Source: Bdellovibrio sp. NC01
GTDB taxonomy: Bacteria > Bdellovibrionota > Bdellovibrionia > Bdellovibrionales > Bdellovibrionaceae
Direction: 5' to 3'
Length of the DNA: 64,000 nt
NCBI RefSeq assembly: GCF_006874625.1
Contig: NZ_CP030034.1
Coordinates: forward strand, 2,170,001 to 2,234,000
Below, piece by piece: positions 1-64,000 of this stretch. Both the position numbers and the translations under genes were made by a program. How positions within the stretch are numbered: the first letter of the stretch is position 1; every line of letters starts with the position of its first letter. The notes under the pieces were generated by a model. It was given only the letters and a program-made list of their open reading frames with translations, was not told the DNA's origin and ran no database searches.

Positions 1-545
1 TCTTCGGCGCCGACCTTGTTGTAATAGGCCATGACCTTTTCACAATAAGTGCTCAACGACGTTCCAAGCTCTAGGTATCTGTGATCCATTAAGCTTGTCG
101 CCTGATCGATACTTTCCTGCGAGCCTTCTTTAATCAGTTGCGCAATTTTATAAAAAGTCGCTTTGTATTCGGGAAGCATTGCTTTTACTGCAGGGAATTC
201 GTTTTTTTCAAATTCAACGAATGGTGTTTTTTCGTAATCATCCAAACTCTTTTCTAAGATCTTGAACTCCGCAATGGATTTATCAACCGCCGCAATTCGT
301 TTATCAGAATCTTTCGCATGAACGACTGCCGACCAAAACCACTGACGTGATGCATTTCTTGATTTACGAATTTCACCAACCGCTTGCACAGTCGGAATAA
401 CATTTTTAGTTAGGTCTTGAATCGACGCACTCATACGATCTGCCCGATTGAATGTTAACCATGTTCCCACTGCTGAAAAAACCAATGGCAAACAAGCCAA
501 CAGCAAAAGCTTACCGCGAATACCAGAGAACAACTTTTGAAACAT
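1..545 (-). CDS. Methyl-accepting chemotaxis-type receptor, N-terminal part
   Basis: The gene runs off the left edge; only about 181 N-terminal residues are present. After a short basic start (MFQKLFSGIRGKL) there is one membrane segment (LLLLACLPLVFSAVGTWLTF), then a long helical region that looks like a four-helix-bundle periplasmic sensor of the chemotaxis receptor type. The signalling domain would lie outside the window, so the family call is an inference from the sensor half. An AGGAG sequence stands 5-6 bases before the ATG at 545, which supports this start. The ligand cannot be told from the sequence. A sensor histidine kinase with the same kind of sensor domain is the main alternative. 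Confidence 0.7.
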   Translation of the reverse strand, partial: MFQKLFSGIRGKLLLLACLPLVFSAVGTWLTFNRADRMSASIQDLTKNVIPTVQAVGEIRKSRNASRQWFWSAVVHAKDSDKRIAAVDKSIAEFKILEKSLDDYEKTPFVEFEKNEFPAVKAMLPEYKATFYKIAQLIKEGSQESIDQATSLMDHRYLELGTSLSTYCEKVMAYYNKVGAE

Positions 546-952
546 ACCGCAACTCTCCTGATGCCCTGATATCGGCATTCTAAAAATTAACTACCAGGAA
601 CATATGTTCTTATTTCGGAAGAATAATAAAATCCGACCCCGGTGTTGAGGGTTGAAAGTCTAGCGATTCACTTGTTTCCATGCAGTCCCAAGAGAAACTA
701 TGGAAAAAATCTCGTGTCGCGAAATTGCAAAGTTGGCAGCTGAAGAAGTAGAAAATCCATAAATTCGAATTTCTCCATTTAAAGTAATAAGTCCTTCTTC
801 ACTGGACTTCCAACTGAAGGGCTTTTATTGCCCCCGACCTTAACCTTATCTTTACGTCATTTAACTGTCTCATTCTGAGAATCTGGACAATTTCCCTCGT
901 ATTTACTCGATAAACTCTCTTGAGAATCAATAAGTTAGCCGAAATATAGAGT
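546..952. other. 407-bp intergenic region between divergent genes
   Basis: This region separates the receptor gene (left, minus) from the fibre gene (right, plus) and must hold both promoters. I see no convincing sigma-70 or FliA-type promoter, no riboswitch-like fold and no gene longer than about 25 codons. Two overlapping mini-ORFs start near 680-712 but have no coding evidence. Confidence 0.5.
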
Positions 953-3900
953 ATGAGTTTTGGGCGTCTATTGAACGTATTTGTATTAACCATTTCTTTA
1001 TTGGGTTACTCACTTAGTGAGGCATCCAATAAGTCTTTGACGTATCAAGGACGCATTCTAAAGTCTGATGGTTCGCCACTCGAATTCAATAATGTCAGCT
1101 TCATTTTTCAAGTTTTAAATCCAAGTGGTTCCTGCGTTCTTTATCAAGAGCAAGTCACGGGCTACAACATGGTGAATTCCGGTGGTGTGTTCGATGTCAC
1201 GATTGGTGGCGGAACAATTAACTTCCCACTGACTGCTAGCTTTTCAATTCTGGACTCATTTAATAACTCAGGCCCGTATACTTGTGGATCTTGTTCTGGT
1301 TATACGTGCACGAATGGTTCTAGCACTTACAATCCCCTTGCGGATGATGGACGTGTCTTAAGAGTGCAATTCCATGATGGCTCGGGTTGGAAAACAATCT
1401 CTCCAGATAATATTATTCGTTCGGTTCCTTATGCGGCGTATTCTTTGAGTGCGCAAAAATTAGGAACGAATGATGTCACCGACTTTGTTCTGAAAAACGA
1501 AGTCAACAGTAATACAAATTGCGACAGCGGTAACTTCCTTACTTGGAATGCGACGACAAAATCATTTGGTTGCTCCGGTGTGTCTGGCGCAAGTGGTGGT
1601 ACAGTTACGAACGTTGCCTCTTCGAACTCTTATATAACAATTACCAATGGTTCTGCGAATGCATCTCTGACTTTGAATGTCGGAACTGTTGCGAATACGG
1701 TCGCTGCTGGTAATGATCCACGCATCGTGAATGCGATTCAATCTGGTGCGACAGCAAGTGGTGATCTTGGCGGCACTTACCCAGGTCCTTCTGTTATCGC
1801 CCTTCGTGGAGTTGGAATTTCAGCAACGACTCCAACGTCAGGACAATTCTTCAAATTCAATGGTACGAACTGGACTCCGGCTGCTATTGCGATAAGTGAC
1901 GTTACAAACTTAACGACAACACTATCGGGATATCAAACAACTTCTGCATTTAATACGGCAGTTGGTTCTGCAAATTGTGCTGCTTATGAAACTCCTTATT
2001 GGAATTCAGTTGCGGGTAAATTCTTGTGTCAGGCAATCAATGTATCACTAGCTGGTGATGTCAGTGGAACTATCGGTGCTGCATCTGTAGATAAAATTAA
2101 AGGCTATGACATTGATTTGTCGACGGCTCCAACAAATGGCCAAGTCTTAAAATACAATGGCACAAAATGGATTGCTGGTAGTGATAACAATGGCGGCGGG
2201 ACTGTGACTTCAGTTTCTGCTTCAGCACCGTTATCGGTCACGAATGGTTCAACGACGCCTGCGATTTCAATTTCACAAGCGACGACTTCGACGAATGGTT
2301 ATTTGTCTTCTGCTGATTGGAATACTTTTAATTCTAAGCAAGCTGCGGGCAGCTACATCACTGCTTTAACTGGCGATGTAACAGCGAGTGGTCCTGGTTC
2401 TGCAGCGTCTACAGTAGCCAAACTTCAGGGTTCAACACTGACTTTAACTGCGCCTGCAAATAAAGATTATTTGAAATTCAACGGCACTGCTTTTGTGAAT
2501 TCACCTTTAACTGCGAGTGACTTAAGCGGAACTATTCCAGCGGCGAATCTTCCTGCATTCACAGGTGATGTGACTTCTTCAGCCGGATCAACGGTGTTAA
2601 CGTTAGCAGCCGCTGGCACTGCTGGAACCTACTATAAAGTGACAACGGATTCTAAAGGTCGCGTTACTTCGGGTGCTGCTTCTTTAGTTGCCGCTGACAT
2701 TCCAGCGCTCGATTGGTCGAAAATCACGACCGGCAAACCGAATTCGTTAAGTGGTTACGGAATTAATGACCCGTTAGTTTCAAATGCTGGTGGTACGCCT
2801 TCAATTCAAACAGGTCTTGATGCTTCAAAACCAGGAACACCTTCAGCGGGTGCAATTTACTTTGCGACCGATTCAAAAGTTATTTATCAATATAACGGTG
2901 GTACTTGGGTTTCAATCGCTTCTGCGAGTGGATCAGGTGGTACGATCACAGGTGTGACCGCTGGCACCGGTTTATCTGGCGGTGGTACAACTGGTTCAGT
3001 GACATTGAATCTTGCAAATACGGCGGTGACAGCGGGTTCTTATACTCGTGCTACGATCACAGTGGATGCGCAAGGCCGTATCACTTCAGCGGCGAATGGT
3101 GCTGCTATCGATTTAACTTCGGGTGTGACAAATATTTTACCTATCGCAAATGGTGGTACGGGGGCTTCGACCGCACTGGGTGCGATCAATGCGTTGTCTC
3201 CGTTAACGACAAAGGGCGATATCTTAGTTCGCGATGCCACAAATAACATCCGCTTGCCAGTCGGTACAAATGCGCAAGTTTTGTCGGCTGATTCCACGCA
3301 AGCAAGTGGTTTGAAATGGATTACTCCAACGAACGGAACTGTGACGAATGTTACTGGTACTTTGCCCATCGTCGTTGCAACGGGCACGACGACTCCGGCG
3401 ATCAGTGTGAATGCTGCAACAACATCCGCTCAAGGTGTGGTGCAAGTGGGTTCTGGTATCGCGGTCTCTTCGGGAACGATCTCCGCTGATCCAGCAAACT
3501 TCCCTTCTGCGGTTCCTGTTTCTAAAGGTGGTACGGGCGCCACAACGATGACAGCGAATCGCTTAGTTGCTTCTGACGGAACAGGTTCTTCCTACATTCC
3601 ATTTAATTGCGGTGTTGGACAAACGATTAGCTTTAATGCCAGTGGTGTGGCTGGTTGTTCGACGTATACAGCTGCCGGAATGTTCATCAATGGCGGCAAT
3701 AGTTTTGCTGCAGCCGCAACTCTTGGAACAACGGATAATAATAACTTGTCGTTCATCACGAATAACACATCCCGCATGACGATTTTAAATAGTGGCAACG
3801 TTGGTATCAATACAACAAACCCGGGTGCAAATCTTCATGTCGTTGGTGCCGCAGCATTTGAAAATAACACTGCGACTTCAAGTGGTCCGACGTTTAGTTT

Positions 3901-5632
3901 TTGGAAAAATCGCAACTACGCCGCTGTTAATAACAATGACGAGTTAGGTTTTATTTCCTTTTATGGTCATGATGGTACGGGCACATATCGTTCATCTTAT
4001 ATTGCTTCTCATGCAGAGGGCGCTCCTGCAAGTGGCACTCATACAGTTAAAGGTCGTTTAGAGTTTTATACAACCGGCGCTGGCGCAAGTGATTCGACAG
4101 AAAGAATGCGCATTGATTCGTCTGGCAACATCGGTATTGGAACGACCTCACCCACTGCTCCACTGACAGTCTTTGGTGGTGGTTTGTTTGGTGATAAAAC
4201 CACAATGCCTTCTGACTTCAGCACGATTGAAACAAACACTTATTTGAACGCAGTATACAATCAAACGGCTACAGCAGCTGGGACTTTTGGTGCATTCGGT
4301 TCTTGGATGCGCATTACTCCAGCAGCCAACTCTTCACAAACTTCGCAGGCTCTTTCTGGTGGTCTTTCTTACAACGTCCCTTCCGGTGTTACAGTTAGTG
4401 GCACTGGTTCAGCACTGTGGTTAAGTGCCGTTCGCAATCGCTACAATGGCAATACCGACAGTGGTACCGTATCGAACTTGCAGGGCATCACTTTGAATTA
4501 CGGTAATGAAGCTTACGTTGCGGGACAGACGCCACAAACGACAAACGCCTACGGCATCACGATTAATCCAGAGATTCAGACTGGTACAATTACGAACATG
4601 TATGACCTTTATCTGAACACTAAAGCTACCGGCGGAACTGTCACAAACAAATACAGTATCTATCAAGCAGACACAGGCTCATCAAATTTCTTTAATGGCA
4701 AAACGGGCATAGGAACGACGGCACCCGCTTATCTATTGGATATCCGCAACAATACAGCTGTGGGTCAGGTGCACATTTCAGGAACTGGAAATGACGACGG
4801 TGCTTACTTGTTAGCAACTGCAGGTGGAGCTTACTTAAGCTCGCAAACTGCTTATAACGGCACAAACTGGATTGCTAAATCTACAGCCGCGAACGTAATT
4901 ACCCAAGATGCAAATGGTATTTATTTTTTCAGCAATACCGGATTAACTGCGGGCTCGTCTTATACTCCTACGGTACGAGTCGCGATTTCAAATGCAGGAA
5001 ATCTTGGAATCAATACAACGACAAATCCAACGCCTGGAAACTCCAACGGCATGCTCAATATCATGGCGAACACAGGTTGGGATGGCCTCAACATCAAAAG
5101 TAATGCTACAAATAACCTAATAAATCTTTGGAACGTCAGTAACGCCAATGGCGTGATCTCATTCTACACTGGCGCTAGCCAAACCCAAGTAGGTTCGATC
5201 TCTACAAATGCTACCAATACGGCCTACAATACCTCTTCAGATCGCCGTATGAAGGAAAACATTGTCGATACGTCTTTCAGCCTTGTTGATCTTTTAAAAA
5301 TCAAAGTTCATGACTATAACTACATCATCGATAAAGATAAAACCAAGGTCACAGGCTTCATCGCGCAGGAGCTTTACAAAGTCTTCCCTTACGCAGTTAC
5401 TACCAATGGCGATGATGGTGAAGGACCTTTAAAAAAGAAACAGCCATGGTCGATCGATTACGGCAAACTGACTCCACTTTTGGTGAAATCAATTCAAGAT
5501 CTGAAAACCGAAAAAGATGCCGAGATTCACAGTTTGCGCTCTGAAAACGCTGAGCTTAAGAAAGAAAACGCAGAGATCAAAGCCCGCCTTGAGCGTATCG
5601 AACGCGCTATAAGCTCTATTAAAGAGAAATAG
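953..5632 (+). CDS. Large secreted fibre with C-terminal S74 chaperone domain (MAT-like)
   Basis: A 1559-residue protein with a signal peptide (about residues 1-24). A long Gly/Ser/Thr-rich middle is made of phage-tail-like repeats such as LSGTIPAANLPAFTGDVT and VSKGGTGATT. The C-terminal peptidase S74 intramolecular chaperone begins near residue 1427 with SSDRRMKENI and contains GFIAQELYKVFPYAV; a Lys/Glu-rich coiled coil fills the last 45 residues. In the S74 family a Ser and a Lys five residues apart cut the chaperone off after the trimer folds; here they would be S1429 and K1434. Bdellovibrio uses chimeric trimeric fibres of this build (mosaic adhesive trimers) to recognise prey, so an adhesin role is likely. 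The prey ligand is unknown. No clear Shine-Dalgarno is seen. Confidence 0.85.
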   Translation: MSFGRLLNVFVLTISLLGYSLSEASNKSLTYQGRILKSDGSPLEFNNVSFIFQVLNPSGSCVLYQEQVTGYNMVNSGGVFDVTIGGGTINFPLTASFSILDSFNNSGPYTCGSCSGYTCTNGSSTYNPLADDGRVLRVQFHDGSGWKTISPDNIIRSVPYAAYSLSAQKLGTNDVTDFVLKNEVNSNTNCDSGNFLTWNATTKSFGCSGVSGASGGTVTNVASSNSYITITNGSANASLTLNVGTVANTVAAGNDPRIVNAIQSGATASGDLGGTYPGPSVIALRGVGISATTPTSGQFFKFNGTNWTPAAIAISDVTNLTTTLSGYQTTSAFNTAVGSANCAAYETPYWNSVAGKFLCQAINVSLAGDVSGTIGAASVDKIKGYDIDLSTAPTNGQVLKYNGTKWIAGSDNNGGGTVTSVSASAPLSVTNGSTTPAISISQATTSTNGYLSSADWNTFNSKQAAGSYITALTGDVTASGPGSAASTVAKLQGSTLTLTAPANKDYLKFNGTAFVNSPLTASDLSGTIPAANLPAFTGDVTSSAGSTVLTLAAAGTAGTYYKVTTDSKGRVTSGAASLVAADIPALDWSKITTGKPNSLSGYGINDPLVSNAGGTPSIQTGLDASKPGTPSAGAIYFATDSKVIYQYNGGTWVSIASASGSGGTITGVTAGTGLSGGGTTGSVTLNLANTAVTAGSYTRATITVDAQGRITSAANGAAIDLTSGVTNILPIANGGTGASTALGAINALSPLTTKGDILVRDATNNIRLPVGTNAQVLSADSTQASGLKWITPTNGTVTNVTGTLPIVVATGTTTPAISVNAATTSAQGVVQVGSGIAVSSGTISADPANFPSAVPVSKGGTGATTMTANRLVASDGTGSSYIPFNCGVGQTISFNASGVAGCSTYTAAGMFINGGNSFAAAATLGTTDNNNLSFITNNTSRMTILNSGNVGINTTNPGANLHVVGAAAFENNTATSSGPTFSFWKNRNYAAVNNNDELGFISFYGHDGTGTYRSSYIASHAEGAPASGTHTVKGRLEFYTTGAGASDSTERMRIDSSGNIGIGTTSPTAPLTVFGGGLFGDKTTMPSDFSTIETNTYLNAVYNQTATAAGTFGAFGSWMRITPAANSSQTSQALSGGLSYNVPSGVTVSGTGSALWLSAVRNRYNGNTDSGTVSNLQGITLNYGNEAYVAGQTPQTTNAYGITINPEIQTGTITNMYDLYLNTKATGGTVTNKYSIYQADTGSSNFFNGKTGIGTTAPAYLLDIRNNTAVGQVHISGTGNDDGAYLLATAGGAYLSSQTAYNGTNWIAKSTAANVITQDANGIYFFSNTGLTAGSSYTPTVRVAISNAGNLGINTTTNPTPGNSNGMLNIMANTGWDGLNIKSNATNNLINLWNVSNANGVISFYTGASQTQVGSISTNATNTAYNTSSDRRMKENIVDTSFSLVDLLKIKVHDYNYIIDKDKTKVTGFIAQELYKVFPYAVTTNGDDGEGPLKKKQPWSIDYGKLTPLLVKSIQDLKTEKDAEIHSLRSENAELKKENAEIKARLERIERAISSIKEK

Positions 5633-5770
5633 GCCCTATTCCGTCACGGGGCTCGATAAAATATACTTTCCTTAGGCGTTCTAAAATCAATTTTCTGTAA
5701 TGTAGCAGTCCCGGCTTTTATTTTTCGGCTGAAGTCGCTATATTCCCGCTCCGAATCCAAGGAGCAACCT

Positions 5771-6247
5771 GTGTTAAAATTGACCGCTTCATTTCTGATG
5801 TTATTTTTGTTTAGTGCAACTAGTTTCGCCGTCGATACTTCTGGTTGCTCTCCCCTTTCCGAAAAAACTTTGGTGTTAACAACAGCGCAAGGTAAAGAAC
5901 TCACGGCAACATTGTTCCAACCACAATCTTCTTGGTGCTGGAACGCTGGTGAAAGTAAATTGCGTTTGATCTATAAATGGACTCAAGTGAATTCAGCTCA
6001 AGCGGGTTCGGCGACTTTCTGGATGAGAATCAATGAAATGGAAGCGATCTTGCCTGCTCAAACACAATGCGTGCACGCGGAAGCCATTGGTTATGAGAAA
6101 AACACAAGCGGCGAACAAGTTTACTTATGTGCTGCGTTTGCAGAAATCGCGGCTCCGGCGACAAAGGTTCAACTGGAAGTTGCTCCAGTGGTTAACGGCA
6201 ACTGGGACACCGCTGGTTACGAAAAAAATTATCTGTTTAATTTCTAA
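5771..6247 (+). CDS. Secreted protein of unknown function
   Basis: A 158-residue protein with a clear signal peptide (LKLTASFLMLFLFSATSFA, cleavage after about residue 20). The start is GTG at 5771, preceded by AAGGAG at good spacing. The mature part has four cysteines, enough for two disulphides, and looks like a compact mostly beta domain. I do not recognise a family. It follows the fibre gene on the same strand after 138 bases and ends at a good terminator. It could be a periplasmic or secreted partner of the fibre, but that is only suggested by position. Confidence 0.7.
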   Translation: MLKLTASFLMLFLFSATSFAVDTSGCSPLSEKTLVLTTAQGKELTATLFQPQSSWCWNAGESKLRLIYKWTQVNSAQAGSATFWMRINEMEAILPAQTQCVHAEAIGYEKNTSGEQVYLCAAFAEIAAPATKVQLEVAPVVNGNWDTAGYEKNYLFNF

Positions 6248-6253
6248 ATGCTG

Positions 6254-6279
6254 AAGGCACTCGCAAAAGTGCCTTTTTT
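6254..6279 (+). terminator. Rho-independent terminator
   Basis: Perfect 8-bp stem AAGGCACT / AGTGCCTT with loop CGCAAA, followed by a T run. It ends the transcript of the secreted protein gene and faces the convergent lipoprotein gene. Confidence 0.85.
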
Positions 6280-6292
6280 ATTTCACGATATC

Positions 6293-9200
6293 TTATTGAA
6301 CGTCAAAGATAGGATTTGGCACCATCAAACGTGGGAACGGCACGACCGCATTTAAGGTCGTATCATATTGGAATACCAAGTTCCCGATCGCAAACAGCGC
6401 ATACGGCGCAATCACAGAGCCCCTGAACGTGCCTGCGTAGCGCGAATGCACGGCCTTAGCATTGACCCTGAAATGATTGAATGTCGTTGATCTACGGATG
6501 GTATTAATCGTCGCTGAGCCATACAGTGACGTATCCTCGGCCCACGAACCATTCCAGCTCCAACCATAATTTGCATAGTTGGCCATTTGCCAGCCTGAAT
6601 TATAACGACACATCGACTCGTAAGCGCTAATCATGTTCGTCAGAGTATTTGTAGCTGAATTATAAACAATCGGAGTCGCATCATAGTGATTATAGCCCGT
6701 CACAACCCCACGCCAGTTCGCAAAGATCTGGTCGGCATAGGCACACTTCACAGAATCGACCGAAGCATCGCACGCCGTATAGTTACCGTTCGAGACATAG
6801 TGCGCATCTAAATAAGCAGCATGCCCCGGATGAAGTGGACAGCGCATGTACTCTAGCGAGCCACTATCTCCACCATTGCTTTTAATAGTTGTTGCGCCTT
6901 CAACCGCATCACGCAATCCCGATGGATTTGCAGCGTTCACGATTTTTGAAGCTTCCAATGCAAACGCATCGCCACCACGCTGATACTTAATATCATACAT
7001 GTTCACACCCATATACAGATTGCGTGAGCTTGTAATTTGCAACGTCGGCGAACTTGTACCACCTAAATAGGTAATGGCATTGGCGCGATCAGTTTCAATA
7101 AATACACTGCCAGCGACGTAAATAGAACAACCCACATCGTCAGTTTGAATGTCTGGATTTTTCAAATACAACGTACCGCTGATAATAATACTTCCATAAC
7201 AGACGATCGTGCCGTTGTTTTTAACAAAGTTCCCGTTACCAAGGTTTACGATCTGTAGACCACTTAAACCCGGTTTCGAATTTGGACCTTTAAATACATA
7301 AGCCACTGTCGAAGCATTTAAAGAGGAATCTAACGCAATAATTTCTGCATCCGACGGCGCACGAATCGTGATCGAGGATTTGGTTTGAATACCTCCTAAC
7401 AAACGATTCGAAGGCAACGCCGCTGGTTGTGCCACAGGCGTTGGATCCACTTTCGCATAACCATCAGAATCGGTGATGATACCGCCCCAATAGTCTGTGA
7501 TAACCGGATAATAGTTCCAGGCGTTTAGTAAGAATGTTTTCAAATTAATCGGAGCTGAGTTTGGATTTCCCGTCGCTTGCTTAATAAAGTTTTTATCCGT
7601 GACTGTAATGTCAGGCATATACAAAGAACCCGTCACAGAAAAGCCATAAGTATTATTCAAAGTATGCTGAATATGCGAGTTCGCAAGCGGTGTCATTCCC
7701 AAGATTGAAGAAGCATTGTTATAACTTGTTTTCGCAACCCCAAAATCCGAAACGATATCGGCCTGCACATTCGCATGACACAACAAACAAGATAGCGGCG
7801 TACTTGCAACAAGTGCTGGATACATGCTCATCACATAGTTATCGACGTGAACGTTAAATGTCTTCGAAACGTTGCTGACACCATCAGAGACATACAGTGT
7901 GACTTGCGTCACATCTGATACAAGCGCGTGTGCACTTCCCATTTGCAGCGCAAGCGTTCCGTTATTCCCCGTGATATCGCAGCTTGCAACATCAACGTAA
8001 TAAGTATCAGCACTGCTTGCCCAGCAAGTTAAATTCTGAGGATCAGGGAAAGTCGCATTACCACCAGGATTCGCAGTGAACGACACATCGAAAACTGCAT
8101 TAGCGAAACATTTGTTACCACATTTTTCGGCGACGGTGCCATTTGTACCTGGCCATGCCGTAATCGCAGGAACTTCATCGACAAAATCAACACTGACAGC
8201 CATCTCTTTAGTGATGATGTGCGGAGTGGGGCTGACTTGATCGGCAAACTGAACTTTTATGTTACACGGACCGCCGTTATAAGAAGTCGCACCATCTTTA
8301 TTAAAATAATGAGCTGTCGGCGTGAATGAAAACTCTCCTGTGGAAGCATCAATTTGCACCGAGCCATAGTCAGAACATTTTGGTGAGGTTGCCGCTACAA
8401 GCGAATACGCGCCACCACCCTCTTCATCAGAAACCACATCAGCATCCGCAGCCAATGTCGTTTGCGAAGAGTTGCGATTTAAAGAGTTCGCGATCGGAAT
8501 CGTTAAGCTTGGGGTAACGGTATCCAGAGTAACACTGATCGTGTTACTTTGTGCAACGTTACCCGCTTCATCGCGAACCCACATGTTGATCGTATGCGCG
8601 CCGTCACCTGTTAGTGTCGTTGTGTTTACACCAGCTGCACAACTGACCCATGCCGCATCGCCAATTGCTGGAGCGACTCCACCATCTGGGATAAATGCCA
8701 CTTGATAGAATGAATCAGGGTTTTGATTTGCATCCACGCACGATGAAACATTAATCGCGATAGGATTGTCTTCGATAGATCCATTTACCAGTGAAATCGT
8801 TGGCACCGATGGCGCTGTGCGATCCAAATGATAAGCTAGTGGATATGGATAACAATAAATGTTTCCTGCGGCGTCTTCCGATTTCAAACTCCACGCATAA
8901 TCACCGTCAGTCGTTAAAGCTGTGGCCGGAGTTAAGCTGTAATCACCCGTCGTTTTATCCGCTTTCGTATCCGCCAACACCGGTCCTGAACATGTGATTG
9001 AATTATATAAAGTTAAAATTGCTTCAGGCTCGGTATTACCTTTAATAATGGGCGACGTCGAAAAACTTACGTTTTGCGGATCGAAATCAAGTGTATTAAT
9101 CGTTGGAATAATGTCGTCAAAATGAACTTCAAACGTTGTTGAGGCTTCACTTTCCTCTCCACGTTTACCAAGAGCGGCTCCTTGAGGAAGTCTTAACGAA

Positions 9201-9505
9201 ACAACGCCTTGCCCTTGTGGAGTCAGGGTCACTTCATAAGTTTTACTGTCGATAGCAGTGACTTGCGCAAGCGTGGCATTTGTTAGATCAAAATCATCTG
9301 ACTTCAACACGTCAGGTGGACGATTGAAGGTAAGAACGACTTTAATAGTTGGGTTGTTCGTGAAATAGGCGGGACTTCCTGCAGATTTCAATGCAGGCAC
9401 CAGCTCTGTGGCATGCACATCGCCGGAAATAGTACATCCTGACAATCCAAAGGAAAGTCCAAGAGACAGCAATAAGGTTACGTACAGGTTTATACAAGTG
9501 TTCAT
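6293..9505 (-). CDS. Large Ig-like lipoprotein with a CxxCH motif
   Basis: A 1070-residue lipoprotein: signal peptide with lipobox LSGC at about residues 21-24. Several Ig-like or cadherin-like beta repeats follow over roughly residues 40-540 (FNRPPDVL, TEPEAILTLYNS, WVRDEAGNVAQSNTISVTLD). Around residues 572-576 stands CLLCH, the minimal haem c attachment motif. The C-terminal 450 residues look like a beta-helix or surface domain with phrases such as IVNLGNGNFVKNNGTIVCYGS. It is probably anchored in the outer membrane and may bind sugar, protein or prey surface. A haem role is uncertain, since CxxCH can occur by chance and no second ligand is obvious. Confidence 0.75.
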   Translation of the reverse strand: MNTCINLYVTLLLSLGLSFGLSGCTISGDVHATELVPALKSAGSPAYFTNNPTIKVVLTFNRPPDVLKSDDFDLTNATLAQVTAIDSKTYEVTLTPQGQGVVSLRLPQGAALGKRGEESEASTTFEVHFDDIIPTINTLDFDPQNVSFSTSPIIKGNTEPEAILTLYNSITCSGPVLADTKADKTTGDYSLTPATALTTDGDYAWSLKSEDAAGNIYCYPYPLAYHLDRTAPSVPTISLVNGSIEDNPIAINVSSCVDANQNPDSFYQVAFIPDGGVAPAIGDAAWVSCAAGVNTTTLTGDGAHTINMWVRDEAGNVAQSNTISVTLDTVTPSLTIPIANSLNRNSSQTTLAADADVVSDEEGGGAYSLVAATSPKCSDYGSVQIDASTGEFSFTPTAHYFNKDGATSYNGGPCNIKVQFADQVSPTPHIITKEMAVSVDFVDEVPAITAWPGTNGTVAEKCGNKCFANAVFDVSFTANPGGNATFPDPQNLTCWASSADTYYVDVASCDITGNNGTLALQMGSAHALVSDVTQVTLYVSDGVSNVSKTFNVHVDNYVMSMYPALVASTPLSCLLCHANVQADIVSDFGVAKTSYNNASSILGMTPLANSHIQHTLNNTYGFSVTGSLYMPDITVTDKNFIKQATGNPNSAPINLKTFLLNAWNYYPVITDYWGGIITDSDGYAKVDPTPVAQPAALPSNRLLGGIQTKSSITIRAPSDAEIIALDSSLNASTVAYVFKGPNSKPGLSGLQIVNLGNGNFVKNNGTIVCYGSIIISGTLYLKNPDIQTDDVGCSIYVAGSVFIETDRANAITYLGGTSSPTLQITSSRNLYMGVNMYDIKYQRGGDAFALEASKIVNAANPSGLRDAVEGATTIKSNGGDSGSLEYMRCPLHPGHAAYLDAHYVSNGNYTACDASVDSVKCAYADQIFANWRGVVTGYNHYDATPIVYNSATNTLTNMISAYESMCRYNSGWQMANYANYGWSWNGSWAEDTSLYGSATINTIRRSTTFNHFRVNAKAVHSRYAGTFRGSVIAPYALFAIGNLVFQYDTTLNAVVPFPRLMVPNPIFDVQ

Positions 9506-9745
9506 AAAGCGTTCCGATAATTTTGTATCGGCATATCCCGCTCTAATTATATATTGAAGGCCATCAAATTCTATTCAAAGCGAATGCTCAAAATGAGTCA
9601 CTCTAAAGACTAAATTGAGTCAGTTACCTTCAGAGCGAAATGAGCGCGTGTTCGCAGTTAAAAAGCGATCAACTTCACTCTAAAACTTAGGAAATTTTCA
9701 TTTTTGTAAGAATAAGAATTGTTCCATATATGCACTTTTGTTCGA

Positions 9746-10627
9746 TCAGGATATCGCACTTTGGAATACTTTGGCGGTACTGCGCTCAAGCTCTTTTGCA
9801 AGAAGCTGAGCATTCGCTGAAAGATCACCTTTAGATATCAGCACAATTTTATATTTAATCTTATGTGCAAATTCAGAATACACTTCTGTGAGTTGAAGAT
9901 GAGGTACTGATGCCGCGACGAAATCAGGCACGAAACCAATTCCTAGACCTTCACTTGCAAAGCGTGCGATCACTTCCCAACTTTCTACGATCATCGAAAC
10001 TGGAGCGGTCTTTTTATAGCGGTTTTTATAGAGCTTACGAACTTCCGCGACACCTGGTTTTTCTTCTGTCGCAAGAAAGCCCAAAGTTTTATATTGATCC
10101 TTAAAGCCTTTTCCAATCACGCAGCAAAAATGCCCTTCATGCAGAATGTATTTATCAACTCCACGCAAAGCCTTATTATCCATCACTACGCCGACTTCGA
10201 TTTCACCATCAAGAACTTGCTCTAAGATGTTCTTTGTGTGCCCGATCTTTAATACCGGTTCGATCTTCTGATGGTTCTTCTGTAAAGAGCTCATCACCCC
10301 AGGAAATAATACCAGCGCAAGACTGCGTAAAGTCGCCATCGACAAAGGGCCCGCGTTTTCTTCCTGGGCACCCGCTAAAACACTGCGCAAAACGCGAACT
10401 GAATCCAAAACACCTTCCATGGATTCTAGCAAACGTAGACCCTCTGGACTGACCTTAAACTGATTCTTACTGTGCACCAAAAGAGTGGCTCCTAAAGAAT
10501 CTTCAAGCTTTTTGATCGCCTGACTGACCGCCGATTGTGAAACACGATTCTTTTGCGCGGCCGCCGCGACCCCGCCTAAACGAACAGCATCCAGGAAATA
10601 TCGAAGGTGATAAAGATTAGGTTCCAT
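9746..10627 (-). CDS. LysR-family transcriptional regulator
   Basis: A 293-residue protein with the classic LysR layout: winged helix-turn-helix in residues 1-62 (LRYFLDAVRLGGVAAAAQ, then VSQSAVSQAIKKLEDSLGATLL), linker helix, and a two-lobed periplasmic-binding-protein-like effector domain from about residue 90. The length is normal for the family. It is divergent from the small secreted protein gene at 10753, the usual arrangement of a LysR regulator and its target. A TTAT-N11-ATAA box lies between them. The inducer is unknown. Confidence 0.9.
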   Translation of the reverse strand: MEPNLYHLRYFLDAVRLGGVAAAAQKNRVSQSAVSQAIKKLEDSLGATLLVHSKNQFKVSPEGLRLLESMEGVLDSVRVLRSVLAGAQEENAGPLSMATLRSLALVLFPGVMSSLQKNHQKIEPVLKIGHTKNILEQVLDGEIEVGVVMDNKALRGVDKYILHEGHFCCVIGKGFKDQYKTLGFLATEEKPGVAEVRKLYKNRYKKTAPVSMIVESWEVIARFASEGLGIGFVPDFVAASVPHLQLTEVYSEFAHKIKYKIVLISKGDLSANAQLLAKELERSTAKVFQSAIS

Positions 10628-10690
10628 TTAAACCTCGAAATAGGAAATTCTTCCATAGAAGATAATAAGTAAAACTGAATATAACATACA

Positions 10691-10709
10691 TTATAATTAA
10701 CTTTAATAA
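10691..10709. promoter_or_regulatory. Candidate LysR box
   Basis: TTAT-N11-ATAA, the T-N11-A dyad typical of LysR binding sites, lies in the 125-bp divergent region between the LysR gene and the secreted protein gene. The region is very AT-rich, so a chance match is possible. Confidence 0.35.
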
Positions 10710-10752
10710 TTTTAAGAAAAATCCTATAAAGAGCCCATTCAAGGAGCACTTT

Positions 10753-11133
10753 ATGATTAAAACGATGGTGATGGGTCTTATTTTTGTATTATCTTCTTCA
10801 GCCTTTGCGAGCGACATCTTGCTAGCCCGCCAGTTGGGTCAAACAAGCTGCTATATGACGTCTTCTTACGTAGGCCTTATTTATGCGGGCGAAGAAGTCG
10901 ACGGTCGCGAACCACGCTACACGGCAGAAATTCCCAATAACGAAAGCCTGAAAGCTGCGATTCAAACGGCAAAGGCATCCGGTTCTTCTTTTATGCCTAA
11001 AGAAATCTTTGAAAGAAGCAAAAGCGCTTACGGTGCTTATACGGATGAGCAAATGGTTATCGTATTGACTCCAGCTAATAGCGTTACGAAAAACCTGATT
11101 GATCTAATCAATTATAACTGCAGCCCGGAGTAA
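10753..11133 (+). CDS. Small secreted protein, unknown
   Basis: A 126-residue protein with a signal peptide (MIKTMVMGLIFVLSSSAFAS). AAGGAG sits seven bases before the ATG. The mature part has two cysteines, one near its start and one four residues from its end, which could form a disulphide. No family is recognised. It is divergent from a LysR regulator that may control it, and it ends in a strong hairpin. Confidence 0.7.
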   Translation: MIKTMVMGLIFVLSSSAFASDILLARQLGQTSCYMTSSYVGLIYAGEEVDGREPRYTAEIPNNESLKAAIQTAKASGSSFMPKEIFERSKSAYGAYTDEQMVIVLTPANSVTKNLIDLINYNCSPE

Positions 11134-11139
11134 TCCCCT

Positions 11140-11169
11140 CGCGTGACGGCCCTGCGCCGTTGCGCGTTT
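11140..11169 (+). terminator. Terminator-like hairpin
   Basis: An 11-bp stem CGCGTGACGGC / GCCGTTGCGCG (two wobble pairs) with loop CCTGC begins seven bases after the stop codon. The T run is only three bases, so it may be a weak terminator or a 3' stabiliser. Confidence 0.55.
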
Positions 11170-11213
11170 CCCCATGACTTGAATCTGCCACTTAGACGCG
11201 TTCTAATACCCAC

Positions 11214-11780
11214 ATGTATAAGATCTTAGCTATCTGTGGTAGCACGCGAAAACAATCTTCTAATCTGCATGTGATTTCTGCATTTTCAAAAGTTGCAGCA
11301 AATATTTTTACCACGGAAGTATTCAGCGAAATCGCCGATCTTCCGCACTTCAATCCCGATCTGGATACGGAAGATCCGCCAAAAGAAATCTCTCGCTTTC
11401 GTGAAAAACTGCGCGCGGCCGATGCCATTCTTATTTCAACGCCTGAATATGCTTTAGGCGTTCCAGGCACGCTTAAAAATGCAATTGATTGGACGGTATC
11501 ATCCATGGAGTTTTCGCAGAAACCTGTGGCGCTCATTACTGCGGGCACCGCGGGTGAAAAAGCACATGCATCACTTTTAGGGACTTTGCTGATTATTGAA
11601 AGTCGCATGACGGAACAAACGCAACTTGTTGTGTCGGCAGTTAAAAGCAAAATGAATGGCGATACGTTCACGGATAATAAGACTGAAATAAAGATTCAGG
11701 AATTGATCGAAAGTTTAAAGCAGTTGATAGAAAATAAGTCTATGACATTGCTTCCCCGTCCGACGATCATGGGAAATTAA
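11214..11780 (+). CDS. NADPH-dependent FMN reductase-like flavoprotein
   Basis: A 188-residue flavodoxin-like protein. The FMN phosphate loop is near the start (ICGSTRKQSSN, residues 8-18), and the family motif around the flavin ring is STPEYALGVPGTLKNAIDW (about residues 79-97). Relatives reduce FMN, quinones, azo dyes or chromate using NAD(P)H in the cytoplasm. The last 20 residues are extra tail. Physiological substrate is not deducible. It is a single-gene unit closed by a terminator. The start has no strong Shine-Dalgarno, but the FMN loop position fits it. Confidence 0.88.
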   Translation: MYKILAICGSTRKQSSNLHVISAFSKVAANIFTTEVFSEIADLPHFNPDLDTEDPPKEISRFREKLRAADAILISTPEYALGVPGTLKNAIDWTVSSMEFSQKPVALITAGTAGEKAHASLLGTLLIIESRMTEQTQLVVSAVKSKMNGDTFTDNKTEIKIQELIESLKQLIENKSMTLLPRPTIMGN

Positions 11781-11785
11781 AAAAG

Positions 11786-11809
11786 AAAAGGCCCGGTACT
11801 GGGCCTTTT
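11786..11809. terminator. Bidirectional terminator
   Basis: AAAAGGCCC / GGGCCTTTT with loop GGTACT and flanking A and T runs. It serves the FMN reductase on plus and the KGG-like gene on minus. Confidence 0.85.
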
Positions 11810-11812
11810 TAG

Positions 11813-12139
11813 TTAGTGAGTCGTTCTTCTTTTTGAAGAAGGTGACTTCTTTCTTGCCGTGGATTTCGAAGAGCTCGTTTTAGAAGATGCTCTTTTTGAA
11901 GCCGATTTTGCTTTCGCTGATTTTGCAGCTTTCGCAAGACCACCTTTACGACCGCCACGTTTTGATGGCTCTGTATTTGAAACAGCACGACCGGCGCCAC
12001 CTGTTTCTTTATTAACCGTCGCCCAACCGATTTGCGCGGCTCTTTTGCTAGACATACCACGCTCTTTTTCACTTTCCTCGATGTGGTGGGCTTGGCGTTT
12101 TTGTTTTGAAGTGTAACTTTCTTTTGAACCTCTTGGCAT
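11813..12139 (-). CDS. Small basic KGG-like stress protein with histone H1-like tail
   Basis: A 108-residue protein. Residues 1-48 match a small conserved family often labelled plasmid stabilisation protein (MPRGSKESYTSKQKRQAHHI, then RAAQIGWATVNKETGG). Residues 58-65 read KRGGRKGG, and the rest is Lys/Ala/Ser-rich like a histone H1 tail. It probably binds nucleic acid or acts as a disordered protectant; family members are common near stress genes. A very strong Shine-Dalgarno (GGAGGAGAT) precedes the ATG, suggesting high expression. The tail is low in complexity, so only the N-terminal half carries family evidence. Confidence 0.8.
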   Translation of the reverse strand: MPRGSKESYTSKQKRQAHHIEESEKERGMSSKRAAQIGWATVNKETGGAGRAVSNTEPSKRGGRKGGLAKAAKSAKAKSASKRASSKTSSSKSTARKKSPSSKRRTTH

Positions 12140-12228
12140 ATTGATCTCCTCCTATGAAAAAGATGAACTATGACCGCAAGACTCTCTAGTAAATTTACAC
12201 TTCTATGTGTGAATGCAAGAAAGTTATT

Positions 12229-12420
12229 TTAGTTGGGACCGATCTCGCTTTCGTTGCTGCTGGTGCGATAGCGGCTGGATTCATTGGTGCGAGACGTATA
12301 ATCGCTTTGATATGATTTGTCTCGTTTGCCCTCACCCAGACCTGATTTCACGGGGACGCGGTTGGGATTGTGCTCTTTATAGTTTGGCGTATTTGATTTC
12401 GGGATGTCTCTGTAAGCCAT
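12229..12420 (-). CDS. Small hydrophilic disordered protein
   Basis: A 63-residue protein starting MAYRDIPKSNTPNY, very rich in Ser, Asn, Arg, Lys and Tyr and without hydrophobic core, so likely disordered. AGGAGGT stands just before the ATG at 12420, which makes it credible as a gene. It lies 28 bases behind the alcohol dehydrogenase on the same strand and is probably in its operon. No family is recognised. Confidence 0.65.
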   Translation of the reverse strand: MAYRDIPKSNTPNYKEHNPNRVPVKSGLGEGKRDKSYQSDYTSRTNESSRYRTSSNESEIGPN

Positions 12421-12448
12421 GGGGACCTCCTATCGTGTTCTTACGCAT

Positions 12449-13621
12449 TTAATGATTTTTAATCACAACTTTCACACAACTATCTTTTTTATCTAAAAAT
12501 GTTTTATACGCTTCCGGAGCATCTTCGATGTTGATTCGATGAGTGATCAAGAACGAAGGATCGATATCGCCTTGAAGAATATGTTCAAGCAATGCCGTCA
12601 TATACTTACGCACGTGTGTCTGCCCCATCTTCATCGTCAAACCTTTCGCGAAAGCAGCTCCTAGAGGCATTTTATCTAAAAATCCACCATAAACGCCAGG
12701 AATTGAAACCGTTCCGCCTTTACGACATGCTTGAATGGCCTGACGAAGGGCGATGGGTCTGTCTGTTGCCATTTTCACGGACATTTTTGCGGTTTCATAT
12801 TTGCTGTATAAATCAGTGCCGTGCGCTTCAAGACCTACGGCATCGATGCACGCGTCGGGACCTCGACCACCTGTCAGGATTTTTAGTTCTTCAAGCACAT
12901 CGCATTCTTCATAGTTCAGGACTTCTGCTTTACAAATTTCTTTTGCGATTTTCAAACGCTCTGGCACACGGTCGATGGCGATCACTCGTTCTGCACCTAA
13001 CAAATAGGCACTTTCAATCGAAAAAAGTCCTACCGGGCCACAGCCCCACACGGCGACCGTATCCCCCATCTGAATATTGCAGTTCACCGCCGCTTGATAA
13101 CCAGTCGGAAAAATATCGCTTAAGAAAAGTAACTTGTCGTCATCCATACCGGCAGGCACAACTAACGGTCCCACGTCGCCGAAAGGAACCCGCGCATATT
13201 CTGCCTGACCACCGGCATACCCACCATACATGTGCGAATAACCAAAGAGCCCGCCCCCACCGTGACCGTAAAGACCATCAGCTACTTCAGGTTTGGGGTT
13301 GCTATTATCACAGAGTGAAAATTCCTGACGACTGCAGAAGAAACAATGCCCGCAAGAAATATTAAATGGCACAACAACTTTGTCTCCGACTTTCACATTT
13401 TTTATGTGCGGTCCCACTTCAACGATTTCTCCCATGAACTCGTGACCTAGAATATCGCCTTTTTGCATTGTTGGAATCACGCCATCGAAAAGATGCAGAT
13501 CTGATCCACATATTGCCGTCGAGGTGATTTTCACGATGACGTCTTGAGGATTCAAGATTCGTGGATCTGGAACTTTTTCGACTTCAACGTGTTTTGTCCC
13601 GTGCCAGCAAACCGCTTTCAT
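12449..13621 (-). CDS. Zinc-dependent alcohol dehydrogenase (formaldehyde dehydrogenase-like)
   Basis: A 390-residue medium-chain dehydrogenase. Catalytic zinc site: C in AICGSDLH and the [10 protein letters not shown] segment. Structural zinc site: four cysteines in [15 protein letters not shown]. The Rossmann fold begins at [21 protein letters not shown], and IAID follows as the second strand. The long insert and C-terminal part resemble the glutathione-independent formaldehyde dehydrogenase branch, so it may detoxify aldehydes with NAD. I prefer ATG 13621 over GTG 13627 because AGGAGTGAGT stands right before it. It follows the SRPBCC gene by eight bases, so the two are surely co-transcribed. 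Confidence 0.92.
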
Positions 13622-13629
13622 ACTCACTC

Positions 13630-14196
13630 CTAGTGTAATGCCGTTTTAGTTTCATGCTTTCGATCTGCGCCAGCTGGTTGTCCTTCAACGCGAGGAATTT
13701 CTCCGGCTTCAAAAAGTTCACGCAATTTTACAAGGTTCATTTTCAAGTTCTGATGTGGACTTTCACCCAGCATTTTTTCGATGAACTCGGTGAACTTTCC
13801 GCCAGGAACATCAAAAGCAATTCGCACTGTCACGACAGTTCCACGGCCATAATCAAGAGGTCGAAATTCAACCCGGCCTGATAGTTTTATTTCCGAAACA
13901 TGAGTTGAACGCCAGGCAATGACTGAATAAGGTGTGCTCTCAACAATTTCACTGTCCCATTCAAGAGTTTTATTGCCACGCAAAGCTTTCCATTTCCAGT
14001 GGGATTTAGTGTCAGATATTTTTGTGACACTTTCCAGTTGCTCGGTGAAAGCCATAAAATTCTGAGGGTTCAACCAAAAGGTGTAGAGGTTTTGTGCTGA
14101 AGCCAACACAGTCACAGCTTCGACAGTTTCCAATCCCTTGTCTTCAAGTCTCTTGCGTCGTCCTTCGGGAGAAACTTCAGCATGCTGATTTTCCAT
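13630..14196 (-). CDS. SRPBCC/START-like protein (cyclase/dehydrase type)
   Basis: A 188-residue protein. Residues about 24-160 form a single START-like domain: [17 protein letters not shown], then a central beta sheet ([20 protein letters not shown]) and a C-terminal helix ([13 protein letters not shown]). This branch is found next to stress genes and is often annotated as polyketide cyclase/dehydrase, but the ligand is not known. The start is ATG 14196 with AGGTGAGT before it; GTG 14202 is the alternative. It is the first gene of an operon with the alcohol dehydrogenase and the 63-residue protein. Confidence 0.85.
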
Positions 14197-14424
14197 ACTC
14201 ACCTCTCTCTATTTCCTCAACCTTATGCCTCTGAAAATGGATGTAAAGACCAGCCTCACGACGTGATATTACAGACCCAATTCAGAACGGCCTATTCTGC
14301 CTCACAGAGGAGCTTTTCCTCTTCATAAAATATTTTAAGAAAACCGTATGCTTGCTTAATTGGGCACAGTGTTTGCTCTCTATAAATTGATTGTCGGACT
14401 TTTGTGAAAACACTGTTTTTTAAC

Positions 14425-14441
14425 CCGAGACTTTAGCTCGG
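14425..14441 (+). promoter_or_regulatory. Leader hairpin before the Ser/Arg-rich protein
   Basis: CCGAG / CTCGG stem with a seven-base loop, 19 bases before the ATG and just upstream of the strong Shine-Dalgarno AAGGAGGAAG. It may stabilise the 5' end. An upstream TTGTC...TTGTGAAAA element (14391-14410) is shared with the hemerythrin gene leader. Confidence 0.4.
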
Positions 14442-14459
14442 AAACACAAGGAGGAAGTT

Positions 14460-15251
14460 ATGGCTTCAAGATCCACAAGTTCAAGGAGTACATCTGGTCG
14501 TAGCAGCTCAAGCAGACGCTCGCCTTCGACTAGTAGTTCTCGCTCAAGTTCAAGCTCAGGCTCTTCAAGAGGTTCCAGTGCGACTCGCTCCGCTTCTAGC
14601 TCTAGAAGAAATCAAGATCAAGACATGGATAGAAGCAATCGCATGAGCCCATATTATGAAAGCGAATCTCGTGGCGGTGGTCAAAGAGGTCACTCGCAAC
14701 AACAAATGGGATCTCGTGATCGTTACAATGACTACGACGACAATACACAATATTCAGGCAGTCGCAATCAGGGTTGGGATCAAGATTATGATGAAGGTCG
14801 TTCTGCAAGTAACACAAGAAATCAAGGTCGTAGCTCACGCTCATCTGAATATGGTCGTAGCAGTGACTATGATGAAGACATCCCACGTCGCAGCACTGGC
14901 GGCCGTCAATTCACTCAATCCCACACAAACTGGGATGAAGACTATGATGATTTAGGCAGCCAAGGTCGTTACGCGAATGCGGATCGCGATCAAGAGGAAA
15001 ATTATTCTCCTTCTCGTCGTGGCTCTCAACGTTCAATGACTTCAGGCTCGAGCTCCGGCTCAAGAAGAGGTCAATCTAGTCAATCGCAACAATCACAATC
15101 AGGCAGACGTCCAATGTCTTCTCGTTCTGATCGTTGGGATGAAGACTATGATTCTGAAATGGATGAAGGTCGTCTTCACGCACGCGAAGATTATGAAGAC
15201 GAAGATTTTGATGAAGAAAGATATTCTCGGAATAATCCGTCTCAATACTAG
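14460..15251 (+). CDS. Ser/Arg/Asp-rich low-complexity protein
   Basis: A 263-residue protein with no hydrophobic segments. Residues 1-50 are Ser/Arg repeats (RSTSGRSSSSRRSPS); the middle is Gly/Gln/Arg/Ser; the second half is studded with acidic WDEDYD or WDQDYDEGR blocks. It is surely disordered, possibly binding nucleic acid or forming condensates, or acting as a desiccation protectant. A strong AAGGAGG Shine-Dalgarno precedes the ATG and a terminator follows, so it is a monocistronic, well translated gene. No domain family can be assigned and alignment to databases would be unreliable. Confidence 0.8.
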   Translation: MASRSTSSRSTSGRSSSSRRSPSTSSSRSSSSSGSSRGSSATRSASSSRRNQDQDMDRSNRMSPYYESESRGGGQRGHSQQQMGSRDRYNDYDDNTQYSGSRNQGWDQDYDEGRSASNTRNQGRSSRSSEYGRSSDYDEDIPRRSTGGRQFTQSHTNWDEDYDDLGSQGRYANADRDQEENYSPSRRGSQRSMTSGSSSGSRRGQSSQSQQSQSGRRPMSSRSDRWDEDYDSEMDEGRLHAREDYEDEDFDEERYSRNNPSQY

Positions 15252-15280
15252 TTGGCCACAATCCAATTGGTGAAAAAGAA

Positions 15281-15306
15281 AAGGGGCTTTACGAAGCCCC
15301 TTTTTT
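15281..15306. terminator. Bidirectional terminator
   Basis: AAGGGGCTT / AAGCCCCTT stem with tetraloop TACG, T run on plus and matching A run for the minus gene that ends at 15309. Confidence 0.85.
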
Positions 15307-15308
15307 CA

Positions 15309-15509
15309 TTAATGAAGCTGATCAGAGGAAGGACTTCCCGAAGTCCAAGACGGAGGATCACTCGCCGGAAATGAATCGTCGATCTCTTGATCAATCGGAT
15401 CGACCGGGCCTAAATTTAACGGTTCACGTTTATTTTTAGCAAGAGCTTTCACAGCGTAGGCGGTCCCCGCTGCTGCGATTGCAAAAAGCAATAGTGTTCT
15501 CAGTTTCAT
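15309..15509 (-). CDS. Small membrane-anchored DSFPASDPPSW protein
   Basis: A 66-residue protein. An N-terminal membrane segment or signal anchor (residues 1-24, LRTLLLFAIAAAGTAYAVKAL) is followed by a short acidic tail holding DSFPASDPPSWT, a motif conserved in tiny proteins of soil and plant-associated bacteria whose role is unknown to me. AGGAGGT precedes the ATG at 15509. Its place between the disordered S/R-rich protein and hemerythrin supports a stress setting. It shares a 153-bp divergent promoter region with the hemerythrin gene. Confidence 0.75.
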   Translation of the reverse strand: MKLRTLLLFAIAAAGTAYAVKALAKNKREPLNLGPVDPIDQEIDDSFPASDPPSWTSGSPSSDQLH

Positions 15510-15662
15510 GAGCGACCTCCTAGAATGGAATCAGAATACACCCGTCCCTTTCGAATGCAACCCCGCCCGTAGTCCTGCACAAGTCATGTATTCTTGTCAG
15601 CCCTCTTGTGAAAATTCATAGACGATTCGATTCTGATTACAAAGCACAGAGAGGATTTCATC

Positions 15663-16196
15663 ATGGAAATATACGAACTGTTAAAGCGAGACCATGATAA
15701 ATTAAAGCAGCTTTTCGTTGATCTACTCAGTCTTCCTGAAGGAGATAAACAGACACGCCATTTTTTATTGGAACAAATTCGCGATGAACTTGTTCCACAC
15801 TCACGAGCTGAGGAATCTGTTTTTTACAACTCCTTGCGCACAATCAAATCCTTAAAAGATCGCGCTTTGCATGGCTACAAAGAGCATATGGAAGCAGAAA
15901 CATTATTACGTATGCTGCAATTACAAAGTAAAACCAATATGGATTGGAAAGCCACGGCTGCGAAACTGAAAGAAGCTCTTGAACATCACATTCACGAGGA
16001 AGAAATCGAATTATTCGCCTTGGCTCGTGAAAACTTTTCTGACGAAGAATCGCAGATGATGGCGAATGCCTTTGAAAAACTAAAACCAAAAATTCAAGAA
16101 CAAACTATCATTGGCACGACTTGGGATATGGTCGCGAATTTAATGCCACCACGATTCTCTGATTCATTTCGAGGAATGAAAGGACCGCAACTTTAA
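15663..16196 (+). CDS. Hemerythrin HHE-domain protein
   Basis: A 177-residue protein of two HHE cation-binding repeats. Ligand-type residues appear as HD in LLKRDHDKLK, H and E in VPHSRAEESVF, H in YKEHMEAETLL, and HHIHEEEIELF. Such proteins hold a di-iron centre and sense or store oxygen or protect against nitrosative and oxidative stress in the cytoplasm. The C-terminal 35 residues are an amphipathic tail. It lies ten bases upstream of the SDR gene, likely in one transcript, in a stress-type cluster. Confidence 0.88.
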   Translation: MEIYELLKRDHDKLKQLFVDLLSLPEGDKQTRHFLLEQIRDELVPHSRAEESVFYNSLRTIKSLKDRALHGYKEHMEAETLLRMLQLQSKTNMDWKATAAKLKEALEHHIHEEEIELFALARENFSDEESQMMANAFEKLKPKIQEQTIIGTTWDMVANLMPPRFSDSFRGMKGPQL

Positions 16197-16206
16197 GGGA
16201 GACACC

Positions 16207-17241
16207 ATGAAGACTTTGGCAAAAAGATTTTTAATGGGCGTAGGCTTAGGTTTTTTAGGTTCCATGATTTATACCAAATTTAAAGAAAGCCGCCGATACA
16301 TTGATTTCGAAGGAAACGTCGTCGTGATCACCGGGGGTTCCCGCGGTTTAGGTCTTTTGCTGGCGAAGGAGTTTGCGCAAGACGGGGCTTCCATCGCCTT
16401 ACTTGCCCGCGATTCCGAGGAACTCTTGCGCGCAAAAAATATTTTGCAATTTGAGTGTCCAGATACGTTAGTCCATACTTACGCCTGTGACTGCACAATC
16501 AATTCTCAAGTGGTCGATACCGTTTCGCATATTTTGCATGATTTCGGCAGCATTGATATTTTAATCAATAACGCTGGCGTCATCTCTTCAATGCCAATTG
16601 AAAATGCCACAGCGAAAGACTTTGAAGAATCCATCGATACACATTTCTGGGGGCCATTTCATATGGTTGAGGCGTGCCTACCCCATATGACCGCTGGATC
16701 GCGTATTGTGAACATTAGCTCCATTGGCGGGCTTATTCCGGTACCTCACCTTGCCGCCTATTGTACCGGTAAATTCGCCTTAACTGGCTATTCACAATCG
16801 CTACGCGCGGAACTTATGAAAGACGGTATTTATGTTACAACAGTTTGTCCGAATTTAATGAGAACCGGCTCTATCGATCATGCGAAATTCAAAGGTCAAG
16901 CAACAAAAGAATATACGATCTTTGCGATCTTGGACTCGTTACCACTTATTTCACAAAACGCTGAAAAGTCTGCTAAAGAAATTCGCGAAGCTGTGCGCTG
17001 GGGTAAAGCAGAACTGACTATTTCTCTTACCGCGAAACTTGCACACAGAATTAATGTGCACTTTCCAGAGTTCTTTTCAGACATCATTGGCCTAGCAAAT
17101 CGCTTTTTGCCAGAAGGCACCGCAGATCGTGAAACACAAGTGGAAGGACGTAGTGCGCACACGGCACTTGCGCCATCAGTCCTAACACGTGTCTCGGAAA
17201 AAGCGGCACGACTTAACAATGAGGGCGAAATTCATCACTAA
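16207..17241 (+). CDS. Membrane-anchored short-chain dehydrogenase
   Basis: A 344-residue protein. A hydrophobic N-terminus (residues 7-24, GVGLGFLGSMI) suggests a membrane anchor or tether. The SDR fold follows: cofactor motif TGGSRGLG near residue 43, NNAG in INNAGVISS, active-site Ser in VNISSIGG and Tyr/Lys in AAYCTGKFAL. An extra C-terminal stretch of about 80 residues is longer than typical SDRs. AAGGGAGA precedes the ATG. Substrate unknown. Its end overlaps the convergent Nudix gene by four bases. Confidence 0.88.
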   Translation: MKTLAKRFLMGVGLGFLGSMIYTKFKESRRYIDFEGNVVVITGGSRGLGLLLAKEFAQDGASIALLARDSEELLRAKNILQFECPDTLVHTYACDCTINSQVVDTVSHILHDFGSIDILINNAGVISSMPIENATAKDFEESIDTHFWGPFHMVEACLPHMTAGSRIVNISSIGGLIPVPHLAAYCTGKFALTGYSQSLRAELMKDGIYVTTVCPNLMRTGSIDHAKFKGQATKEYTIFAILDSLPLISQNAEKSAKEIREAVRWGKAELTISLTAKLAHRINVHFPEFFSDIIGLANRFLPEGTADRETQVEGRSAHTALAPSVLTRVSEKAARLNNEGEIHH

Positions 17242-17648
17242 GATAGTTTCGCATTCACCCACTTCAATACTCGTTGTAACCGCGGCACTGTCACCTCGAG
17301 CGCCTCTTCATAAGTCATCCATTTGTATTGCTGATGCTCGGGACGCCCCAATTCTTCATTGATGCCAAGCACGACCTTGTCAGTATTCATCTCTGCGATG
17401 TAATAACGCGCGACCTTGCCTTTGCCATAGGGCTCCGTTTCGATGAATTCTTTTTTGAATGGAAATTTATACGGTTCAAGACCGGTTTCCTCTTTAAGCT
17501 CGCGTTGCGCGGCCAGAAATGGATCTTCACCTTCTTCTACTTCGCCTTTTGGAAAATCCCAATAGTTGTAACTGCGAAGCAATAAAAAACGCAGGGGCTT
17601 TTCATTTAAAAAAGGAATCACCCCTGCTGATAACACATTACTCTTCAT
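17238..17648 (-). CDS. Nudix hydrolase
   Basis: A 136-residue protein with a full Nudix box: G in FPKGEVEEGEDPF, then AQRELKEETGLEPY (GX5EX7REUXEEXGU). The short N-terminal strand SAGVIPF and the segment LLLRSYNYWDFPKG resemble diadenosine tetraphosphate or NTP pyrophosphatases. I set the start at ATG 17648, which overlaps the stop of the upstream small gene and matches the usual family N-terminus; ATG 17675 would add nine residues. Likely role: cleaning up damaged or signalling nucleotides. Confidence 0.85.
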   Translation of the reverse strand: MKSNVLSAGVIPFLNEKPLRFLLLRSYNYWDFPKGEVEEGEDPFLAAQRELKEETGLEPYKFPFKKEFIETEPYGKGKVARYYIAEMNTDKVVLGINEELGRPEHQQYKWMTYEEALEVTVPRLQRVLKWVNAKLS

Positions 17649-17877
17649 ATGAGTTTTCATCTTCACCAAAGTCATCGGAAGATCCGCGTTTAAATTCTTG
17701 GAAGTCTTTTTCCAAAGTTCCTAGAACTTGGGCGGCTCTTTGAAACAACGCCTTGGCGCTGGGATCTTCAACTTTAGAAATATCTTCCTCGCAGTGATCT
17801 TTCAACGCATGTAAGTGCATTGCGATATTTTGAGTATGAGCAATTGGATCCTTCGAGGAAATATTTTGAATCTCCAT
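17638..17877 (-). CDS. Small helical protein, unknown
   Basis: A 79-residue protein, mostly helical, with an acidic end (GSSDDFGEDENSYEE). Histidines and acidic residues lie in the first helices (AHTQNIAMHLHALKDHCEED), but no family is recognised. AGAGGTGAGT before ATG 17877 is nearly the same leader as in the SRPBCC and alcohol dehydrogenase genes; GTG 17883 is an alternative start. It overlaps the Nudix start by 11 bases and follows the 56-residue gene by eight, so the three form an operon. Confidence 0.7.
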   Translation of the reverse strand: MEIQNISSKDPIAHTQNIAMHLHALKDHCEEDISKVEDPSAKALFQRAAQVLGTLEKDFQEFKRGSSDDFGEDENSYEE

Positions 17878-17885
17878 ACTCACCT

Positions 17886-18056
17886 CTATTTATTCGCAGT
17901 ATTTTTATTAGATGAACTTTGGCCAGCTTCTTCTTCATGAACGTCGCTAGAATGATCTAATTGTTTATTATGACTTGCTTTACGTTGTGCCTTCAACGAG
18001 CCTTCATAACGTTTGCTCGTTTGACTAAAGCCTTTATTTTTATGATGACCAGACAT
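17886..18056 (-). CDS. 56-residue basic, disordered protein
   Basis: Read directly from the sequence: MSGHHKNKGFSQTSKRYEGS begins the protein, then a Lys/Gln/His segment and an acidic EEEAGQ, ending NKNTANK. AAGGAGGT stands six bases before the ATG, one of the strongest Shine-Dalgarno sites in the window. It has no hydrophobic core and should be disordered. It is first in the operon with the 79-residue protein and Nudix hydrolase and belongs with the other tiny stress-type proteins here. Confidence 0.65.
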   Translation of the reverse strand: MSGHHKNKGFSQTSKRYEGSLKAQRKASHNKQLDHSSDVHEEEAGQSSSNKNTANK

Positions 18057-18177
18057 AAAAGACCTCCTTCATTCCTCTTAATACGAGTGCCTTCAGGATA
18101 GCAGATTAGACAGAGATAAAGACCAGACCGAAGACCGCACCTTTAATAAACTCTTGCAAGAAATAAGGCCAAGGTTG

Positions 18178-18690
18178 TTATCCCAGAGATTCTCTTGCGA
18201 TTCGGCACAATTCATCACAGCGTTCATTAAACGAAATTCCCGCGTGCGCTTTCACCCAGGCCCATTCGATGCGATGCTTTTCATCCAAACAATCAAGACT
18301 TTGAATCAAGCCAATATTGGGAATAGCCACACCTGAAGGCTTGAGCCACGAATTTTGTTTCCAGTCGTTACGCCACAAAGTCATCGTATCAATTAAAATA
18401 CGCGAGTCAGAAAAAAGCTTCAAAGAAGTGGGTTCTGATAAAGACTGCAAAGCTTCGATCGCAGCACGCATCTCCATTTGAGTACTGGTCACCTTGCGCT
18501 CTTTACCACTGGCTTCATGAACCACCTGTCCGTTCTTCACGATCACATAAGCCCACGAACCGCGCCCATTTTTTTCGCTGCCGTCGGTATAGATTTCTAT
18601 CGCGTCTTGTGAAGCGAAGAATGCTGAAATGCGATTAAAAAAAGATTTTAGGAAAGGTAAAAGCATAGATCCTGCCTTTAAGACTTTCAT
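18178..18690 (-). CDS. rnhA: Ribonuclease H (type 1 fold)
   Basis: A 170-residue protein. After a 28-residue lead the RNase HI core begins at IEIYTDGS (first catalytic Asp), with the catalytic Glu in MEMRAAIEAL, third Asp in LFSDSRILIDTM, and the fourth in NERCDELCRIA after the handle WVKAHAGI. It cuts the RNA strand of RNA-DNA hybrids, for example R-loops and primers. The N-terminal extension (LKAGSMLLPFLKSFFNRIS) is hydrophobic and amphipathic and not part of the usual fold; a shorter start at M9 is possible. Gene symbol is given for the family. Confidence 0.88.
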   Translation of the reverse strand: MKVLKAGSMLLPFLKSFFNRISAFFASQDAIEIYTDGSEKNGRGSWAYVIVKNGQVVHEASGKERKVTSTQMEMRAAIEALQSLSEPTSLKLFSDSRILIDTMTLWRNDWKQNSWLKPSGVAIPNIGLIQSLDCLDEKHRIEWAWVKAHAGISFNERCDELCRIARESLG

Positions 18691-18711
18691 AGGACAGGAT
18701 CTTCTGCAAAG

Positions 18712-20373
18712 TTATTTTTTAATTTCCGAATTCAGATACGCTTCGATATCCACATCGGGTGGCTCTGCGATACCGGTGCCTGGCAACGGTCCAATGAGCT
18801 CTTCCAACGAATAATCCATGCGGAACTCAAACTGACGTTCCCACTGATAACGAAGCCAACGTTCCTGGCGATACCAGCGGAATTTTTCAGGATCATCGTG
18901 ACAACTGGACAGCTCTTTACTTTCTGACGCTCCCCAACGCAGCTCGACGCAATGATAAGGATCAAAGCTAATCAAAAACAAACGTTTGCGTAGCTCTTCC
19001 ATATCCAAATTCACGCTGACACCTGCTGAGTTTACATAAGAAAACTTACAAGCTTTCACTCCGGTTTGATAAGTCGAAAGCAAATCTTTCGCTAGATTTT
19101 TGCCTTTGTAAACGATCGTGGGATCGTTAGCCTTATAGCGAGCGATATAATTTTTCGCCGAATACAAAAGCTCCATGAAAACCATTTTTAAACGCGCATC
19201 ACGTGCGGGACTGGCATAGTTTTCCCACTCGCCGGTTGTGCCGTAAATATTTTCTGGCAATCGCTCTGGGTGTTCTTTGTTTTGAATACCTGCATCGATA
19301 CCGGCCTGTACGGCTTCCACACGATCCTGCAAACTATCACAAATATCAGTGACGTCCGCTTTCATATCAGTCTCAGGGTTAATTTTTAAAGCACCCTTGG
19401 CCATTTTCATGCGCACGTAATCGTAATAAGAAACGGTGTTGCCATTATAGACAAATTTCCCTTTTTTCCAATCACCCTTTGGATCAGGATTCGTACCATA
19501 AAATTGTTCCTTCCCATATAATGCTAAGGTCGCATTCTTTGCGCCGATGATTTTCCCGCCGACGTAGGCGCCACTTGAGTCTTTAGTAGCGCCTGCCAAG
19601 ATCAAGGGCCGAAAGTTTTTAAATCCCGCGCCTTGATCCGGAATGCTACGACTGAATTTTGAATTAAACATGCCACTACTGACGGTGTTATCGGGATGTG
19701 AGTCGATATAATAAATTCGCCCATCGTCACCAATTTTCCAAATGATTGTGACATGGCCATTAGGATCATAAATCACTGTCCCAGGACGAACAGCATCGCG
19801 AGAAATCTTCGCTGGATAGTAATCGGTATAAAGATCGCCATCTTCTAATCCCATCATCCGATAGGCTGCTGACCATGTCAGCTTCTTCAAAGATTCATTC
19901 AAAAATTGCACGGCACTTGGATAAGTTGATGCTAACCACTGATCGTTGAAGACTGAAGCTGTTGATAAAACATCGTAGCGAGCAAGGACAATATTTCCAT
20001 AAGTTGTATAACGAAGATCCCCTTTATTCCCAGGCACAGGGCGTGCAGTTACAATACTTTCCAAGGACATGGGTAAGCCATTCTTCCACGCAAAGTACGA
20101 ACGCAAAAAGTAAGGAAAGTCCGCACAATCTGATTCTGGTTTTAAATCAGCTGGATCGGTATCACGATATGGATTTGCAGCAGATTTAATACACGTGTCG
20201 ACGCGACGACATTTACGAGCCGAGACCGCCTGACCAATACTGGTTACAAACTGTCCAAAACGAATTTCATCATCTTCGGTCCACGCGGGCTTGGTTATTT
20301 TCCACAAAGAATTATTGTTTTGCGCAATTGCAAAATAAGGCATGAGCACTAAAAAAACTAAGATCGTTTTCAC
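18712..20373 (-). CDS. Secreted protein, candidate NlpC/P60-like cysteine amidase
   Basis: A 553-residue protein with signal peptide (residues 1-17, ending AIAQ). A Cys lies in SDCADFPYFLRSYFAW, which looks like the helix-start cysteine of papain-like or NlpC-type enzymes. About 130 residues later come GTVIYDPNGHVTIIW and YYIDSHPDN, resembling the His strand and following polar residue. The C-terminal 300 residues are of unknown fold. If correct, it acts in the periplasm or outside on cell wall peptides or proteins, a plausible tool for a predator. The link is by motif pattern only, so the fold is uncertain. Confidence 0.6.
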   Translation of the reverse strand: MKTILVFLVLMPYFAIAQNNNSLWKITKPAWTEDDEIRFGQFVTSIGQAVSARKCRRVDTCIKSAANPYRDTDPADLKPESDCADFPYFLRSYFAWKNGLPMSLESIVTARPVPGNKGDLRYTTYGNIVLARYDVLSTASVFNDQWLASTYPSAVQFLNESLKKLTWSAAYRMMGLEDGDLYTDYYPAKISRDAVRPGTVIYDPNGHVTIIWKIGDDGRIYYIDSHPDNTVSSGMFNSKFSRSIPDQGAGFKNFRPLILAGATKDSSGAYVGGKIIGAKNATLALYGKEQFYGTNPDPKGDWKKGKFVYNGNTVSYYDYVRMKMAKGALKINPETDMKADVTDICDSLQDRVEAVQAGIDAGIQNKEHPERLPENIYGTTGEWENYASPARDARLKMVFMELLYSAKNYIARYKANDPTIVYKGKNLAKDLLSTYQTGVKACKFSYVNSAGVSVNLDMEELRKRLFLISFDPYHCVELRWGASESKELSSCHDDPEKFRWYRQERWLRYQWERQFEFRMDYSLEELIGPLPGTGIAEPPDVDIEAYLNSEIKK

Positions 20374-20388
20374 TTCTGTCTCCTCCAG

Positions 20389-22722
20389 CTAAGAAGATTG
20401 GGAAGTCCTTTGCGAAAATGCTTTTACAGTCTGAATCAGGGCCGTGCGATTGATAGGTTTTCCTAAATAACCATCAAAGCCCGCTTCTAAACATCGTTCT
20501 CGTTCGCCAAGCATCGTGTGCGCGGTTAACGCGATGACTGGCACTTTATAACCCTGCTCGCGAATAATTTTAACCGCCTCATAACCATCGATCTTCGGCA
20601 TTTGAATATCCAGCAACACAATATCGAACTGATATTGCTTCAGTAGTTCAAAACAAGCGCGAGCATCTAAAGCACATTCCACCACAGCTCCTGACGCGGA
20701 CAAGAACAATTTCGCTAACTGCAAATTGTCTTCAACGTCATCGACAACTAACACTCTTGCTCCGTCAACTCTGTCATAAACCGTTTTTTTAGCCTGGCCT
20801 TTCGCCACATGAGCTTCAGTTCCGGCATCGATATGAAAGACCCTTGAGCGATCCGGAATTTCCAAACGAAATGACAAGGCAAACGTACAACCTTTGCCTT
20901 CATCACAGCGTTCAAGCACTACATCACCGCCTAAGGCGTGAGCCATTTTCTTTGAAAGATATAACCCTAAACCCGTGCCACCATGTTTACGCGTCGTCGC
21001 CACATCACCTTGCGCAAAAGGTTGAAATAAGGTTGCTTGATTTTCTGTCGAGATACCTGGCCCGGTATCATCAACACGTACAAACAGAAAATCACCAACC
21101 ATCCCACAACGAATTATAACATCACCACGTTCGGTAAATTTAATTGCATTGCCGATGATATTGGAGACGACCTGACGCATTTTGGTCGGGTCACTCACAA
21201 CTCTTAACGGCAGAGGCGTTTCGCTGCGCACCTCGAAGGCAAGACCTTTTTCTTGGGCCTTTAATGCGAATAACGATGTCACATCACGCAGAACTTCTTC
21301 AAGATCAAACTCGATTCTTTCAATTTCCATTTTATTGGCTTCAATTTTGGAAATATCTAGGAGTTCATTCACAAGACGGTACAAGTGCTCACCATTGCGC
21401 AAAACTGTCAGAACTTGTTTACGCTGATCGGGATCAAGATTTTCTGCCTCTGATAAAAGCTGGGCAAAGCCTAACATCGCTCCCAAGGGCGTTCTAATTT
21501 CATGGCTCATGTTGGCCAAGAATGCGGATTTTGCGCGATTCGCTTCTTCCGTTCGGCGATTGGCCTCCATCAACTCAAATTCGAATTTCTTTTTATAAGT
21601 GATGTCTTGAGTTGTCGCAATGGCGCGAATTGATTTTCCAGATGGATCGCGAATGAACGCCGAAGTGATCGCAAGCCACACGGTTTTGCCATCTTTACGA
21701 ATGTAAGTTTTCTCAGACGCATTATCTGAAGATGGCTTGTTCAAAATTTCCAAATATTCTTGATAGCGCGCCTCCCGTTCTTCTTCCGGCGCAAGATCGA
21801 AAAAACGCATTTGTAGCAATTCTTCCTTCGAATATCCCGTGATCTCGCAAAATTTACGATTCACTCGAAGAAAATGAGTATCGGATGTATCGAATTCGAA
21901 TTTTCCAGAGCCCGCAAGTTCAAAGATGGTGCGAAATTCCATCTCGCTCTTTTTCACCGTCTCTAAGGCCTGAATACGATCCGTAATCTCCTGCGATACA
22001 AAAAGCACACGCTCGAGTGGTTTCCCCATTGGAATAAGAGTGGAGTGAAAAACTCTGCGCATGCCCTGTGTATCTAAAACTTGAGTATCAAAACTTGCAC
22101 CTACACCAGCGAAGGCTTGTTCGAAATAAGATCGGTTTTGTTCATATCGGTCAGCCGGAATGACATCTATCCATCTTTTGCCAACGATATCGTAGCGATC
22201 ACGCCCATACCAATCGGCATAACTTTGATTGACCATCTCATACCTTCCATCAGCGGAAACACTGGCGATAAGAGATGGCAACGCATCGATAATATTATTT
22301 AATAAATCCTCATTGCTTTCAGATCGCTTCAAAAGTCGCATCGAATTGAGATCGGAAATATTCTTAAGACGGACTTCTTTACGAAATCTCTCGCAACCCA
22401 ATGAAATTAGAACGCCTGCCAAAAAGAAAATTGCAAGCTGTATCAACTGACCTTCATCATTGGCCATTTTCCAAGAATGAACGGGCGACAAAAAGAAATA
22501 ATGACTTAAAAGCGTGGAGGCGACGGTCGCCGCGAATCCGGGCCAGAACCCACCAAACCATCCGCAAAACATGATCGCCAAAAGAAAGAAGATAAATGGT
22601 AAACCTTCATGGAACGCTTCACTAAATATCGCGCGAATAGCAAATGCCACCCCGACTGAAATAACGACCGCAAGGACGTCTTTAACGAAATGCTTTTTGG
22701 GCCCAAACATGTATCTTTTCAT
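20389..22722 (-). CDS. Hybrid sensor histidine kinase with receiver domain
   Basis: A 777-residue protein. Residues about 10-110 hold four membrane segments resembling the DUF4118 region of KdpD-like kinases. Two PAS domains follow (near 135-250 and 258-375; LRVNRKFCEITGYSKEELL). HisKA has the phospho-His in NMSHEIRTPLG near 410. The ATPase domain shows DDTGPGI and HGGTGLGLYLSKKMA. A C-terminal receiver has DD in VLVVDDVEDN, phospho-Asp in VLLDIQMPKIDG and Lys in YLGKPIN. It senses an unknown signal and passes phosphate to itself and probably a further partner; no output regulator is adjacent. Confidence 0.93.
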   Translation of the reverse strand: MKRYMFGPKKHFVKDVLAVVISVGVAFAIRAIFSEAFHEGLPFIFFLLAIMFCGWFGGFWPGFAATVASTLLSHYFFLSPVHSWKMANDEGQLIQLAIFFLAGVLISLGCERFRKEVRLKNISDLNSMRLLKRSESNEDLLNNIIDALPSLIASVSADGRYEMVNQSYADWYGRDRYDIVGKRWIDVIPADRYEQNRSYFEQAFAGVGASFDTQVLDTQGMRRVFHSTLIPMGKPLERVLFVSQEITDRIQALETVKKSEMEFRTIFELAGSGKFEFDTSDTHFLRVNRKFCEITGYSKEELLQMRFFDLAPEEEREARYQEYLEILNKPSSDNASEKTYIRKDGKTVWLAITSAFIRDPSGKSIRAIATTQDITYKKKFEFELMEANRRTEEANRAKSAFLANMSHEIRTPLGAMLGFAQLLSEAENLDPDQRKQVLTVLRNGEHLYRLVNELLDISKIEANKMEIERIEFDLEEVLRDVTSLFALKAQEKGLAFEVRSETPLPLRVVSDPTKMRQVVSNIIGNAIKFTERGDVIIRCGMVGDFLFVRVDDTGPGISTENQATLFQPFAQGDVATTRKHGGTGLGLYLSKKMAHALGGDVVLERCDEGKGCTFALSFRLEIPDRSRVFHIDAGTEAHVAKGQAKKTVYDRVDGARVLVVDDVEDNLQLAKLFLSASGAVVECALDARACFELLKQYQFDIVLLDIQMPKIDGYEAVKIIREQGYKVPVIALTAHTMLGERERCLEAGFDGYLGKPINRTALIQTVKAFSQRTSQSS

Positions 22723-22948
22723 TCGAAGTTCTAACCTCTAATATCCATGATATCGCTTCTGTCCAGGGCAGCCATTTGTACTTTGTTAGTATCTGAGAAC
22801 TGTTCACAGACCCTTTGCAGCTGAACAAATGAAAATTACCGGCTTTATAGAGCAATATATCGGCTTTAAACCTCACTTGATTTTCATTATTTCCCTATAA
22901 AGTGGCTTTGCTTTCCTAGATGGAACACCTGGCGTATATAGATGCCCT

Positions 22949-23446
22949 ATGTTTCGAATCATGCGCAAATATCACCGTTGGGTCTCAATCGTTATTGCTT
23001 TACCGTTTCTGATCACCTTGGTGACTGGCATTACGCTCGCCACACGTGGTTTCAATAGCTGGGTTCAACCAGAATATGCTCCAGTTAAATCGGCTCTTTC
23101 CGTCAGCTTCGAACAAATTCTTGAAGCCGCTCGTTCTGTACCGGAAGCCCAAATTCAATCCTGGAAAGATGTTTCGCAAATCGATATTAGACCCGCCGTT
23201 GGTAACATCCGCTTGCGCGCTAAGAACACTCAATGGGAAATTCAAATCGACGGAGTGACAGGCCAAGTCACTGGTAAAGGTATTCGCCGCGCTTCATTCC
23301 TAACAGCCCTTCATGAAGGCGCTTATTTCGGCCCCGTGGTTCGTTATGGCTTGTTCTTGCCCAGCGCTGTGGGCGTATTCTTCCTATTAGTTTCAGGTAT
23401 TATTATTTTTGTTCAACCTTATCTCGCACGAAGAAAAAAGGCTTAA
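22949..23446 (+). CDS. PepSY-domain membrane protein
   Basis: A 165-residue protein with one membrane helix at each end (IVIALPFLITLVTGITLA and GLFLPSAVGVFFLLVSGIIIF) and a PepSY-type alpha-beta domain between them (FEQILEAARSVPEAQ, then WEIQIDGVTGQVTGKG). It is a miniature of the PepSY-TM proteins tied to iron-siderophore reduction or protease control. It is nine bases upstream of the carboxylate-amine ligase gene, so likely co-transcribed. The iron link fits the FetBA-like transporter downstream. Confidence 0.82.
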   Translation: MFRIMRKYHRWVSIVIALPFLITLVTGITLATRGFNSWVQPEYAPVKSALSVSFEQILEAARSVPEAQIQSWKDVSQIDIRPAVGNIRLRAKNTQWEIQIDGVTGQVTGKGIRRASFLTALHEGAYFGPVVRYGLFLPSAVGVFFLLVSGIIIFVQPYLARRKKA

Positions 23447-23455
23447 GGATTACTT

Positions 23456-24559
23456 ATGAAATTTTCGCAGTTTTCCACAGAGGAAAAAAAGAATTTCGCA
23501 AAAGGTTTCCGTTTCGGTCTTGAGTCCGAATACCTTGTCGTTAAAAAAGACGACTTCACTCCACTATGGCATCATGATTTGACATTCGAAACGCTGAACG
23601 CGATTTTCGAAAGCGTTTCTTTGGAAGGCATTCCTTCTTGCGACGGTTTGGATCTTGAGCCTCCACAAACGAAACTCATGCCTTTCGTTGTTGAAGGTTA
23701 CCACTTGCCTGACATGGATTTCGCCGCAAAAGAAATTTTACCTAAAGGTGTAGAAATCAGAACGCCTGTTTGCGACAGCCTTGAGCACGTATTAGAAGTT
23801 CACAAAACTTTGTATTCACGCCTGCGCGCTAAAATGAACGAGAACAACTACGATCTTGTATGCTTGTCTCATCACCCGATTCATTCAAAATTCTCGGGAC
23901 CACAAAACAAACGCCGTCACGACTATTGGCAATGGTCTATGGAAGTGATGACAACGTTTGGTCCAGACATCAACGTCAGCCTTCCAGAAAATCTAGCAGC
24001 TCTGGTTAACGACGATGAGCTTGAAGCAAAAATCAACTATTACGGTCCAGCATTGTCTGCACTCAGCACGGCATCTCCGTTTGTTGATGGCAGCTTGTGG
24101 CCTCTTCGTGAAGGTTTCGGCAAAAGCTTCCGTATGCACAAACGCTCTTACATCGCGCCTCCGATTGAATTCCATCCAACGGAAAAAAACCGTTACGAAT
24201 TCAAAGTCTTTGATATGCCAAACTCAATCGAAGAAATTGAAGCGCAATTCCTTTCATTCTTAGCTCTTGTGCTTGATGAAAGCTTGATGGGCCGAGCTTC
24301 TAAGCAAACTCGCATCTATGACTTGGGCCAAGTGGCTCGTCATGGCTTGCAAGCTGAAGACATGTCTGCTCGCGCGACAGAACTTCTTGAAAAAGCGCCT
24401 GCGGTTTTGAAAGAGTGGGGCTTTGATGCAAAAGCGTTGGAAGTATTTAAAAAACGTGTGATCTCTGGAAAAACTCCAGCCGACGATATGATTGAGATGT
24501 TCCAAAAGACGCAATCTTTGAAAGAAGTGTTGAAAGCACGCAGTCACTTCAAGGTTTAA
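23456..24559 (+). CDS. GCS2-type glutamate-cysteine ligase / carboxylate-amine ligase
   Basis: A 367-residue protein. The N-terminal signature FRFGLESEYLVV is the hallmark of the glutamate-cysteine ligase 2 family (YbdK-like), with later nucleotide and metal residues in LVCLSHHPIHSKFSGPQNKR and FGPDINVSLP. Such enzymes join an amine to a gamma-carboxylate using ATP. A clear AAGGA precedes the ATG. The next gene, a Mur ligase, starts five bases after its stop, so the pair is coordinated. It may make a gamma-glutamyl compound; the true substrate is unknown. Confidence 0.85.
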   Translation: MKFSQFSTEEKKNFAKGFRFGLESEYLVVKKDDFTPLWHHDLTFETLNAIFESVSLEGIPSCDGLDLEPPQTKLMPFVVEGYHLPDMDFAAKEILPKGVEIRTPVCDSLEHVLEVHKTLYSRLRAKMNENNYDLVCLSHHPIHSKFSGPQNKRRHDYWQWSMEVMTTFGPDINVSLPENLAALVNDDELEAKINYYGPALSALSTASPFVDGSLWPLREGFGKSFRMHKRSYIAPPIEFHPTEKNRYEFKVFDMPNSIEEIEAQFLSFLALVLDESLMGRASKQTRIYDLGQVARHGLQAEDMSARATELLEKAPAVLKEWGFDAKALEVFKKRVISGKTPADDMIEMFQKTQSLKEVLKARSHFKV

Positions 24560-24563
24560 ATCT

Positions 24564-25862
24564 ATGATGAATCCTCCGTTTGCAATCATTCAGACTGATG
24601 TCTCGAAGATCCAAGCCGGGGATTGGTTTTTGCCAATGACGATCAAAGAAGTGAATCAACACTCTTTGATCGCAGAGGCCGTTAAAAAAGGCGCGATCGG
24701 TTTTACTTATCAAGAAAATGAAAAGATCGCGTCCTTCGATGTTCCGCATTTTTCAGTTCCTGATCTGCGTAAATATCTTTTTAACCTCGCCATTCAACAT
24801 CGTCCCTCACTCCAAGCACAAGTTGCCGTTATTACTGGCAGCAATGGCAAAACCAGCGTTAAAGAACTTCTGGGCGCAATTCTTCAGGCATCACATCCGC
24901 AGACTTCATTTATCAGTCCTGCTAACTTGAATACGAAAATTGCGTTGGCGAATCAGATTTTACGTCTGCCAAACACATGCGCGATTGCGGGATTTGAAAT
25001 GGGCGCTCGTCGTGTTGGTGATTTCGCGATCCCTTTAAGTTATCTGCAACCTTCTGTGGTGGCATTGCTAAACATCGGCACAGCCCATGTCGGCGAATTT
25101 GGTTCTAAAGAAAAATTAGCACAAGAAAAAATGTCGGGTCTTGATGCCGCTTCGGCACGCACGCTTATTGTTCCTTATGAAGATGCGATGATTTTAGAAA
25201 AAGCGCGTTCCACAGGGAAACGTGTCATCACATTCGGTTATGTTACAGAAAGTGAAATTCAAATTTTACCTTCCCGTTCCGCTTCAGAAGTTATTTTGAA
25301 AATTGCAGGACAAGTTCGCACACTTCACTGCCCGTTTTCAGCTTCCGCGAAAGAACTGAATGTGGCAGCCGCTGTTGGTATTGCTGTCGCTTTGGATATC
25401 CCTGTTGCAAAAATTCACGAAGGTTTAGCTTCGTTTAAAGGTGTCGCTCGTCGTTTTCAGGCTTTTGATTGGAACGGCACTTACGCAATTGATGATGCAT
25501 TCAATGCGAGTCCTGAAAGTATGCTCTTAGGTTTGCAGGAATTCGCAAAGCTCGCTCAAGGCAAAAGGACTTTATTGGTTCTAGGTTCAATGCTTGAGCT
25601 AGGCTTATCCTGCGAAGAAGAACACATTAAGATTGGCCGCGAGATTACGTCGTTGTTTCATGGGTCCCCTGTGAGGGTTGCAACCGTGGGTACGGAGGCT
25701 CAAGCCATTGTCCAGGGTTTGAATTCTTCATTTCAAACTTTCAAATTTGCTGATGCTCAGGAAGCTCGTTCAACTTTAAAGGAAATGCAGTCACACTTTG
25801 ACATGGCCTTCTTTAAGGGTTCTAAATCAATTCAACTGCATAAGATCTTTCAGGAGGACTGA
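24564..25862 (+). CDS. MurF-type Mur ligase
   Basis: A 432-residue protein with the three Mur ligase domains: an N-terminal MurF-like domain (VSKIQAGDWFLP), ATPase loop ITGSNGKTSVKELL, central motifs EMGARRVGDFA and NIGTAHVGEFGS, and C-terminal domain with DDAFNASPESM, close to the MurF DDTYNANP motif. MurF adds D-Ala-D-Ala to the UDP-muramyl tripeptide. It is not in a cell-division cluster but between a GCS2 ligase and an ABC transporter, so it may be a paralogue with another peptide substrate. Its stop overlaps the next start by one base. Confidence 0.85.
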   Translation: MMNPPFAIIQTDVSKIQAGDWFLPMTIKEVNQHSLIAEAVKKGAIGFTYQENEKIASFDVPHFSVPDLRKYLFNLAIQHRPSLQAQVAVITGSNGKTSVKELLGAILQASHPQTSFISPANLNTKIALANQILRLPNTCAIAGFEMGARRVGDFAIPLSYLQPSVVALLNIGTAHVGEFGSKEKLAQEKMSGLDAASARTLIVPYEDAMILEKARSTGKRVITFGYVTESEIQILPSRSASEVILKIAGQVRTLHCPFSASAKELNVAAAVGIAVALDIPVAKIHEGLASFKGVARRFQAFDWNGTYAIDDAFNASPESMLLGLQEFAKLAQGKRTLLVLGSMLELGLSCEEEHIKIGREITSLFHGSPVRVATVGTEAQAIVQGLNSSFQTFKFADAQEARSTLKEMQSHFDMAFFKGSKSIQLHKIFQED

Positions 25863-27238
25863 TGACGGCGAGTTCTCTTTACGCTCAGGATTTTGGCAAT
25901 TTACAAATCGCAATGGCGTCAGTTTTAATTCTGATTGCGATTTCTATTTCTAAATTTCTAAAGTTCGATCTTGAAAAAGATTTTTTTATTGCGGGACTGC
26001 GCACGACGATTCAATTAATTGCCGTTGGCTTTGTCTTACGATGGATTTTAAAAGGCGAATCTGCGCTGCTCAATGTTTTAGTGCTGCTATTTATGACTTT
26101 GGTTGCAGCGCAAGCGGTGGTGTCGCGCCTTAAACACAAATCGCTTAAAATGTACGGTGTCGCGTTCGTGGCACTTCTTGGAAGTGCGTGGCCGCTTGGG
26201 TATTTAAGCCTTGAAGTCTTCTTTCATCAAATCGCCTTACAGCAAGCTTCATTCTTCGTGCCCTATATGGGTGTCTTGATGGGGAATGCGCTTTCGGCGA
26301 TTTCCTTGGCACTCGTCAATTTAGAACGTGTGCGCGCAGAAAATATTCTTGAAATTGAAACTTTTAAATCACTTGGTGCAAATCACTTTGAAGCCGCTCA
26401 CCGTGTTTATCGTGACCTGCTGCGCACTTCGCTAACACCCACTATTAACGGTATGACGATTGTCGGCTTAGTCAGCCTTCCCGGTGTTATGGCGGGTCAG
26501 CTTATCGGTGGCGTGGATCCACTCACAGCGGCGCGTTTTCAGATTCTAGTGATGTTCTTGATCCTACTGACTTCAATGGTCGGCACTTTGATTGCGCTTT
26601 TCATGAATCACTATTTCTTTATGCCGAAGTGGCTAACTGCACACGTTCCGACGTGGTCGTTCCTGCAACCACCTCAAGAGAAATTAATTTTAAGCGGACC
26701 TTCTGGTTCAGGAAAAAGTCGTTTATTGAAATCCATGACAGGCCTTGATCTTTCAGAGATTCGCGAAGAACAGAAAAACAAAACAAACATTATGTTTCAA
26801 GATTCTTCAGAAGTGATTCACTACATCCATCAAAAGGCGCACTTCATTCCGGGAACTGTCGAAGAAAATCTTCGTTATCCTTATTCATTTCATTCTCATA
26901 AAAACCAGGCTTTTGATTTAGAAAAGGCCAAACATCTTTTGCGCGAATTTGGTCTTAACGATTCGATCTTAGCAAAAAATGCTACGACGCTTTCAGGTGG
27001 CGAAGCTCAACTTGTGCATTTGGTGCGTAGTCTTCAGTTGAATCCTCAAATTCTATTTCTGGATGAACCAAGTTCTTCCCTTGATCCAGAGCGTACGCGC
27101 TTATTAGAAGCGTATCTGAACAATTGGATTCGTGAGAACAATCACAGACTGGTTATGATTACTCATAACCAAGAGCAACTTCGCCGCTTTGGTTCGCGCG
27201 TGGCCTTGCTGAAACCGGAAGGTCTTGCTTATGAATAG
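25862..27238 (+). CDS. Fused FetB permease - FetA ATPase
   Basis: A 458-residue single chain. Residues 1-260 are a UPF0014/FetB-type permease with about seven membrane segments (FIAGLRTTIQLIAVGFVLRW, then ISLALVNLERVRAENILEIET). Residues about 265-458 are an ABC ATPase: Walker A GPSGSGKS near 279, signature LSGGEAQ near 376, Walker B ILFLDEPSSSLD. In other bacteria these are separate proteins (YbbM and YbbL) linked to iron export and oxidative stress. AGGAGG precedes ATG 25862. The fusion order is permease then ATPase. Confidence 0.9.
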   Translation: MTASSLYAQDFGNLQIAMASVLILIAISISKFLKFDLEKDFFIAGLRTTIQLIAVGFVLRWILKGESALLNVLVLLFMTLVAAQAVVSRLKHKSLKMYGVAFVALLGSAWPLGYLSLEVFFHQIALQQASFFVPYMGVLMGNALSAISLALVNLERVRAENILEIETFKSLGANHFEAAHRVYRDLLRTSLTPTINGMTIVGLVSLPGVMAGQLIGGVDPLTAARFQILVMFLILLTSMVGTLIALFMNHYFFMPKWLTAHVPTWSFLQPPQEKLILSGPSGSGKSRLLKSMTGLDLSEIREEQKNKTNIMFQDSSEVIHYIHQKAHFIPGTVEENLRYPYSFHSHKNQAFDLEKAKHLLREFGLNDSILAKNATTLSGGEAQLVHLVRSLQLNPQILFLDEPSSSLDPERTRLLEAYLNNWIRENNHRLVMITHNQEQLRRFGSRVALLKPEGLAYE

Positions 27239-28148
27239 ATTTATTATTGCTGCCATTTTTTTAGCTGCTTCTTCCGCTTTTGCGCAAACTTCACAAACTG
27301 CGGTGTCGTCACAAACGGTGAACGAATCGGTTTTAGTAGACTCTCTTCGTAATAAAACCTTTCAAGATAACTCTGATATCACCGACGCAAAGTTGAAAGC
27401 CGACGGTGGTTCACTGTCTCGTTATAGCTTGAAGTTTAATCTTAGTTATACGGGACCGACGTTAGCGGATATGTCTGAAAAAGATCAGCCGAATCCTGAT
27501 GGCAGCATTGGAAGTTTTCAAACGGCTATCGGTGGCAGCATGGGCTTACGCTATCGTATCAATTCAAAAAGCACAGTGGGTCTTTCGACGGGTTTAAAAG
27601 CCATTCATCCTTTTCACGGGATGGAGCGCTTTGATGTCAGCAATCCTTCGCTGACTTATGACTACTCGACGCGTGTGTGGGACATGCAAATGAAGAACTC
27701 GCCGGGGTTTGTTTTGCGTACGGTCCCAGAGTTTAAAAATGTCGGCCAATACGGAATGCTTTTGGATAATCATTCGATCGTCTATGATCTAGGTGCCAGT
27801 GCCTTTGCTGTTGGTGTTGATATGGCCGTTGGGTATTTCATGTATGAACGTGAATACATCAAAAAAGATGGCAAGGCCGCCCGTTATAGCTTCGAATTTA
27901 ATCCGAATGTAAAATACAACTTCTCTGACAAGTTAAGTGTCGTTACGTCATCGAATATTTCATTGTGGAATCCACGCGGTCGCAGCGATCAATATGCCTT
28001 ATTAAATAAATCTGTGAATCAGCGCCTGGGTTTAGGCTGGGCCATCAATCGTGACACTTATCTAAATCCGTATTTCACATTCTATCCACAGCACCTTGCG
28101 TGGTCTGGCGTTACGATGAATGTGAATACGATTTTTTCAGTCTTCTAG
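27231..28148 (+). CDS. Outer membrane beta-barrel protein
   Basis: A 305-residue protein starting MNRFIIAAIFLAASSAFAQ, a signal peptide. The rest has alternating strands such as SRYSLKFNLSYTGPT, LGWAINRDTYLNPYFTFYP and a final strand MNVNTIFSVF ending in Phe, as typical outer membrane barrels do. I use ATG 27231 rather than TTG 27225; it overlaps the transporter stop. The C-terminal Phe signal supports outer membrane insertion. Its partner could be the inner membrane transporter just upstream. No specific porin family is recognised. Confidence 0.78.
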   Translation: MNRFIIAAIFLAASSAFAQTSQTAVSSQTVNESVLVDSLRNKTFQDNSDITDAKLKADGGSLSRYSLKFNLSYTGPTLADMSEKDQPNPDGSIGSFQTAIGGSMGLRYRINSKSTVGLSTGLKAIHPFHGMERFDVSNPSLTYDYSTRVWDMQMKNSPGFVLRTVPEFKNVGQYGMLLDNHSIVYDLGASAFAVGVDMAVGYFMYEREYIKKDGKAARYSFEFNPNVKYNFSDKLSVVTSSNISLWNPRGRSDQYALLNKSVNQRLGLGWAINRDTYLNPYFTFYPQHLAWSGVTMNVNTIFSVF

Positions 28149-28156
28149 TCCGTATT

Positions 28157-30313
28157 TTAGACCGGCACTTCTTTACGATTATTGATTTTGTTTTCGACCA
28201 AACGTTTACGAACGTGTTCGGTCAATGTGATAAGGCTGTTAGCCATGCGATCGGCCTCTTCAAAGATAACGCTGAATTGCTCACCTTCTTTTTCGCGCGA
28301 CTCGACAAGTTTCACATAAGCTTGGCGAACATCCGGAAATTCATTCTGCGGAATATCTTTGCCACGCAGACATTCAACTAACAACGTCACTGTTTTTTCG
28401 ATTTGTGCCGCAAATTCCTTAAAGGCTTCTTTCTGATTGTCAGAAAGTCTTTGCGAAGAACCCGCCTCCATCGACATCATCGAGTGCGCAAAACGATTCG
28501 AAGCTACCGTAATCGCACTGATCACTTTAAGATCTTCAAAATTAGCCCCGCGCTCGAGCGTATAACGACCTGAGGCAGCTTGAAAGCTTGTGCGCGCCAC
28601 ACGCGAGGTCTGACGAATGCGATCCATATCTTGATCGGAATAACCCGAGTGACCCTTGATCACGGCAACTACCGCTTTGAAATATTCAAGATACGTTTCA
28701 AGCATACGTGCTATGACTTCGCTAAGTTGCAACTTTTCTGAAGTGGGCCATAACAAATAAACAATCAATGCGATCGCACCACCCATGAACGTATTGAGTC
28801 CACGGGCCCAGATCACTTCTTTAGGGGAAACACCCGTAAGAGCGATCAACACCACAACCAAAGCCCCCACACACATCGCAAAGATGCCATAGTTCGCTGA
28901 TCCCACCCACCGCATTAGGAAAGTAAATAAGACGATAAGAATAAATTCCGCCGTTTGTGTTTCTGGGAAAATATGAAACAAGACAGTAGCAATCACCAGT
29001 CCAGCTAAAGTTCCCAACACCCGCAGCATACCGCGATTAAATGTTGCCGCGTAATCAGGCTTCAACACAATCGCGATTGTCATTGGCACCCAATACGCGC
29101 GATGCAGATTTAAAGACTTAGAAAGAATCTCGCCAATCGCAATACACAAAGACAAGCGCACAGCATGACGGAAACCAGGAGATTTAAAAGTTAGATTCGC
29201 ACGCAGTGTCGCAAGACTTCCGCGAAAACGCATCTTGATGGGTTTTGAAGCTTCGATCTGCTCTGCTTTCTGAATACCCACTGCCGTTGTGCGCAGTGAA
29301 AGATCTGCTACCGCACGAAGCTGTCCTGCTAACATATCCATCTGATAGGTTAGATCATTTAAGACAGCATTTAGAAATGCCGACTCATTTTCAGAGCGTT
29401 GATTTTTAATCTGCGTAATTTGGTTTTCAATTTGTACGATTATTGGGGGTGCCACGCCAATAGATTGCGACGTCTGAATGACTTCTCCGACGGAATCTAA
29501 AACTTTCGCGGTTGATTTCAGAATATCGTCTAATAGACTGACACTAAAATGTTGATCAATTTCACGACTTAAACGTTTGCGCAGTCTTAACAAAGATAGG
29601 ATCGTCAAACGCAAACGTTCTGCTTGCGCCAATAAAGATCGATATCGTCGTGCATCTGCCCTTGAATCGCCAGCAAGATCTTTTAAAGCATTCTGTGCTT
29701 CGATACTCAAATGCGTTGCCTGCGGGGCCTGCTCTGCCGTTCCGGAAGTTGAAGTCAGTCGTGCGATGTCTTGAAAGAATGCGCTTAAAGCCCGACGTGC
29801 CGGGCGATAACGTCTCCATGGCCAAAGACCGATGCCGATCACCGCTTGCAGCAAGCCACCGATGAACGCAAACAAACTTAAATGCAAAGCGGAACCAGCA
29901 TCCAAAGCTTGCGCCGAAAAAATCAAAAACGTCGCAAGACAGATCACACTTAGATCAGCAATCACCGTATCAAGCACCACCAACATGCCAGAGAAAAATG
30001 CAATGCACGTTAATAACACAAAAACCAAAACAGGCTCATTAGCCGACCACGCTGCCAGAAACACGAATACTGCCGACAGCACTGATGCTGCGATCATTCT
30101 TTTTGCGCGGTCAATGTACGCGTCTGATTTATCAGAATAGCAAACGTTCAACGCACCGATGGCAATAGAAAGACCAACGGCGGGCGAGTTCATCATGAAC
30201 CCAATACCGACAGCAAGAGCCATTCCGAGTGCCGCTCTAAATGCGACCCACGGCTCCATTTTATTAGGTTCAAAAGTGATTAATTGCGACCAGATTCCAG
30301 TACTTCGTGCCAT
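28157..30313 (-). CDS. FUSC-family inner membrane transporter (AaeB/YccS-like)
   Basis: A 718-residue protein. Two sets of membrane helices (residues about 25-165 and 400-530) are separated and followed by cytoplasmic helical regions, the FUSC layout. The second set contains AYWVPMTIAIVLKPDYAATFNRGMLRVLGTLAG, part of which is the conserved FUSC segment. Members export aromatic acids or other weak acids. The gene converges with the outer membrane protein gene. Substrate is unknown; no membrane fusion partner is adjacent. Confidence 0.86.
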   Translation of the reverse strand: MARSTGIWSQLITFEPNKMEPWVAFRAALGMALAVGIGFMMNSPAVGLSIAIGALNVCYSDKSDAYIDRAKRMIAASVLSAVFVFLAAWSANEPVLVFVLLTCIAFFSGMLVVLDTVIADLSVICLATFLIFSAQALDAGSALHLSLFAFIGGLLQAVIGIGLWPWRRYRPARRALSAFFQDIARLTSTSGTAEQAPQATHLSIEAQNALKDLAGDSRADARRYRSLLAQAERLRLTILSLLRLRKRLSREIDQHFSVSLLDDILKSTAKVLDSVGEVIQTSQSIGVAPPIIVQIENQITQIKNQRSENESAFLNAVLNDLTYQMDMLAGQLRAVADLSLRTTAVGIQKAEQIEASKPIKMRFRGSLATLRANLTFKSPGFRHAVRLSLCIAIGEILSKSLNLHRAYWVPMTIAIVLKPDYAATFNRGMLRVLGTLAGLVIATVLFHIFPETQTAEFILIVLFTFLMRWVGSANYGIFAMCVGALVVVLIALTGVSPKEVIWARGLNTFMGGAIALIVYLLWPTSEKLQLSEVIARMLETYLEYFKAVVAVIKGHSGYSDQDMDRIRQTSRVARTSFQAASGRYTLERGANFEDLKVISAITVASNRFAHSMMSMEAGSSQRLSDNQKEAFKEFAAQIEKTVTLLVECLRGKDIPQNEFPDVRQAYVKLVESREKEGEQFSVIFEEADRMANSLITLTEHVRKRLVENKINNRKEVPV

Positions 30314-30428
30314 TACTGAATCGTACTCCCAGTAGGTTCGGAAAGGAATGACTTTGACACGGCCTTCAATTCATTTTCACTGGAGAAAGACAAGAATAAG
30401 TCGTAAATTATATCCCGAGGAGTTTAAC

Positions 30429-31316
30429 ATGGCCTTTCGTTGGATCGGTAAATCAGAAGATGGAAAAACAGTGACATTGCGTCGCCTGGAAGATTGTCAA
30501 TTGGCGATTCCAGAATACGCGACTCCTGCATGGCTTGAACAGAATGCCGATTTAGTGCGCATGGGAGCCGTATTAGACGTTGAAACAACGGGCCTTAACC
30601 ATGCAAACGATCAAGTCATCGAAATTGGTCTGCGCCAATTTAAATTTAATAAAAATACCGGCGAAGTTTTAGGTCTTGGAAAATCTTATTCAGAATTTCA
30701 AGATCCGGGTCGCCCGTTGTCGCCAGAAATCATTGCTTTGACTGGCATCACAGATGAGATGCTTGCAGGCAAAAAAATCGACTGGGATGAAGTTGGCAAA
30801 CTTTTGCATGAGTGCGTTCTGGTTATCGCCCATAATGCTCGCTTCGATCGTCCATTCATTGATCGTAAAGCTAATATTTCAAAAGAAAAAATCTGGGCGT
30901 GTTCAGTGAAGCAAATCGACTGGAGTGTCAAAGGCTTCTTCAGTTCGAAGTTAGAACTTTTAAATATCTACCATGGTTTCTTTACGGATTCACATCGTGC
31001 GATCAATGACGTTGATGCTTTACTTTACTTGCTAAGTCATACAGATCCAGCAACGAACAAACCCTATCTTGCGGAGCTTACTTCAAATGCAAAACGTTTG
31101 ATGACTCAAGTGATTGCAAGTGCGGCACCATTTGATTCAAAAGAACATTTAAAAAGTCGTGGCTACAGTTGGGATAATACAAATCGCTTCTGGTCAAAAA
31201 CGATTTTTAAAGACGACGTCCCTTCTGAAATCAATTGGCTTGAAGAGATCGTGTATATCGGCCCATTCGGCGGCATCACCCGCGATATCGCCTTAGCTGA
31301 TGGATTTAAAAATTAA
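30429..31316 (+). CDS. DEDDh 3'-5' exonuclease (DnaQ-like)
   Basis: A 295-residue protein. Exo I DxE is in LDVETTGLNHANDQ, Exo II in HNARFDRPFID, and Exo III in SHRAINDVDALLYLL with the H and D of the DEDDh type. It resembles the epsilon-like exonucleases used in proofreading or repair. CGAGGAG precedes ATG 30429; a longer ORF from 30348 exists but lacks a ribosome site. The C-terminal part carries KSRGYSWDNTNRFWSKTI, a segment seen in some exonuclease relatives whose role I cannot name. Confidence 0.88.
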   Translation: MAFRWIGKSEDGKTVTLRRLEDCQLAIPEYATPAWLEQNADLVRMGAVLDVETTGLNHANDQVIEIGLRQFKFNKNTGEVLGLGKSYSEFQDPGRPLSPEIIALTGITDEMLAGKKIDWDEVGKLLHECVLVIAHNARFDRPFIDRKANISKEKIWACSVKQIDWSVKGFFSSKLELLNIYHGFFTDSHRAINDVDALLYLLSHTDPATNKPYLAELTSNAKRLMTQVIASAAPFDSKEHLKSRGYSWDNTNRFWSKTIFKDDVPSEINWLEEIVYIGPFGGITRDIALADGFKN

Positions 31317-31337
31317 AAAAGGCCTATGAGGCCTTTT
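31315..31337. terminator. Bidirectional terminator
   Basis: GGCC / GGCC stem with A and T flanks that extend the pairing (AAAAAAGGCC...GGCCTTTTTT). It serves the exonuclease and the convergent cyclase gene. Confidence 0.75.
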
Positions 31338-33288
31338 TTAATAACGTTTTCAGATGTTGATTTGTTTCAAAGAACACTGGGTCGGTGTTCTTGTAGTGAT
31401 CCGCTAGGTGCTTCACCACGAATTGACCACTCGCTTTGAAAAGCGGGTTTTTAGATTCTAAAAACTCATCTAGCTTTTCAGCCAACTCTTTATCGAATTG
31501 TTTTTTACCTGACACCAATAATGCATCCGCCGACACTCGATTGTGCTTCACGTAGATGTATTTTCTTAAGAACGTAATGTCTTGAGCCAAGTCACCCAAC
31601 ACGATGATTGCGTTCGCTTGAGTTCTTGGATCTTTGTGTTCAAGACATTGAGTTAATAACTCAAGCAATGAATTTTCGACCTGACTGACTGGGACTAAAT
31701 TTGACGACAACGAAATCACCGAAGCCAGGACTTTATCGCTGACATTCCCAGCTTCATTCCATTTATGGGCTTCTTTAAACAAACTCACAAAGGCATTTAC
31801 TTGCTCTTGTTTCGTTTGACGAACTTTGATGTGTTTTAGTTCTGCAAAGACTTTAAAGAAAATATCTTCGTCCCCCACGGCAAGCACCTGATGAAGGTAT
31901 TCGTAGATTTGAATGAGATCGGAATCGCCTCGGAAGTACGTGACGTCAGCCAGACGGCCTTGCGCTAATACCTCTTTTACGCTTGCGAACTCCGTCGCTT
32001 TAGAAAGGCTTGCTCTGTCAGAAAAGCCTTTTAACACAGCTTCTTTTGTTTCACTGATATGGCAAAGATTTTCTACCTGAGAAGCCATATCGCTATAGAA
32101 AGTCACGGAGCTTTTCTTTTTATCCTCTACGACACTCAGCAAACGCGCAGATTCGATAAGCGGCAAGCCCGATAATGAAAATCCTGAATCTTGCGGTACG
32201 AAACGAATCTTACCAAGAACGAAGCAACCCTTTACTTTAAAGTAGTGATCCGCCCCTTCAGGCAAGTTATCTTCAATTTCTTGTGCAACTTCGAAGATGT
32301 TTCTTAAACACGCAAGCGCCATGGCCTGCGAATTTACTTTTTCTTCTTTGATATGGAAAACGATTTCATCGCCGACGTATTGATAGATTAAACCGTTATA
32401 ACGTTCAATCACCTCGCGCGCGCGAACGAAATAGTTGTGCATCATCTCTGTCACATATTCGTCTTTTTTATCTAAGAAGATTTGCGTAAATCCGTTTAGA
32501 TCGACACGAATAAGTGACGTCTGGAACGAGTATGGCGCTTTTTTACCCGACTTCATTTCGTGCACAATCGCGGGCGTTAACGTTTCAGTATAAACTTTAT
32601 TTTCGTATTCCAATGTTTTTTGAGTACTCTCGTAAGAACGAGCCGCTTGCAAAAGTGTTTGTCCTTCTTTTGAAAGCGAACGAACATTTGCCATCTTGTT
32701 ACGATCTTTCGATGAAAGAATGCGACTAAGATCGATGATGTCTTTCAAGAAGAAATACACGACAAGCGAAAGAAATGCCGTCACCATCGCAAGGTCACGA
32801 AGAATGGGGCCTTTCATGTATTTAAGATTCTGCAAGATGATTTGATGACGATTTTGATGAATACCGACCGTTAAGCGATAATCCATGATCTTGATCGTTC
32901 TATATGCCAGATTGCCGCTTGCTAACACAGAGTTAAAAGTCTGATAGTCATAGTTCAATGCTTCAGGGCCTTCACCACCGTTGTAATACGCAACGGGCTC
33001 GCTGCCTTTTTGGAGAATATAGAAATGAATCAACCCTAAGTCGTGTGCTTTGTGCAGATTTGTATCTACTAAATTAATATTATCAGAGATCAATGCTGGA
33101 ATCTGATTGTCTTCAGCATACACCATCTGTGAATGGCGTTCGGCAATAATATCATCCGTCATGCGTGCGACATTATAATAGAACTGCCCCAGAGTTAAAC
33201 CGACATAGCCCAACCAGAAGCTTGCGACAATAAGAAGTACCATTGATTTATTGCGTTTATTTTTGGCGAACAAAGCGATTCCCTTCAT
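31324..33288 (-). CDS. Membrane class III nucleotidyl cyclase with C-terminal HEAT-like repeats
   Basis: A 654-residue protein. One membrane segment near residue 20 (MVLLIVASFWLGYVGLTLGQ), an outside domain of about 130 residues, a second membrane helix (LAMVTAFLSLVVYFFLKD), then a class III cyclase domain: the metal Asp in RVDLNGFTQIF and the second in YQYVGDEIVFHI. The last 170 residues are helical pairs like HEAT repeats. It should make cAMP or cGMP after sensing something outside the cell. I choose ATG 33288 (MKGIALF); it overlaps the upstream gene by 32 bases. An ATG at 33342 would be longer. Confidence 0.82.
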   Translation of the reverse strand: MKGIALFAKNKRNKSMVLLIVASFWLGYVGLTLGQFYYNVARMTDDIIAERHSQMVYAEDNQIPALISDNINLVDTNLHKAHDLGLIHFYILQKGSEPVAYYNGGEGPEALNYDYQTFNSVLASGNLAYRTIKIMDYRLTVGIHQNRHQIILQNLKYMKGPILRDLAMVTAFLSLVVYFFLKDIIDLSRILSSKDRNKMANVRSLSKEGQTLLQAARSYESTQKTLEYENKVYTETLTPAIVHEMKSGKKAPYSFQTSLIRVDLNGFTQIFLDKKDEYVTEMMHNYFVRAREVIERYNGLIYQYVGDEIVFHIKEEKVNSQAMALACLRNIFEVAQEIEDNLPEGADHYFKVKGCFVLGKIRFVPQDSGFSLSGLPLIESARLLSVVEDKKKSSVTFYSDMASQVENLCHISETKEAVLKGFSDRASLSKATEFASVKEVLAQGRLADVTYFRGDSDLIQIYEYLHQVLAVGDEDIFFKVFAELKHIKVRQTKQEQVNAFVSLFKEAHKWNEAGNVSDKVLASVISLSSNLVPVSQVENSLLELLTQCLEHKDPRTQANAIIVLGDLAQDITFLRKYIYVKHNRVSADALLVSGKKQFDKELAEKLDEFLESKNPLFKASGQFVVKHLADHYKNTDPVFFETNQHLKTLLKKAS

Positions 33289-35449
33289 CCAAGAAAACCA
33301 CGTCGCCGCGATCAGCCCCGTAAGAATTTCCGTACAAATCAATGATTGTTACTTTGTTGGTCTTAAGCGAATTTACAAAGTTGTTATCTTTAAGTTTAGA
33401 TTTCGTCGTCGAATAATCGCCACGCGCAAAGAACGTAACAACCTCTTCTCGAGAAGAATTCGCTGATTGCACCTTTGCAGATGCAGAATCAATCGCTGCC
33501 GGAGCACGACTTGGCGAAGCTGCTTTATTATTCCCCGGTTTAATCGTTAACTCATCATCTGCTGCAAGAGCGGATGCTCCACCGGCTGATGCGCCTGATG
33601 AACCGCCACCACCACCGCCCCCAAGGGACGCGGCTGAACCTCCCGCCTTCCCTGAGTAACTTGGAGCTGAGGAACTTGCACCACGAGTTGCCGCTGTTGC
33701 CGCTTTAGCCGTTCTTGATGCATCTGCTTTTGCAAAAGATGCCGTATCGGAAGCTGAGATACCTGATGAAGACGATGATGAGCCCGAACCAGACGCCATT
33801 GAATAACTGCCGTTCAGGTCCACTTGCTCAACGATTCTTTCATCTGACTTTAATGTATTACGAGATTGAACTTTGAAGTTTGGAGCTTCGCCCGAAGCCA
33901 CAACGGAAGTTGAAGCTGGAGACCGTGAATTTGATTTCACACCATCTTGTTCACGGTATTTCGTGTATTCAGCAACTGATTTTGCCGTTGCTGTCCCTGC
34001 ATTCAAAGAGCCCACCGCAACATCGGATGCACCACCTGATGAACCTGATCCTCCAGATGAGCCCGAAGAAACATAGGAGCCGGATGAAGAGTCCTTCGTT
34101 TCCGCAAGAGCTGGTGTGCTCACCGCACCCATTACTTCATTGGCCATACGGAATACCGGAGCACTTGCACTGGCACTATCCTTCACGGCAGCAGTCAAAC
34201 CTTCTGGAGATTTATCAACTTTAGTTGCGGCTAATTGTTTACCAGTCGCAATCGGTTTAGCAGAAGCAATATCAGATGGCGCGCTTACAGGTTGATTGCT
34301 AAGCTCATTAAACGTCGCCATAACATCATCAGGAAGCGCGATCGAACCATTCATCGGCGTCGCAACGACACTTGCAGGCAATCGCCCCATTTCGCCTTTT
34401 TTTATTGGTGCCGATCCAACCTCGCTAGCAATATGGCTGACAGAGTGTTTATCTGACCACATTCCCTTATTTTCCTGCCCACGACTATTCGCAGTTTCGT
34501 CTTTTTGAACACCTGCGTTCGAACACTCTTTCAATATCAATTCCGTGAGTCTGTCATCCTGAAGGCCCGCTCTATGCACTAGCTCGTGCAATACCACATG
34601 TCTTACATCGCTTGCGCTCGCATCAGAAGAGGGCATCGAAATTTTAATATCTTTTCCCTCAGTATAACTTCCTTTTACAGGGATCGGCTTTGATTTATCT
34701 CCAGCATCGGAGGGTTTAACATCTTCACAAGTGAACAGTGGCTCTTTTGCCTTTTCACCGACGATCTTCAAAAGATCCAATTTCAGTTGGGCACTATATA
34801 AAGAAAGTGAAGTCTCATCGACTTGGAAATTGTTAGCCTGTGCAGATTTGTTCACTTTTTCACTCGCAATACAATCTGCAAACTTAAGATCGTTTTTATC
34901 CATCAAGGCGTCTTTAAGCATTGGGAATGTCGTCTCACTCTCCAAACACGTGTCTGATAGGTAACTTTCAAAGTTTGAAGCTTTTACGTCAGCTGAAAGT
35001 GTTTCGGAAAACTTTTTTATTTCTTCATTTATCACTTTAACTTTATCGGCAGCGCAAGCCGCTGACGAGTCACCATTTATAACCCTAGCTTTTCTTTGAA
35101 CTGCTTTCACCAGGGTAAACTTGTTACCAACAGGTCGATACAAAGCTTCGGCAACACGGCCGTCTTTATGTTTTATAAAGTGAATATAGGAAACTTGATC
35201 ATTCAAATAACGTAAACGAATTTCAAGTGAACCTTTACGCAAGACCCACATATCAACGCTACCGTTTTTATCAACGTCGATGCGCAAATCCTGGTAATCC
35301 TTGTATGACAAAAGATATTGGCCGACTGATGTTCCCGCGGGATTCAACAAAACAAGATCAGGGTTGAAAGAAGACGCGACAGCTTTCGAAGCTGGTAGCG
35401 CTCCGAACAATGTTGTCCATGCAAAAATAGCCGCGACGATGAGTTTCAT
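33257..35449 (-). CDS. Secreted Ser/Ala-rich protein with HExxH zinc site
   Basis: A 730-residue protein with signal peptide (MKLIVAAIFAWTTLFGALPA). The region around residue 288 reads VVLHELVHRAGLQD, giving H288, E289 and H292 of a zincin motif. Its N-terminal domain has short beta segments; residues about 400-670 are low-complexity Ser/Gly/Ala/Thr. I use ATG 35449; a longer ORF to 35536 lacks a signal peptide at its start. It may be a secreted zinc protease or a protease-like surface protein. The low-complexity part suggests a linker or cell-surface spacer. Confidence 0.75.
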   Translation of the reverse strand: MKLIVAAIFAWTTLFGALPASKAVASSFNPDLVLLNPAGTSVGQYLLSYKDYQDLRIDVDKNGSVDMWVLRKGSLEIRLRYLNDQVSYIHFIKHKDGRVAEALYRPVGNKFTLVKAVQRKARVINGDSSAACAADKVKVINEEIKKFSETLSADVKASNFESYLSDTCLESETTFPMLKDALMDKNDLKFADCIASEKVNKSAQANNFQVDETSLSLYSAQLKLDLLKIVGEKAKEPLFTCEDVKPSDAGDKSKPIPVKGSYTEGKDIKISMPSSDASASDVRHVVLHELVHRAGLQDDRLTELILKECSNAGVQKDETANSRGQENKGMWSDKHSVSHIASEVGSAPIKKGEMGRLPASVVATPMNGSIALPDDVMATFNELSNQPVSAPSDIASAKPIATGKQLAATKVDKSPEGLTAAVKDSASASAPVFRMANEVMGAVSTPALAETKDSSSGSYVSSGSSGGSGSSGGASDVAVGSLNAGTATAKSVAEYTKYREQDGVKSNSRSPASTSVVASGEAPNFKVQSRNTLKSDERIVEQVDLNGSYSMASGSGSSSSSSGISASDTASFAKADASRTAKAATAATRGASSSAPSYSGKAGGSAASLGGGGGGGSSGASAGGASALAADDELTIKPGNNKAASPSRAPAAIDSASAKVQSANSSREEVVTFFARGDYSTTKSKLKDNNFVNSLKTNKVTIIDLYGNSYGADRGDVVFLDEGNRFVRQK

Positions 35450-35582
35450 TCCACAGTCTTTTTCGGCAGAAAGACTGTGGAAATTTAAACATTTACGTAT
35501 TTGTTGATTACATCCGACTCTAGTCCAGGTATCCATGCTCTAGACTATCCATTTTTGTCCCAAACTAAGACGATATTCATAT

Positions 35583-36647
35583 ATGGCGATAAAACTAATA
35601 TTTGTTTCATTGTTTTTTGGCTCTATTTCCCAAGCGCAGGTCTACGGCTTTAACGCCGTCCCAACTTCCGATAAAACTCAAGGAAGCATTACAGAGGTTA
35701 CTAATCTTCAACCAGTGATGTCACAAGATAGCTTAGGCGTCTGCTACGCTTACGCAGCATCAACAATGCTTTCAGCGGAAAATTGCAGATATCAGAAAAC
35801 TGACTGCACAAAGATTGAAAATAAAGATATTTTTTCACCGATAGCCTTAACTAAATACTCCACCATAGAAAATGGCGAAATGTCTTATGGTGCTGGAGCT
35901 AAAATCGATGGTGGTTCTGCCGCCAACGTAATGCAACTTATCGCTTATCAAACTCACAGCGCTCCTTCAGAAGAATGCGTTTCTTTAGACAAAATTCTCA
36001 GTAAAATTGGCGGAGCAAAAGATGCCACCGACATTCAAACTGCAGCTTGGGAAAAATTAGAAAAAACTTACGACAAATATCAGTCGTTGAAAAAAGAATG
36101 TCCTACTTGCGCAGCTGACTTTTTCGCTACCGCAAAAGATGAAATCAATCAAAATTTCGAAATAAAAAGTTCAAACGAAGACATGCTGAAAGCTTTCGGC
36201 AAAGAGACTTACTCGGAATTCGTCGCAAAACTATTTTTTCCACCGGAATGCTCTCGCGCAAAGAATAGCGCTTTCTTTGAAGCTAAAGATGTAAAAGTTG
36301 GTTTTTATCCCGAAACTGGCAAAAAAGGTGATTATGCGGGAACACTTAAACAAATTAAAAAAACTTTGGGTGAAAAACGTCCACTCGCTCTTGGCAATAT
36401 CTGCTTAGATGAAAAGCCAAGCAACAAAAACTGCAAGAACCAACATCAAGTGGTCGTGTCGGGTTATCGGAAAGTCTGCAACAGCCAAAATAAGTGTTAC
36501 GACGCAATCAAAATTGTCAATAGCTGGGGTCAATCATGGCAATCGGCGAATAGCGATGGCTGGGTAGATGCCAAACAGTTATTAGATAGGACATATTATA
36601 AAGATGCGACGTTAACTTACTTCGAAGACAAGGCGGTCACACAATGA
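35583..36647 (+). CDS. Secreted papain-like (C1) cysteine protease
   Basis: A 354-residue protein with a signal peptide (residues 1-18, ending SQAQ). Papain-family residues are Gln48 in PVMSQDSLGVCYAYAA and catalytic Cys54, His288 in NQHQVVVSGYRKV, and Asn313 in KIVNSWGQSW. No long propeptide is seen between the signal and the catalytic Cys, which is unusual for the family. It is likely active outside or in the periplasm. It overlaps the next gene by four bases (ATGA) and is divergent from the HExxH protein gene. Confidence 0.85.
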   Translation: MAIKLIFVSLFFGSISQAQVYGFNAVPTSDKTQGSITEVTNLQPVMSQDSLGVCYAYAASTMLSAENCRYQKTDCTKIENKDIFSPIALTKYSTIENGEMSYGAGAKIDGGSAANVMQLIAYQTHSAPSEECVSLDKILSKIGGAKDATDIQTAAWEKLEKTYDKYQSLKKECPTCAADFFATAKDEINQNFEIKSSNEDMLKAFGKETYSEFVAKLFFPPECSRAKNSAFFEAKDVKVGFYPETGKKGDYAGTLKQIKKTLGEKRPLALGNICLDEKPSNKNCKNQHQVVVSGYRKVCNSQNKCYDAIKIVNSWGQSWQSANSDGWVDAKQLLDRTYYKDATLTYFEDKAVTQ

Positions 36648-37027
36648 GAACACTCCTAATCGCCTTCACTCTCCTACTGTCATCACAGAGCTTCGCACAA
36701 ACGTCTTTGAATTATTATGAGAACGAAAAGTATCGCGAAGTGAAAATTAGCGAATACCAAGGCGCTAAAATCGGAGCTGACTGCATCAAATCCGGCAAGC
36801 CTTCGTGCCAAGCTTGGACTGCTTACACGGGAAAACCAGCGACTGAATCCACGAAGCCCAACACGACTCTTGCTGGCAACCCGGCAGCGCAATACTGCTG
36901 GGATTTGAAAGCAAAGAATAGAATTCTTAAAGAAAAAGACGGCAAACAATATGACTATTGCGTCTTTGAAGATGGCTCTATGATTGATTCATGGACTCTG
37001 TACTATAAACATTTTCCGAAGAAATAA
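36644..37027 (+). CDS. Secreted DUF333-domain protein
   Basis: A 127-residue protein with signal peptide (MRTLLIAFTLLLSSQSFAQ). The C-terminal 45 residues fit the DUF333 pattern: NPAAQYCWDLKAKNR, then KDGKQYDYCVFEDGSMIDSW. Four cysteines (two outside and two in the domain) may form disulphides. It starts in a four-base overlap with the cysteine protease stop, so it is translationally coupled and possibly an inhibitor, chaperone or cofactor of the protease. That pairing is an inference. Confidence 0.8.
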   Translation: MRTLLIAFTLLLSSQSFAQTSLNYYENEKYREVKISEYQGAKIGADCIKSGKPSCQAWTAYTGKPATESTKPNTTLAGNPAAQYCWDLKAKNRILKEKDGKQYDYCVFEDGSMIDSWTLYYKHFPKK

Positions 37028-38311
37028 TTAGAACACGAAATATTTAAGCAAGTCTTCTTGCGTGATCGAAGATTTACTTTTTAAAAACTTCAATGCTTCC
37101 AGCGCATCAGCCGTTTGCATTCTTGTGAAGACTTCTTCTGCGCGGTCCACGAAGGTACTACGAATAGGCTGAACTCCCCCGTCTAATTTTGCTAAAAACA
37201 AAGCATCCAAAATGGCATAGCTAAAATATAAATTGCTACGACGACTTTTCTTTAAACGCCACACTATCGAATTCTTGGCCTTTTCGAAATCTTGGTTCAA
37301 ACAGTGGCGCAAGAACTCCAGTTTTTCAATGGGAGCATCGATAGGACGATTCGGAATGTGTCTTTTAATCGCACGGCCTTTACCGAAATACTTATCACGA
37401 AGCTCGCGCCCCTCTGGCTGCAAGTAAGTTAAAATTCCCAGAGTATAAAGTGCTAAAGACTGACCCCTGATCCATCCAGCACGGTGTGAAGCACGCAACG
37501 CGCGTTTGGCTGTCGTCCGAGCGAGTTTATAATTTCTTGCACGAAGATACGCCCACGTTAGGTAAGACAGGCAAAACGCAATGAATTGAACGTTCGGAGT
37601 ATCCGTTTTGTAGTAACGACTTAAAGCTCGGCGCAAAAGAAAAACCGCTTCATCAACACGACCACATTGCGTAAAGAATTTTCCCGTGCGGGCAAGATAT
37701 AAACTCGCAATTTTATCACTCGTGATTTTGGGTAAGATTTCTGTCGCTTTATTGTAGTAATGGATGCCGGCTTTATAATCGCCGATCATATGACAACGAT
37801 CTTGATGAGTCGTCAATGCGATCATCAATAAATTATAATCACCATTTGATTCAGACAACGTGACGGCTTTATCCAAATAAACTTTCGCGGCATTCATCTT
37901 ACCCAAACGCAGCGACGCAATTCCTAGATTTTTATATAAATAAGCTTCTTGAACCGACGGGAGCTGTTTTGGACCGTAAGAACGCAAAAGACTGGCGTAG
38001 ATTTTCCAATCTTCATTGGCAGCCATCGCATAAACTAAGTGTTCAGAACAAAGATCTTCAAAAGAGCGATTCAGCGGAGATGGCCGGAATGGAACTCGTT
38101 GTTTGGTGATCAGCTCTTTATCAATATTCAGAGCCTTCGCCAATTTTTCCAAATTTTCAATCTTCATGCGCTTGATAGATTGATTCAGCCATCTTTGCAC
38201 TGATTTCGTTGAAAGCCCCAACATGCTCGCCAAATCGGCATGCGTCAGACCGCGTTCGCGTAGCTGCTTTCTAAGTTCGTCAGGACAAATTTCAATATAC
38301 TCAAGTGACAT
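37028..38311 (-). CDS. XRE-type regulator with TPR domain
   Basis: A 427-residue protein. An XRE helix-turn-helix at residues about 9-62 (LTHADLASMLGLSTKSVQRW) is followed by about eight TPR-like helical hairpins (YLYKNLGIASLRLGKMNAAK, then LYLARTGKFFTQCGRVDEAV). Such proteins bind a signal peptide or partner protein through TPRs and control DNA binding. There is no adjacent small peptide gene that I can see, so the ligand is unknown. It abuts the DUF333 gene end to end. Confidence 0.85.
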   Translation of the reverse strand: MSLEYIEICPDELRKQLRERGLTHADLASMLGLSTKSVQRWLNQSIKRMKIENLEKLAKALNIDKELITKQRVPFRPSPLNRSFEDLCSEHLVYAMAANEDWKIYASLLRSYGPKQLPSVQEAYLYKNLGIASLRLGKMNAAKVYLDKAVTLSESNGDYNLLMIALTTHQDRCHMIGDYKAGIHYYNKATEILPKITSDKIASLYLARTGKFFTQCGRVDEAVFLLRRALSRYYKTDTPNVQFIAFCLSYLTWAYLRARNYKLARTTAKRALRASHRAGWIRGQSLALYTLGILTYLQPEGRELRDKYFGKGRAIKRHIPNRPIDAPIEKLEFLRHCLNQDFEKAKNSIVWRLKKSRRSNLYFSYAILDALFLAKLDGGVQPIRSTFVDRAEEVFTRMQTADALEALKFLKSKSSITQEDLLKYFVF

Positions 38312-38392
38312 ATTGTTAAGGATAGCGGATTAGGCGCTCATTCTATATTTAATTACCAATCAGCGTTCTATTGCGAGTGATTCTGCGCCTTC

Positions 38393-38710
38393 TTATAAGA
38401 CGTTCATCGCGAATAATTTGATGGATCCACGGAATCCATGATGGAAAGTGAGTCCCTCTACAACTTGTTCAAGACTTGCGAGAATATTTTGATCCGTAGT
38501 TTCGAGACGATTCTTATCTTCCTCTGAACAATAAATTGAAAAATTCAATTCATTACTTTCTTGAGCTAATACAACGTTCACGTGTTCGGGATGTTGGCAA
38601 ATCAGCTGCACAAACTCCAACACACGAATGCGAATTAATTCGGGCAACTCTTCTTTAGAAAAAGTTTTGAATTCTAAGATTTTTCCGCTCGATGAATTAT
38701 CATTTACCAT
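38393..38710 (-). CDS. KhpA-like KH protein lacking the GxxG loop
   Basis: A 105-residue protein. The segment from residue 28 (IRVLEFVQLICQHPEHVNVV) matches the start of KhpA (LVKALVDHPEEVEV), and the later beta-alpha-alpha region lines up, but where KhpA has GKQG this protein has TTDQ (residues 71-74). Thus the RNA-binding loop is replaced. It may be a structural relative that binds a protein partner, or a decayed KH domain. It overlaps the upstream gene by seven bases, a sign of translational coupling. Family assignment is by eye from the HPE motif and spacing. Confidence 0.6.
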   Translation of the reverse strand: MVNDNSSSGKILEFKTFSKEELPELIRIRVLEFVQLICQHPEHVNVVLAQESNELNFSIYCSEEDKNRLETTDQNILASLEQVVEGLTFHHGFRGSIKLFAMNVL

Positions 38711-39015
38711 AAATTCCAGTGATTATTCGTTGTACTAATAGATGTAAGACATACCTGAGCAATTCTCCAAGCAACTACGGTGAGATCCCATTGAAATTTC
38801 CCACGTCCAGTACGTCTTGCCGTACTAATTTGAGAATTTATTTTTTCATCTGTTAATTTGCTGTGAAAGAATTTATCCACTCGCCAACCAGAAATCGCAA
38901 AAAGAGTTTTCACAATCCAAAAATCTCCTCTGAGCAAACTGTCTAAGTTTTCTTCACGGGAAAAAATCTGCAGCTCGACGGATTGTGGAAATATTAGGCA
39001 GCACGCTAGGATCAT
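38704..39015 (-). CDS. Hypothetical small protein, possibly secreted
   Basis: A 103-residue ORF starting MILACCLIFPQSVELQIFSR. The hydrophobic start could be a signal or membrane segment but is poor. The stop overlaps the start of the KhpA-like gene (ATGGTAAATG), which argues that it is translated. The start lies 33 bases from the divergent lipoprotein gene and has no good ribosome site. Basic residues follow (TARRTGRGK). I do not recognise a family and it could be a leader rather than a real protein. Confidence 0.4.
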   Translation of the reverse strand: MILACCLIFPQSVELQIFSREENLDSLLRGDFWIVKTLFAISGWRVDKFFHSKLTDEKINSQISTARRTGRGKFQWDLTVVAWRIAQVCLTSISTTNNHWNLW

Positions 39016-39048
39016 TTGAAACCCGCACGAATACCAAAAGGGATGGAT

Positions 39049-40794
39049 ATGACTAGCCACGCATTTAGAAAATTAATGATCGCTCTGCTGCTGACTCAGG
39101 GATTGATTGCCTGCAAAGCACCATCTGGATCAGATTCCACAGGATCACAAAATCCATCGAATGATAACGGCAGTCAAAGTGTCGATCCAACACCGACACC
39201 TTCTCCTTCACCATCACCAAGTCCATCACCAAGCCCGTCGCCTTCGCCATCGCCTGGAACTTCAACGGGCGGAAGCTCTGATGGCAACGTATCAGGTGGT
39301 TACACGGGTTCACCAACTGGCTCGACAACAGGTTCACCGAACGCAAACTGCGGCACACCTCAAGCAGGTTTGATTGATGCGGGAACAATCGCTATTAATG
39401 GCGGCGCGACATCAACGAACGACATGAATGTCACACTGACACTGAATCGCATGTTCGTAAGCCAAATGAAGATCAGTAATACTCCTGATTGTTCCTGCGG
39501 AACTTGGGAACCTGTTGCGACTTCAAAAGCATGGACTCTTGGATCAGCGAACAAATCAAATACAGTGAGTGTGCAGTTCAAAGACTACGACGGCGGCGTC
39601 AGCTTCTGTGCTTCTGCTAACATCTTGCACGACAACTTGCCTCCGCAAGTAACGTTGACTGCGGCAAGCGGCAACTCTTATCAAACTGGCACTAACAATG
39701 TGTTCAACTATCAAGCTAGCGACGCTGGCGTCGGTGTTAAATCCGTAAGCTGCCTTCTTGACGGGCAAGCTGTAGCATGTGCAGGTATTTCAGGCGCGAT
39801 CACAGCAGCGAATGCAAGCGCCGGAGTTCATAAAGTCACTGTCACTGCGATTGATAACTTAAATCAAAGCGGTCAAGCTTATTTGAATTTCACAATCACA
39901 AGCCCTTATCGCGAAATCACACAAACAAAAGCGGTTACGGCTGATAATAAAGTCGATATCTTGGTTGTGGTCGACAACTCGCCTTCAATGCAAGACGTAC
40001 AAAAAAGCATGGCGAAACGTGTAAGCTCTTTGATGGAGCAAGTGAAAAACTTGGATTACCGTATTGCCGTCACAACAACAGATCCTTCAAATAAAACATA
40101 TGGTGATGGTCGCTTGTTGCCATTGACGGGTTTCACAAATCAATACGTGATCACTCCAGCAATGGGTTTAGCTAACGCACAAACGGCTCTTAGCAATACT
40201 GTTCAAAGACCTGAAACAGGTTCTGCAAGCGAGCAAGGTATCTACGTCACGTACCGTGTGATTGAAAGAGCCATCGCTGGTGAAACAAATCAGAAAAACT
40301 TCTTCAGATCCGATGCCGCATTCTCAGTGATCTTAATCAGTGACGCGGATGAATCAGCGACAGCTTATAAAAACATTCCTAAAAACTTGATCAGCCTTGT
40401 GAATACAAACTGGCCAAGTAAGAAATTTATCTTCAACTCCATCATCGTACGCCCAGGTGATAAAGCTTGCTATAACGAAGGCCGTGAAGCTTATGGCCCA
40501 ACTTATGATGCTCTTTCACGACTGCTTGGTTATGGCACAGTCGGTGGCTCTATCATCGGTACTGTGTGTGCCAGTGATTACGGCGCCCAACTTGCCGGCA
40601 TCGGTCAAAGCGTCAGTCAAATGGTGAAAACGATGGATCTGGATTGCGCACCGATTGGTTCAACGACTGCTTCCGTGATCGTGATGAAAGATGGATCGAA
40701 CTATACTGACAGTTATGAAGTGCAAGGCTTAAAACTTGTCTTCCAAAATAATCTGCCAGCAGGAAGTTATACTTTATCTTACCGTTGTCAGTAA
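39049..40794 (+). CDS. VWA-domain lipoprotein with Pro-Ser spacer
   Basis: A 581-residue lipoprotein: lipobox LIAC about 20 residues in. A Pro-Ser repeat spacer follows (PTPSPSPSPS, about 25 residues), a Gly/Ser/Thr region, an Ig-like section (ISNTPDCSCGTWEPV, YQASDAGVGVKSV) and a VWA domain with the metal-site motif VDNSPSM. Later segments ILISDADES fit the fold. It likely stands on the outer membrane and binds a partner with a metal ion. AAGGGAT precedes ATG 39049; a TTG start at 39016 would add residues before the signal. Confidence 0.8.
   Translation: MTSHAFRKLMIALLLTQGLIACKAPSGSDSTGSQNPSNDNGSQSVDPTPTPSPSPSPSPSPSPSPSPSPGTSTGGSSDGNVSGGYTGSPTGSTTGSPNANCGTPQAGLIDAGTIAINGGATSTNDMNVTLTLNRMFVSQMKISNTPDCSCGTWEPVATSKAWTLGSANKSNTVSVQFKDYDGGVSFCASANILHDNLPPQVTLTAASGNSYQTGTNNVFNYQASDAGVGVKSVSCLLDGQAVACAGISGAITAANASAGVHKVTVTAIDNLNQSGQAYLNFTITSPYREITQTKAVTADNKVDILVVVDNSPSMQDVQKSMAKRVSSLMEQVKNLDYRIAVTTTDPSNKTYGDGRLLPLTGFTNQYVITPAMGLANAQTALSNTVQRPETGSASEQGIYVTYRVIERAIAGETNQKNFFRSDAAFSVILISDADESATAYKNIPKNLISLVNTNWPSKKFIFNSIIVRPGDKACYNEGREAYGPTYDALSRLLGYGTVGGSIIGTVCASDYGAQLAGIGQSVSQMVKTMDLDCAPIGSTTASVIVMKDGSNYTDSYEVQGLKLVFQNNLPAGSYTLSYRCQ
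39187..39258 (+). repeat. Pro-Ser coding microrepeat
   Basis: Imperfect six-base repeats encode alternating Pro and Ser, here read as a spacer in the VWA lipoprotein. The codons vary, so this is not a fresh expansion. Confidence 0.8.
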
Positions 40795-41274
40795 TTACTG
40801 CACCGAGAGGATCTCGTACTCAAGAACCTGATCCCCTTTTTCAACGATCGCGACTTGTCCTACTTTTAAGCCCAATAGAGCCTCGCCCAGGGGACTATTG
40901 GGCGTAATTGTTTGAATACGCTGACCTTCAAAATCAATATTCAAACCGCCGCCTTTAGGCATCAAAAAGAAAAACATCTTTTTATCGTTTAATTCAACTT
41001 GCACCAAGGCCGTTGCTGAAATCGGATCATTAGGACCAAACATCTTTGGCTCAAGATGTTTATAAATCACCAACAACTCTTCCGTTTCAACAATACGTTT
41101 TGATTGAGCGCCCGCTAAGTAAGAGGCCTCAAGACCGCGAGTATCATATTCATTTTCGGGTTTACTTTCTTCATGAGTCGCAGCTTCAGCCGTCGCACGA
41201 GCAGCCTCTTTAAGAACAGCCATATCTTTCAATAATTGACTGCGAACGTGTTCGATGAATTTAAGCTTATCCAT
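40795..41274 (-). CDS. GreA/GreB-family transcription elongation factor
   Basis: A 159-residue protein with the normal GreA length. The N-terminal coiled coil has an acidic tip region (HEESKPENEYDTRGLEASYL), which in GreA/GreB reaches the RNA polymerase active site. The C-terminal FKBP-like domain ends with TITPNSPLGEALLGLKVGQ, the signature of the family. It rescues backtracked polymerase by helping cut the transcript. A Rnk-like regulator is a weaker option because that family is shorter. It follows the PldA gene by nine bases on the same strand. Confidence 0.88.
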   Translation of the reverse strand: MDKLKFIEHVRSQLLKDMAVLKEAARATAEAATHEESKPENEYDTRGLEASYLAGAQSKRIVETEELLVIYKHLEPKMFGPNDPISATALVQVELNDKKMFFFLMPKGGGLNIDFEGQRIQTITPNSPLGEALLGLKVGQVAIVEKGDQVLEYEILSVQ

Positions 41275-41283
41275 GAGTTCCCC

Positions 41284-42108
41284 TTAGAACATTAGTCCCG
41301 CGCGAAACTCATTCACTCTTTCGTTGTAGTTCAACAAGGTTTCGGCGTAACCGTAATAGTACTGCAAATAAAATGCAGGAACAACCTTAAGTCCGCCCAA
41401 ATGGAAGTCAAAGCTTAACTGATAACCGCCCTTGGCGAAGTCTGTCCCCCACTTGCCGCCGGGGTTGATATTCATAATGACCTCAAGATGATCAAACCAC
41501 GAATCGAAACGCTGTAAAAACTTAATCTCATACATGAAGGGACTGACGTAATCCACGATATCGCGGTTGGTATCATCGATGCTATATAGGTACTGCCCTT
41601 TCGCCATCACCTGCCAAGCCCAACGACGCGTGTCGTACCGAAAATTCGCACGCACATAACTCGTATCATACGAGCGGGAATCATCGTGACCCTTGCCGTT
41701 TGAGTTATGCTCCCAAATTCCAAAATCGACAGAATTAAAAAATGATTCATTGAGCTTCATACGATAAAAAAATTCCGGATTATAAGTCGCATCCAAGAAA
41801 GGCTTTGAATCTTCACCTAATTCCCAAAATATCATTTGCGAATAGCCGAAATTTATAGGGATTTCCTGAAAAAGTGGTACACGCAGGCTGAGCTGAATCT
41901 TCGTTAAAGGATTCCCGTACGCAAAATACATGGGCTTATAATAAAGAATCTTCAACTTTTCCTGTTCATCTAAAGTCGGGAATTTCTTTTCCTGTTTCGT
42001 GGCCTCTTGCACACGTTGAGACTCCTCAGCAGGCGCCATTTCGGTCTGAGCTAACAACACGGGAGAATTCAGAATGAGAGCTAAAACGACACAACATACG
42101 ACCTTCAT
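41284..42108 (-). CDS. pldA: Outer membrane phospholipase A
   Basis: A 274-residue protein with signal peptide (residues 1-20, ending LLAQ). The OMPLA active-site block is present as WEHNSNGKGHDDSRSYDTSY, giving the catalytic His, Ser and Asn pattern (HxSNG...SRS). The barrel runs to YYGYAETLLNYNERVNEF and ends in Phe, as outer membrane barrels do. It hydrolyses phospholipids when the membrane is disturbed. For a predator this could act on its own or on prey membrane; the former is the known family role. Confidence 0.88.
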   Translation of the reverse strand: MKVVCCVVLALILNSPVLLAQTEMAPAEESQRVQEATKQEKKFPTLDEQEKLKILYYKPMYFAYGNPLTKIQLSLRVPLFQEIPINFGYSQMIFWELGEDSKPFLDATYNPEFFYRMKLNESFFNSVDFGIWEHNSNGKGHDDSRSYDTSYVRANFRYDTRRWAWQVMAKGQYLYSIDDTNRDIVDYVSPFMYEIKFLQRFDSWFDHLEVIMNINPGGKWGTDFAKGGYQLSFDFHLGGLKVVPAFYLQYYYGYAETLLNYNERVNEFRAGLMF

Positions 42109-42204
42109 TCCTAAACAATAAAGCGCTTTGCCGCAGACATAAAGCTTTGGTCCAAATTGCCCTAAAAATTGCTAAATACACTGATATATGACAGGATCTA
42201 ATTT

Positions 42205-43491
42205 ATGTCTGATTCCATTCTTGCCATCGACTTCGGTACCAGCAATTCACTTGTAGGTGCTTTTCATAACGGAAAAACTCATCTTGCTTTGCCAGTAGAT
42301 CCTAAAGCTGCTGATCCAAGCATGATGCGCACTCTTTTGTATTTTCCAAATCCTGATCTTTGTTACTACGGTAGCGAGGCGATTCAACAATACATTGAGC
42401 AAGACATGGAAGGACGCCTGTTTCGTTCTTTCAAATCGCACCTTCCCAACCAAAACTATTTGGGAACAGTTTTAGATAATCGCATCCTGACTTTAGAAAG
42501 CATGGTAGGAATTTTCCTGCTTGAGCTTAAAAAGCGTGCGGAAAAAGCACTAGGCACAACAGTTGAGCGTGCTGTCATCGGTAGACCTGCTCGTTATTCA
42601 ATGGACCCTGTTGCTGATGGCTTCGCCCTTCATCGCATGGAAAAAGCTGCAGCATGGGCAGGATTTAAAGATGTCCAATTCGTTCCCGAACCTTTAGCCG
42701 CCGCCTTCGACTATCGCAAAGAGATCAAAGAAGAGAAAATCGTTTTGATCGGTGACTTTGGTGGCGGGACTTCAGACTTTACTTTAATTAAATTGCGCCC
42801 CGACGGTTTTGATAAAAAAGACGTCCTTGCGATCGACGGTTGCCCTATGGCAGGCGACGCCCTTGATAGCGTGTTCATGAGTCATAAATTGAATGAATAT
42901 TTCGGCGCAAAGTCGCGATATCGTTTACCTATGAGCAGCAACGTCCTAAGCATGCCTGTGACGATCACACAAAGATTGAACCACCCTGCTCACATCGTGC
43001 ACCTGAAAGAAAAAGACACTTACGAATTCATCCGCGAAGTTCGTAAGTCCTCTTTAACGGGTAAAGATAAAGAGTCTATTGATCGCTTGTTCGCACTCAT
43101 TGAAGACCAACAGATCTTCCCATTCTTTGAGCGCATCGAAAAAACCAAACGCGATCTTTCAGCAAATGCTGAAACTGATTTTGATTTCGACTATCCAGGA
43201 ATCGAAGTCGCAGAGAAGTTCACGGCCCAACAGTTTATCGATTGGGCGCAAACGACTCGCGAAAAAATCTTCGAATCCCTAGACCAGTGCCTTCAATCTG
43301 CAGGCGTCACTTCAGATCAAGTCGAGCTTGTCTGCATCACCGGCGGAACTGCGAAGGTTCCTTTTATTCAAAAGGAATTCGAGAAACGCTTCGGTCAGGC
43401 AAAACTGCAAACTCAATCTCACTTCCACTCGGTTTTAGGTGGACTTGTGGAGTCGGCTGCGTTTTGGGGACACGGCCAAAAGGTGACTTAA
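42205..43491 (+). CDS. Hsp70-like protein (YegD-type)
   Basis: A 428-residue protein with an Hsp70/actin ATPase fold: phosphate 1 loop LAIDFGTSNSLVGAF, phosphate 2 loop IGDFGGGTSDFTLIKL near residue 185, and adenosine motif ITGGTAKVPFIQKEF near 382. It stops after the ATPase domain, with no peptide-binding domain, as YegD does. AGGATCT precedes the ATG. The partner or substrate is unknown. It faces the small membrane protein gene across eight bases. Confidence 0.88.
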   Translation: MSDSILAIDFGTSNSLVGAFHNGKTHLALPVDPKAADPSMMRTLLYFPNPDLCYYGSEAIQQYIEQDMEGRLFRSFKSHLPNQNYLGTVLDNRILTLESMVGIFLLELKKRAEKALGTTVERAVIGRPARYSMDPVADGFALHRMEKAAAWAGFKDVQFVPEPLAAAFDYRKEIKEEKIVLIGDFGGGTSDFTLIKLRPDGFDKKDVLAIDGCPMAGDALDSVFMSHKLNEYFGAKSRYRLPMSSNVLSMPVTITQRLNHPAHIVHLKEKDTYEFIREVRKSSLTGKDKESIDRLFALIEDQQIFPFFERIEKTKRDLSANAETDFDFDYPGIEVAEKFTAQQFIDWAQTTREKIFESLDQCLQSAGVTSDQVELVCITGGTAKVPFIQKEFEKRFGQAKLQTQSHFHSVLGGLVESAAFWGHGQKVT

Positions 43492-43498
43492 TAGACTA

Positions 43499-43657
43499 TT
43501 AAGTACAGCCCCTGATCCAATAAAGAATAAGCAGGATCGGAATTGGAATACCTATCAGCCACAGAAAGATCCAACCTAACTTACCTGATTTATCTTTGAT
43601 AATAGATAAGAAGCCTTTATCTGAGCTTGCCTGAGAAGCTTGAGGGTTCTTGTTCAT
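43499..43657 (-). CDS. Small inner membrane protein
   Basis: A 52-residue protein read directly from the sequence: a polar N-terminus (MNKNPQASQASSDKGFLS), then a membrane helix (LGWIFLWLIGIPIPILLILY) and an end WIRGCT. GAAGGGGG precedes the ATG at suitable distance. A similar GIPIP helix ending RGCT occurs, to my memory, in tiny proteins of many proteobacteria. Function unknown. It is convergent with the Hsp70-like gene. Confidence 0.7.
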   Translation of the reverse strand: MNKNPQASQASSDKGFLSIIKDKSGKLGWIFLWLIGIPIPILLILYWIRGCT

Positions 43658-43831
43658 AGTGATTTCCCCCTTCCTTTCAATATTTTAGCGCGTCTCATTT
43701 TGAGATGTTATAAAAAATCTGCTGTTAGCGAACACTAGACACCTGTCAAAGGATTTCAGTTCTGGTTGATTTTTCTTCGAGTAGAAGTTGGCAACTTCTT
43801 TGCTTTGAACCTTCGCACAGGGGGAACAGAG

Positions 43832-44491
43832 ATGAAGACACAAGTTTTACTGACAGGTATTTCAATCATTCCAAAAATTTTTAAGCGCGAAAAAAATTTC
43901 GAGATGATGGTCGTTGCAAATCCTTACGACATCCGTGAAATCGCTGCTGATAATAAAGAGCCGATGGTTGTTGTTGCTTATTTGCCATTCTTAGAAATGC
44001 GTCACTTCGATTTATATACACATTTCCAAAAAACATATCCCAACATGCAAACGATTTTTGTCGTGAACGAACTTTCCGCCAACATGAAACTAAAACTAAA
44101 ACACAATGAAGATTTCGTGGTTCTATGGAAAACCGAAGAAAACAGTCTCATTGATAATATTAAAAAAGCGTTGAACGGCAAACACGTCAAACTTCGCCAG
44201 GATAAGCGCGAACCACACGAAGTGCGAGGCCTATTAAGTCCTTCAACACTTCCCGTGGGCAATACCAAAACTTTTAAACCGATGCTTCCGGGGCATTTTG
44301 AAAACATATCGCCACATGGTTCGTGTTTGAAAATTTCAGCAAAGTTTTATGAGCCGAAAGACTTCGTAAATCTTTCATATCAAAACAAAGAAGGCGATTT
44401 CATCACTGTGCAAGGACAAGTGCGCTGGTCGAAGTGGAACTCTTCAGAACAAGTGCAAGAGCTTGGCCTGCACTTTGTTTCTTCTGAATAA
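43832..44491 (+). CDS. PilZ-domain protein with receiver-like N-terminus
   Basis: A 219-residue protein. Residues about 1-115 look like a phosphate-less receiver fold (QVLLTGISIIPKIF, MVVVAYLPFLEM), without clear DD and Lys. A PilZ domain follows: the basic start KREPHEVRG and the second motif FENISPHGSCLKI, which together bind cyclic di-GMP in the family. I start at ATG 43832 behind AGGGGGAA; a longer ORF from 43766 exists. It is probably a cyclic di-GMP effector acting through protein contact. Confidence 0.82.
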   Translation: MKTQVLLTGISIIPKIFKREKNFEMMVVANPYDIREIAADNKEPMVVVAYLPFLEMRHFDLYTHFQKTYPNMQTIFVVNELSANMKLKLKHNEDFVVLWKTEENSLIDNIKKALNGKHVKLRQDKREPHEVRGLLSPSTLPVGNTKTFKPMLPGHFENISPHGSCLKISAKFYEPKDFVNLSYQNKEGDFITVQGQVRWSKWNSSEQVQELGLHFVSSE

Positions 44492-44501
44492 TTTTTTTTA
44501 A

Positions 44502-45281
44502 TTACTTACCTTGAAGAAGGCGAACAACTTTAAGTATTAAAAATCGGGGCGACACTCTCAAGGATTGAACCATGATCTTATTCATGAGGCCATGGATGGC
44601 CACCGCCTTCTTCTTTTTAAAAGCGCGATATCCGTATTCTGCGACTGCTGCTGAACTAGGAATGTTCAGCATTTCAAAAAGTTTGGCTTTATCCATGTTG
44701 GCCGTTTTTTGAAAGCCAGACTTTGTTGGGCCGGGGCACAAGGACGTGACATGAACCCCGGTACCAGCAAGTTCTTCATTCAAGGCTTCTGAAAAACTCA
44801 ACACAAATGCTTTCGTTGCATAGTAAACAGCCATAAACGGGCCGGGTTGAAATGCCGCCGTTGAGGCGACATTCAAAACACCACCTGACTTACGCTCCAC
44901 CATGCCAGGTAAGAATTCATGTGTCAGACGCACAAGAGACTCCATATTTAAACGCATCATCTCTTCTAGTTTTTTCCAATCGGCGTTCAAGAACTTCTCG
45001 TGATCGCCGAAGCCCGCGTTATTCACAAGATTTTCAATCACAAAACCACCGTCTTCGCAGAAAGTTTGCAAATTCAAACACTCCGTCGCTTGACTCAGAT
45101 CCGCTGCAAAAACTTGCACCTGAACGCCATAGTCTTTACGCAGCTTTTCTGCCAACTCATCCATTGCAGCTTTTGAACGCGCCGTCAGAATGAGGTTATG
45201 TCCATCCTTCGCAAAATTTTGCGCAAGTTCGTAGCCAATGCCACCGCTCGCACCGGTTATAAGAGTGTAATGTTTCGACAT
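44502..45281 (-). CDS. Short-chain dehydrogenase
   Basis: A 259-residue classic SDR: cofactor motif TGASGGIGYELA at residue 10, NNAG in LVNNAGFGDHE, active-site Ser in LNVASTAAF and Tyr/Lys in AVYYATKAFVLSFSEAL. The sequence SLCPGPTKSGF then gives the family proline-glycine. It resembles ketoacyl reductase-type SDRs, but the substrate is not deducible. The gene is divergent from the AI-2E transporter gene with a shared promoter region. Confidence 0.9.
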   Translation of the reverse strand: MSKHYTLITGASGGIGYELAQNFAKDGHNLILTARSKAAMDELAEKLRKDYGVQVQVFAADLSQATECLNLQTFCEDGGFVIENLVNNAGFGDHEKFLNADWKKLEEMMRLNMESLVRLTHEFLPGMVERKSGGVLNVASTAAFQPGPFMAVYYATKAFVLSFSEALNEELAGTGVHVTSLCPGPTKSGFQKTANMDKAKLFEMLNIPSSAAVAEYGYRAFKKKKAVAIHGLMNKIMVQSLRVSPRFLILKVVRLLQGK

Positions 45282-45374
45282 AGAGCCTCCAAACTTAGGA
45301 AATCGCTTTTTTATTGAGAAAGCAAGCTGCGTTCACACTTGCCTGCCTTTAAAAAACATGCGTTCATTTATGTC

Positions 45375-46439
45375 ATGATTGAAGCTTTAAGAAATAGATC
45401 GAACGTTGTGATTTCTATCCTGTTGGTATTGTTGCTGGTAAGCTTCTTTATCATCAACATTCCCTTTGTCTTGCCATTCATTATTGCCGGCATTTTTGCT
45501 TTGGGACTGAATGATTTCATCAACCGCACAACGGCGCGCTTAAAACTTCCGCGCGGCTTGATCATCACCCTCGTCACGGTTATTGGACTAGCGATTTTCT
45601 GGGTGCCACTTAGCCTAGCCATCTACCGCTTAATCACCGTGGTAAAACTGCCGCAGAATCTTGATTCAGGCCACATCACACAGCAACTAAATACTCTAAA
45701 GAATTTTGCTGTTAGCGTGATCGAAAGAATCTCAAACATTGTCGGAGTTGATTTGACTTCGCCGGTTCGTGAGACTTTGGACAACCTCATGCACCGTTTA
45801 GGTTCATTTGTTTTTACATTTTCAACGGACGTCATTAGCTCAGCCCCGGCTGTTCTGTTCAATCTCACAATGTTTTTAATCTTCTTGATCGTGTTGCTTG
45901 CACAGGCGAACTCGTTCAAAGGATTTGTGATGAAGTACAGCTTGCTGGATGAGCCGTTAACTGAAAAAATCATCGCTGTCGTTAAACGAGCTTGCGCGAC
46001 GACTTTATTTTCAACTTTCGTCATCGGCGTGATTCAAGCGTGTACGATTGGCTTCGGAAGTTTGATTTGTGGTGAAGGTGATTTCTGGATTGTGACGCCA
46101 ATTACTTTTGTATTGTCGTTCATTCCAGTGATTGGCGCAGCCCCCGTCGGCTTCCTGCTGGCCCTTCTTGCATTTATCGGCGGCAGAAACGGCGCGGGTT
46201 TCGGGATGGTGGCATTTGCGACTGTCGCGGGCACGATTGACAATCTTTTGAAGCCGATTTTAATCAGCGGCAAAGACGATGACACTCCGGCGATCGTGGG
46301 CTTCACATGCGTTGTGGGCGCAGTTATCGTCATGGGTTTACCGGGACTCCTGATCGGCCCGGTCATTTGCAACGTGGTTACTCAAACTGTACCAATTTTG
46401 ATTCCAGAACTTCATAAAACAAAAGGAAATGAGTCATGA
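45375..46439 (+). CDS. AI-2E-family transporter
   Basis: A 354-residue membrane protein with about eight helices. The first pair is ISILLVLLLVSFFIINIPFV and FIIAGIFALGLNDFI; the conserved region GFGMVAFATVAGTIDNLLKP and later FTCVVGAVIVMGLPGLLIGP near the C-terminus are typical of the YdiK/PerM family. Members move AI-2 or sodium, or have unknown substrates. I take ATG 45375, although a TTG at 45339 is possible. Its last four bases overlap the small secreted protein start. Confidence 0.85.
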   Translation: MIEALRNRSNVVISILLVLLLVSFFIINIPFVLPFIIAGIFALGLNDFINRTTARLKLPRGLIITLVTVIGLAIFWVPLSLAIYRLITVVKLPQNLDSGHITQQLNTLKNFAVSVIERISNIVGVDLTSPVRETLDNLMHRLGSFVFTFSTDVISSAPAVLFNLTMFLIFLIVLLAQANSFKGFVMKYSLLDEPLTEKIIAVVKRACATTLFSTFVIGVIQACTIGFGSLICGEGDFWIVTPITFVLSFIPVIGAAPVGFLLALLAFIGGRNGAGFGMVAFATVAGTIDNLLKPILISGKDDDTPAIVGFTCVVGAVIVMGLPGLLIGPVICNVVTQTVPILIPELHKTKGNES

Positions 46440-46759
46440 AAAAAATATTTTTGATCTCTTTGCCTCTCGTACTTCTTGGACTTACGGCATTCGCAAGCAC
46501 GACATACACGCAAGGCAGCGGTTCAGCTTCCGGCTATTGCCGCGGCAACGATTACTTCTGCCCACGCAATCTTCAAGATCGCTCGGAACGCGATGGAAAA
46601 TACCAAGCGGAATTTCAGTGCCGCATGGATTCAGGAAATCCGCTAAGCTTCACAAATCGCTGCAACACTTATTGCAGTCCGAATTATATTCCACCTGATC
46701 AAAACGCTTACGTGCAATGCAGATCAACTTGCACAGTTCAGTGTCAGATCAAACAATAA
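46436..46759 (+). CDS. Small Cys-rich secreted protein
   Basis: A 107-residue protein with signal peptide (residues 1-20, LPLVLLGLTAFAST). The mature part has eight cysteines (SGYC, YFC, FQC, NRC, TYC, VQC, STC, VQC), enough for four disulphides, and is about 85 residues long. It overlaps the transporter stop by four bases (ATGA) and ends at a terminator. No family is recognised; it resembles small secreted toxins or inhibitors only in its cysteine density. Confidence 0.72.
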   Translation: MKKIFLISLPLVLLGLTAFASTTYTQGSGSASGYCRGNDYFCPRNLQDRSERDGKYQAEFQCRMDSGNPLSFTNRCNTYCSPNYIPPDQNAYVQCRSTCTVQCQIKQ

Positions 46760-46765
46760 AAAAAA

Positions 46766-46789
46766 GGCGGGAACTCCCCGCCTTTTTTT
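46766..46789. terminator. Rho-independent terminator
   Basis: GGCGGG / CCCGCC stem with loop AACTC, flanked by A and T runs. It can serve both the secreted protein on plus and fumarase on minus. Confidence 0.85.
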
Positions 46790-46810
46790 ATTTCTCATTT
46801 TCTCTATCGC

Positions 46811-48427
46811 TTACAGTTTTCTGATCACTGATTTAAAGAAGTCATTACCTTTATCATCAACGATAATAAACGCTGGGAAATCTTTTACTTCAATTTTCCA
46901 AACTGATTCCATGCCCAACTCTGGGAAATCGAGTACTTCCACTTTCGTAATACACTCTTTACCCAAACGTGCCGCTGGACCACCGATGGAACCTAAATAG
47001 AAACCACCGTACTGCTTACAAGCTTCTGTGACTTGTGGCGAACGATTGCCTTTACCCAACATGATCATCGAACCACCCAAAGATTGGAACGTTCCCACGT
47101 AAGGGTCCATACGCTCTGAAGTCGTAGGTCCGAAGGAACCCGATGCATAACCTTTTGGAGTTTTGGCAGGGCCTGCGTAATACACGGCAAATTGCTTGAA
47201 GTATTCAGGCACACCTTCACCGCGATCTACTTTTTCTTTCAGCTTCGCATGCGCGATATCACGCGCTACGATCATCGGACCATTTAACATCACACGCGTC
47301 GCCACTTTTTGTTGCGACAAGATTTTCAAGTTTTCAGCAATCGGCTTATTCAAATCAATCGTGATCGCTTCCGCTGAAGCATCTTTCAAATGATTTGGCA
47401 GATATTGTTCTGGGTGAAGTTCCAATTGCTCAAGGAACAAACCTTCACGAGTGATCTTCGCTTTGATATTTCTATCCGCAGAACAGCTTACGCCCACGCC
47501 GATAGGACAGCTTGCACCGTGACGAGGCAAACGAATCACGCGCACATCGTGCACGAAGTATTTACCACCGAATTGTGCACCGATACCAGTCTCACGCGCC
47601 CATTGTTCAACTTGCTTTTCCATCTCAAGATCGCGATAAGCGCGACCTGATTCATTGCCCGAAGTTGGAAGACCATCCAAGTAACCTGCAGAGGCGTATT
47701 TAACAACTTTCAAAGTCTCTTCCGCCGACGTACCACCCACGCAGAAAGCCAAGTGATACGGAGGACACGCCGCAGTTCCTAAAGAATTCAAAGTCTCGCG
47801 CACGAATTTTTCAAAACCTTCAGGATTCAAAACCGCTTTGGTTTTTTGATACAAATAAGATTTGTTCGCAGAGCCGCCACCTTTAGCCATGAACAAGAAA
47901 TTGTACTCGTCACCTTGTTCAGAATAGATGTCGATTTGTGCTGGCAAATTTGTGCCCGTATTTTTTTCTTCAAAGAAAGAAATGGGCGCCATCTGCGAAA
48001 AGCGCAAATTGCGTTTTTGATAGGTATTGAAAATACCTTTCGACAAGAACTCTTTATCATCAAAACCAGTGAACACACGCTCACCTTTTTTACCGACAAC
48101 AATCGCTGTGCCGGTATCTTGGCATGATGGGAATTCCATTTGTGCCGCGATGATAGCGTTCTTAATTAAATCCATCGCCACGAAGCGATCATTTGGTGAA
48201 GCTTCAGGATCTTGAAGAATTTTTTCAAGCTTCGCCATGTGAGCTGGACGAAGAAGATGCGAAACATCGCTCAGTGCTTCTTGCGCCAAAAGCTCCAAGG
48301 CCTCTGGTTCAACAATCAGAACTTCTTTATCGCCGAGTTTTTCAACACGAACGTGATCTGAAGAGATCTTTTTGTATTGAGTTGTATCTTTTTGCTTTTC
48401 GTAGAGAGGAGAATACTTAAATGACAT
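46811..48427 (-). CDS. fumA: Class I fumarate hydratase
   Basis: A 538-residue protein matching the iron-sulphur class I fumarase: N-terminal alpha domain with [14 protein letters not shown] and the Cys in ISFPSCQ-like SCQDTG near residue 104, [16 protein letters not shown] near 225, and [15 protein letters not shown] near 310 giving the three likely cluster cysteines. The C-terminal beta domain includes [14 protein letters not shown] and [13 protein letters not shown]. It interconverts fumarate and malate in the TCA cycle. A near-consensus TATAAT lies nine bases before the ATG, so the mRNA may be nearly leaderless. Confidence 0.92.
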
Positions 48428-48436
48428 AGTACGCCA

Positions 48437-48442
48437 ATTATA
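48437..48442 (-). promoter_or_regulatory. Likely -10 box of fumarase gene
   Basis: TATAAT on the minus strand, with a weak TTGCGC 16 bases upstream. Only nine bases separate the -10 from the start codon, so the transcript would have a leader of only a few bases. Confidence 0.45.
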
Positions 48443-48465
48443 AAGCAGAACTGTACGCGCGCAAG

Positions 48466-48584
48466 CCTCGGTGCGGCTTTTAGGTGGGGCTTTATGGTGG
48501 GATTATATGAGCCGTGATCACGGCGGTTTTAAGTTTGCGACCTAGGATCCTCTTGCGATAGAGGGCGGTCTGGAAGCACCGAGG
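48466..48584 (+). ncRNA. Candidate structured RNA or 5' leader element
   Basis: CCTCGGTGC (48466-48474) pairs perfectly with GCACCGAGG (48576-48584), closing about 100 bases. Inside lie the perfect palindrome GCCGTGATCACGGC (48511-48524) and the hairpin CCTCT-TGCGAT-AGAGG (48549-48564). The same folds exist on the minus strand. No known RNA family is recognised. It could be a small RNA, a leader of the OPA transporter gene, or DNA-level operators. Confidence 0.35.
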
Positions 48585-48923
48585 TACAGAGAGTTTCGAC
48601 TTTCGTCGTCTCGTCTTGAAACAACATTATCGCCCTAGACCTATAAGCACAAACAGATAATAATTGTACTTTCCATAAGTTTTTCTTATGGCTCTAAATG
48701 TAAATTATGCGCTTCCTATCAGATGTGAATAATAGGCACGCTATGAATATCGTGATGCATTCAATTTATATGCTTCTCTCGAGGATCTTAACGAAATCCT
48801 AAAGCTTATTAAGGATTTTGCGCGTTTCCCGCGTTGCAAATTCTTTATTTATATTTTACGTTCACTGCGAATTTTACATTACAGGTCTACGCTTCGGCTC
48901 GCCCGAGGTAATTGGAGGCACCC

Positions 48924-50447
48924 ATGGCATTATTACTCGTGAGCTTATGTCTCGCTGCGGTAATTTTCTTGTACTTCGCGAACAATCCTTTAAACCACAC
49001 GCGAAAGTTCATGATTCGTCGATTCGTTAACTGGTTCCCGCTGGGTATGAGCTATGCCTTCTTATATATGGGCCGCTACAACCTGAACGTTGCGAAGAAT
49101 GCTTTGGGCGACATGATGACCAAAGAACAATTCGGTTTGATCTTCGCTGCCGGTACAATCACTTACGGTTTTTCTTTCCTTCTAAATGGTCCCATCGTCG
49201 ATAAGATCGGCGGTAAAAAAGGTATCATCATCGCGACATTGGGTGCAGCGATCATGAATATGGCCATGGGTGGCGCGACTTATCTGTATATGATGGGTCG
49301 TTTGAAAACAAATATGGTTGTTTTGTTCTCTGTGTTGTTTGCACTCAACATGTTCTTCCAATCTTACGGTGCGGTTTCAATCATCAAAGTAAAAGCGTAT
49401 TGGTTCCACGTACGTGAGCGCGGCGTTTTCGGCGCGATCTTCGGTACTTTGATTTCTTTCGGTGTGTACTTTGCCTTCGACTGGGGTCAAGCGATCGTTG
49501 AAGCTTCTAAGCTTCACCCGACTGATACTTCTTGGTTCACGGGCATGATTCAACACTTGTTCGCGATCGACACTTTGACGACGAACGCGACATGGTTGGT
49601 TTTCTTCATCCCATCATTCTTGTTGGTTGTTTGGGCTTTGATCGACATGGTTCTTTTGAAGGATTCTCCAAAAGAAGCGAACTTCGACGATTTCGATACA
49701 GCGGACGCGTCTTCTGGTGACGACGAAAACGTTCAAATCACAATGAGCCTTGTACTTAAAAAAGTATTCTCAAGCCCAATCATGTACACGATCGCCTTGG
49801 TTGACTTCACGTCAGGCGTTTTGCGTAACGGTATCATGCAATGGTATTTGGTTTTCGCTCACGAGATGAAAGATAAAGATCCTGTTTACTTCGCAGGCAC
49901 TGAATTCTTCACGAAAAACTGGGGTCTTCTGCTTTGCTTGACTGGTATCATCGGTGGTTTCGTAGCCGGTATGGTTTCAGACCGCTTGTTCCAATCTCGT
50001 CGTGGTCCTCCAGCAGCGATTAACAACATGATCATGATCGTGTTGCTTGCGGTGATGGCGTTCTTCTTGTTCAGCAATCCGACAGTTGTTGGTTCTGCAG
50101 CAGTTCTTATGACTTTGGCAGTTATCGGCGTTCACTCGTTGATGTCGGGTACAGCCGCTGCTGACTTCGGTGGTAAGAAAATGACGGCAACAGCTTCTGG
50201 CATCGTAGATGGTTGCGTGTACTTGGGTTCAGGTTTGCAATCACTTGCTATCGGTTACTTGTCTGCGAAAAGCTGGGCTTACTGGCCACTATTCTTGATT
50301 CCATTTGCGATCATGGGCTTGTTCCTTTCGATCAAAATGTGGAATGAACTTCCAAAAGCGACAAAAGAATATATTTTGCGCATGGAAAAAGAAGAAGAGG
50401 CAAAACAAAATGCCAATGCAACAAACCAAGTTGCAGATCCTGTGTAG
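48924..50447 (+). CDS. OPA-family MFS transporter (GlpT/UhpT-like)
   Basis: A 507-residue membrane protein of 12 helices. Near the second helix LGMSYAFLYMGRYNLNVAKN fits the organophosphate:phosphate antiporter pattern with the conserved Arg, and MTKEQFGLIFAAGTITYGFS plus GPIVDKIGGKKG give the loop 2-3 signature. A central cytoplasmic loop is acidic (DTADASSGDDEN). It may import a sugar phosphate or glycerol phosphate, useful for a predator living on prey contents, but the substrate is inferred from family only. GGAGG precedes ATG 48924; the TTG at 48912 would add four residues. Confidence 0.88.
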   Translation: MALLLVSLCLAAVIFLYFANNPLNHTRKFMIRRFVNWFPLGMSYAFLYMGRYNLNVAKNALGDMMTKEQFGLIFAAGTITYGFSFLLNGPIVDKIGGKKGIIIATLGAAIMNMAMGGATYLYMMGRLKTNMVVLFSVLFALNMFFQSYGAVSIIKVKAYWFHVRERGVFGAIFGTLISFGVYFAFDWGQAIVEASKLHPTDTSWFTGMIQHLFAIDTLTTNATWLVFFIPSFLLVVWALIDMVLLKDSPKEANFDDFDTADASSGDDENVQITMSLVLKKVFSSPIMYTIALVDFTSGVLRNGIMQWYLVFAHEMKDKDPVYFAGTEFFTKNWGLLLCLTGIIGGFVAGMVSDRLFQSRRGPPAAINNMIMIVLLAVMAFFLFSNPTVVGSAAVLMTLAVIGVHSLMSGTAAADFGGKKMTATASGIVDGCVYLGSGLQSLAIGYLSAKSWAYWPLFLIPFAIMGLFLSIKMWNELPKATKEYILRMEKEEEAKQNANATNQVADPV

Positions 50448-50471
50448 TTCTTCTTTAAAATTTAGATTTTC

Positions 50472-50503
50472 AAAAAAGGCTGTGAGAAATCACGGCCTTT
50501 TTT
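50472..50503 (+). terminator. Rho-independent terminator
   Basis: AAAAAAGGC-TGTGA / TCACG-GCCTTTTTT stem with GAAA loop and T run, 25 bases after the OPA transporter stop. Confidence 0.85.
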
Positions 50504-50642
50504 ATTTCCGAAATCTCATTACAGCGTCTTCAGAATCTTGACCTCCCCTTCTAGAGTGTTTGTTTCCTTACACTGCCCGCAAGGCCATGCTTGCGAAGTC
50601 GTGCCGCCTTTGGCGCAATAAGAGCAATGTGGGAGGTTTCCG

Positions 50643-51620
50643 ATGAGAATCATCTGGGCGATGGATGCGTTTGAAGACAACAAAGAGTTGAACCAGAAAA
50701 TGGCTGATATTTTAACGCATTTATTTGAATCCACTCGTGCGGAAATTGAGCCTTTATATCTTCTACGCGAAAATGAAATCGTTCTTCCCACTTACGAAGT
50801 TCCAACCTGGGTCACAGATCATTCGCGTACGGCGGAATCATTATTCCGCGAAGTGCTTGAAGACTATAATCTGCCCTTCTTACAAGAGCCGCATGTCATA
50901 CCTCACGCTTCACAATCGCACGCCGGTGCTGCCGAAGTGTTGTCGGACTATGCCGTGCGCACGAAGGCTGACATGATCGTTGTTGGCAGCCATGGCCGTC
51001 AGGGTTTTCAGCGCTTTATCTTGGGAAGTTTTGCGGAAAGCTTGCTTCTACAATCCGAAGTGCCTGTTTATGTGATCGGTGCGCACTGCACGCACACCGA
51101 CGGCGTTAAAAACATTATGTTTCCCACTGAATTCGGCGAGCATTCTAAAGACAACTATCGCCATGTTTTAGAAATGGCGAAGCAGTTCGGCGCAGAGATC
51201 ACTTTATTCCACTGCATTGCCCGTCCTATTGAAAGTCTTTTTGATCTAGATACTCGCCCGAAGGTTTACAATTACAAGGGCAAGATGCTGACATTAGATC
51301 AAATTGTCGAACATCAAATTGAACACCAAACGCAACGTGCCCATCACTGGATTGAGTGGGCCGAGCGTGAAGGCGTTCGCGCCAACTTCCAAGTCGATAG
51401 CAGCTTTGAAGGAATTGATAAACTTATCCTGAACGCTATTGATCGTCATAATGTAGATCTGATTGTGATGGAAGCCCAAAGCGGACCGATGAGTGCGGCT
51501 CTGCTAGGCAGCTACACTCGCAACGTGGTACGTGCGGCTCACTGCCCGGTGTATGTGTTGACTCGTCACTTCTATGATCGCCAGGAAGATCGTTTCGCTG
51601 ATATCTCCCCAGCGCCGTAG
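50643..51620 (+). CDS. Tandem universal stress protein
   Basis: A 325-residue protein of two UspA domains. The first begins MRIIWAMDAFEDN and carries the ATP-binding motif GSHGRQGFQRFILGSFAE near residue 118, the G-2X-G-9X-G-S type. The second begins near residue 158 (IMFPTEFGEHSKDNYR) and ends in SGPMSAALLGSYTRN, a weaker form. It should be a cytoplasmic stress-response protein that binds ATP or adenosine. It is alone on its strand, with a divergent-free upstream after a terminator. Confidence 0.88.
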   Translation: MRIIWAMDAFEDNKELNQKMADILTHLFESTRAEIEPLYLLRENEIVLPTYEVPTWVTDHSRTAESLFREVLEDYNLPFLQEPHVIPHASQSHAGAAEVLSDYAVRTKADMIVVGSHGRQGFQRFILGSFAESLLLQSEVPVYVIGAHCTHTDGVKNIMFPTEFGEHSKDNYRHVLEMAKQFGAEITLFHCIARPIESLFDLDTRPKVYNYKGKMLTLDQIVEHQIEHQTQRAHHWIEWAEREGVRANFQVDSSFEGIDKLILNAIDRHNVDLIVMEAQSGPMSAALLGSYTRNVVRAAHCPVYVLTRHFYDRQEDRFADISPAP

Positions 51621-51630
51621 GCCCTTCGAC

Positions 51631-52143
51631 CTACGCTCTTAATTGCGACGGACGAATGGAGCTTGGAAGCTTTTTATAGGCATTGTTCAAATGCGTTTTC
51701 AAAGTTGCTTTGGAAATGAAAAGCTTCTCTGCAATTTCTGCATTCGTCATACCCTGCAAAACCATTTGCATGATACGGATCTCACTCTTCGTCAGACCTT
51801 TTTCAACGAAGTACTCTTCCTGCTTTTGATACTTGTCTTGATTTTCATCCAATGGATACAGGAATGTCGTGATGTTGTTGCCATCATTCACAATCATTGC
51901 ATCGACCTTGCTGCCATCAAGATCCGTATTCTTAAAGAGCTTCATCCCTTGAGAGATCGCAGAACACTCTTCCACTTGATGATAAAGCTTCATGCACGCT
52001 TTACCGCACACTTGCCCTGTTAGATTGCCGCACATCTTTAGCGAAGCGCCATTCTGAAATAGCACGGTTTTGTTTTGGTCCTTGATGCACACACCAAGCT
52101 TTTCACCTAAACAACTCAATTTCTGTGAGTCCTGTTCATTCAT
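51631..52143 (-). CDS. LuxR-type regulator with Cys-rich sensor domain
   Basis: A 170-residue protein. The C-terminal 60 residues are a LuxR helix-turn-helix (LTKSEIRIMQMVLQGMTNAE, then LFISKATLKTHLNN). The N-terminal 100 residues look like a short PAS-like sensor with six cysteines (11, 19, 38, 46, 50 and 60) and a His at 55 near the last group, so metal, cluster or redox sensing is possible. GGAGGT precedes the ATG. No kinase is next to it, which fits direct sensing. Its target is unknown. Confidence 0.82.
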   Translation of the reverse strand: MNEQDSQKLSCLGEKLGVCIKDQNKTVLFQNGASLKMCGNLTGQVCGKACMKLYHQVEECSAISQGMKLFKNTDLDGSKVDAMIVNDGNNITTFLYPLDENQDKYQKQEEYFVEKGLTKSEIRIMQMVLQGMTNAEIAEKLFISKATLKTHLNNAYKKLPSSIRPSQLRA

Positions 52144-52294
52144 AACAGAGACCTCCTATGCCTTTGAGTTTATGTAACTTTGCGGTCCAAAACGATGATG
52201 CAGATCATGAAAGATCATATTTTTTAGCTTTTTATAAATGTGAGGAGTGACGAAAAATATGCGTGATGCGCAGTGGTGCACGAAAAATTAGAGG

Positions 52295-52316
52295 ATCTAA
52301 CTGATGTTAGATTTTT
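52295..52316 (+). terminator. Terminator-like hairpin in intergenic space
   Basis: Perfect ATCTAAC / GTTAGAT stem with loop TGAT and a run of T. No annotated gene ends here on plus, so it may end a small RNA or an antisense transcript from upstream. Confidence 0.5.
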
Positions 52317-52566
52317 CGCGATTTTTTATGAGCATCGATGAAATTCATTGTTAGAAATTCAGTCGAATGCTCTTTTTTTCTCGCGTTTGCTTGTGAAAAA
52401 TTGCTTCCGTTATAAGCAAAATTCCAAATCTCAACAGGTCTTTGATTTCAAATCTGTAAGAAATGGACGCAAGGTGAGGTTTGTACCATATTAGGACGAT
52501 GGTTTGTGATTTCTGTTAAGATTTTTTGAAAAGTTACTCATAAGGGGACCTCCGGTACTGTATTTT

Positions 52567-52607
52567 GATACTTAGGTATCCAGTATTGAATATTAAGCTA
52601 CCTAGGT
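52567..52607. promoter_or_regulatory. Candidate TetR operator region
   Basis: GATAC-TTAG-GTATC (14-bp dyad) and, 30 bases on centre to centre, the palindrome ACCTAGGT. Both contain TAGGT. They lie 46-87 bases before the TetR start, a usual autoregulatory position. Confidence 0.45.
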
Positions 52608-52653
52608 GGAATATGAACACGAGCAAAGTTACTGACCTCGAAAGGAGGACATC

Positions 52654-53280
52654 ATGGGCGCAGCTCCTGTTACCCACACGAATCCTGAAAAGAAGTACAT
52701 GCTGAAAATCCCGGTCCAAAAAAGATCTAAAGAGACCGTAGCCAGCATCGTAGAATCATGCGCACGTCTATTAGTGCAAGAGCCTTATCACGCTATTACA
52801 ACTGATAAAATCGCCGAAATGGCGGGTGTAAGTATTGGTTCGCTTTACCAATTCTTTGCGAATAAAGAAGCTATTGTTGCAGCCGTTATCGACGACTTGC
52901 TTCAAAAAGACCTCGCTTACATTGAAGAACACTTGGCGAAACTTGAAGCCACAGACGTTGATTCGAAAGTTCATGCTTTCATCGATATCGGCTTCACACG
53001 CTTCCACGACAACAGACCTTTAAGAACTGCTTTGCAGGGCGTACAAGGCATGTTGGATTACTGGGAAACGCGCAGAGTTTTCTTCGAACACTACCAAAAA
53101 GCAGTGTTAGCACATATGCCAGCATTGCCAGGCAGAGATCGCGACATGGTTGCCTTGTTCATCGTGAGCTCTTTTAACAACATCTTGCAATTGAGCCTTC
53201 TAGGACCTCAATCTCCTGAAAGAGAGCAAGCTGTTAAAAAAGAAGTCTACACTTTGATCAGCCGTTACTTACAACCTTAA
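52654..53280 (+). CDS. TetR-family transcriptional regulator
   Basis: A 208-residue protein. After 22 extra residues, the TetR helix-turn-helix runs over residues about 28-74 (SKETVASIVESCARLL, TTDKIAEMAGVSIGSLYQFF with the SIGSLYQFF end of the recognition helix). The rest is an all-helical ligand domain. AAAGGAGG stands before the ATG. It is 56 bases upstream of the fluoride antiporter gene on the same strand and is probably its regulator, or shares its transcript. The ligand is not known. Confidence 0.9.
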   Translation: MGAAPVTHTNPEKKYMLKIPVQKRSKETVASIVESCARLLVQEPYHAITTDKIAEMAGVSIGSLYQFFANKEAIVAAVIDDLLQKDLAYIEEHLAKLEATDVDSKVHAFIDIGFTRFHDNRPLRTALQGVQGMLDYWETRRVFFEHYQKAVLAHMPALPGRDRDMVALFIVSSFNNILQLSLLGPQSPEREQAVKKEVYTLISRYLQP

Positions 53281-53301
53281 AAAATCCTTGCCTCCTCCAT
53301 A

Positions 53302-53331
53302 CCTCCTCGTATCCTACATAGGGCGAGGAGG
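53302..53331 (+). promoter_or_regulatory. Shine-Dalgarno-sequestering hairpin
   Basis: CCTCCTCG (53302-53309) pairs perfectly with CGAGGAGG (53324-53331), which holds the Shine-Dalgarno of the CLC-F gene. An inner CCT/AGG pair can extend it. A second anti-Shine-Dalgarno, CCTCCTCC at 53291-53298, competes for the same site. This looks like translational control. Confidence 0.6.
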
Positions 53332-53336
53332 ACTTT

Positions 53337-54578
53337 ATTTCAGCATCGTTTCAGAAATCACTCGAACAAGTTCGCATCTTTCCAGAGTTTTTAAAGTGGC
53401 TCTTCATCGCAAGCATCGTCGGCATTCTTGCAGGTTCAGCTTCTGCGGGTTTTCTTTACGCTCTTGATTTCATCACACAGTTTCGCCTGTCGCATTCCTG
53501 GTTGATTTATCTTTTGCCGGTGGGCGGCTTGATCATCGCGTATGTTTATCACTTGTTTGGAAAAAAGGTCGAAGCTGGCAACAATCTGCTGATTGATGAA
53601 ATTCACAATCCACAAGCGGTGGTACCGTTACGAATGGCGCCGTTGGTTTTATTCGGAACTTTAGCGACGCATCTTTTTGGTGGCTCTGCGGGACGCGAAG
53701 GCACGGCCGTCCAAATGGGTGGAAGTCTTGCGGATCAATTAACGAAAATTTTTAAATTAAATTCTGAAGATCGTAAGTTGTTGCTGATGGCCGGTATCGC
53801 CGGTGGTTTTGCCTCGGTTTTTGGAACTCCGCTGGCTGGAGCAATTTTTGGTTTGGAAGTTTTGGCGATCGGCCGCATGCGCACGTCTGGAATTTTGCCA
53901 TGCTTTATTGCCGCCGTTGTTGCCGATCAAGTGTGCCTGGTATGGGGCATTCATCATACACATTATGCAATATCAGAGGTCCCGGCACTTTCGTTCTTTA
54001 ATATTTCATGGGCACTGATTGCTGGCGCTATCTTCGGGCTTTGCGCCTTTTTATTTTCATGGAGCATGCATCGCTCCACAAAAGCATTTAAGAACTTCAT
54101 CAGCTACACTCCCCTGCGCGCGTTCGTCGGTGGTATTCTTGTTTTAGTTTTGGTTGCTATTTGCCAGACAGACCGCTACTTGGGATTAGGCATCCCTGTG
54201 CTTGTTGAAAGTTTTCAGCATTCTGTTCCGAGTTATGATTTCATCTTAAAGTTGATCTTTACGGTTGTGACTTTAAGTGCTGGCTTTAAAGGCGGCGAAG
54301 TTACACCGTTATTTTTTATTGGAGCAACTTTAGGTAATGCACTTGCGTGGATGATTCCATTGCCGGTTTCTTTACTTGCAGGAATGGGCTTTGTTGCCGT
54401 ATTTGCCGGAGCCGCCAACACACCACTGGCGTGCACATTGATGGCGCTAGAGTTATTCGGAAGCGAAGCTGCGGTTTACACAGCCCTTGCATGCGTGATG
54501 AGCTATTTGTTTTCAGGTCATTCAGGAATTTATCATTCACAAAAAATTGAGGTACGTAAGTATGCTGAAAAAAATTAA
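53337..54578 (+). CDS. CLC-F-type fluoride/proton antiporter, ATT start
   Basis: A 413-residue CLC membrane protein. The N-terminal helix LFIASIVGILAGSASAGFLY lies upstream of the first TTG (53502), so the true start must be earlier. A TAG at 53319 closes the frame and no ATG, GTG or TTG lies between; ATT at 53337 follows GAGGAGG by five bases. Filter motifs are GNNL (residues 81-84, where chloride CLCs have GSGIP) and GREGT with gate Glu121 (where they have GREGP). These fit the fluoride-exporting CLC-F branch, asparagine type. It protects against fluoride. Its end overlaps the nitronate monooxygenase start. Confidence 0.82.
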   Translation: MSASFQKSLEQVRIFPEFLKWLFIASIVGILAGSASAGFLYALDFITQFRLSHSWLIYLLPVGGLIIAYVYHLFGKKVEAGNNLLIDEIHNPQAVVPLRMAPLVLFGTLATHLFGGSAGREGTAVQMGGSLADQLTKIFKLNSEDRKLLLMAGIAGGFASVFGTPLAGAIFGLEVLAIGRMRTSGILPCFIAAVVADQVCLVWGIHHTHYAISEVPALSFFNISWALIAGAIFGLCAFLFSWSMHRSTKAFKNFISYTPLRAFVGGILVLVLVAICQTDRYLGLGIPVLVESFQHSVPSYDFILKLIFTVVTLSAGFKGGEVTPLFFIGATLGNALAWMIPLPVSLLAGMGFVAVFAGAANTPLACTLMALELFGSEAAVYTALACVMSYLFSGHSGIYHSQKIEVRKYAEKN

Positions 54579-55560
54579 GACACCTTTTACTGACTTGATG
54601 GGTATCGATTTCCCTATTATCGCGGCACCTATGTTTTTAGTTAGCAACACGGACCTTGTGACTCAAGCGAGTGAGGCTGGCGGTATCGGCACATTCCCCG
54701 CTTTGAATTATCGCCCGCTTGAAAAATATGCGGAAGCTTTAAAGACAATCAAGTCACAAACAAAAAAGCCAATTGGCGTAAACATCATCGTGAACAAAAG
54801 CAATCAACGTCAGAATGACGATCTAAAGATCGCTCTTGATAACGGTGTTGATATGTTTATCACCTCACTAGGCTCTCCGAAAGCGGTGATTCAAGAAGCA
54901 CATAAAAATGGCGCGAAAGTTTTCTGTGACGTCACAAACCTTGAACACGCTTTGAAAGTTCAGGATATGGGCGCTGACGGTGTCATCGCTGTGGGCGCGG
55001 GCGCTGGTGGCCATGCGGGACCGATTTCGCCGTTGGTTTTGATTCCATGGCTTAAAACTCAATTGCAGATTCCAATTTTAGCAGCGGGCGGAATCTCTCA
55101 TGGTTCAATGATTGCCGCGTGTTTGGCGTTAGGTGCTTCGGGTGTTAGCGTTGGTACACGTTTTATCGCCAGCAAAGAAGCACAAGTCGATGAGGCTTAT
55201 AAAAAGGCCATCGTTGATTCCACTCCGGAAGATATCGTGATGACAACGCGTGTGTCAGGAACGCCAGCAGCTGTTATCAATACTCCGTATGTGCAAAAAT
55301 TGGGAACGGATTTACCGTGGGCTTTCAAGATTCTGAAAGAACACAAAATGACAAAAAAATATATGGTGCCGTTGATTCACTTGATGGGCATGAAGTCATT
55401 AGAAGAGGCAGCGATGAAGCCCACTTGGAAAACTGTTTGGACAGCTGGCCAATCTGTGGGCTTAGTCGACGATATCTTAAGCGTTCACGACATCTATCGT
55501 AAACTCATTAACGAGTACGATGACAGCGTGAAAGCTGTATCGCGCCTAGGACTTGAGTGA
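54562..55560 (+). CDS. Nitronate monooxygenase / 2-nitropropane dioxygenase-like
   Basis: A 332-residue FMN-dependent TIM barrel: IAAPMFLVSNTDLVTQASEAGGIG at the N-terminus (shown here in parts: PMFLVSN, SEAGGIGTF), flavin-site GAGAGGHAGPI near residue 150, AAGGISHG and ALGASGVSVGTRFI near 180-205. It oxidises alkyl nitronates or related compounds, or may act as an enoyl reductase relative. I use ATG 54562 with GAGGT before it. It overlaps the CLC-F gene by 17 bases and so is translated with it. Confidence 0.88.
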   Translation: MLKKIKTPFTDLMGIDFPIIAAPMFLVSNTDLVTQASEAGGIGTFPALNYRPLEKYAEALKTIKSQTKKPIGVNIIVNKSNQRQNDDLKIALDNGVDMFITSLGSPKAVIQEAHKNGAKVFCDVTNLEHALKVQDMGADGVIAVGAGAGGHAGPISPLVLIPWLKTQLQIPILAAGGISHGSMIAACLALGASGVSVGTRFIASKEAQVDEAYKKAIVDSTPEDIVMTTRVSGTPAAVINTPYVQKLGTDLPWAFKILKEHKMTKKYMVPLIHLMGMKSLEEAAMKPTWKTVWTAGQSVGLVDDILSVHDIYRKLINEYDDSVKAVSRLGLE

Positions 55561-56031
55561 TCTGTTACGCACCGACAAAGTCAGCTCGTAAGTCATTACG
55601 GGCTCTGTCGGATTTTTTGAAGGCACCACTGCGTAGCCTTTCATCTTTCTTTCGACACGTGCTGGATTTGTTTTTGCCTCGTCAATGACCGCAAGTACGT
55701 GTTCGATCTCTTCACAGATAAAGTGCACATCACCATCCGCGCGCTTTAAGAATTCCGCTTTAAAATCTTTGAACACAAAATCGATCTTCTGTTTGCTTTC
55801 CGCAATCGCTGCGACCGCAGGTGCCACCAAAGACAATTCTGCACCAATACCCAATGCACCAAAATACATCGAGTTCAGATGATTTTTCGTTCTGAAATTC
55901 AAAGGAATCTTCAATACGAATTTTTTATCGTTCATTTCGATCACGCGCGGTGAACAAAACAACACAAGTGGGATTTTTACTAGACCGTAAAGATTAATAA
56001 ACGCTGTGAATTTGAGATTTTTCATGTTCAT
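55546..56031 (-). CDS. DUF4442 / PaaI-like thioesterase fold protein
   Basis: A 161-residue protein with a hot-dog fold pattern: NHLNSMYFGALGIGAELSLV (the helix and its Asn-His lead), then strands IDFVFKDFKAEFLKRA and HFICEEIEHVLAVID. DUF4442 relatives bind acyl-CoA and may cut thioesters. The catalytic residue is not clear. The gene converges on the nitronate monooxygenase gene with a 15-base overlap. Confidence 0.8.
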   Translation of the reverse strand: MNMKNLKFTAFINLYGLVKIPLVLFCSPRVIEMNDKKFVLKIPLNFRTKNHLNSMYFGALGIGAELSLVAPAVAAIAESKQKIDFVFKDFKAEFLKRADGDVHFICEEIEHVLAVIDEAKTNPARVERKMKGYAVVPSKNPTEPVMTYELTLSVRNRSLKS

Positions 56032-56243
56032 GCATTTATCTTAGGACTCTGGACTTAAAAGAGGCCAGCATTTTCTATTAAGGACCAGGAGATTTGCAGA
56101 AATATTAAACTAGGCAGATAATAATAAGTGAACAAGCTGCCGATAGAAGACGATGATTCATTCCCTTGAACCAGTTCTCAAATTCCCTCCTTCTACTCGA
56201 CAGCTTGCTTTTTTTGGCCACGCGATAGAGGAAATCTTTAAAA

Positions 56244-56633
56244 CTACAAATCAATGCCCAAACAGAAACTTGCAATTAAAACGGCAAAGACGGCGAACGC
56301 CATAATCGCAAGCACGCGGTCTTTTTGTTTGATAAATAGAACGCCTGTCATAAATACACGCGCTACCGGCAAACACACTAAGATCACCATACCAATTAAA
56401 GAGATGATCATGGGACGATCATTCATTAACAACGCCCAGTGAATTGTCTCCATGAAGCTTTTTGGCTCATATGTTGTGAAACTCGATAGCATGTCACCAT
56501 TTTGAATCCACAACCACACCCAACCGATTGCCAAAAACATTCCCGCAAGTAAAACACCTGTGCGCAAAAGTTTTGAAATCGTCAGTTCAAGCTGATGTAA
56601 CGGATCTAATGTTGGATCTTGATTTTGCTCCAT
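56244..56633 (-). CDS. DUF1634 membrane protein
   Basis: A 129-residue protein with three membrane helices (LLRTGVLLAGMFLAIGWVWL, MIISLIGMVILVCLPVARVF, IMAFAVFAVLIASFCLGI). DUF1634 proteins are found next to TauE-type permeases. Its ATG overlaps the TauE stop by one base (TAATG), so the two are translated together and probably form one export unit. Confidence 0.85.
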   Translation of the reverse strand: MEQNQDPTLDPLHQLELTISKLLRTGVLLAGMFLAIGWVWLWIQNGDMLSSFTTYEPKSFMETIHWALLMNDRPMIISLIGMVILVCLPVARVFMTGVLFIKQKDRVLAIMAFAVFAVLIASFCLGIDL

Positions 56634-57448
56634 TAGCTAAGTCCTTTCATGATCATTTGGATTGATACGATCGCAAGCACAACCACGAAGATCTGACGAA
56701 TTCTTACGGCTGGAATTTTCACCATCATCTTTGCACCAATGAACGAACCGATGATAATTCCAACGGCAACCGGCGATGCAATTTCTGGGCGAATATCGCC
56801 TTTCAGTAAATAAGCGCCAGCACTTGCCGAAGCTGTCACACCGATCATGAAGTTGGAAGTGGCTGACGACGCTTTGATGGGCATTTTCATCGCGCCATCC
56901 ATTGCAAGTACTTTGAAAATACCCGAACCGATACCTAACAGTGCAGAAAGAATTCCAGCACCAAACATAGCAAACAACCCCAGTGGCACATGCTCGACTT
57001 TGTAGTGAATCCAACCGCCTTTTGCGTCTGGATACGAACCATCAAGTCTTAATTTTTCCGCCCAAGGATGATTGTGACCCGAAAAATGCTCTTCGCGCTT
57101 TCTTAACATCATGATGGCTGAGAAAAACAACAAACCACCAAAAAGTAAAAACAAAAACTGCGCTTTGATGTAGGACGCAATCAAGAAACCAACGATGGCA
57201 CCAGTAACCGTTCCGATTTCCAAGAAAACAGCGAGACGTAAATTAGTCAGTGAATCTTTTAGGTAGCTGGCTGCTGCGCCTGAAGATGTCGCAACAATTG
57301 ATATCAAACTTGCTGCGATCGCGTAACGAATGTTGACGTGAAAAACTAAGGTTAGAACTGGAACGACGATAATGCCGCCGCCTAAGCCTAACAGGGAACC
57401 TAAGAAGCCTGCGCCAATTGAGGTTCCCAACAAGAGTAACTCGTACAT
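56633..57448 (-). CDS. TauE/SafE-family anion permease
   Basis: A 271-residue protein with about seven membrane helices. The two internal repeats begin GFLGSLLGLGGGIIVVPVL and GILSALLGIGSGIFKVLAM, the GxxxGxGGG signature of the family. It exports sulphite, sulphonates or related sulphur anions. It lies 12 bases behind the small secreted or membrane gene upstream and one base before DUF1634. Confidence 0.9.
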   Translation of the reverse strand: MYELLLLGTSIGAGFLGSLLGLGGGIIVVPVLTLVFHVNIRYAIAASLISIVATSSGAAASYLKDSLTNLRLAVFLEIGTVTGAIVGFLIASYIKAQFLFLLFGGLLFFSAIMMLRKREEHFSGHNHPWAEKLRLDGSYPDAKGGWIHYKVEHVPLGLFAMFGAGILSALLGIGSGIFKVLAMDGAMKMPIKASSATSNFMIGVTASASAGAYLLKGDIRPEIASPVAVGIIIGSFIGAKMMVKIPAVRIRQIFVVVLAIVSIQMIMKGLS

Positions 57449-57460
57449 GTGAACTCCCCC

Positions 57461-57838
57461 TTACTTAGGGCAGTCAAATAAACGAACAAGTCTTGCGCCG
57501 AAGTAAGTATCTTTCTTTGTAAACTTCCAAGGAGGATAAGGCAAGAAAACAGCTTCTGCACATTGTCCTTTTTGCGCAACGGCCCACTGACGATCTTCAG
57601 AAGAAGCTGTGTAGATTTCTCCAGTTTTTTCGTCTTTGATACCAATTGCGAATGAAAAAACTTTTTCATTGATGTCGCTGTTCGCGCGAGAAATCAATGC
57701 AACAGGAATTTCAACACGCTCAACCGCTGTGATTTGACCATTGATTGTTTTAGAGAAGATCACGCTGTAATATTCAACCAGGGCGTAACAAATACCACCA
57801 ACGATGACGAGAACCACAAGTGCTTTTAGAAATTTCAT
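57461..57838 (-). CDS. Small membrane-anchored protein, unknown
   Basis: A 125-residue protein with an N-terminal membrane helix (LKALVVLVIVGGICYALVEY) and a periplasmic domain with paired cysteines near residues 93 and the end (QCAEAVF, LFDCPK). ATG 57838 gives MKFLKAL; ATG 57850 adds four residues. The domain phrases SFAIGIKDEKTGEIYTASSE recur in small membrane proteins whose role I do not know. It is first in the operon with TauE and DUF1634. Confidence 0.72.
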   Translation of the reverse strand: MKFLKALVVLVIVGGICYALVEYYSVIFSKTINGQITAVERVEIPVALISRANSDINEKVFSFAIGIKDEKTGEIYTASSEDRQWAVAQKGQCAEAVFLPYPPWKFTKKDTYFGARLVRLFDCPK

Positions 57839-57903
57839 AATTGCTGCCATATAAAGCGATTATGGGTTAGCCTTAGAACCGACGTCAACCAAAAGGACTT
57901 ACG

Positions 57904-59142
57904 ATGTTTTCGAAAAAAGAAAAAATCTTACTCGGCATGCTTGCTGCGATTCAGTTCAGCTCGGTTGTCGACTTCATGATCATGATGCCGCTTGGTCCGC
58001 AGTTGATGCGTCTTTTTCACATCAACCCTCATCAGTTCGGACTCCTCGTGTCATCGTACACATTCTGCGCTGGCGTGAGTGGTTTTCTTGCTTCTTTCTT
58101 TGTTGATAAATTCGATCGCAAAGTGAACTTGCTGTTTTTCTATACAGGCTTTGGCTTGGGCACGGTCGCATGTGCTTTGGCTCCCACTTACGAATTGCTC
58201 TTGCTTGCGCGCGGTTTAACCGGAGTCTTTGGCGGAGTCTTAAGCTCACTCGTCCTTTCGATTGTGAGTGATGCAATTTCTTACGAACGCCGTGGCAGCG
58301 CGATGGGCGTGATCATGACGGCCTTTTCGATGGCATCTATTTTTGGCGTTCCCTTTAGTTTATTTCTTGCGAATCAGTATTCGTGGCATGCACCATTTAT
58401 CTTTCTGGGACTTGCATCGCTGGTATTGTGTTTAATGATTTTATTCTTCATGCCTTCCATGCGTGGGCATTTAGTGAATCGCCAAAAAGCGCCGATTTAT
58501 CAGTCGCTAATTGAAATCATCAAGAACACCAATCAACGTCGCGCTTTGGTCTTTATGTTTTGCGTGATCTTTGGTCACTTTGCCATTGTGCCGTTTCTTT
58601 CGCCATCAATGGTCGCAAATGTCGGCATGACTGAAGCACAGTTGCCATTGATTTACATGGTTGGCGGTTTATTCACGATTTTTACGTCACCTATGATTGG
58701 ACGCTTAGCTGATAAATACGGAAAACACGATGTGTTTAAGTATGGCGCGCTGGTGACGTTGATTCCTATTTTCCTGATTACACACCTGCCCCCAAGTCCA
58801 CTATGGGTCGCGTTGATTTGTACTTCTTTGTTTTTCGTGATGTCTGGCGGGCGCATGATTCCTGCGACCGCTTTGGTCTCAGGGACCACTCGACCGCAAA
58901 ATCGTGGAAGTTTTATGAGTATCGTAAATTGCGTGCAGCAATTAGCCTCAGCGACGGCCAGTTACATCGCAGGCATCATGGTGACTCAACAAGAAGGCAC
59001 GGGACATTTAGATCATTTTGAAAATGTGGGTTACATCGCGATTGCGTTCACACTGCTTGCGGTTTTCTTATCACGCAATATCGTTGCAGTGGAACAAGTG
59101 GCCGGCAAAGAAGCCGACGCGCATATTGCAGAGCCGGTTTAA
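57904..59142 (+). CDS. MFS drug/metabolite transporter
   Basis: A 412-residue protein of 12 helices. The first helix region has MIMMPLGPQLMRLFHINPHQ; loop 2-3 has DKFDRKVNLLFFYTG; helix 4 has LLLARGLTGVFGGVLSSLVL; and the second half starts near GHFAIVPFLSPSMVANVGM. It resembles the arabinose or bicyclomycin-type proton antiporters. Substrate unknown. It lies alone on plus, divergent from the TauE operon and convergent with ArfB. Confidence 0.87.
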   Translation: MFSKKEKILLGMLAAIQFSSVVDFMIMMPLGPQLMRLFHINPHQFGLLVSSYTFCAGVSGFLASFFVDKFDRKVNLLFFYTGFGLGTVACALAPTYELLLLARGLTGVFGGVLSSLVLSIVSDAISYERRGSAMGVIMTAFSMASIFGVPFSLFLANQYSWHAPFIFLGLASLVLCLMILFFMPSMRGHLVNRQKAPIYQSLIEIIKNTNQRRALVFMFCVIFGHFAIVPFLSPSMVANVGMTEAQLPLIYMVGGLFTIFTSPMIGRLADKYGKHDVFKYGALVTLIPIFLITHLPPSPLWVALICTSLFFVMSGGRMIPATALVSGTTRPQNRGSFMSIVNCVQQLASATASYIAGIMVTQQEGTGHLDHFENVGYIAIAFTLLAVFLSRNIVAVEQVAGKEADAHIAEPV

Positions 59143-59544
59143 TTATACACGAACTTTCTGACGACCGGCTTTGACTTCTGATTGGATTTTCTTACCTTCA
59201 AGTCTTCTGCGCACAGAACCTTTTGTAGGTTTTGTTGCCACACGTTTCTTCGGCACGAACAAAGCTTTCTTAATCAGCGCTTGCAGTTTACGAATGCAGG
59301 CTGAACGATTTTGGTCTTGATCGCGATGCTCTTCACTGCGAATCAAGATATCGCCTTCATCCGTTAGCTGATTTGCGAGTTTATGTAGCAATCTTTCTTT
59401 CACTTCGGGCGAAAACGCGTGGCTCTTTGCGGGATTCCAGCGCAAAATCGCCGCCGAATTGGTGCGATTCACGTTTTGTCCACCCGGCCCCCGCGAACGC
59501 GCGTATGAAAAATCCAATTCGTGAAATGGAATATTAACGTCCAT
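59143..59544 (-). CDS. arfB: Ribosome rescue factor ArfB (GGQ peptidyl-tRNA hydrolase)
   Basis: A 133-residue protein with the release-factor catalytic motif in SRGPGGQNVNRTNSAAILRW, and a basic tail (RLEGKKIQSEVKAGRQKVRV) that sits in the empty mRNA channel of a stalled ribosome. It frees peptides from stalled ribosomes without a stop codon. Length and tail match ArfB (YaeJ). It overlaps the OsmC gene by 11 bases. Confidence 0.92.
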   Translation of the reverse strand: MDVNIPFHELDFSYARSRGPGGQNVNRTNSAAILRWNPAKSHAFSPEVKERLLHKLANQLTDEGDILIRSEEHRDQDQNRSACIRKLQALIKKALFVPKKRVATKPTKGSVRRRLEGKKIQSEVKAGRQKVRV

Positions 59545-60025
59545 GCCCCGCCTCGGACTCTTTTAAACTTTCTGTAAAATCGGCTTTTGCTTCGTGAATA
59601 ACCGCGCCATTCAAAAACACACGGTAGTAAATTGGCGATGTGGGGTTCACCATCGCACTGACGCCACAGTATTTGGTCATCGAAAGATCGACAGATTTAA
59701 TAACTTGATCAGGCTTTGCGTCGGGGCTAGTGACCTTAAAATCAACCATCACTTTCGCAAAAATCGACGGATAGCCTTGAGTTGTGTCAGATTCCGCATT
59801 CACTTCTAAAGATTGAAGATCGACTCTCATTTTTTTAAGAATTGAAGCCACATCGATACCTGAGCACGCGCAGATCGCACCTAAGAGCACTTCTTTTGGA
59901 GACGCACCTCGATCATCGCCGCCATTTGCCACTTTTGTGTCCATTTGGAACTTATGTCCACTCCCAGAGAGTGCTTCGAAGCCCAGACCTCCGGTCCACT
60001 TCGTTTGACAGCTCATGTGCGCCAT
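59534..60025 (-). CDS. OsmC-family protein
   Basis: A 163-residue protein. OsmC fold: strands at the start (CQTKWTGGLGFEALS), the helix with catalytic-type Cys in PKEVLLGAICACSGIDVASIL and the second Cys in LSMTKYCGVSAMV. Members reduce organic peroxides or bind sulphur compounds. GGGGAGG precedes the ATG. It is the first gene of a two-gene operon with ArfB. Confidence 0.88.
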   Translation of the reverse strand: MAHMSCQTKWTGGLGFEALSGSGHKFQMDTKVANGGDDRGASPKEVLLGAICACSGIDVASILKKMRVDLQSLEVNAESDTTQGYPSIFAKVMVDFKVTSPDAKPDQVIKSVDLSMTKYCGVSAMVNPTSPIYYRVFLNGAVIHEAKADFTESLKESEAGHGR

Positions 60026-60150
60026 ATTTCCTCCCCATGCGTTAGGCTTAACGAATGAAAGAATAACTCTGATAACGCCCGAAGTAAATACTGGGAAAAT
60101 TTGCGTTGGCGCGGCAGCCCAGTGTAAACTTAGAGGGTTAGGAGTGTCTT

Positions 60151-61734
60151 ATGTTGTTAGTTATCGCTATAGCCCTTATTGCAATTATCGCCGGTGGTGG
60201 ATTGGGCTTGGCTTTACATAAATTGCAGAACGCGCGCACTCTTCGTTTAGCTCGTGAAGAAGCCAATGAAATTCTCGGAGAAGCCAAAGAGGCTGTCGAG
60301 CTTCGTCAGCTAGAAGAAAAAGAACGCGTGCAAGAAATTGAAATGGAAATGTGGACAAAGATTGAAGCTGAGATGTTAAAGACCGAAGGTCGCATCGAAG
60401 ATCTTCAAGAAGTTGCTAACGAGAAAAAATCGAAAGCAGATTCCCTTGTTCAAGAAGAAAAGAAAAAACTGCAAGAGCGTGAAGCTGAAGTTAAAGTTCA
60501 AGAACAAGCCTTGAAATCTCAAGAAGCAGAACTGAATAAAGTTAAAGAAGTTCAAAAATCTTTGAATAAAGATTTCGTGGAAAAATTAACTGCAAAATTG
60601 AACACCTCTGCCGAAGAATTCAAAACGCAATTGAAAACGATGATGGAAGACGAAGCCCAACGTCGTGCGGCCCGTCTTGCGCAAGAACATGAAGAAGATG
60701 TGAAAGAACATGCGGAAACTCGTGCGAAAAAAATCTTGGGCCTGATCATCGACCGCTTCGCACGCCCTTACTGTGCAGAGCGTGGCATTGGTGCCGTGAA
60801 CTTCCCAGACAACCACGTCCGCAAACTTTTCTGCGATCCTGCGGGTGAAAATATCAAAACCGTTCAAGAAACTTGCGGTTGCGATATCATCGTTGAAGAA
60901 GGTTTGGATATGGTTGGCGTTGCAGGTTTTGATCCTGTTCGTCGTGAATTAACGCGCAGAACTTTGGAACGCATCTTCAAAGAGAAGAAAAGCATTACTC
61001 CAGATTTCATTCGTAAAATCGCTGAAAACCAAAAGAAAGAACTTACGAAAAATATCAAACACGATGGCGACTCTTTAGCCAAAGAGTTGAAACTTGAAGG
61101 TTTGCATCCAGAGATCCGTCAGATGATGGGTTCTTTGCGCTATCGTTACTCTTTCACACAAAATCAATACTTCCACTGCGGCGAAGTGGGTTGGCTTGCT
61201 GGCCTTCTAGCTTCGGAATTGGGTATCGATATTAAGAAAGCTCGCCGTGTAGGCATGCTTCACGATATCGGTAAATCGATGGACCATGTGATGGAAGGTG
61301 GCCATGCTGTGATTGGTGCTGACTTCATCGCGGCTCGCAATGAAGCACCAGATGTGGTTCATGCGGTTAAAGCCCATCACTTTGACGAACAACCTTCAAC
61401 AGATCATGCGTTTGTTGTCATCGCAGCCGATGCGATTTCTGGCGCTCGTCCTGGTGCACGTCGTTCGACGATTGAATCATACAACCAAAAAGTCTCTGAA
61501 CTTCAAGACATCGCACGAAGCTTCCAAGGCGTAACTGACTGTTTCGTTTTGAGTGGCGGTCGTGAATGCCGAGTGATGGTGAATGGCAAAAAGATCGACG
61601 ATACTCACGCACTTGATCTCTCAAAAAAGATCGCTGCGCGTATCGAAGAGGAATGCAATTATCCAGGACAAATCAAAGTTGTTGTGGTCCGCGAAACAAT
61701 TGTAACTGAGCAAACTCGTAAAGAGCTCGCGTAA
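60151..61734 (+). CDS. rny: Ribonuclease Y with altered KH loop
   Basis: A 527-residue protein: N-terminal membrane helix (VIAIALIAIIAGGGLGLAL), a long coiled coil to about residue 200, a KH domain, then an HD domain with catalytic H371-D372 in MLHDIGKSMDH. It starts mRNA decay at the membrane. The KH loop that is normally GREG reads DPAG (residues 229-232, in LFCDPAGENIK), so the canonical GxxG is lost although the next segment GVAGFDPVRRELTRR is normal. The order and length are typical of RNase Y. Confidence 0.92.
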   Translation: MLLVIAIALIAIIAGGGLGLALHKLQNARTLRLAREEANEILGEAKEAVELRQLEEKERVQEIEMEMWTKIEAEMLKTEGRIEDLQEVANEKKSKADSLVQEEKKKLQEREAEVKVQEQALKSQEAELNKVKEVQKSLNKDFVEKLTAKLNTSAEEFKTQLKTMMEDEAQRRAARLAQEHEEDVKEHAETRAKKILGLIIDRFARPYCAERGIGAVNFPDNHVRKLFCDPAGENIKTVQETCGCDIIVEEGLDMVGVAGFDPVRRELTRRTLERIFKEKKSITPDFIRKIAENQKKELTKNIKHDGDSLAKELKLEGLHPEIRQMMGSLRYRYSFTQNQYFHCGEVGWLAGLLASELGIDIKKARRVGMLHDIGKSMDHVMEGGHAVIGADFIAARNEAPDVVHAVKAHHFDEQPSTDHAFVVIAADAISGARPGARRSTIESYNQKVSELQDIARSFQGVTDCFVLSGGRECRVMVNGKKIDDTHALDLSKKIAARIEEECNYPGQIKVVVVRETIVTEQTRKELA

Positions 61735-61855
61735 CGCGAGTTCTTTGCTGAAACGCATCGGACCTTTCATTAAAACCCCTTCATACTCACGGTTTTAGAA
61801 GATTTTTCCACTCCAAATCGGTTCAAATAAGGCAATGCACTTAGGAGAACTCGAT

Positions 61856-62296
61856 ATGGTACTTGAAACAACGTCTTCCTCAACAAATCTAGAAAAGCAG
61901 CACGCTCCACGTGTTTTAGTTATCGATGACAGTTTGGATTCAGTAAAACTGATGTCACACATTCTCGATCACTATAAATGCGACGTGACTATGGCTTTCG
62001 ACGGACAAGACGCCATTCCTCTTCTTGTGAATAAGCAATTTGATTTGGTTGTTTTGGACTGGCAAATGCCACAAATGGGCGGCCGCGATACTTTACTTTT
62101 GATGGACCGTCTTTTGACTGAAAAGAAAGTTCATAAGGTACGCAAACCAATTCCTGTGGTGATCTACACAGGTCACAGCGAAGAAGAATTGGATTTGCCG
62201 CTTGTACGCAACTTCTCTTACTTGGGCTTCATCAATAAGCGCCAAGCCTTCAGTTCAATGATGCGATCTTTTAATTTTATTTTGCGTTCTATCTAG
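61856..62296 (+). CDS. Single-domain response regulator
   Basis: A 146-residue protein, nearly all receiver domain: DD in VLVIDDSLDSVKLM, phospho-Asp in LVVLDWQMPQMGG, Thr in VVIYTGHSEEE and Lys in LGFINKRQAFSS. No output domain. AGGAGAAC precedes ATG 61856; an earlier ATG at 61835 is also possible. It may relay phosphate or bind a partner such as a flagellar or cell cycle protein. No kinase is adjacent. Confidence 0.87.
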   Translation: MVLETTSSSTNLEKQHAPRVLVIDDSLDSVKLMSHILDHYKCDVTMAFDGQDAIPLLVNKQFDLVVLDWQMPQMGGRDTLLLMDRLLTEKKVHKVRKPIPVVIYTGHSEEELDLPLVRNFSYLGFINKRQAFSSMMRSFNFILRSI

Positions 62297-62304
62297 GCAA
62301 CTAG

Positions 62305-62366
62305 GAACGCTAAGTTTGAGGGGCCCTTGCTTCACGCAGGGGCCTCCAACGCCAACTTCGTTCTTT
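62305..62366. terminator. Possible convergent terminator region
   Basis: GAGGGGCCCTTGC / GCAGGGGCCTC form an imperfect hairpin with loop TTCAC, and flanking AACG...CGTT can extend it. There is no T run. It stands between the convergent response regulator and aldo-keto reductase genes. Confidence 0.4.
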
Positions 62367-62370
62367 CGTA

Positions 62371-63201
62371 TTAGAACGCCGCTGTCTCGGGATTAGGACC
62401 AATACGACCCTCCGCTGAATCCATCTTCGCAATCTTTTCCATGTCGCTGTTATCAAGCGTAAAACCAAACACATCAAAATTTTCTTTAATGCGTGAAGGT
62501 GTTACTGATTTTGGAATCACAATCAAACCTGATTGCAAATGCCAACGCAAAATAATCTGCGCTACAGATTTTCCATGTTTCGCCGCGATTTCTGATAGAG
62601 TCGCATCTTGCAAGATTTTACCTTGGCCAAGTGGACTCCACGATTCTGTGGCGATGCCTTTTTCTGCGTGGAACTTGCGAAGTTCTTTTTGTTGGAAATT
62701 CGGATGAAGTTCGATTTGATTTACTGCTGGTACTTCGCCCGTTTCTGCAATGATCTTTTTTAAGTTATCGATCGTGAAATTTGAAACACCGATCGTCTTA
62801 ACACGACCTTCCTTACGAAGTTGAATAAGCGCTTTCCATGTATCCACGAACAGACCACGATGTGGCGATGGCCAATGGATCAAATACATGTCCAAGTAAT
62901 CAAGCTTTAGCTTTTTCATGCTTTGTTCAAACGCGCTTAACGTCGAATCGTAACCTTGATTTTCATTCCATAGTTTTGTTGTGATGAAAAGCTCTTCGCG
63001 CTTCACTGAAGAGTTTTGAATCGCGCGTCCTAAGCCGTCTTCGTTGCGATAAATCGCTGCACCATCGATAGAGCGATAGCCGACTTTAATTGCTTCAAGC
63101 ACAGCCGTTTCCGCTTCCGCATCTGGAACTTGCCACAAACCGAAGCCAAGTTGTGGAATTGTTTTACCGTCGTTGAGTTTAAGAGAAGGAACATTCGACA
63201 T
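62371..63201 (-). CDS. Aldo-keto reductase
   Basis: A 276-residue TIM barrel of the AKR5-like type: start LKLNDGKTIPQLGFGLWQVP, catalytic Asp and Tyr in SIDGAAIYRNEDGLG, Lys in FITTKLWNEN, His in YLIHWPSPHRG. The NADPH end is VIPKSVTPSRIKENF. It reduces aldehydes or keto acids such as 2,5-diketo-D-gluconate or methylglyoxal in relatives. I use ATG 63201 with AGAGGTG before it rather than 63225. Confidence 0.92.
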   Translation of the reverse strand: MSNVPSLKLNDGKTIPQLGFGLWQVPDAEAETAVLEAIKVGYRSIDGAAIYRNEDGLGRAIQNSSVKREELFITTKLWNENQGYDSTLSAFEQSMKKLKLDYLDMYLIHWPSPHRGLFVDTWKALIQLRKEGRVKTIGVSNFTIDNLKKIIAETGEVPAVNQIELHPNFQQKELRKFHAEKGIATESWSPLGQGKILQDATLSEIAAKHGKSVAQIILRWHLQSGLIVIPKSVTPSRIKENFDVFGFTLDNSDMEKIAKMDSAEGRIGPNPETAAF

Positions 63202-63471
63202 AAGACACCTCTTATTTTGTAACAAACATAAGCACCATTTAGCTCTTCTGTTCGATTTCGGTCAAGTTTGCATTCTGTGAGATCCCAAGATGACGCGCAT
63301 TTCACGAATGTTAAAATGACAAGCAATGTATAAAATTTATTTTAGTGGATAACTTTGATCTTCAGAATCTGAATTGTTATCTTAACTGCATATGGACCCT
63401 GACCCCAATTTAAATCTCGTAAGCCTTTCTTTAATTAACACCCAAAATAAAATCGCACGCGAGGAGCTTGT

Positions 63472-64000
63472 ATGATGACGGAGCTTCTGGTTGTTGCCGT
63501 ATGTTTATTTTTAAATATGCTTTTATCAGGTGCCGAGATGGCCTTCGTCACAGTTCGCAAACTGCAACTGAAAAACATCTCTGCCAAAGATAAACGCGCT
63601 AAACTTTTACTGCAGTTAAAAGAAAATCCTGAACGCACCCTGAGCGTGATCCAAATTGGTATCACACTTGTCGGCGCTATTGCGGCAGCTGTTGGTGGTG
63701 CCGGTGCTGAAGAAGCGCTGACTCCCCACCTGGTACAAACTTTTGCCTTGAAAGAACAAACAGCAGAAGCCATTTCCATCGCCTTGGTTGTTTTGCCGTT
63801 GTCTTATTTAAGCGTCGTTGTCGGTGAACTTGTTCCAAAAACATTGGCGTTAAGAAATTCTTTATTTATTTCCCTGTGGGCGGCACGCTGGCTTTATTGG
63901 GGCGAAAAGATTTTATCGCCGGCCGTATGGTTGCTGGAAAAATCAACGCATATCATTCTTAAAATTTTTAGTCTGACTGAAAAAACCGAAACCGCTACGG
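63472..64000 (+). CDS. DUF21 (CNNM/CorC-like) membrane protein, N-terminal part
   Basis: The gene runs off the right edge. The visible 176 residues form a DUF21 transmembrane domain: LLVVAVCLFLNMLLSGAEMAF, the conserved region ENPERTLSVIQIGITLVG, and VVLPLSYLSVVVGELVPKTLAL. CBS and CorC-type domains would follow outside the window. Relatives take part in magnesium or cobalt efflux. GAGGAG stands six bases before ATG 63472; a second ATG follows at once. Confidence 0.85.
   Translation, partial: MMTELLVVAVCLFLNMLLSGAEMAFVTVRKLQLKNISAKDKRAKLLLQLKENPERTLSVIQIGITLVGAIAAAVGGAGAEEALTPHLVQTFALKEQTAEAISIALVVLPLSYLSVVVGELVPKTLALRNSLFISLWAARWLYWGEKILSPAVWLLEKSTHIILKIFSLTEKTETAT

Follow-up and report, generated by a model that had tools for sequence, protein, structure and literature searches.

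A conserved hairpin predicted to hide the clc Shine-Dalgarno sequence at the tetR–clc junction of Bdellovibrio, and its possible role in separating clc–fabK from tetR transcription

The window analysed here, a stretch of 64,000 nucleotides from Bdellovibrio sp. NC01, contains a tetR-type gene followed on the same strand by a clc gene and a FabK-like gene. The tetR gene adjoins the element described below on its upstream side in every Bdellovibrio genome examined (n = 24). The features of the locus are as follows:

52654..53280, + strand: tetR-family regulator, 208 aa (ORF; Pfam TetR_N, 2.6e-12; orthologues)
53288..53293, + strand: putative -35 hexamer TTGCCT (columns conserved over 22 loci, most relatives having TTGC(C/G)T)
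53302..53309, + strand: hairpin 5' arm (anti-Shine-Dalgarno arm) CCTCCTCG, within the promoter spacer (folding; pair counts)
53310..53315, + strand: putative -10 hexamer TATCCT (TATNCT, with T-A-T-n-C-T the same in all 22 loci)
53321..53323, + strand: expected clc–fabK transcription start, past the 5' arm (from the position of the -10 hexamer)
53324..53331, + strand: hairpin 3' arm CGAGGAGG, which holds the clc Shine-Dalgarno sequence GAGGAGG (folding; pair counts)
53332..53340, + strand: ACTTTATTT, degraded counterpart of the T-run of relatives (comparison with relatives)
53337..53339, + strand: ATT, most likely clc start codon (no in-frame alternative; alignment; relatives)
53337..54578, + strand: clcF, CLC-type fluoride/proton antiporter, 413 aa (Pfam; nearest structure; alignment)
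54562..55560, + strand: FabK/nitronate monooxygenase-like flavoprotein (ORF; Pfam), directly after the element where clc is absent

The closest solved CLC to the clc product is the CLC-F fluoride/proton antiporter 6D0J (E = 1.8e-63, compared with 3.6e-17 for ClcA), and the GNNL motif of CLC-F is found in the alignment as AGNNLLIDEI; by nearest solved structure, the product is thus a predicted antiporter of the CLC-F type. The beginning of the FabK-like gene overlaps the end of clc by 17 bases (window 54562-54578). The two genes therefore probably belong to one operon, and the overlap suggests that their translation is coupled. On the other side of the locus, an inverted repeat ATACT-N9-AGTAT is located 5' of tetR (window 52563-52590) and kept in most relatives; it is likely to be an autoregulatory TetR operator.

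The original prediction, whose coordinates (TAG 53319, GAGGAGG, ATT 53337, the stem and CCTCCTCC) all proved correct on recheck, held that clc starts at an ATT codon. A TAG at 53319-53321 closes the clc frame, in which no ATG, GTG or TTG occurs until TTG 53502, while ATT 53337 lies five bases past a strong Shine-Dalgarno sequence, GAGGAGG (53325-53331). The 55 codons from the ATT to 53502 align with a normal CLC N-terminus, and the differences from the nearest relative at codon positions 1, 2 and 3 number 13, 5 and 27, a pattern which indicates that this stretch is very probably translated. Initiation at ATT is plausible in this organism, since its own infC gene begins CGGAGGTTTCCCATT, with an ATT start (L044/L064, C1 about 1578000). 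The infC ATT stands behind CGGAGG or TGGAGG in this genome and in the Bdellovibrio relatives read (L045-L066, a comparison that left out L050 and L067 and in which the isoleucine of L047 was seen from the translation only). The clc start resembles the AUU start of infC in being an ATT behind a good Shine-Dalgarno sequence, the difference being that clc lies outside the initiation machinery.

The relatives of clc start with TTG (n = 10) or, in L009, with GTG (n = 1), so ATT is no conserved regulatory feature of clc; only the nearest relative, L004, has an ATT at the same place. L004 also contains an in-frame ATG four codons 5' of its ATT, inside the stem, and its ATT may therefore not be the start. 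As ATT is rare as a start codon and most relatives use TTG, one might suppose that the start of clc was lost by mutation or by a sequencing error, and that translation proceeds from the internal TTG 53502 or not at all. We consider this rather improbable: the open reading frame is intact and conserved upstream of 53502, the infC gene of the same genome begins with ATT, and the presence of ATT in the closest relative makes a sequencing error in an ATG or a TTG unlikely; an error creating or destroying an ATG had been a caveat of the original prediction. Initiation of clc at ATT 53337 is thus likely, as had been proposed.

The Shine-Dalgarno sequence in front of this ATT is contained in a hairpin, CCTCCTCG and CGAGGAGG forming a perfect 8-bp stem. 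The 16S 3'-end sequence TGGATCACCTCCTTT was found in the same genome. The 53-nt leader folds with a minimum free energy of -18.4 kcal/mol (z = -3.1), which was equalled by 0 of 200 shuffled sequences; with longer flanks, the values are -19.2 kcal/mol and z = -2.3. As judged from sequence and folding, the hairpin pairs the downstream Shine-Dalgarno sequence on an RNA initiated upstream, and it possesses the GC-rich stem of an intrinsic terminator. The stem begins 20 nt beyond the tetR stop codon in the window and 18-30 nt beyond it in the clc-bearing loci. The idea that CCTCCTCC (53291-53298) competes as an alternative anti-Shine-Dalgarno partner was dropped: this pairing is not conserved, and the first bases of the segment belong to the promoter-like TTGC(C/G)T.

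CLC-F orthologues were looked for in 24 Bdellovibrio genomes. A clc gene follows the same tetR in 12 genomes besides the window, with the hairpin kept at the junction. In a MAFFT alignment of ten junctions, assessed with shuffle controls, 97.8% of the cells are paired, three of the nine pairs display double changes, and the covariation score was reached by 0 of 500 shuffles. Across 22 loci, four C-G pairs never vary, the outer pair occurs as CG, TA or GC, and two inner pairs change from TA to CG; these counts are based on individual folds and thus lean towards pairing. Examples of stems are CCTCCCCG/CGGGGAGG (L009) and CCCCCTCG/CGAGGGGG (L013), and the loop varies in both length and sequence. 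A covariance model built from the ten aligned junctions found a single strong copy per genome in 22 of the 24 genomes, each 3' of the same tetR, and when run on 141 genomes of the order it matched nothing beyond the genus. The hairpin in the window exceeds chance, its match having an E-value of 1.5e-10 in its own genome, but the window sequence is among the ten from which the model was built, whose E-values are favoured for this reason; the nine copies at loci devoid of clc, as well as L004 and L008, lay outside the model.

The two genomes unmatched by the model, G009 and G022, carry tetR followed by the FabK-like gene, and a hairpin without T-run buries the Shine-Dalgarno sequence at the junction. 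The G022 hairpin is a diverged form, while the G009 stem (L171; TGACCTCAGA/TCTGAGGTCA) bears no sequence relationship to the stems of the other species and still pairs the Shine-Dalgarno sequence. Together with the 22 model copies, these two folds bring the number of genomes with such a hairpin at the junction to 24 out of 24. What is predicted at this junction is a conserved, covarying structure that hides the Shine-Dalgarno sequence. Both this sequence and the arm pairing with it are constrained, so the conservation could partly reflect the Shine-Dalgarno sequence and the promoter alone. The hidden Shine-Dalgarno sequence of the original prediction is borne out by the recurrence of the hairpin, with compensatory changes, in 22 of the 24 genomes, and the comparison of the leader in relatives that it had called for shows the pairing kept rather than lost.

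The element is not specific to clc, because the same hairpin is found at loci lacking this gene. In nine genomes lacking clc at the site, a copy lies between tetR and the FabK/nitronate monooxygenase-like gene; with G009 and G022, clc is absent from the site in 11 genomes, where the FabK-like gene begins, with ATG. A tetR tree, which is poorly resolved, calls for clc to have been gained or lost three times at the site. In one locus without clc (L158, 1361-1406), the hairpin is separated from the ATG of the FabK-like gene by a TTTTTTTG stub together with another Shine-Dalgarno sequence, perhaps the scar of a lost clc.

Most copies of the element also resemble a terminator, since the stem ends in a T-run, with A's on its 5' side. 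In eight of the nine copies without clc, the T-run is directly followed by the ATG of the FabK-like gene, so a T-run is compatible with an ATG start. The T-run is reduced to ACTTTATTT in the window, whose T-score of 1.27 is the lowest of the 13 clc loci (2.6-5.2 for the others); the run of L165 is short (CCTTTT), and there is none in G009 or G022. Given the decay in the window, the barrier that remains in this species is probably, for the most part, sequestration. The tetR–clc site was not listed in a scan for consensus promoters and terminators.

The 5' arm is spanned by a conserved promoter-like motif, TTGC(C/G)T-N16-TATNCT. The pattern TTGCNT-N16-TATNCT is expected 0.11 times per 64 kb, and the 16-nt spacing is fixed in 20 of the 22 loci, the -35 box being shifted in L011 and L012; the distance from the -10 box to the Shine-Dalgarno sequence ranges from 4 to 31 nt. 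TATNCT is invariant even where its bases are unpaired, which the stem alone does not explain, and for this reason we read it as part of a promoter. The boxes match TTGACA/TATAAT, the E. coli consensus, poorly, and no promoter was recognised within the G009 hairpin. Mapped promoters of the Bdellovibrio attack phase are mostly of the FliA type (PMC3627812); the tetR–clc site does not match them. When the accessibility of the Shine-Dalgarno sequence was modelled, its mean over the 22 loci was 0.002 on the read-through RNA versus 0.29 on the RNA from the site's own promoter, with no useful exposure on the latter in L005 and L021.

Taken together, these features point to a probable arrangement in which an internal promoter drives clc–fabK and read-through arriving from tetR meets a hairpin that silences it, terminates it or does both, so that the junction would be a compact module making clc–fabK independent of tetR transcription. 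A polymerase arriving from tetR would transcribe the complete hairpin; in most species, the T-run would end tetR transcription there, and in any read-through message the clc (or fabK) Shine-Dalgarno sequence would be locked in the stem. The 5' arm lies within the stretch occupied by the site's own putative promoter, TTGCCT-N16-TATCCT, whose transcripts would begin either at the 3' arm or within the loop. Because such transcripts would lack the 5' arm, their Shine-Dalgarno sequence would be free and close to the 5' end. The conserved position, the covarying stem, the conserved promoter-like boxes and the sharing of the element by clc and fabK are all observed. The transcription start, the termination, the block of translation and the use of ATT are the parts that we infer. 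The original prediction thus stands as regards the ATT and the hidden Shine-Dalgarno sequence, whereas its regulatory reading gives way to the insulation model; it had overlooked the T-run of relatives, the promoter-like boxes over the 5' arm and the occurrence of the element at loci without clc.

Could the hairpin simply be the intrinsic terminator of tetR, with the Shine-Dalgarno sequence placed in its 3' arm out of thrift and no selection for sequestration? The strong stem flanked by A's and a T-run in most relatives, and a position 18-30 nt past the tetR stop at clc-bearing loci, which is a usual place for a terminator, lend this reading some weight. Yet we hold it to be unlikely, as the window, G009 and G022 retain a strong hairpin that buries the Shine-Dalgarno sequence without a T-run, and in G009 pairing of this sequence is maintained by a wholly different stem. 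The persistence of the hairpin in these three cases favours sequestration as the selected function, with termination presumably added in most species. That the inverted repeat is instead a DNA operator for TetR or another regulator, and no RNA element, is scarcely credible: although the repeat spans the putative clc–fabK promoter beside the tetR gene, the spacing of its arms is highly variable, the stem of one genome is unrelated in sequence, and tetR has a separate conserved inverted repeat, ATACT-N9-AGTAT, on its 5' side. A search for the conserved form of the latter at the clc promoter returned no copy. The operator reading was rejected on the variable arm distance and on this absence.

Hairpins that switch access to a Shine-Dalgarno sequence are common in bacteria, and the very stable closed state modelled here would also suit a regulated switch on a tetR–clc–fabK message, in which a protein, a small RNA or an ion opens the read-through RNA. 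Such a switch appears very unlikely to us in view of the variable length and sequence of the loop, the lack of a conserved alternative pairing, the mere 18-30 nt that separate the stem from the tetR stop, and the use of one element for genes of different function. Moreover, an Rfam search gave no riboswitch match in the leader of the window or of the tetR-linked relatives. Control by fluoride, one of the possibilities raised originally, is unsupported: the window has no RF01734 aptamer upstream of clc, the 20 nt available leave no room for one, and the same hairpin precedes the FabK-like gene. Nor do we retain control by ribosomes completing tetR, which had also been put forward, since a stem located 18-30 nt beyond the tetR stop is probably out of reach of the terminating ribosome. 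A hidden ribosome site does not by itself imply a ligand switch.

The insulating arrangement that we favour has precedents in phage T4: for gene e (lysozyme) and I-TevI, a hairpin conceals the ribosome site on the long transcripts coming from upstream, and a promoter in the 5' strand of this hairpin yields short transcripts that lack it (PMC3014915, PMC2988022). The present junction shares with the T4 genes a Shine-Dalgarno sequence hidden on the upstream RNA, as predicted from sequence and folding; a putative promoter across the 5' arm, with boxes conserved at a fixed spacing but poorly matching the consensus, would add to the likeness. They differ in that our case concerns a junction in the chromosome of a predatory bacterium, that its hairpin is also terminator-like in most species and that there is no sign of a temporal switch. 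In IS10/Tn10, similarly, the transposase start is concealed by the folding back of incoming messages, but not in the message from the internal promoter; the tetR–clc junction, by contrast, is no mobile element. In the literature searched, we found the T4 precedents and no description of the tetR–clc junction. Our observations suggest that a conserved junction in a bacterial chromosome makes use of a regulatory arrangement familiar from phage T4.

A more far-reaching version, namely a genus-wide module of about 50 bp that superposes promoter, intrinsic terminator, Shine-Dalgarno sequence and start codon from adjacent genes, into which clcF was repeatedly inserted or from which it was lost, with regulated opening of the hairpin and an IF3-sensitive ATT in this species, seems to us decidedly doubtful. 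Natural variants separate the possible parts: loci differ in whether they retain the T-run and whether they contain clc, the stem is rewritten in one case, and the start is ATG, TTG, GTG or ATT, so termination, sequestration and start-codon strength can be tested separately on existing sequences. ATT-type starts at such junctions are easily overlooked by annotation.

In a scan of genome contigs using the alignment of clcF, the distant homologues returned (L068-L147, 55-62% identity) came from Burkholderiales, Bacteroidota and others, and none from Bdellovibrio. Like the junction hairpin, the fluoride riboswitch (RF01734) found with CLC-F genes is a cis-acting RNA in front of clcF; unlike it, this aptamer is absent from the window and the whole tetR-linked clade, while being present in other members of the family. 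RF01734 riboswitches precede clcF homologues in L015 (1397-1469), L036 (1406-1477), L037 (1394-1465) and L035 (2717-2792, - strand).
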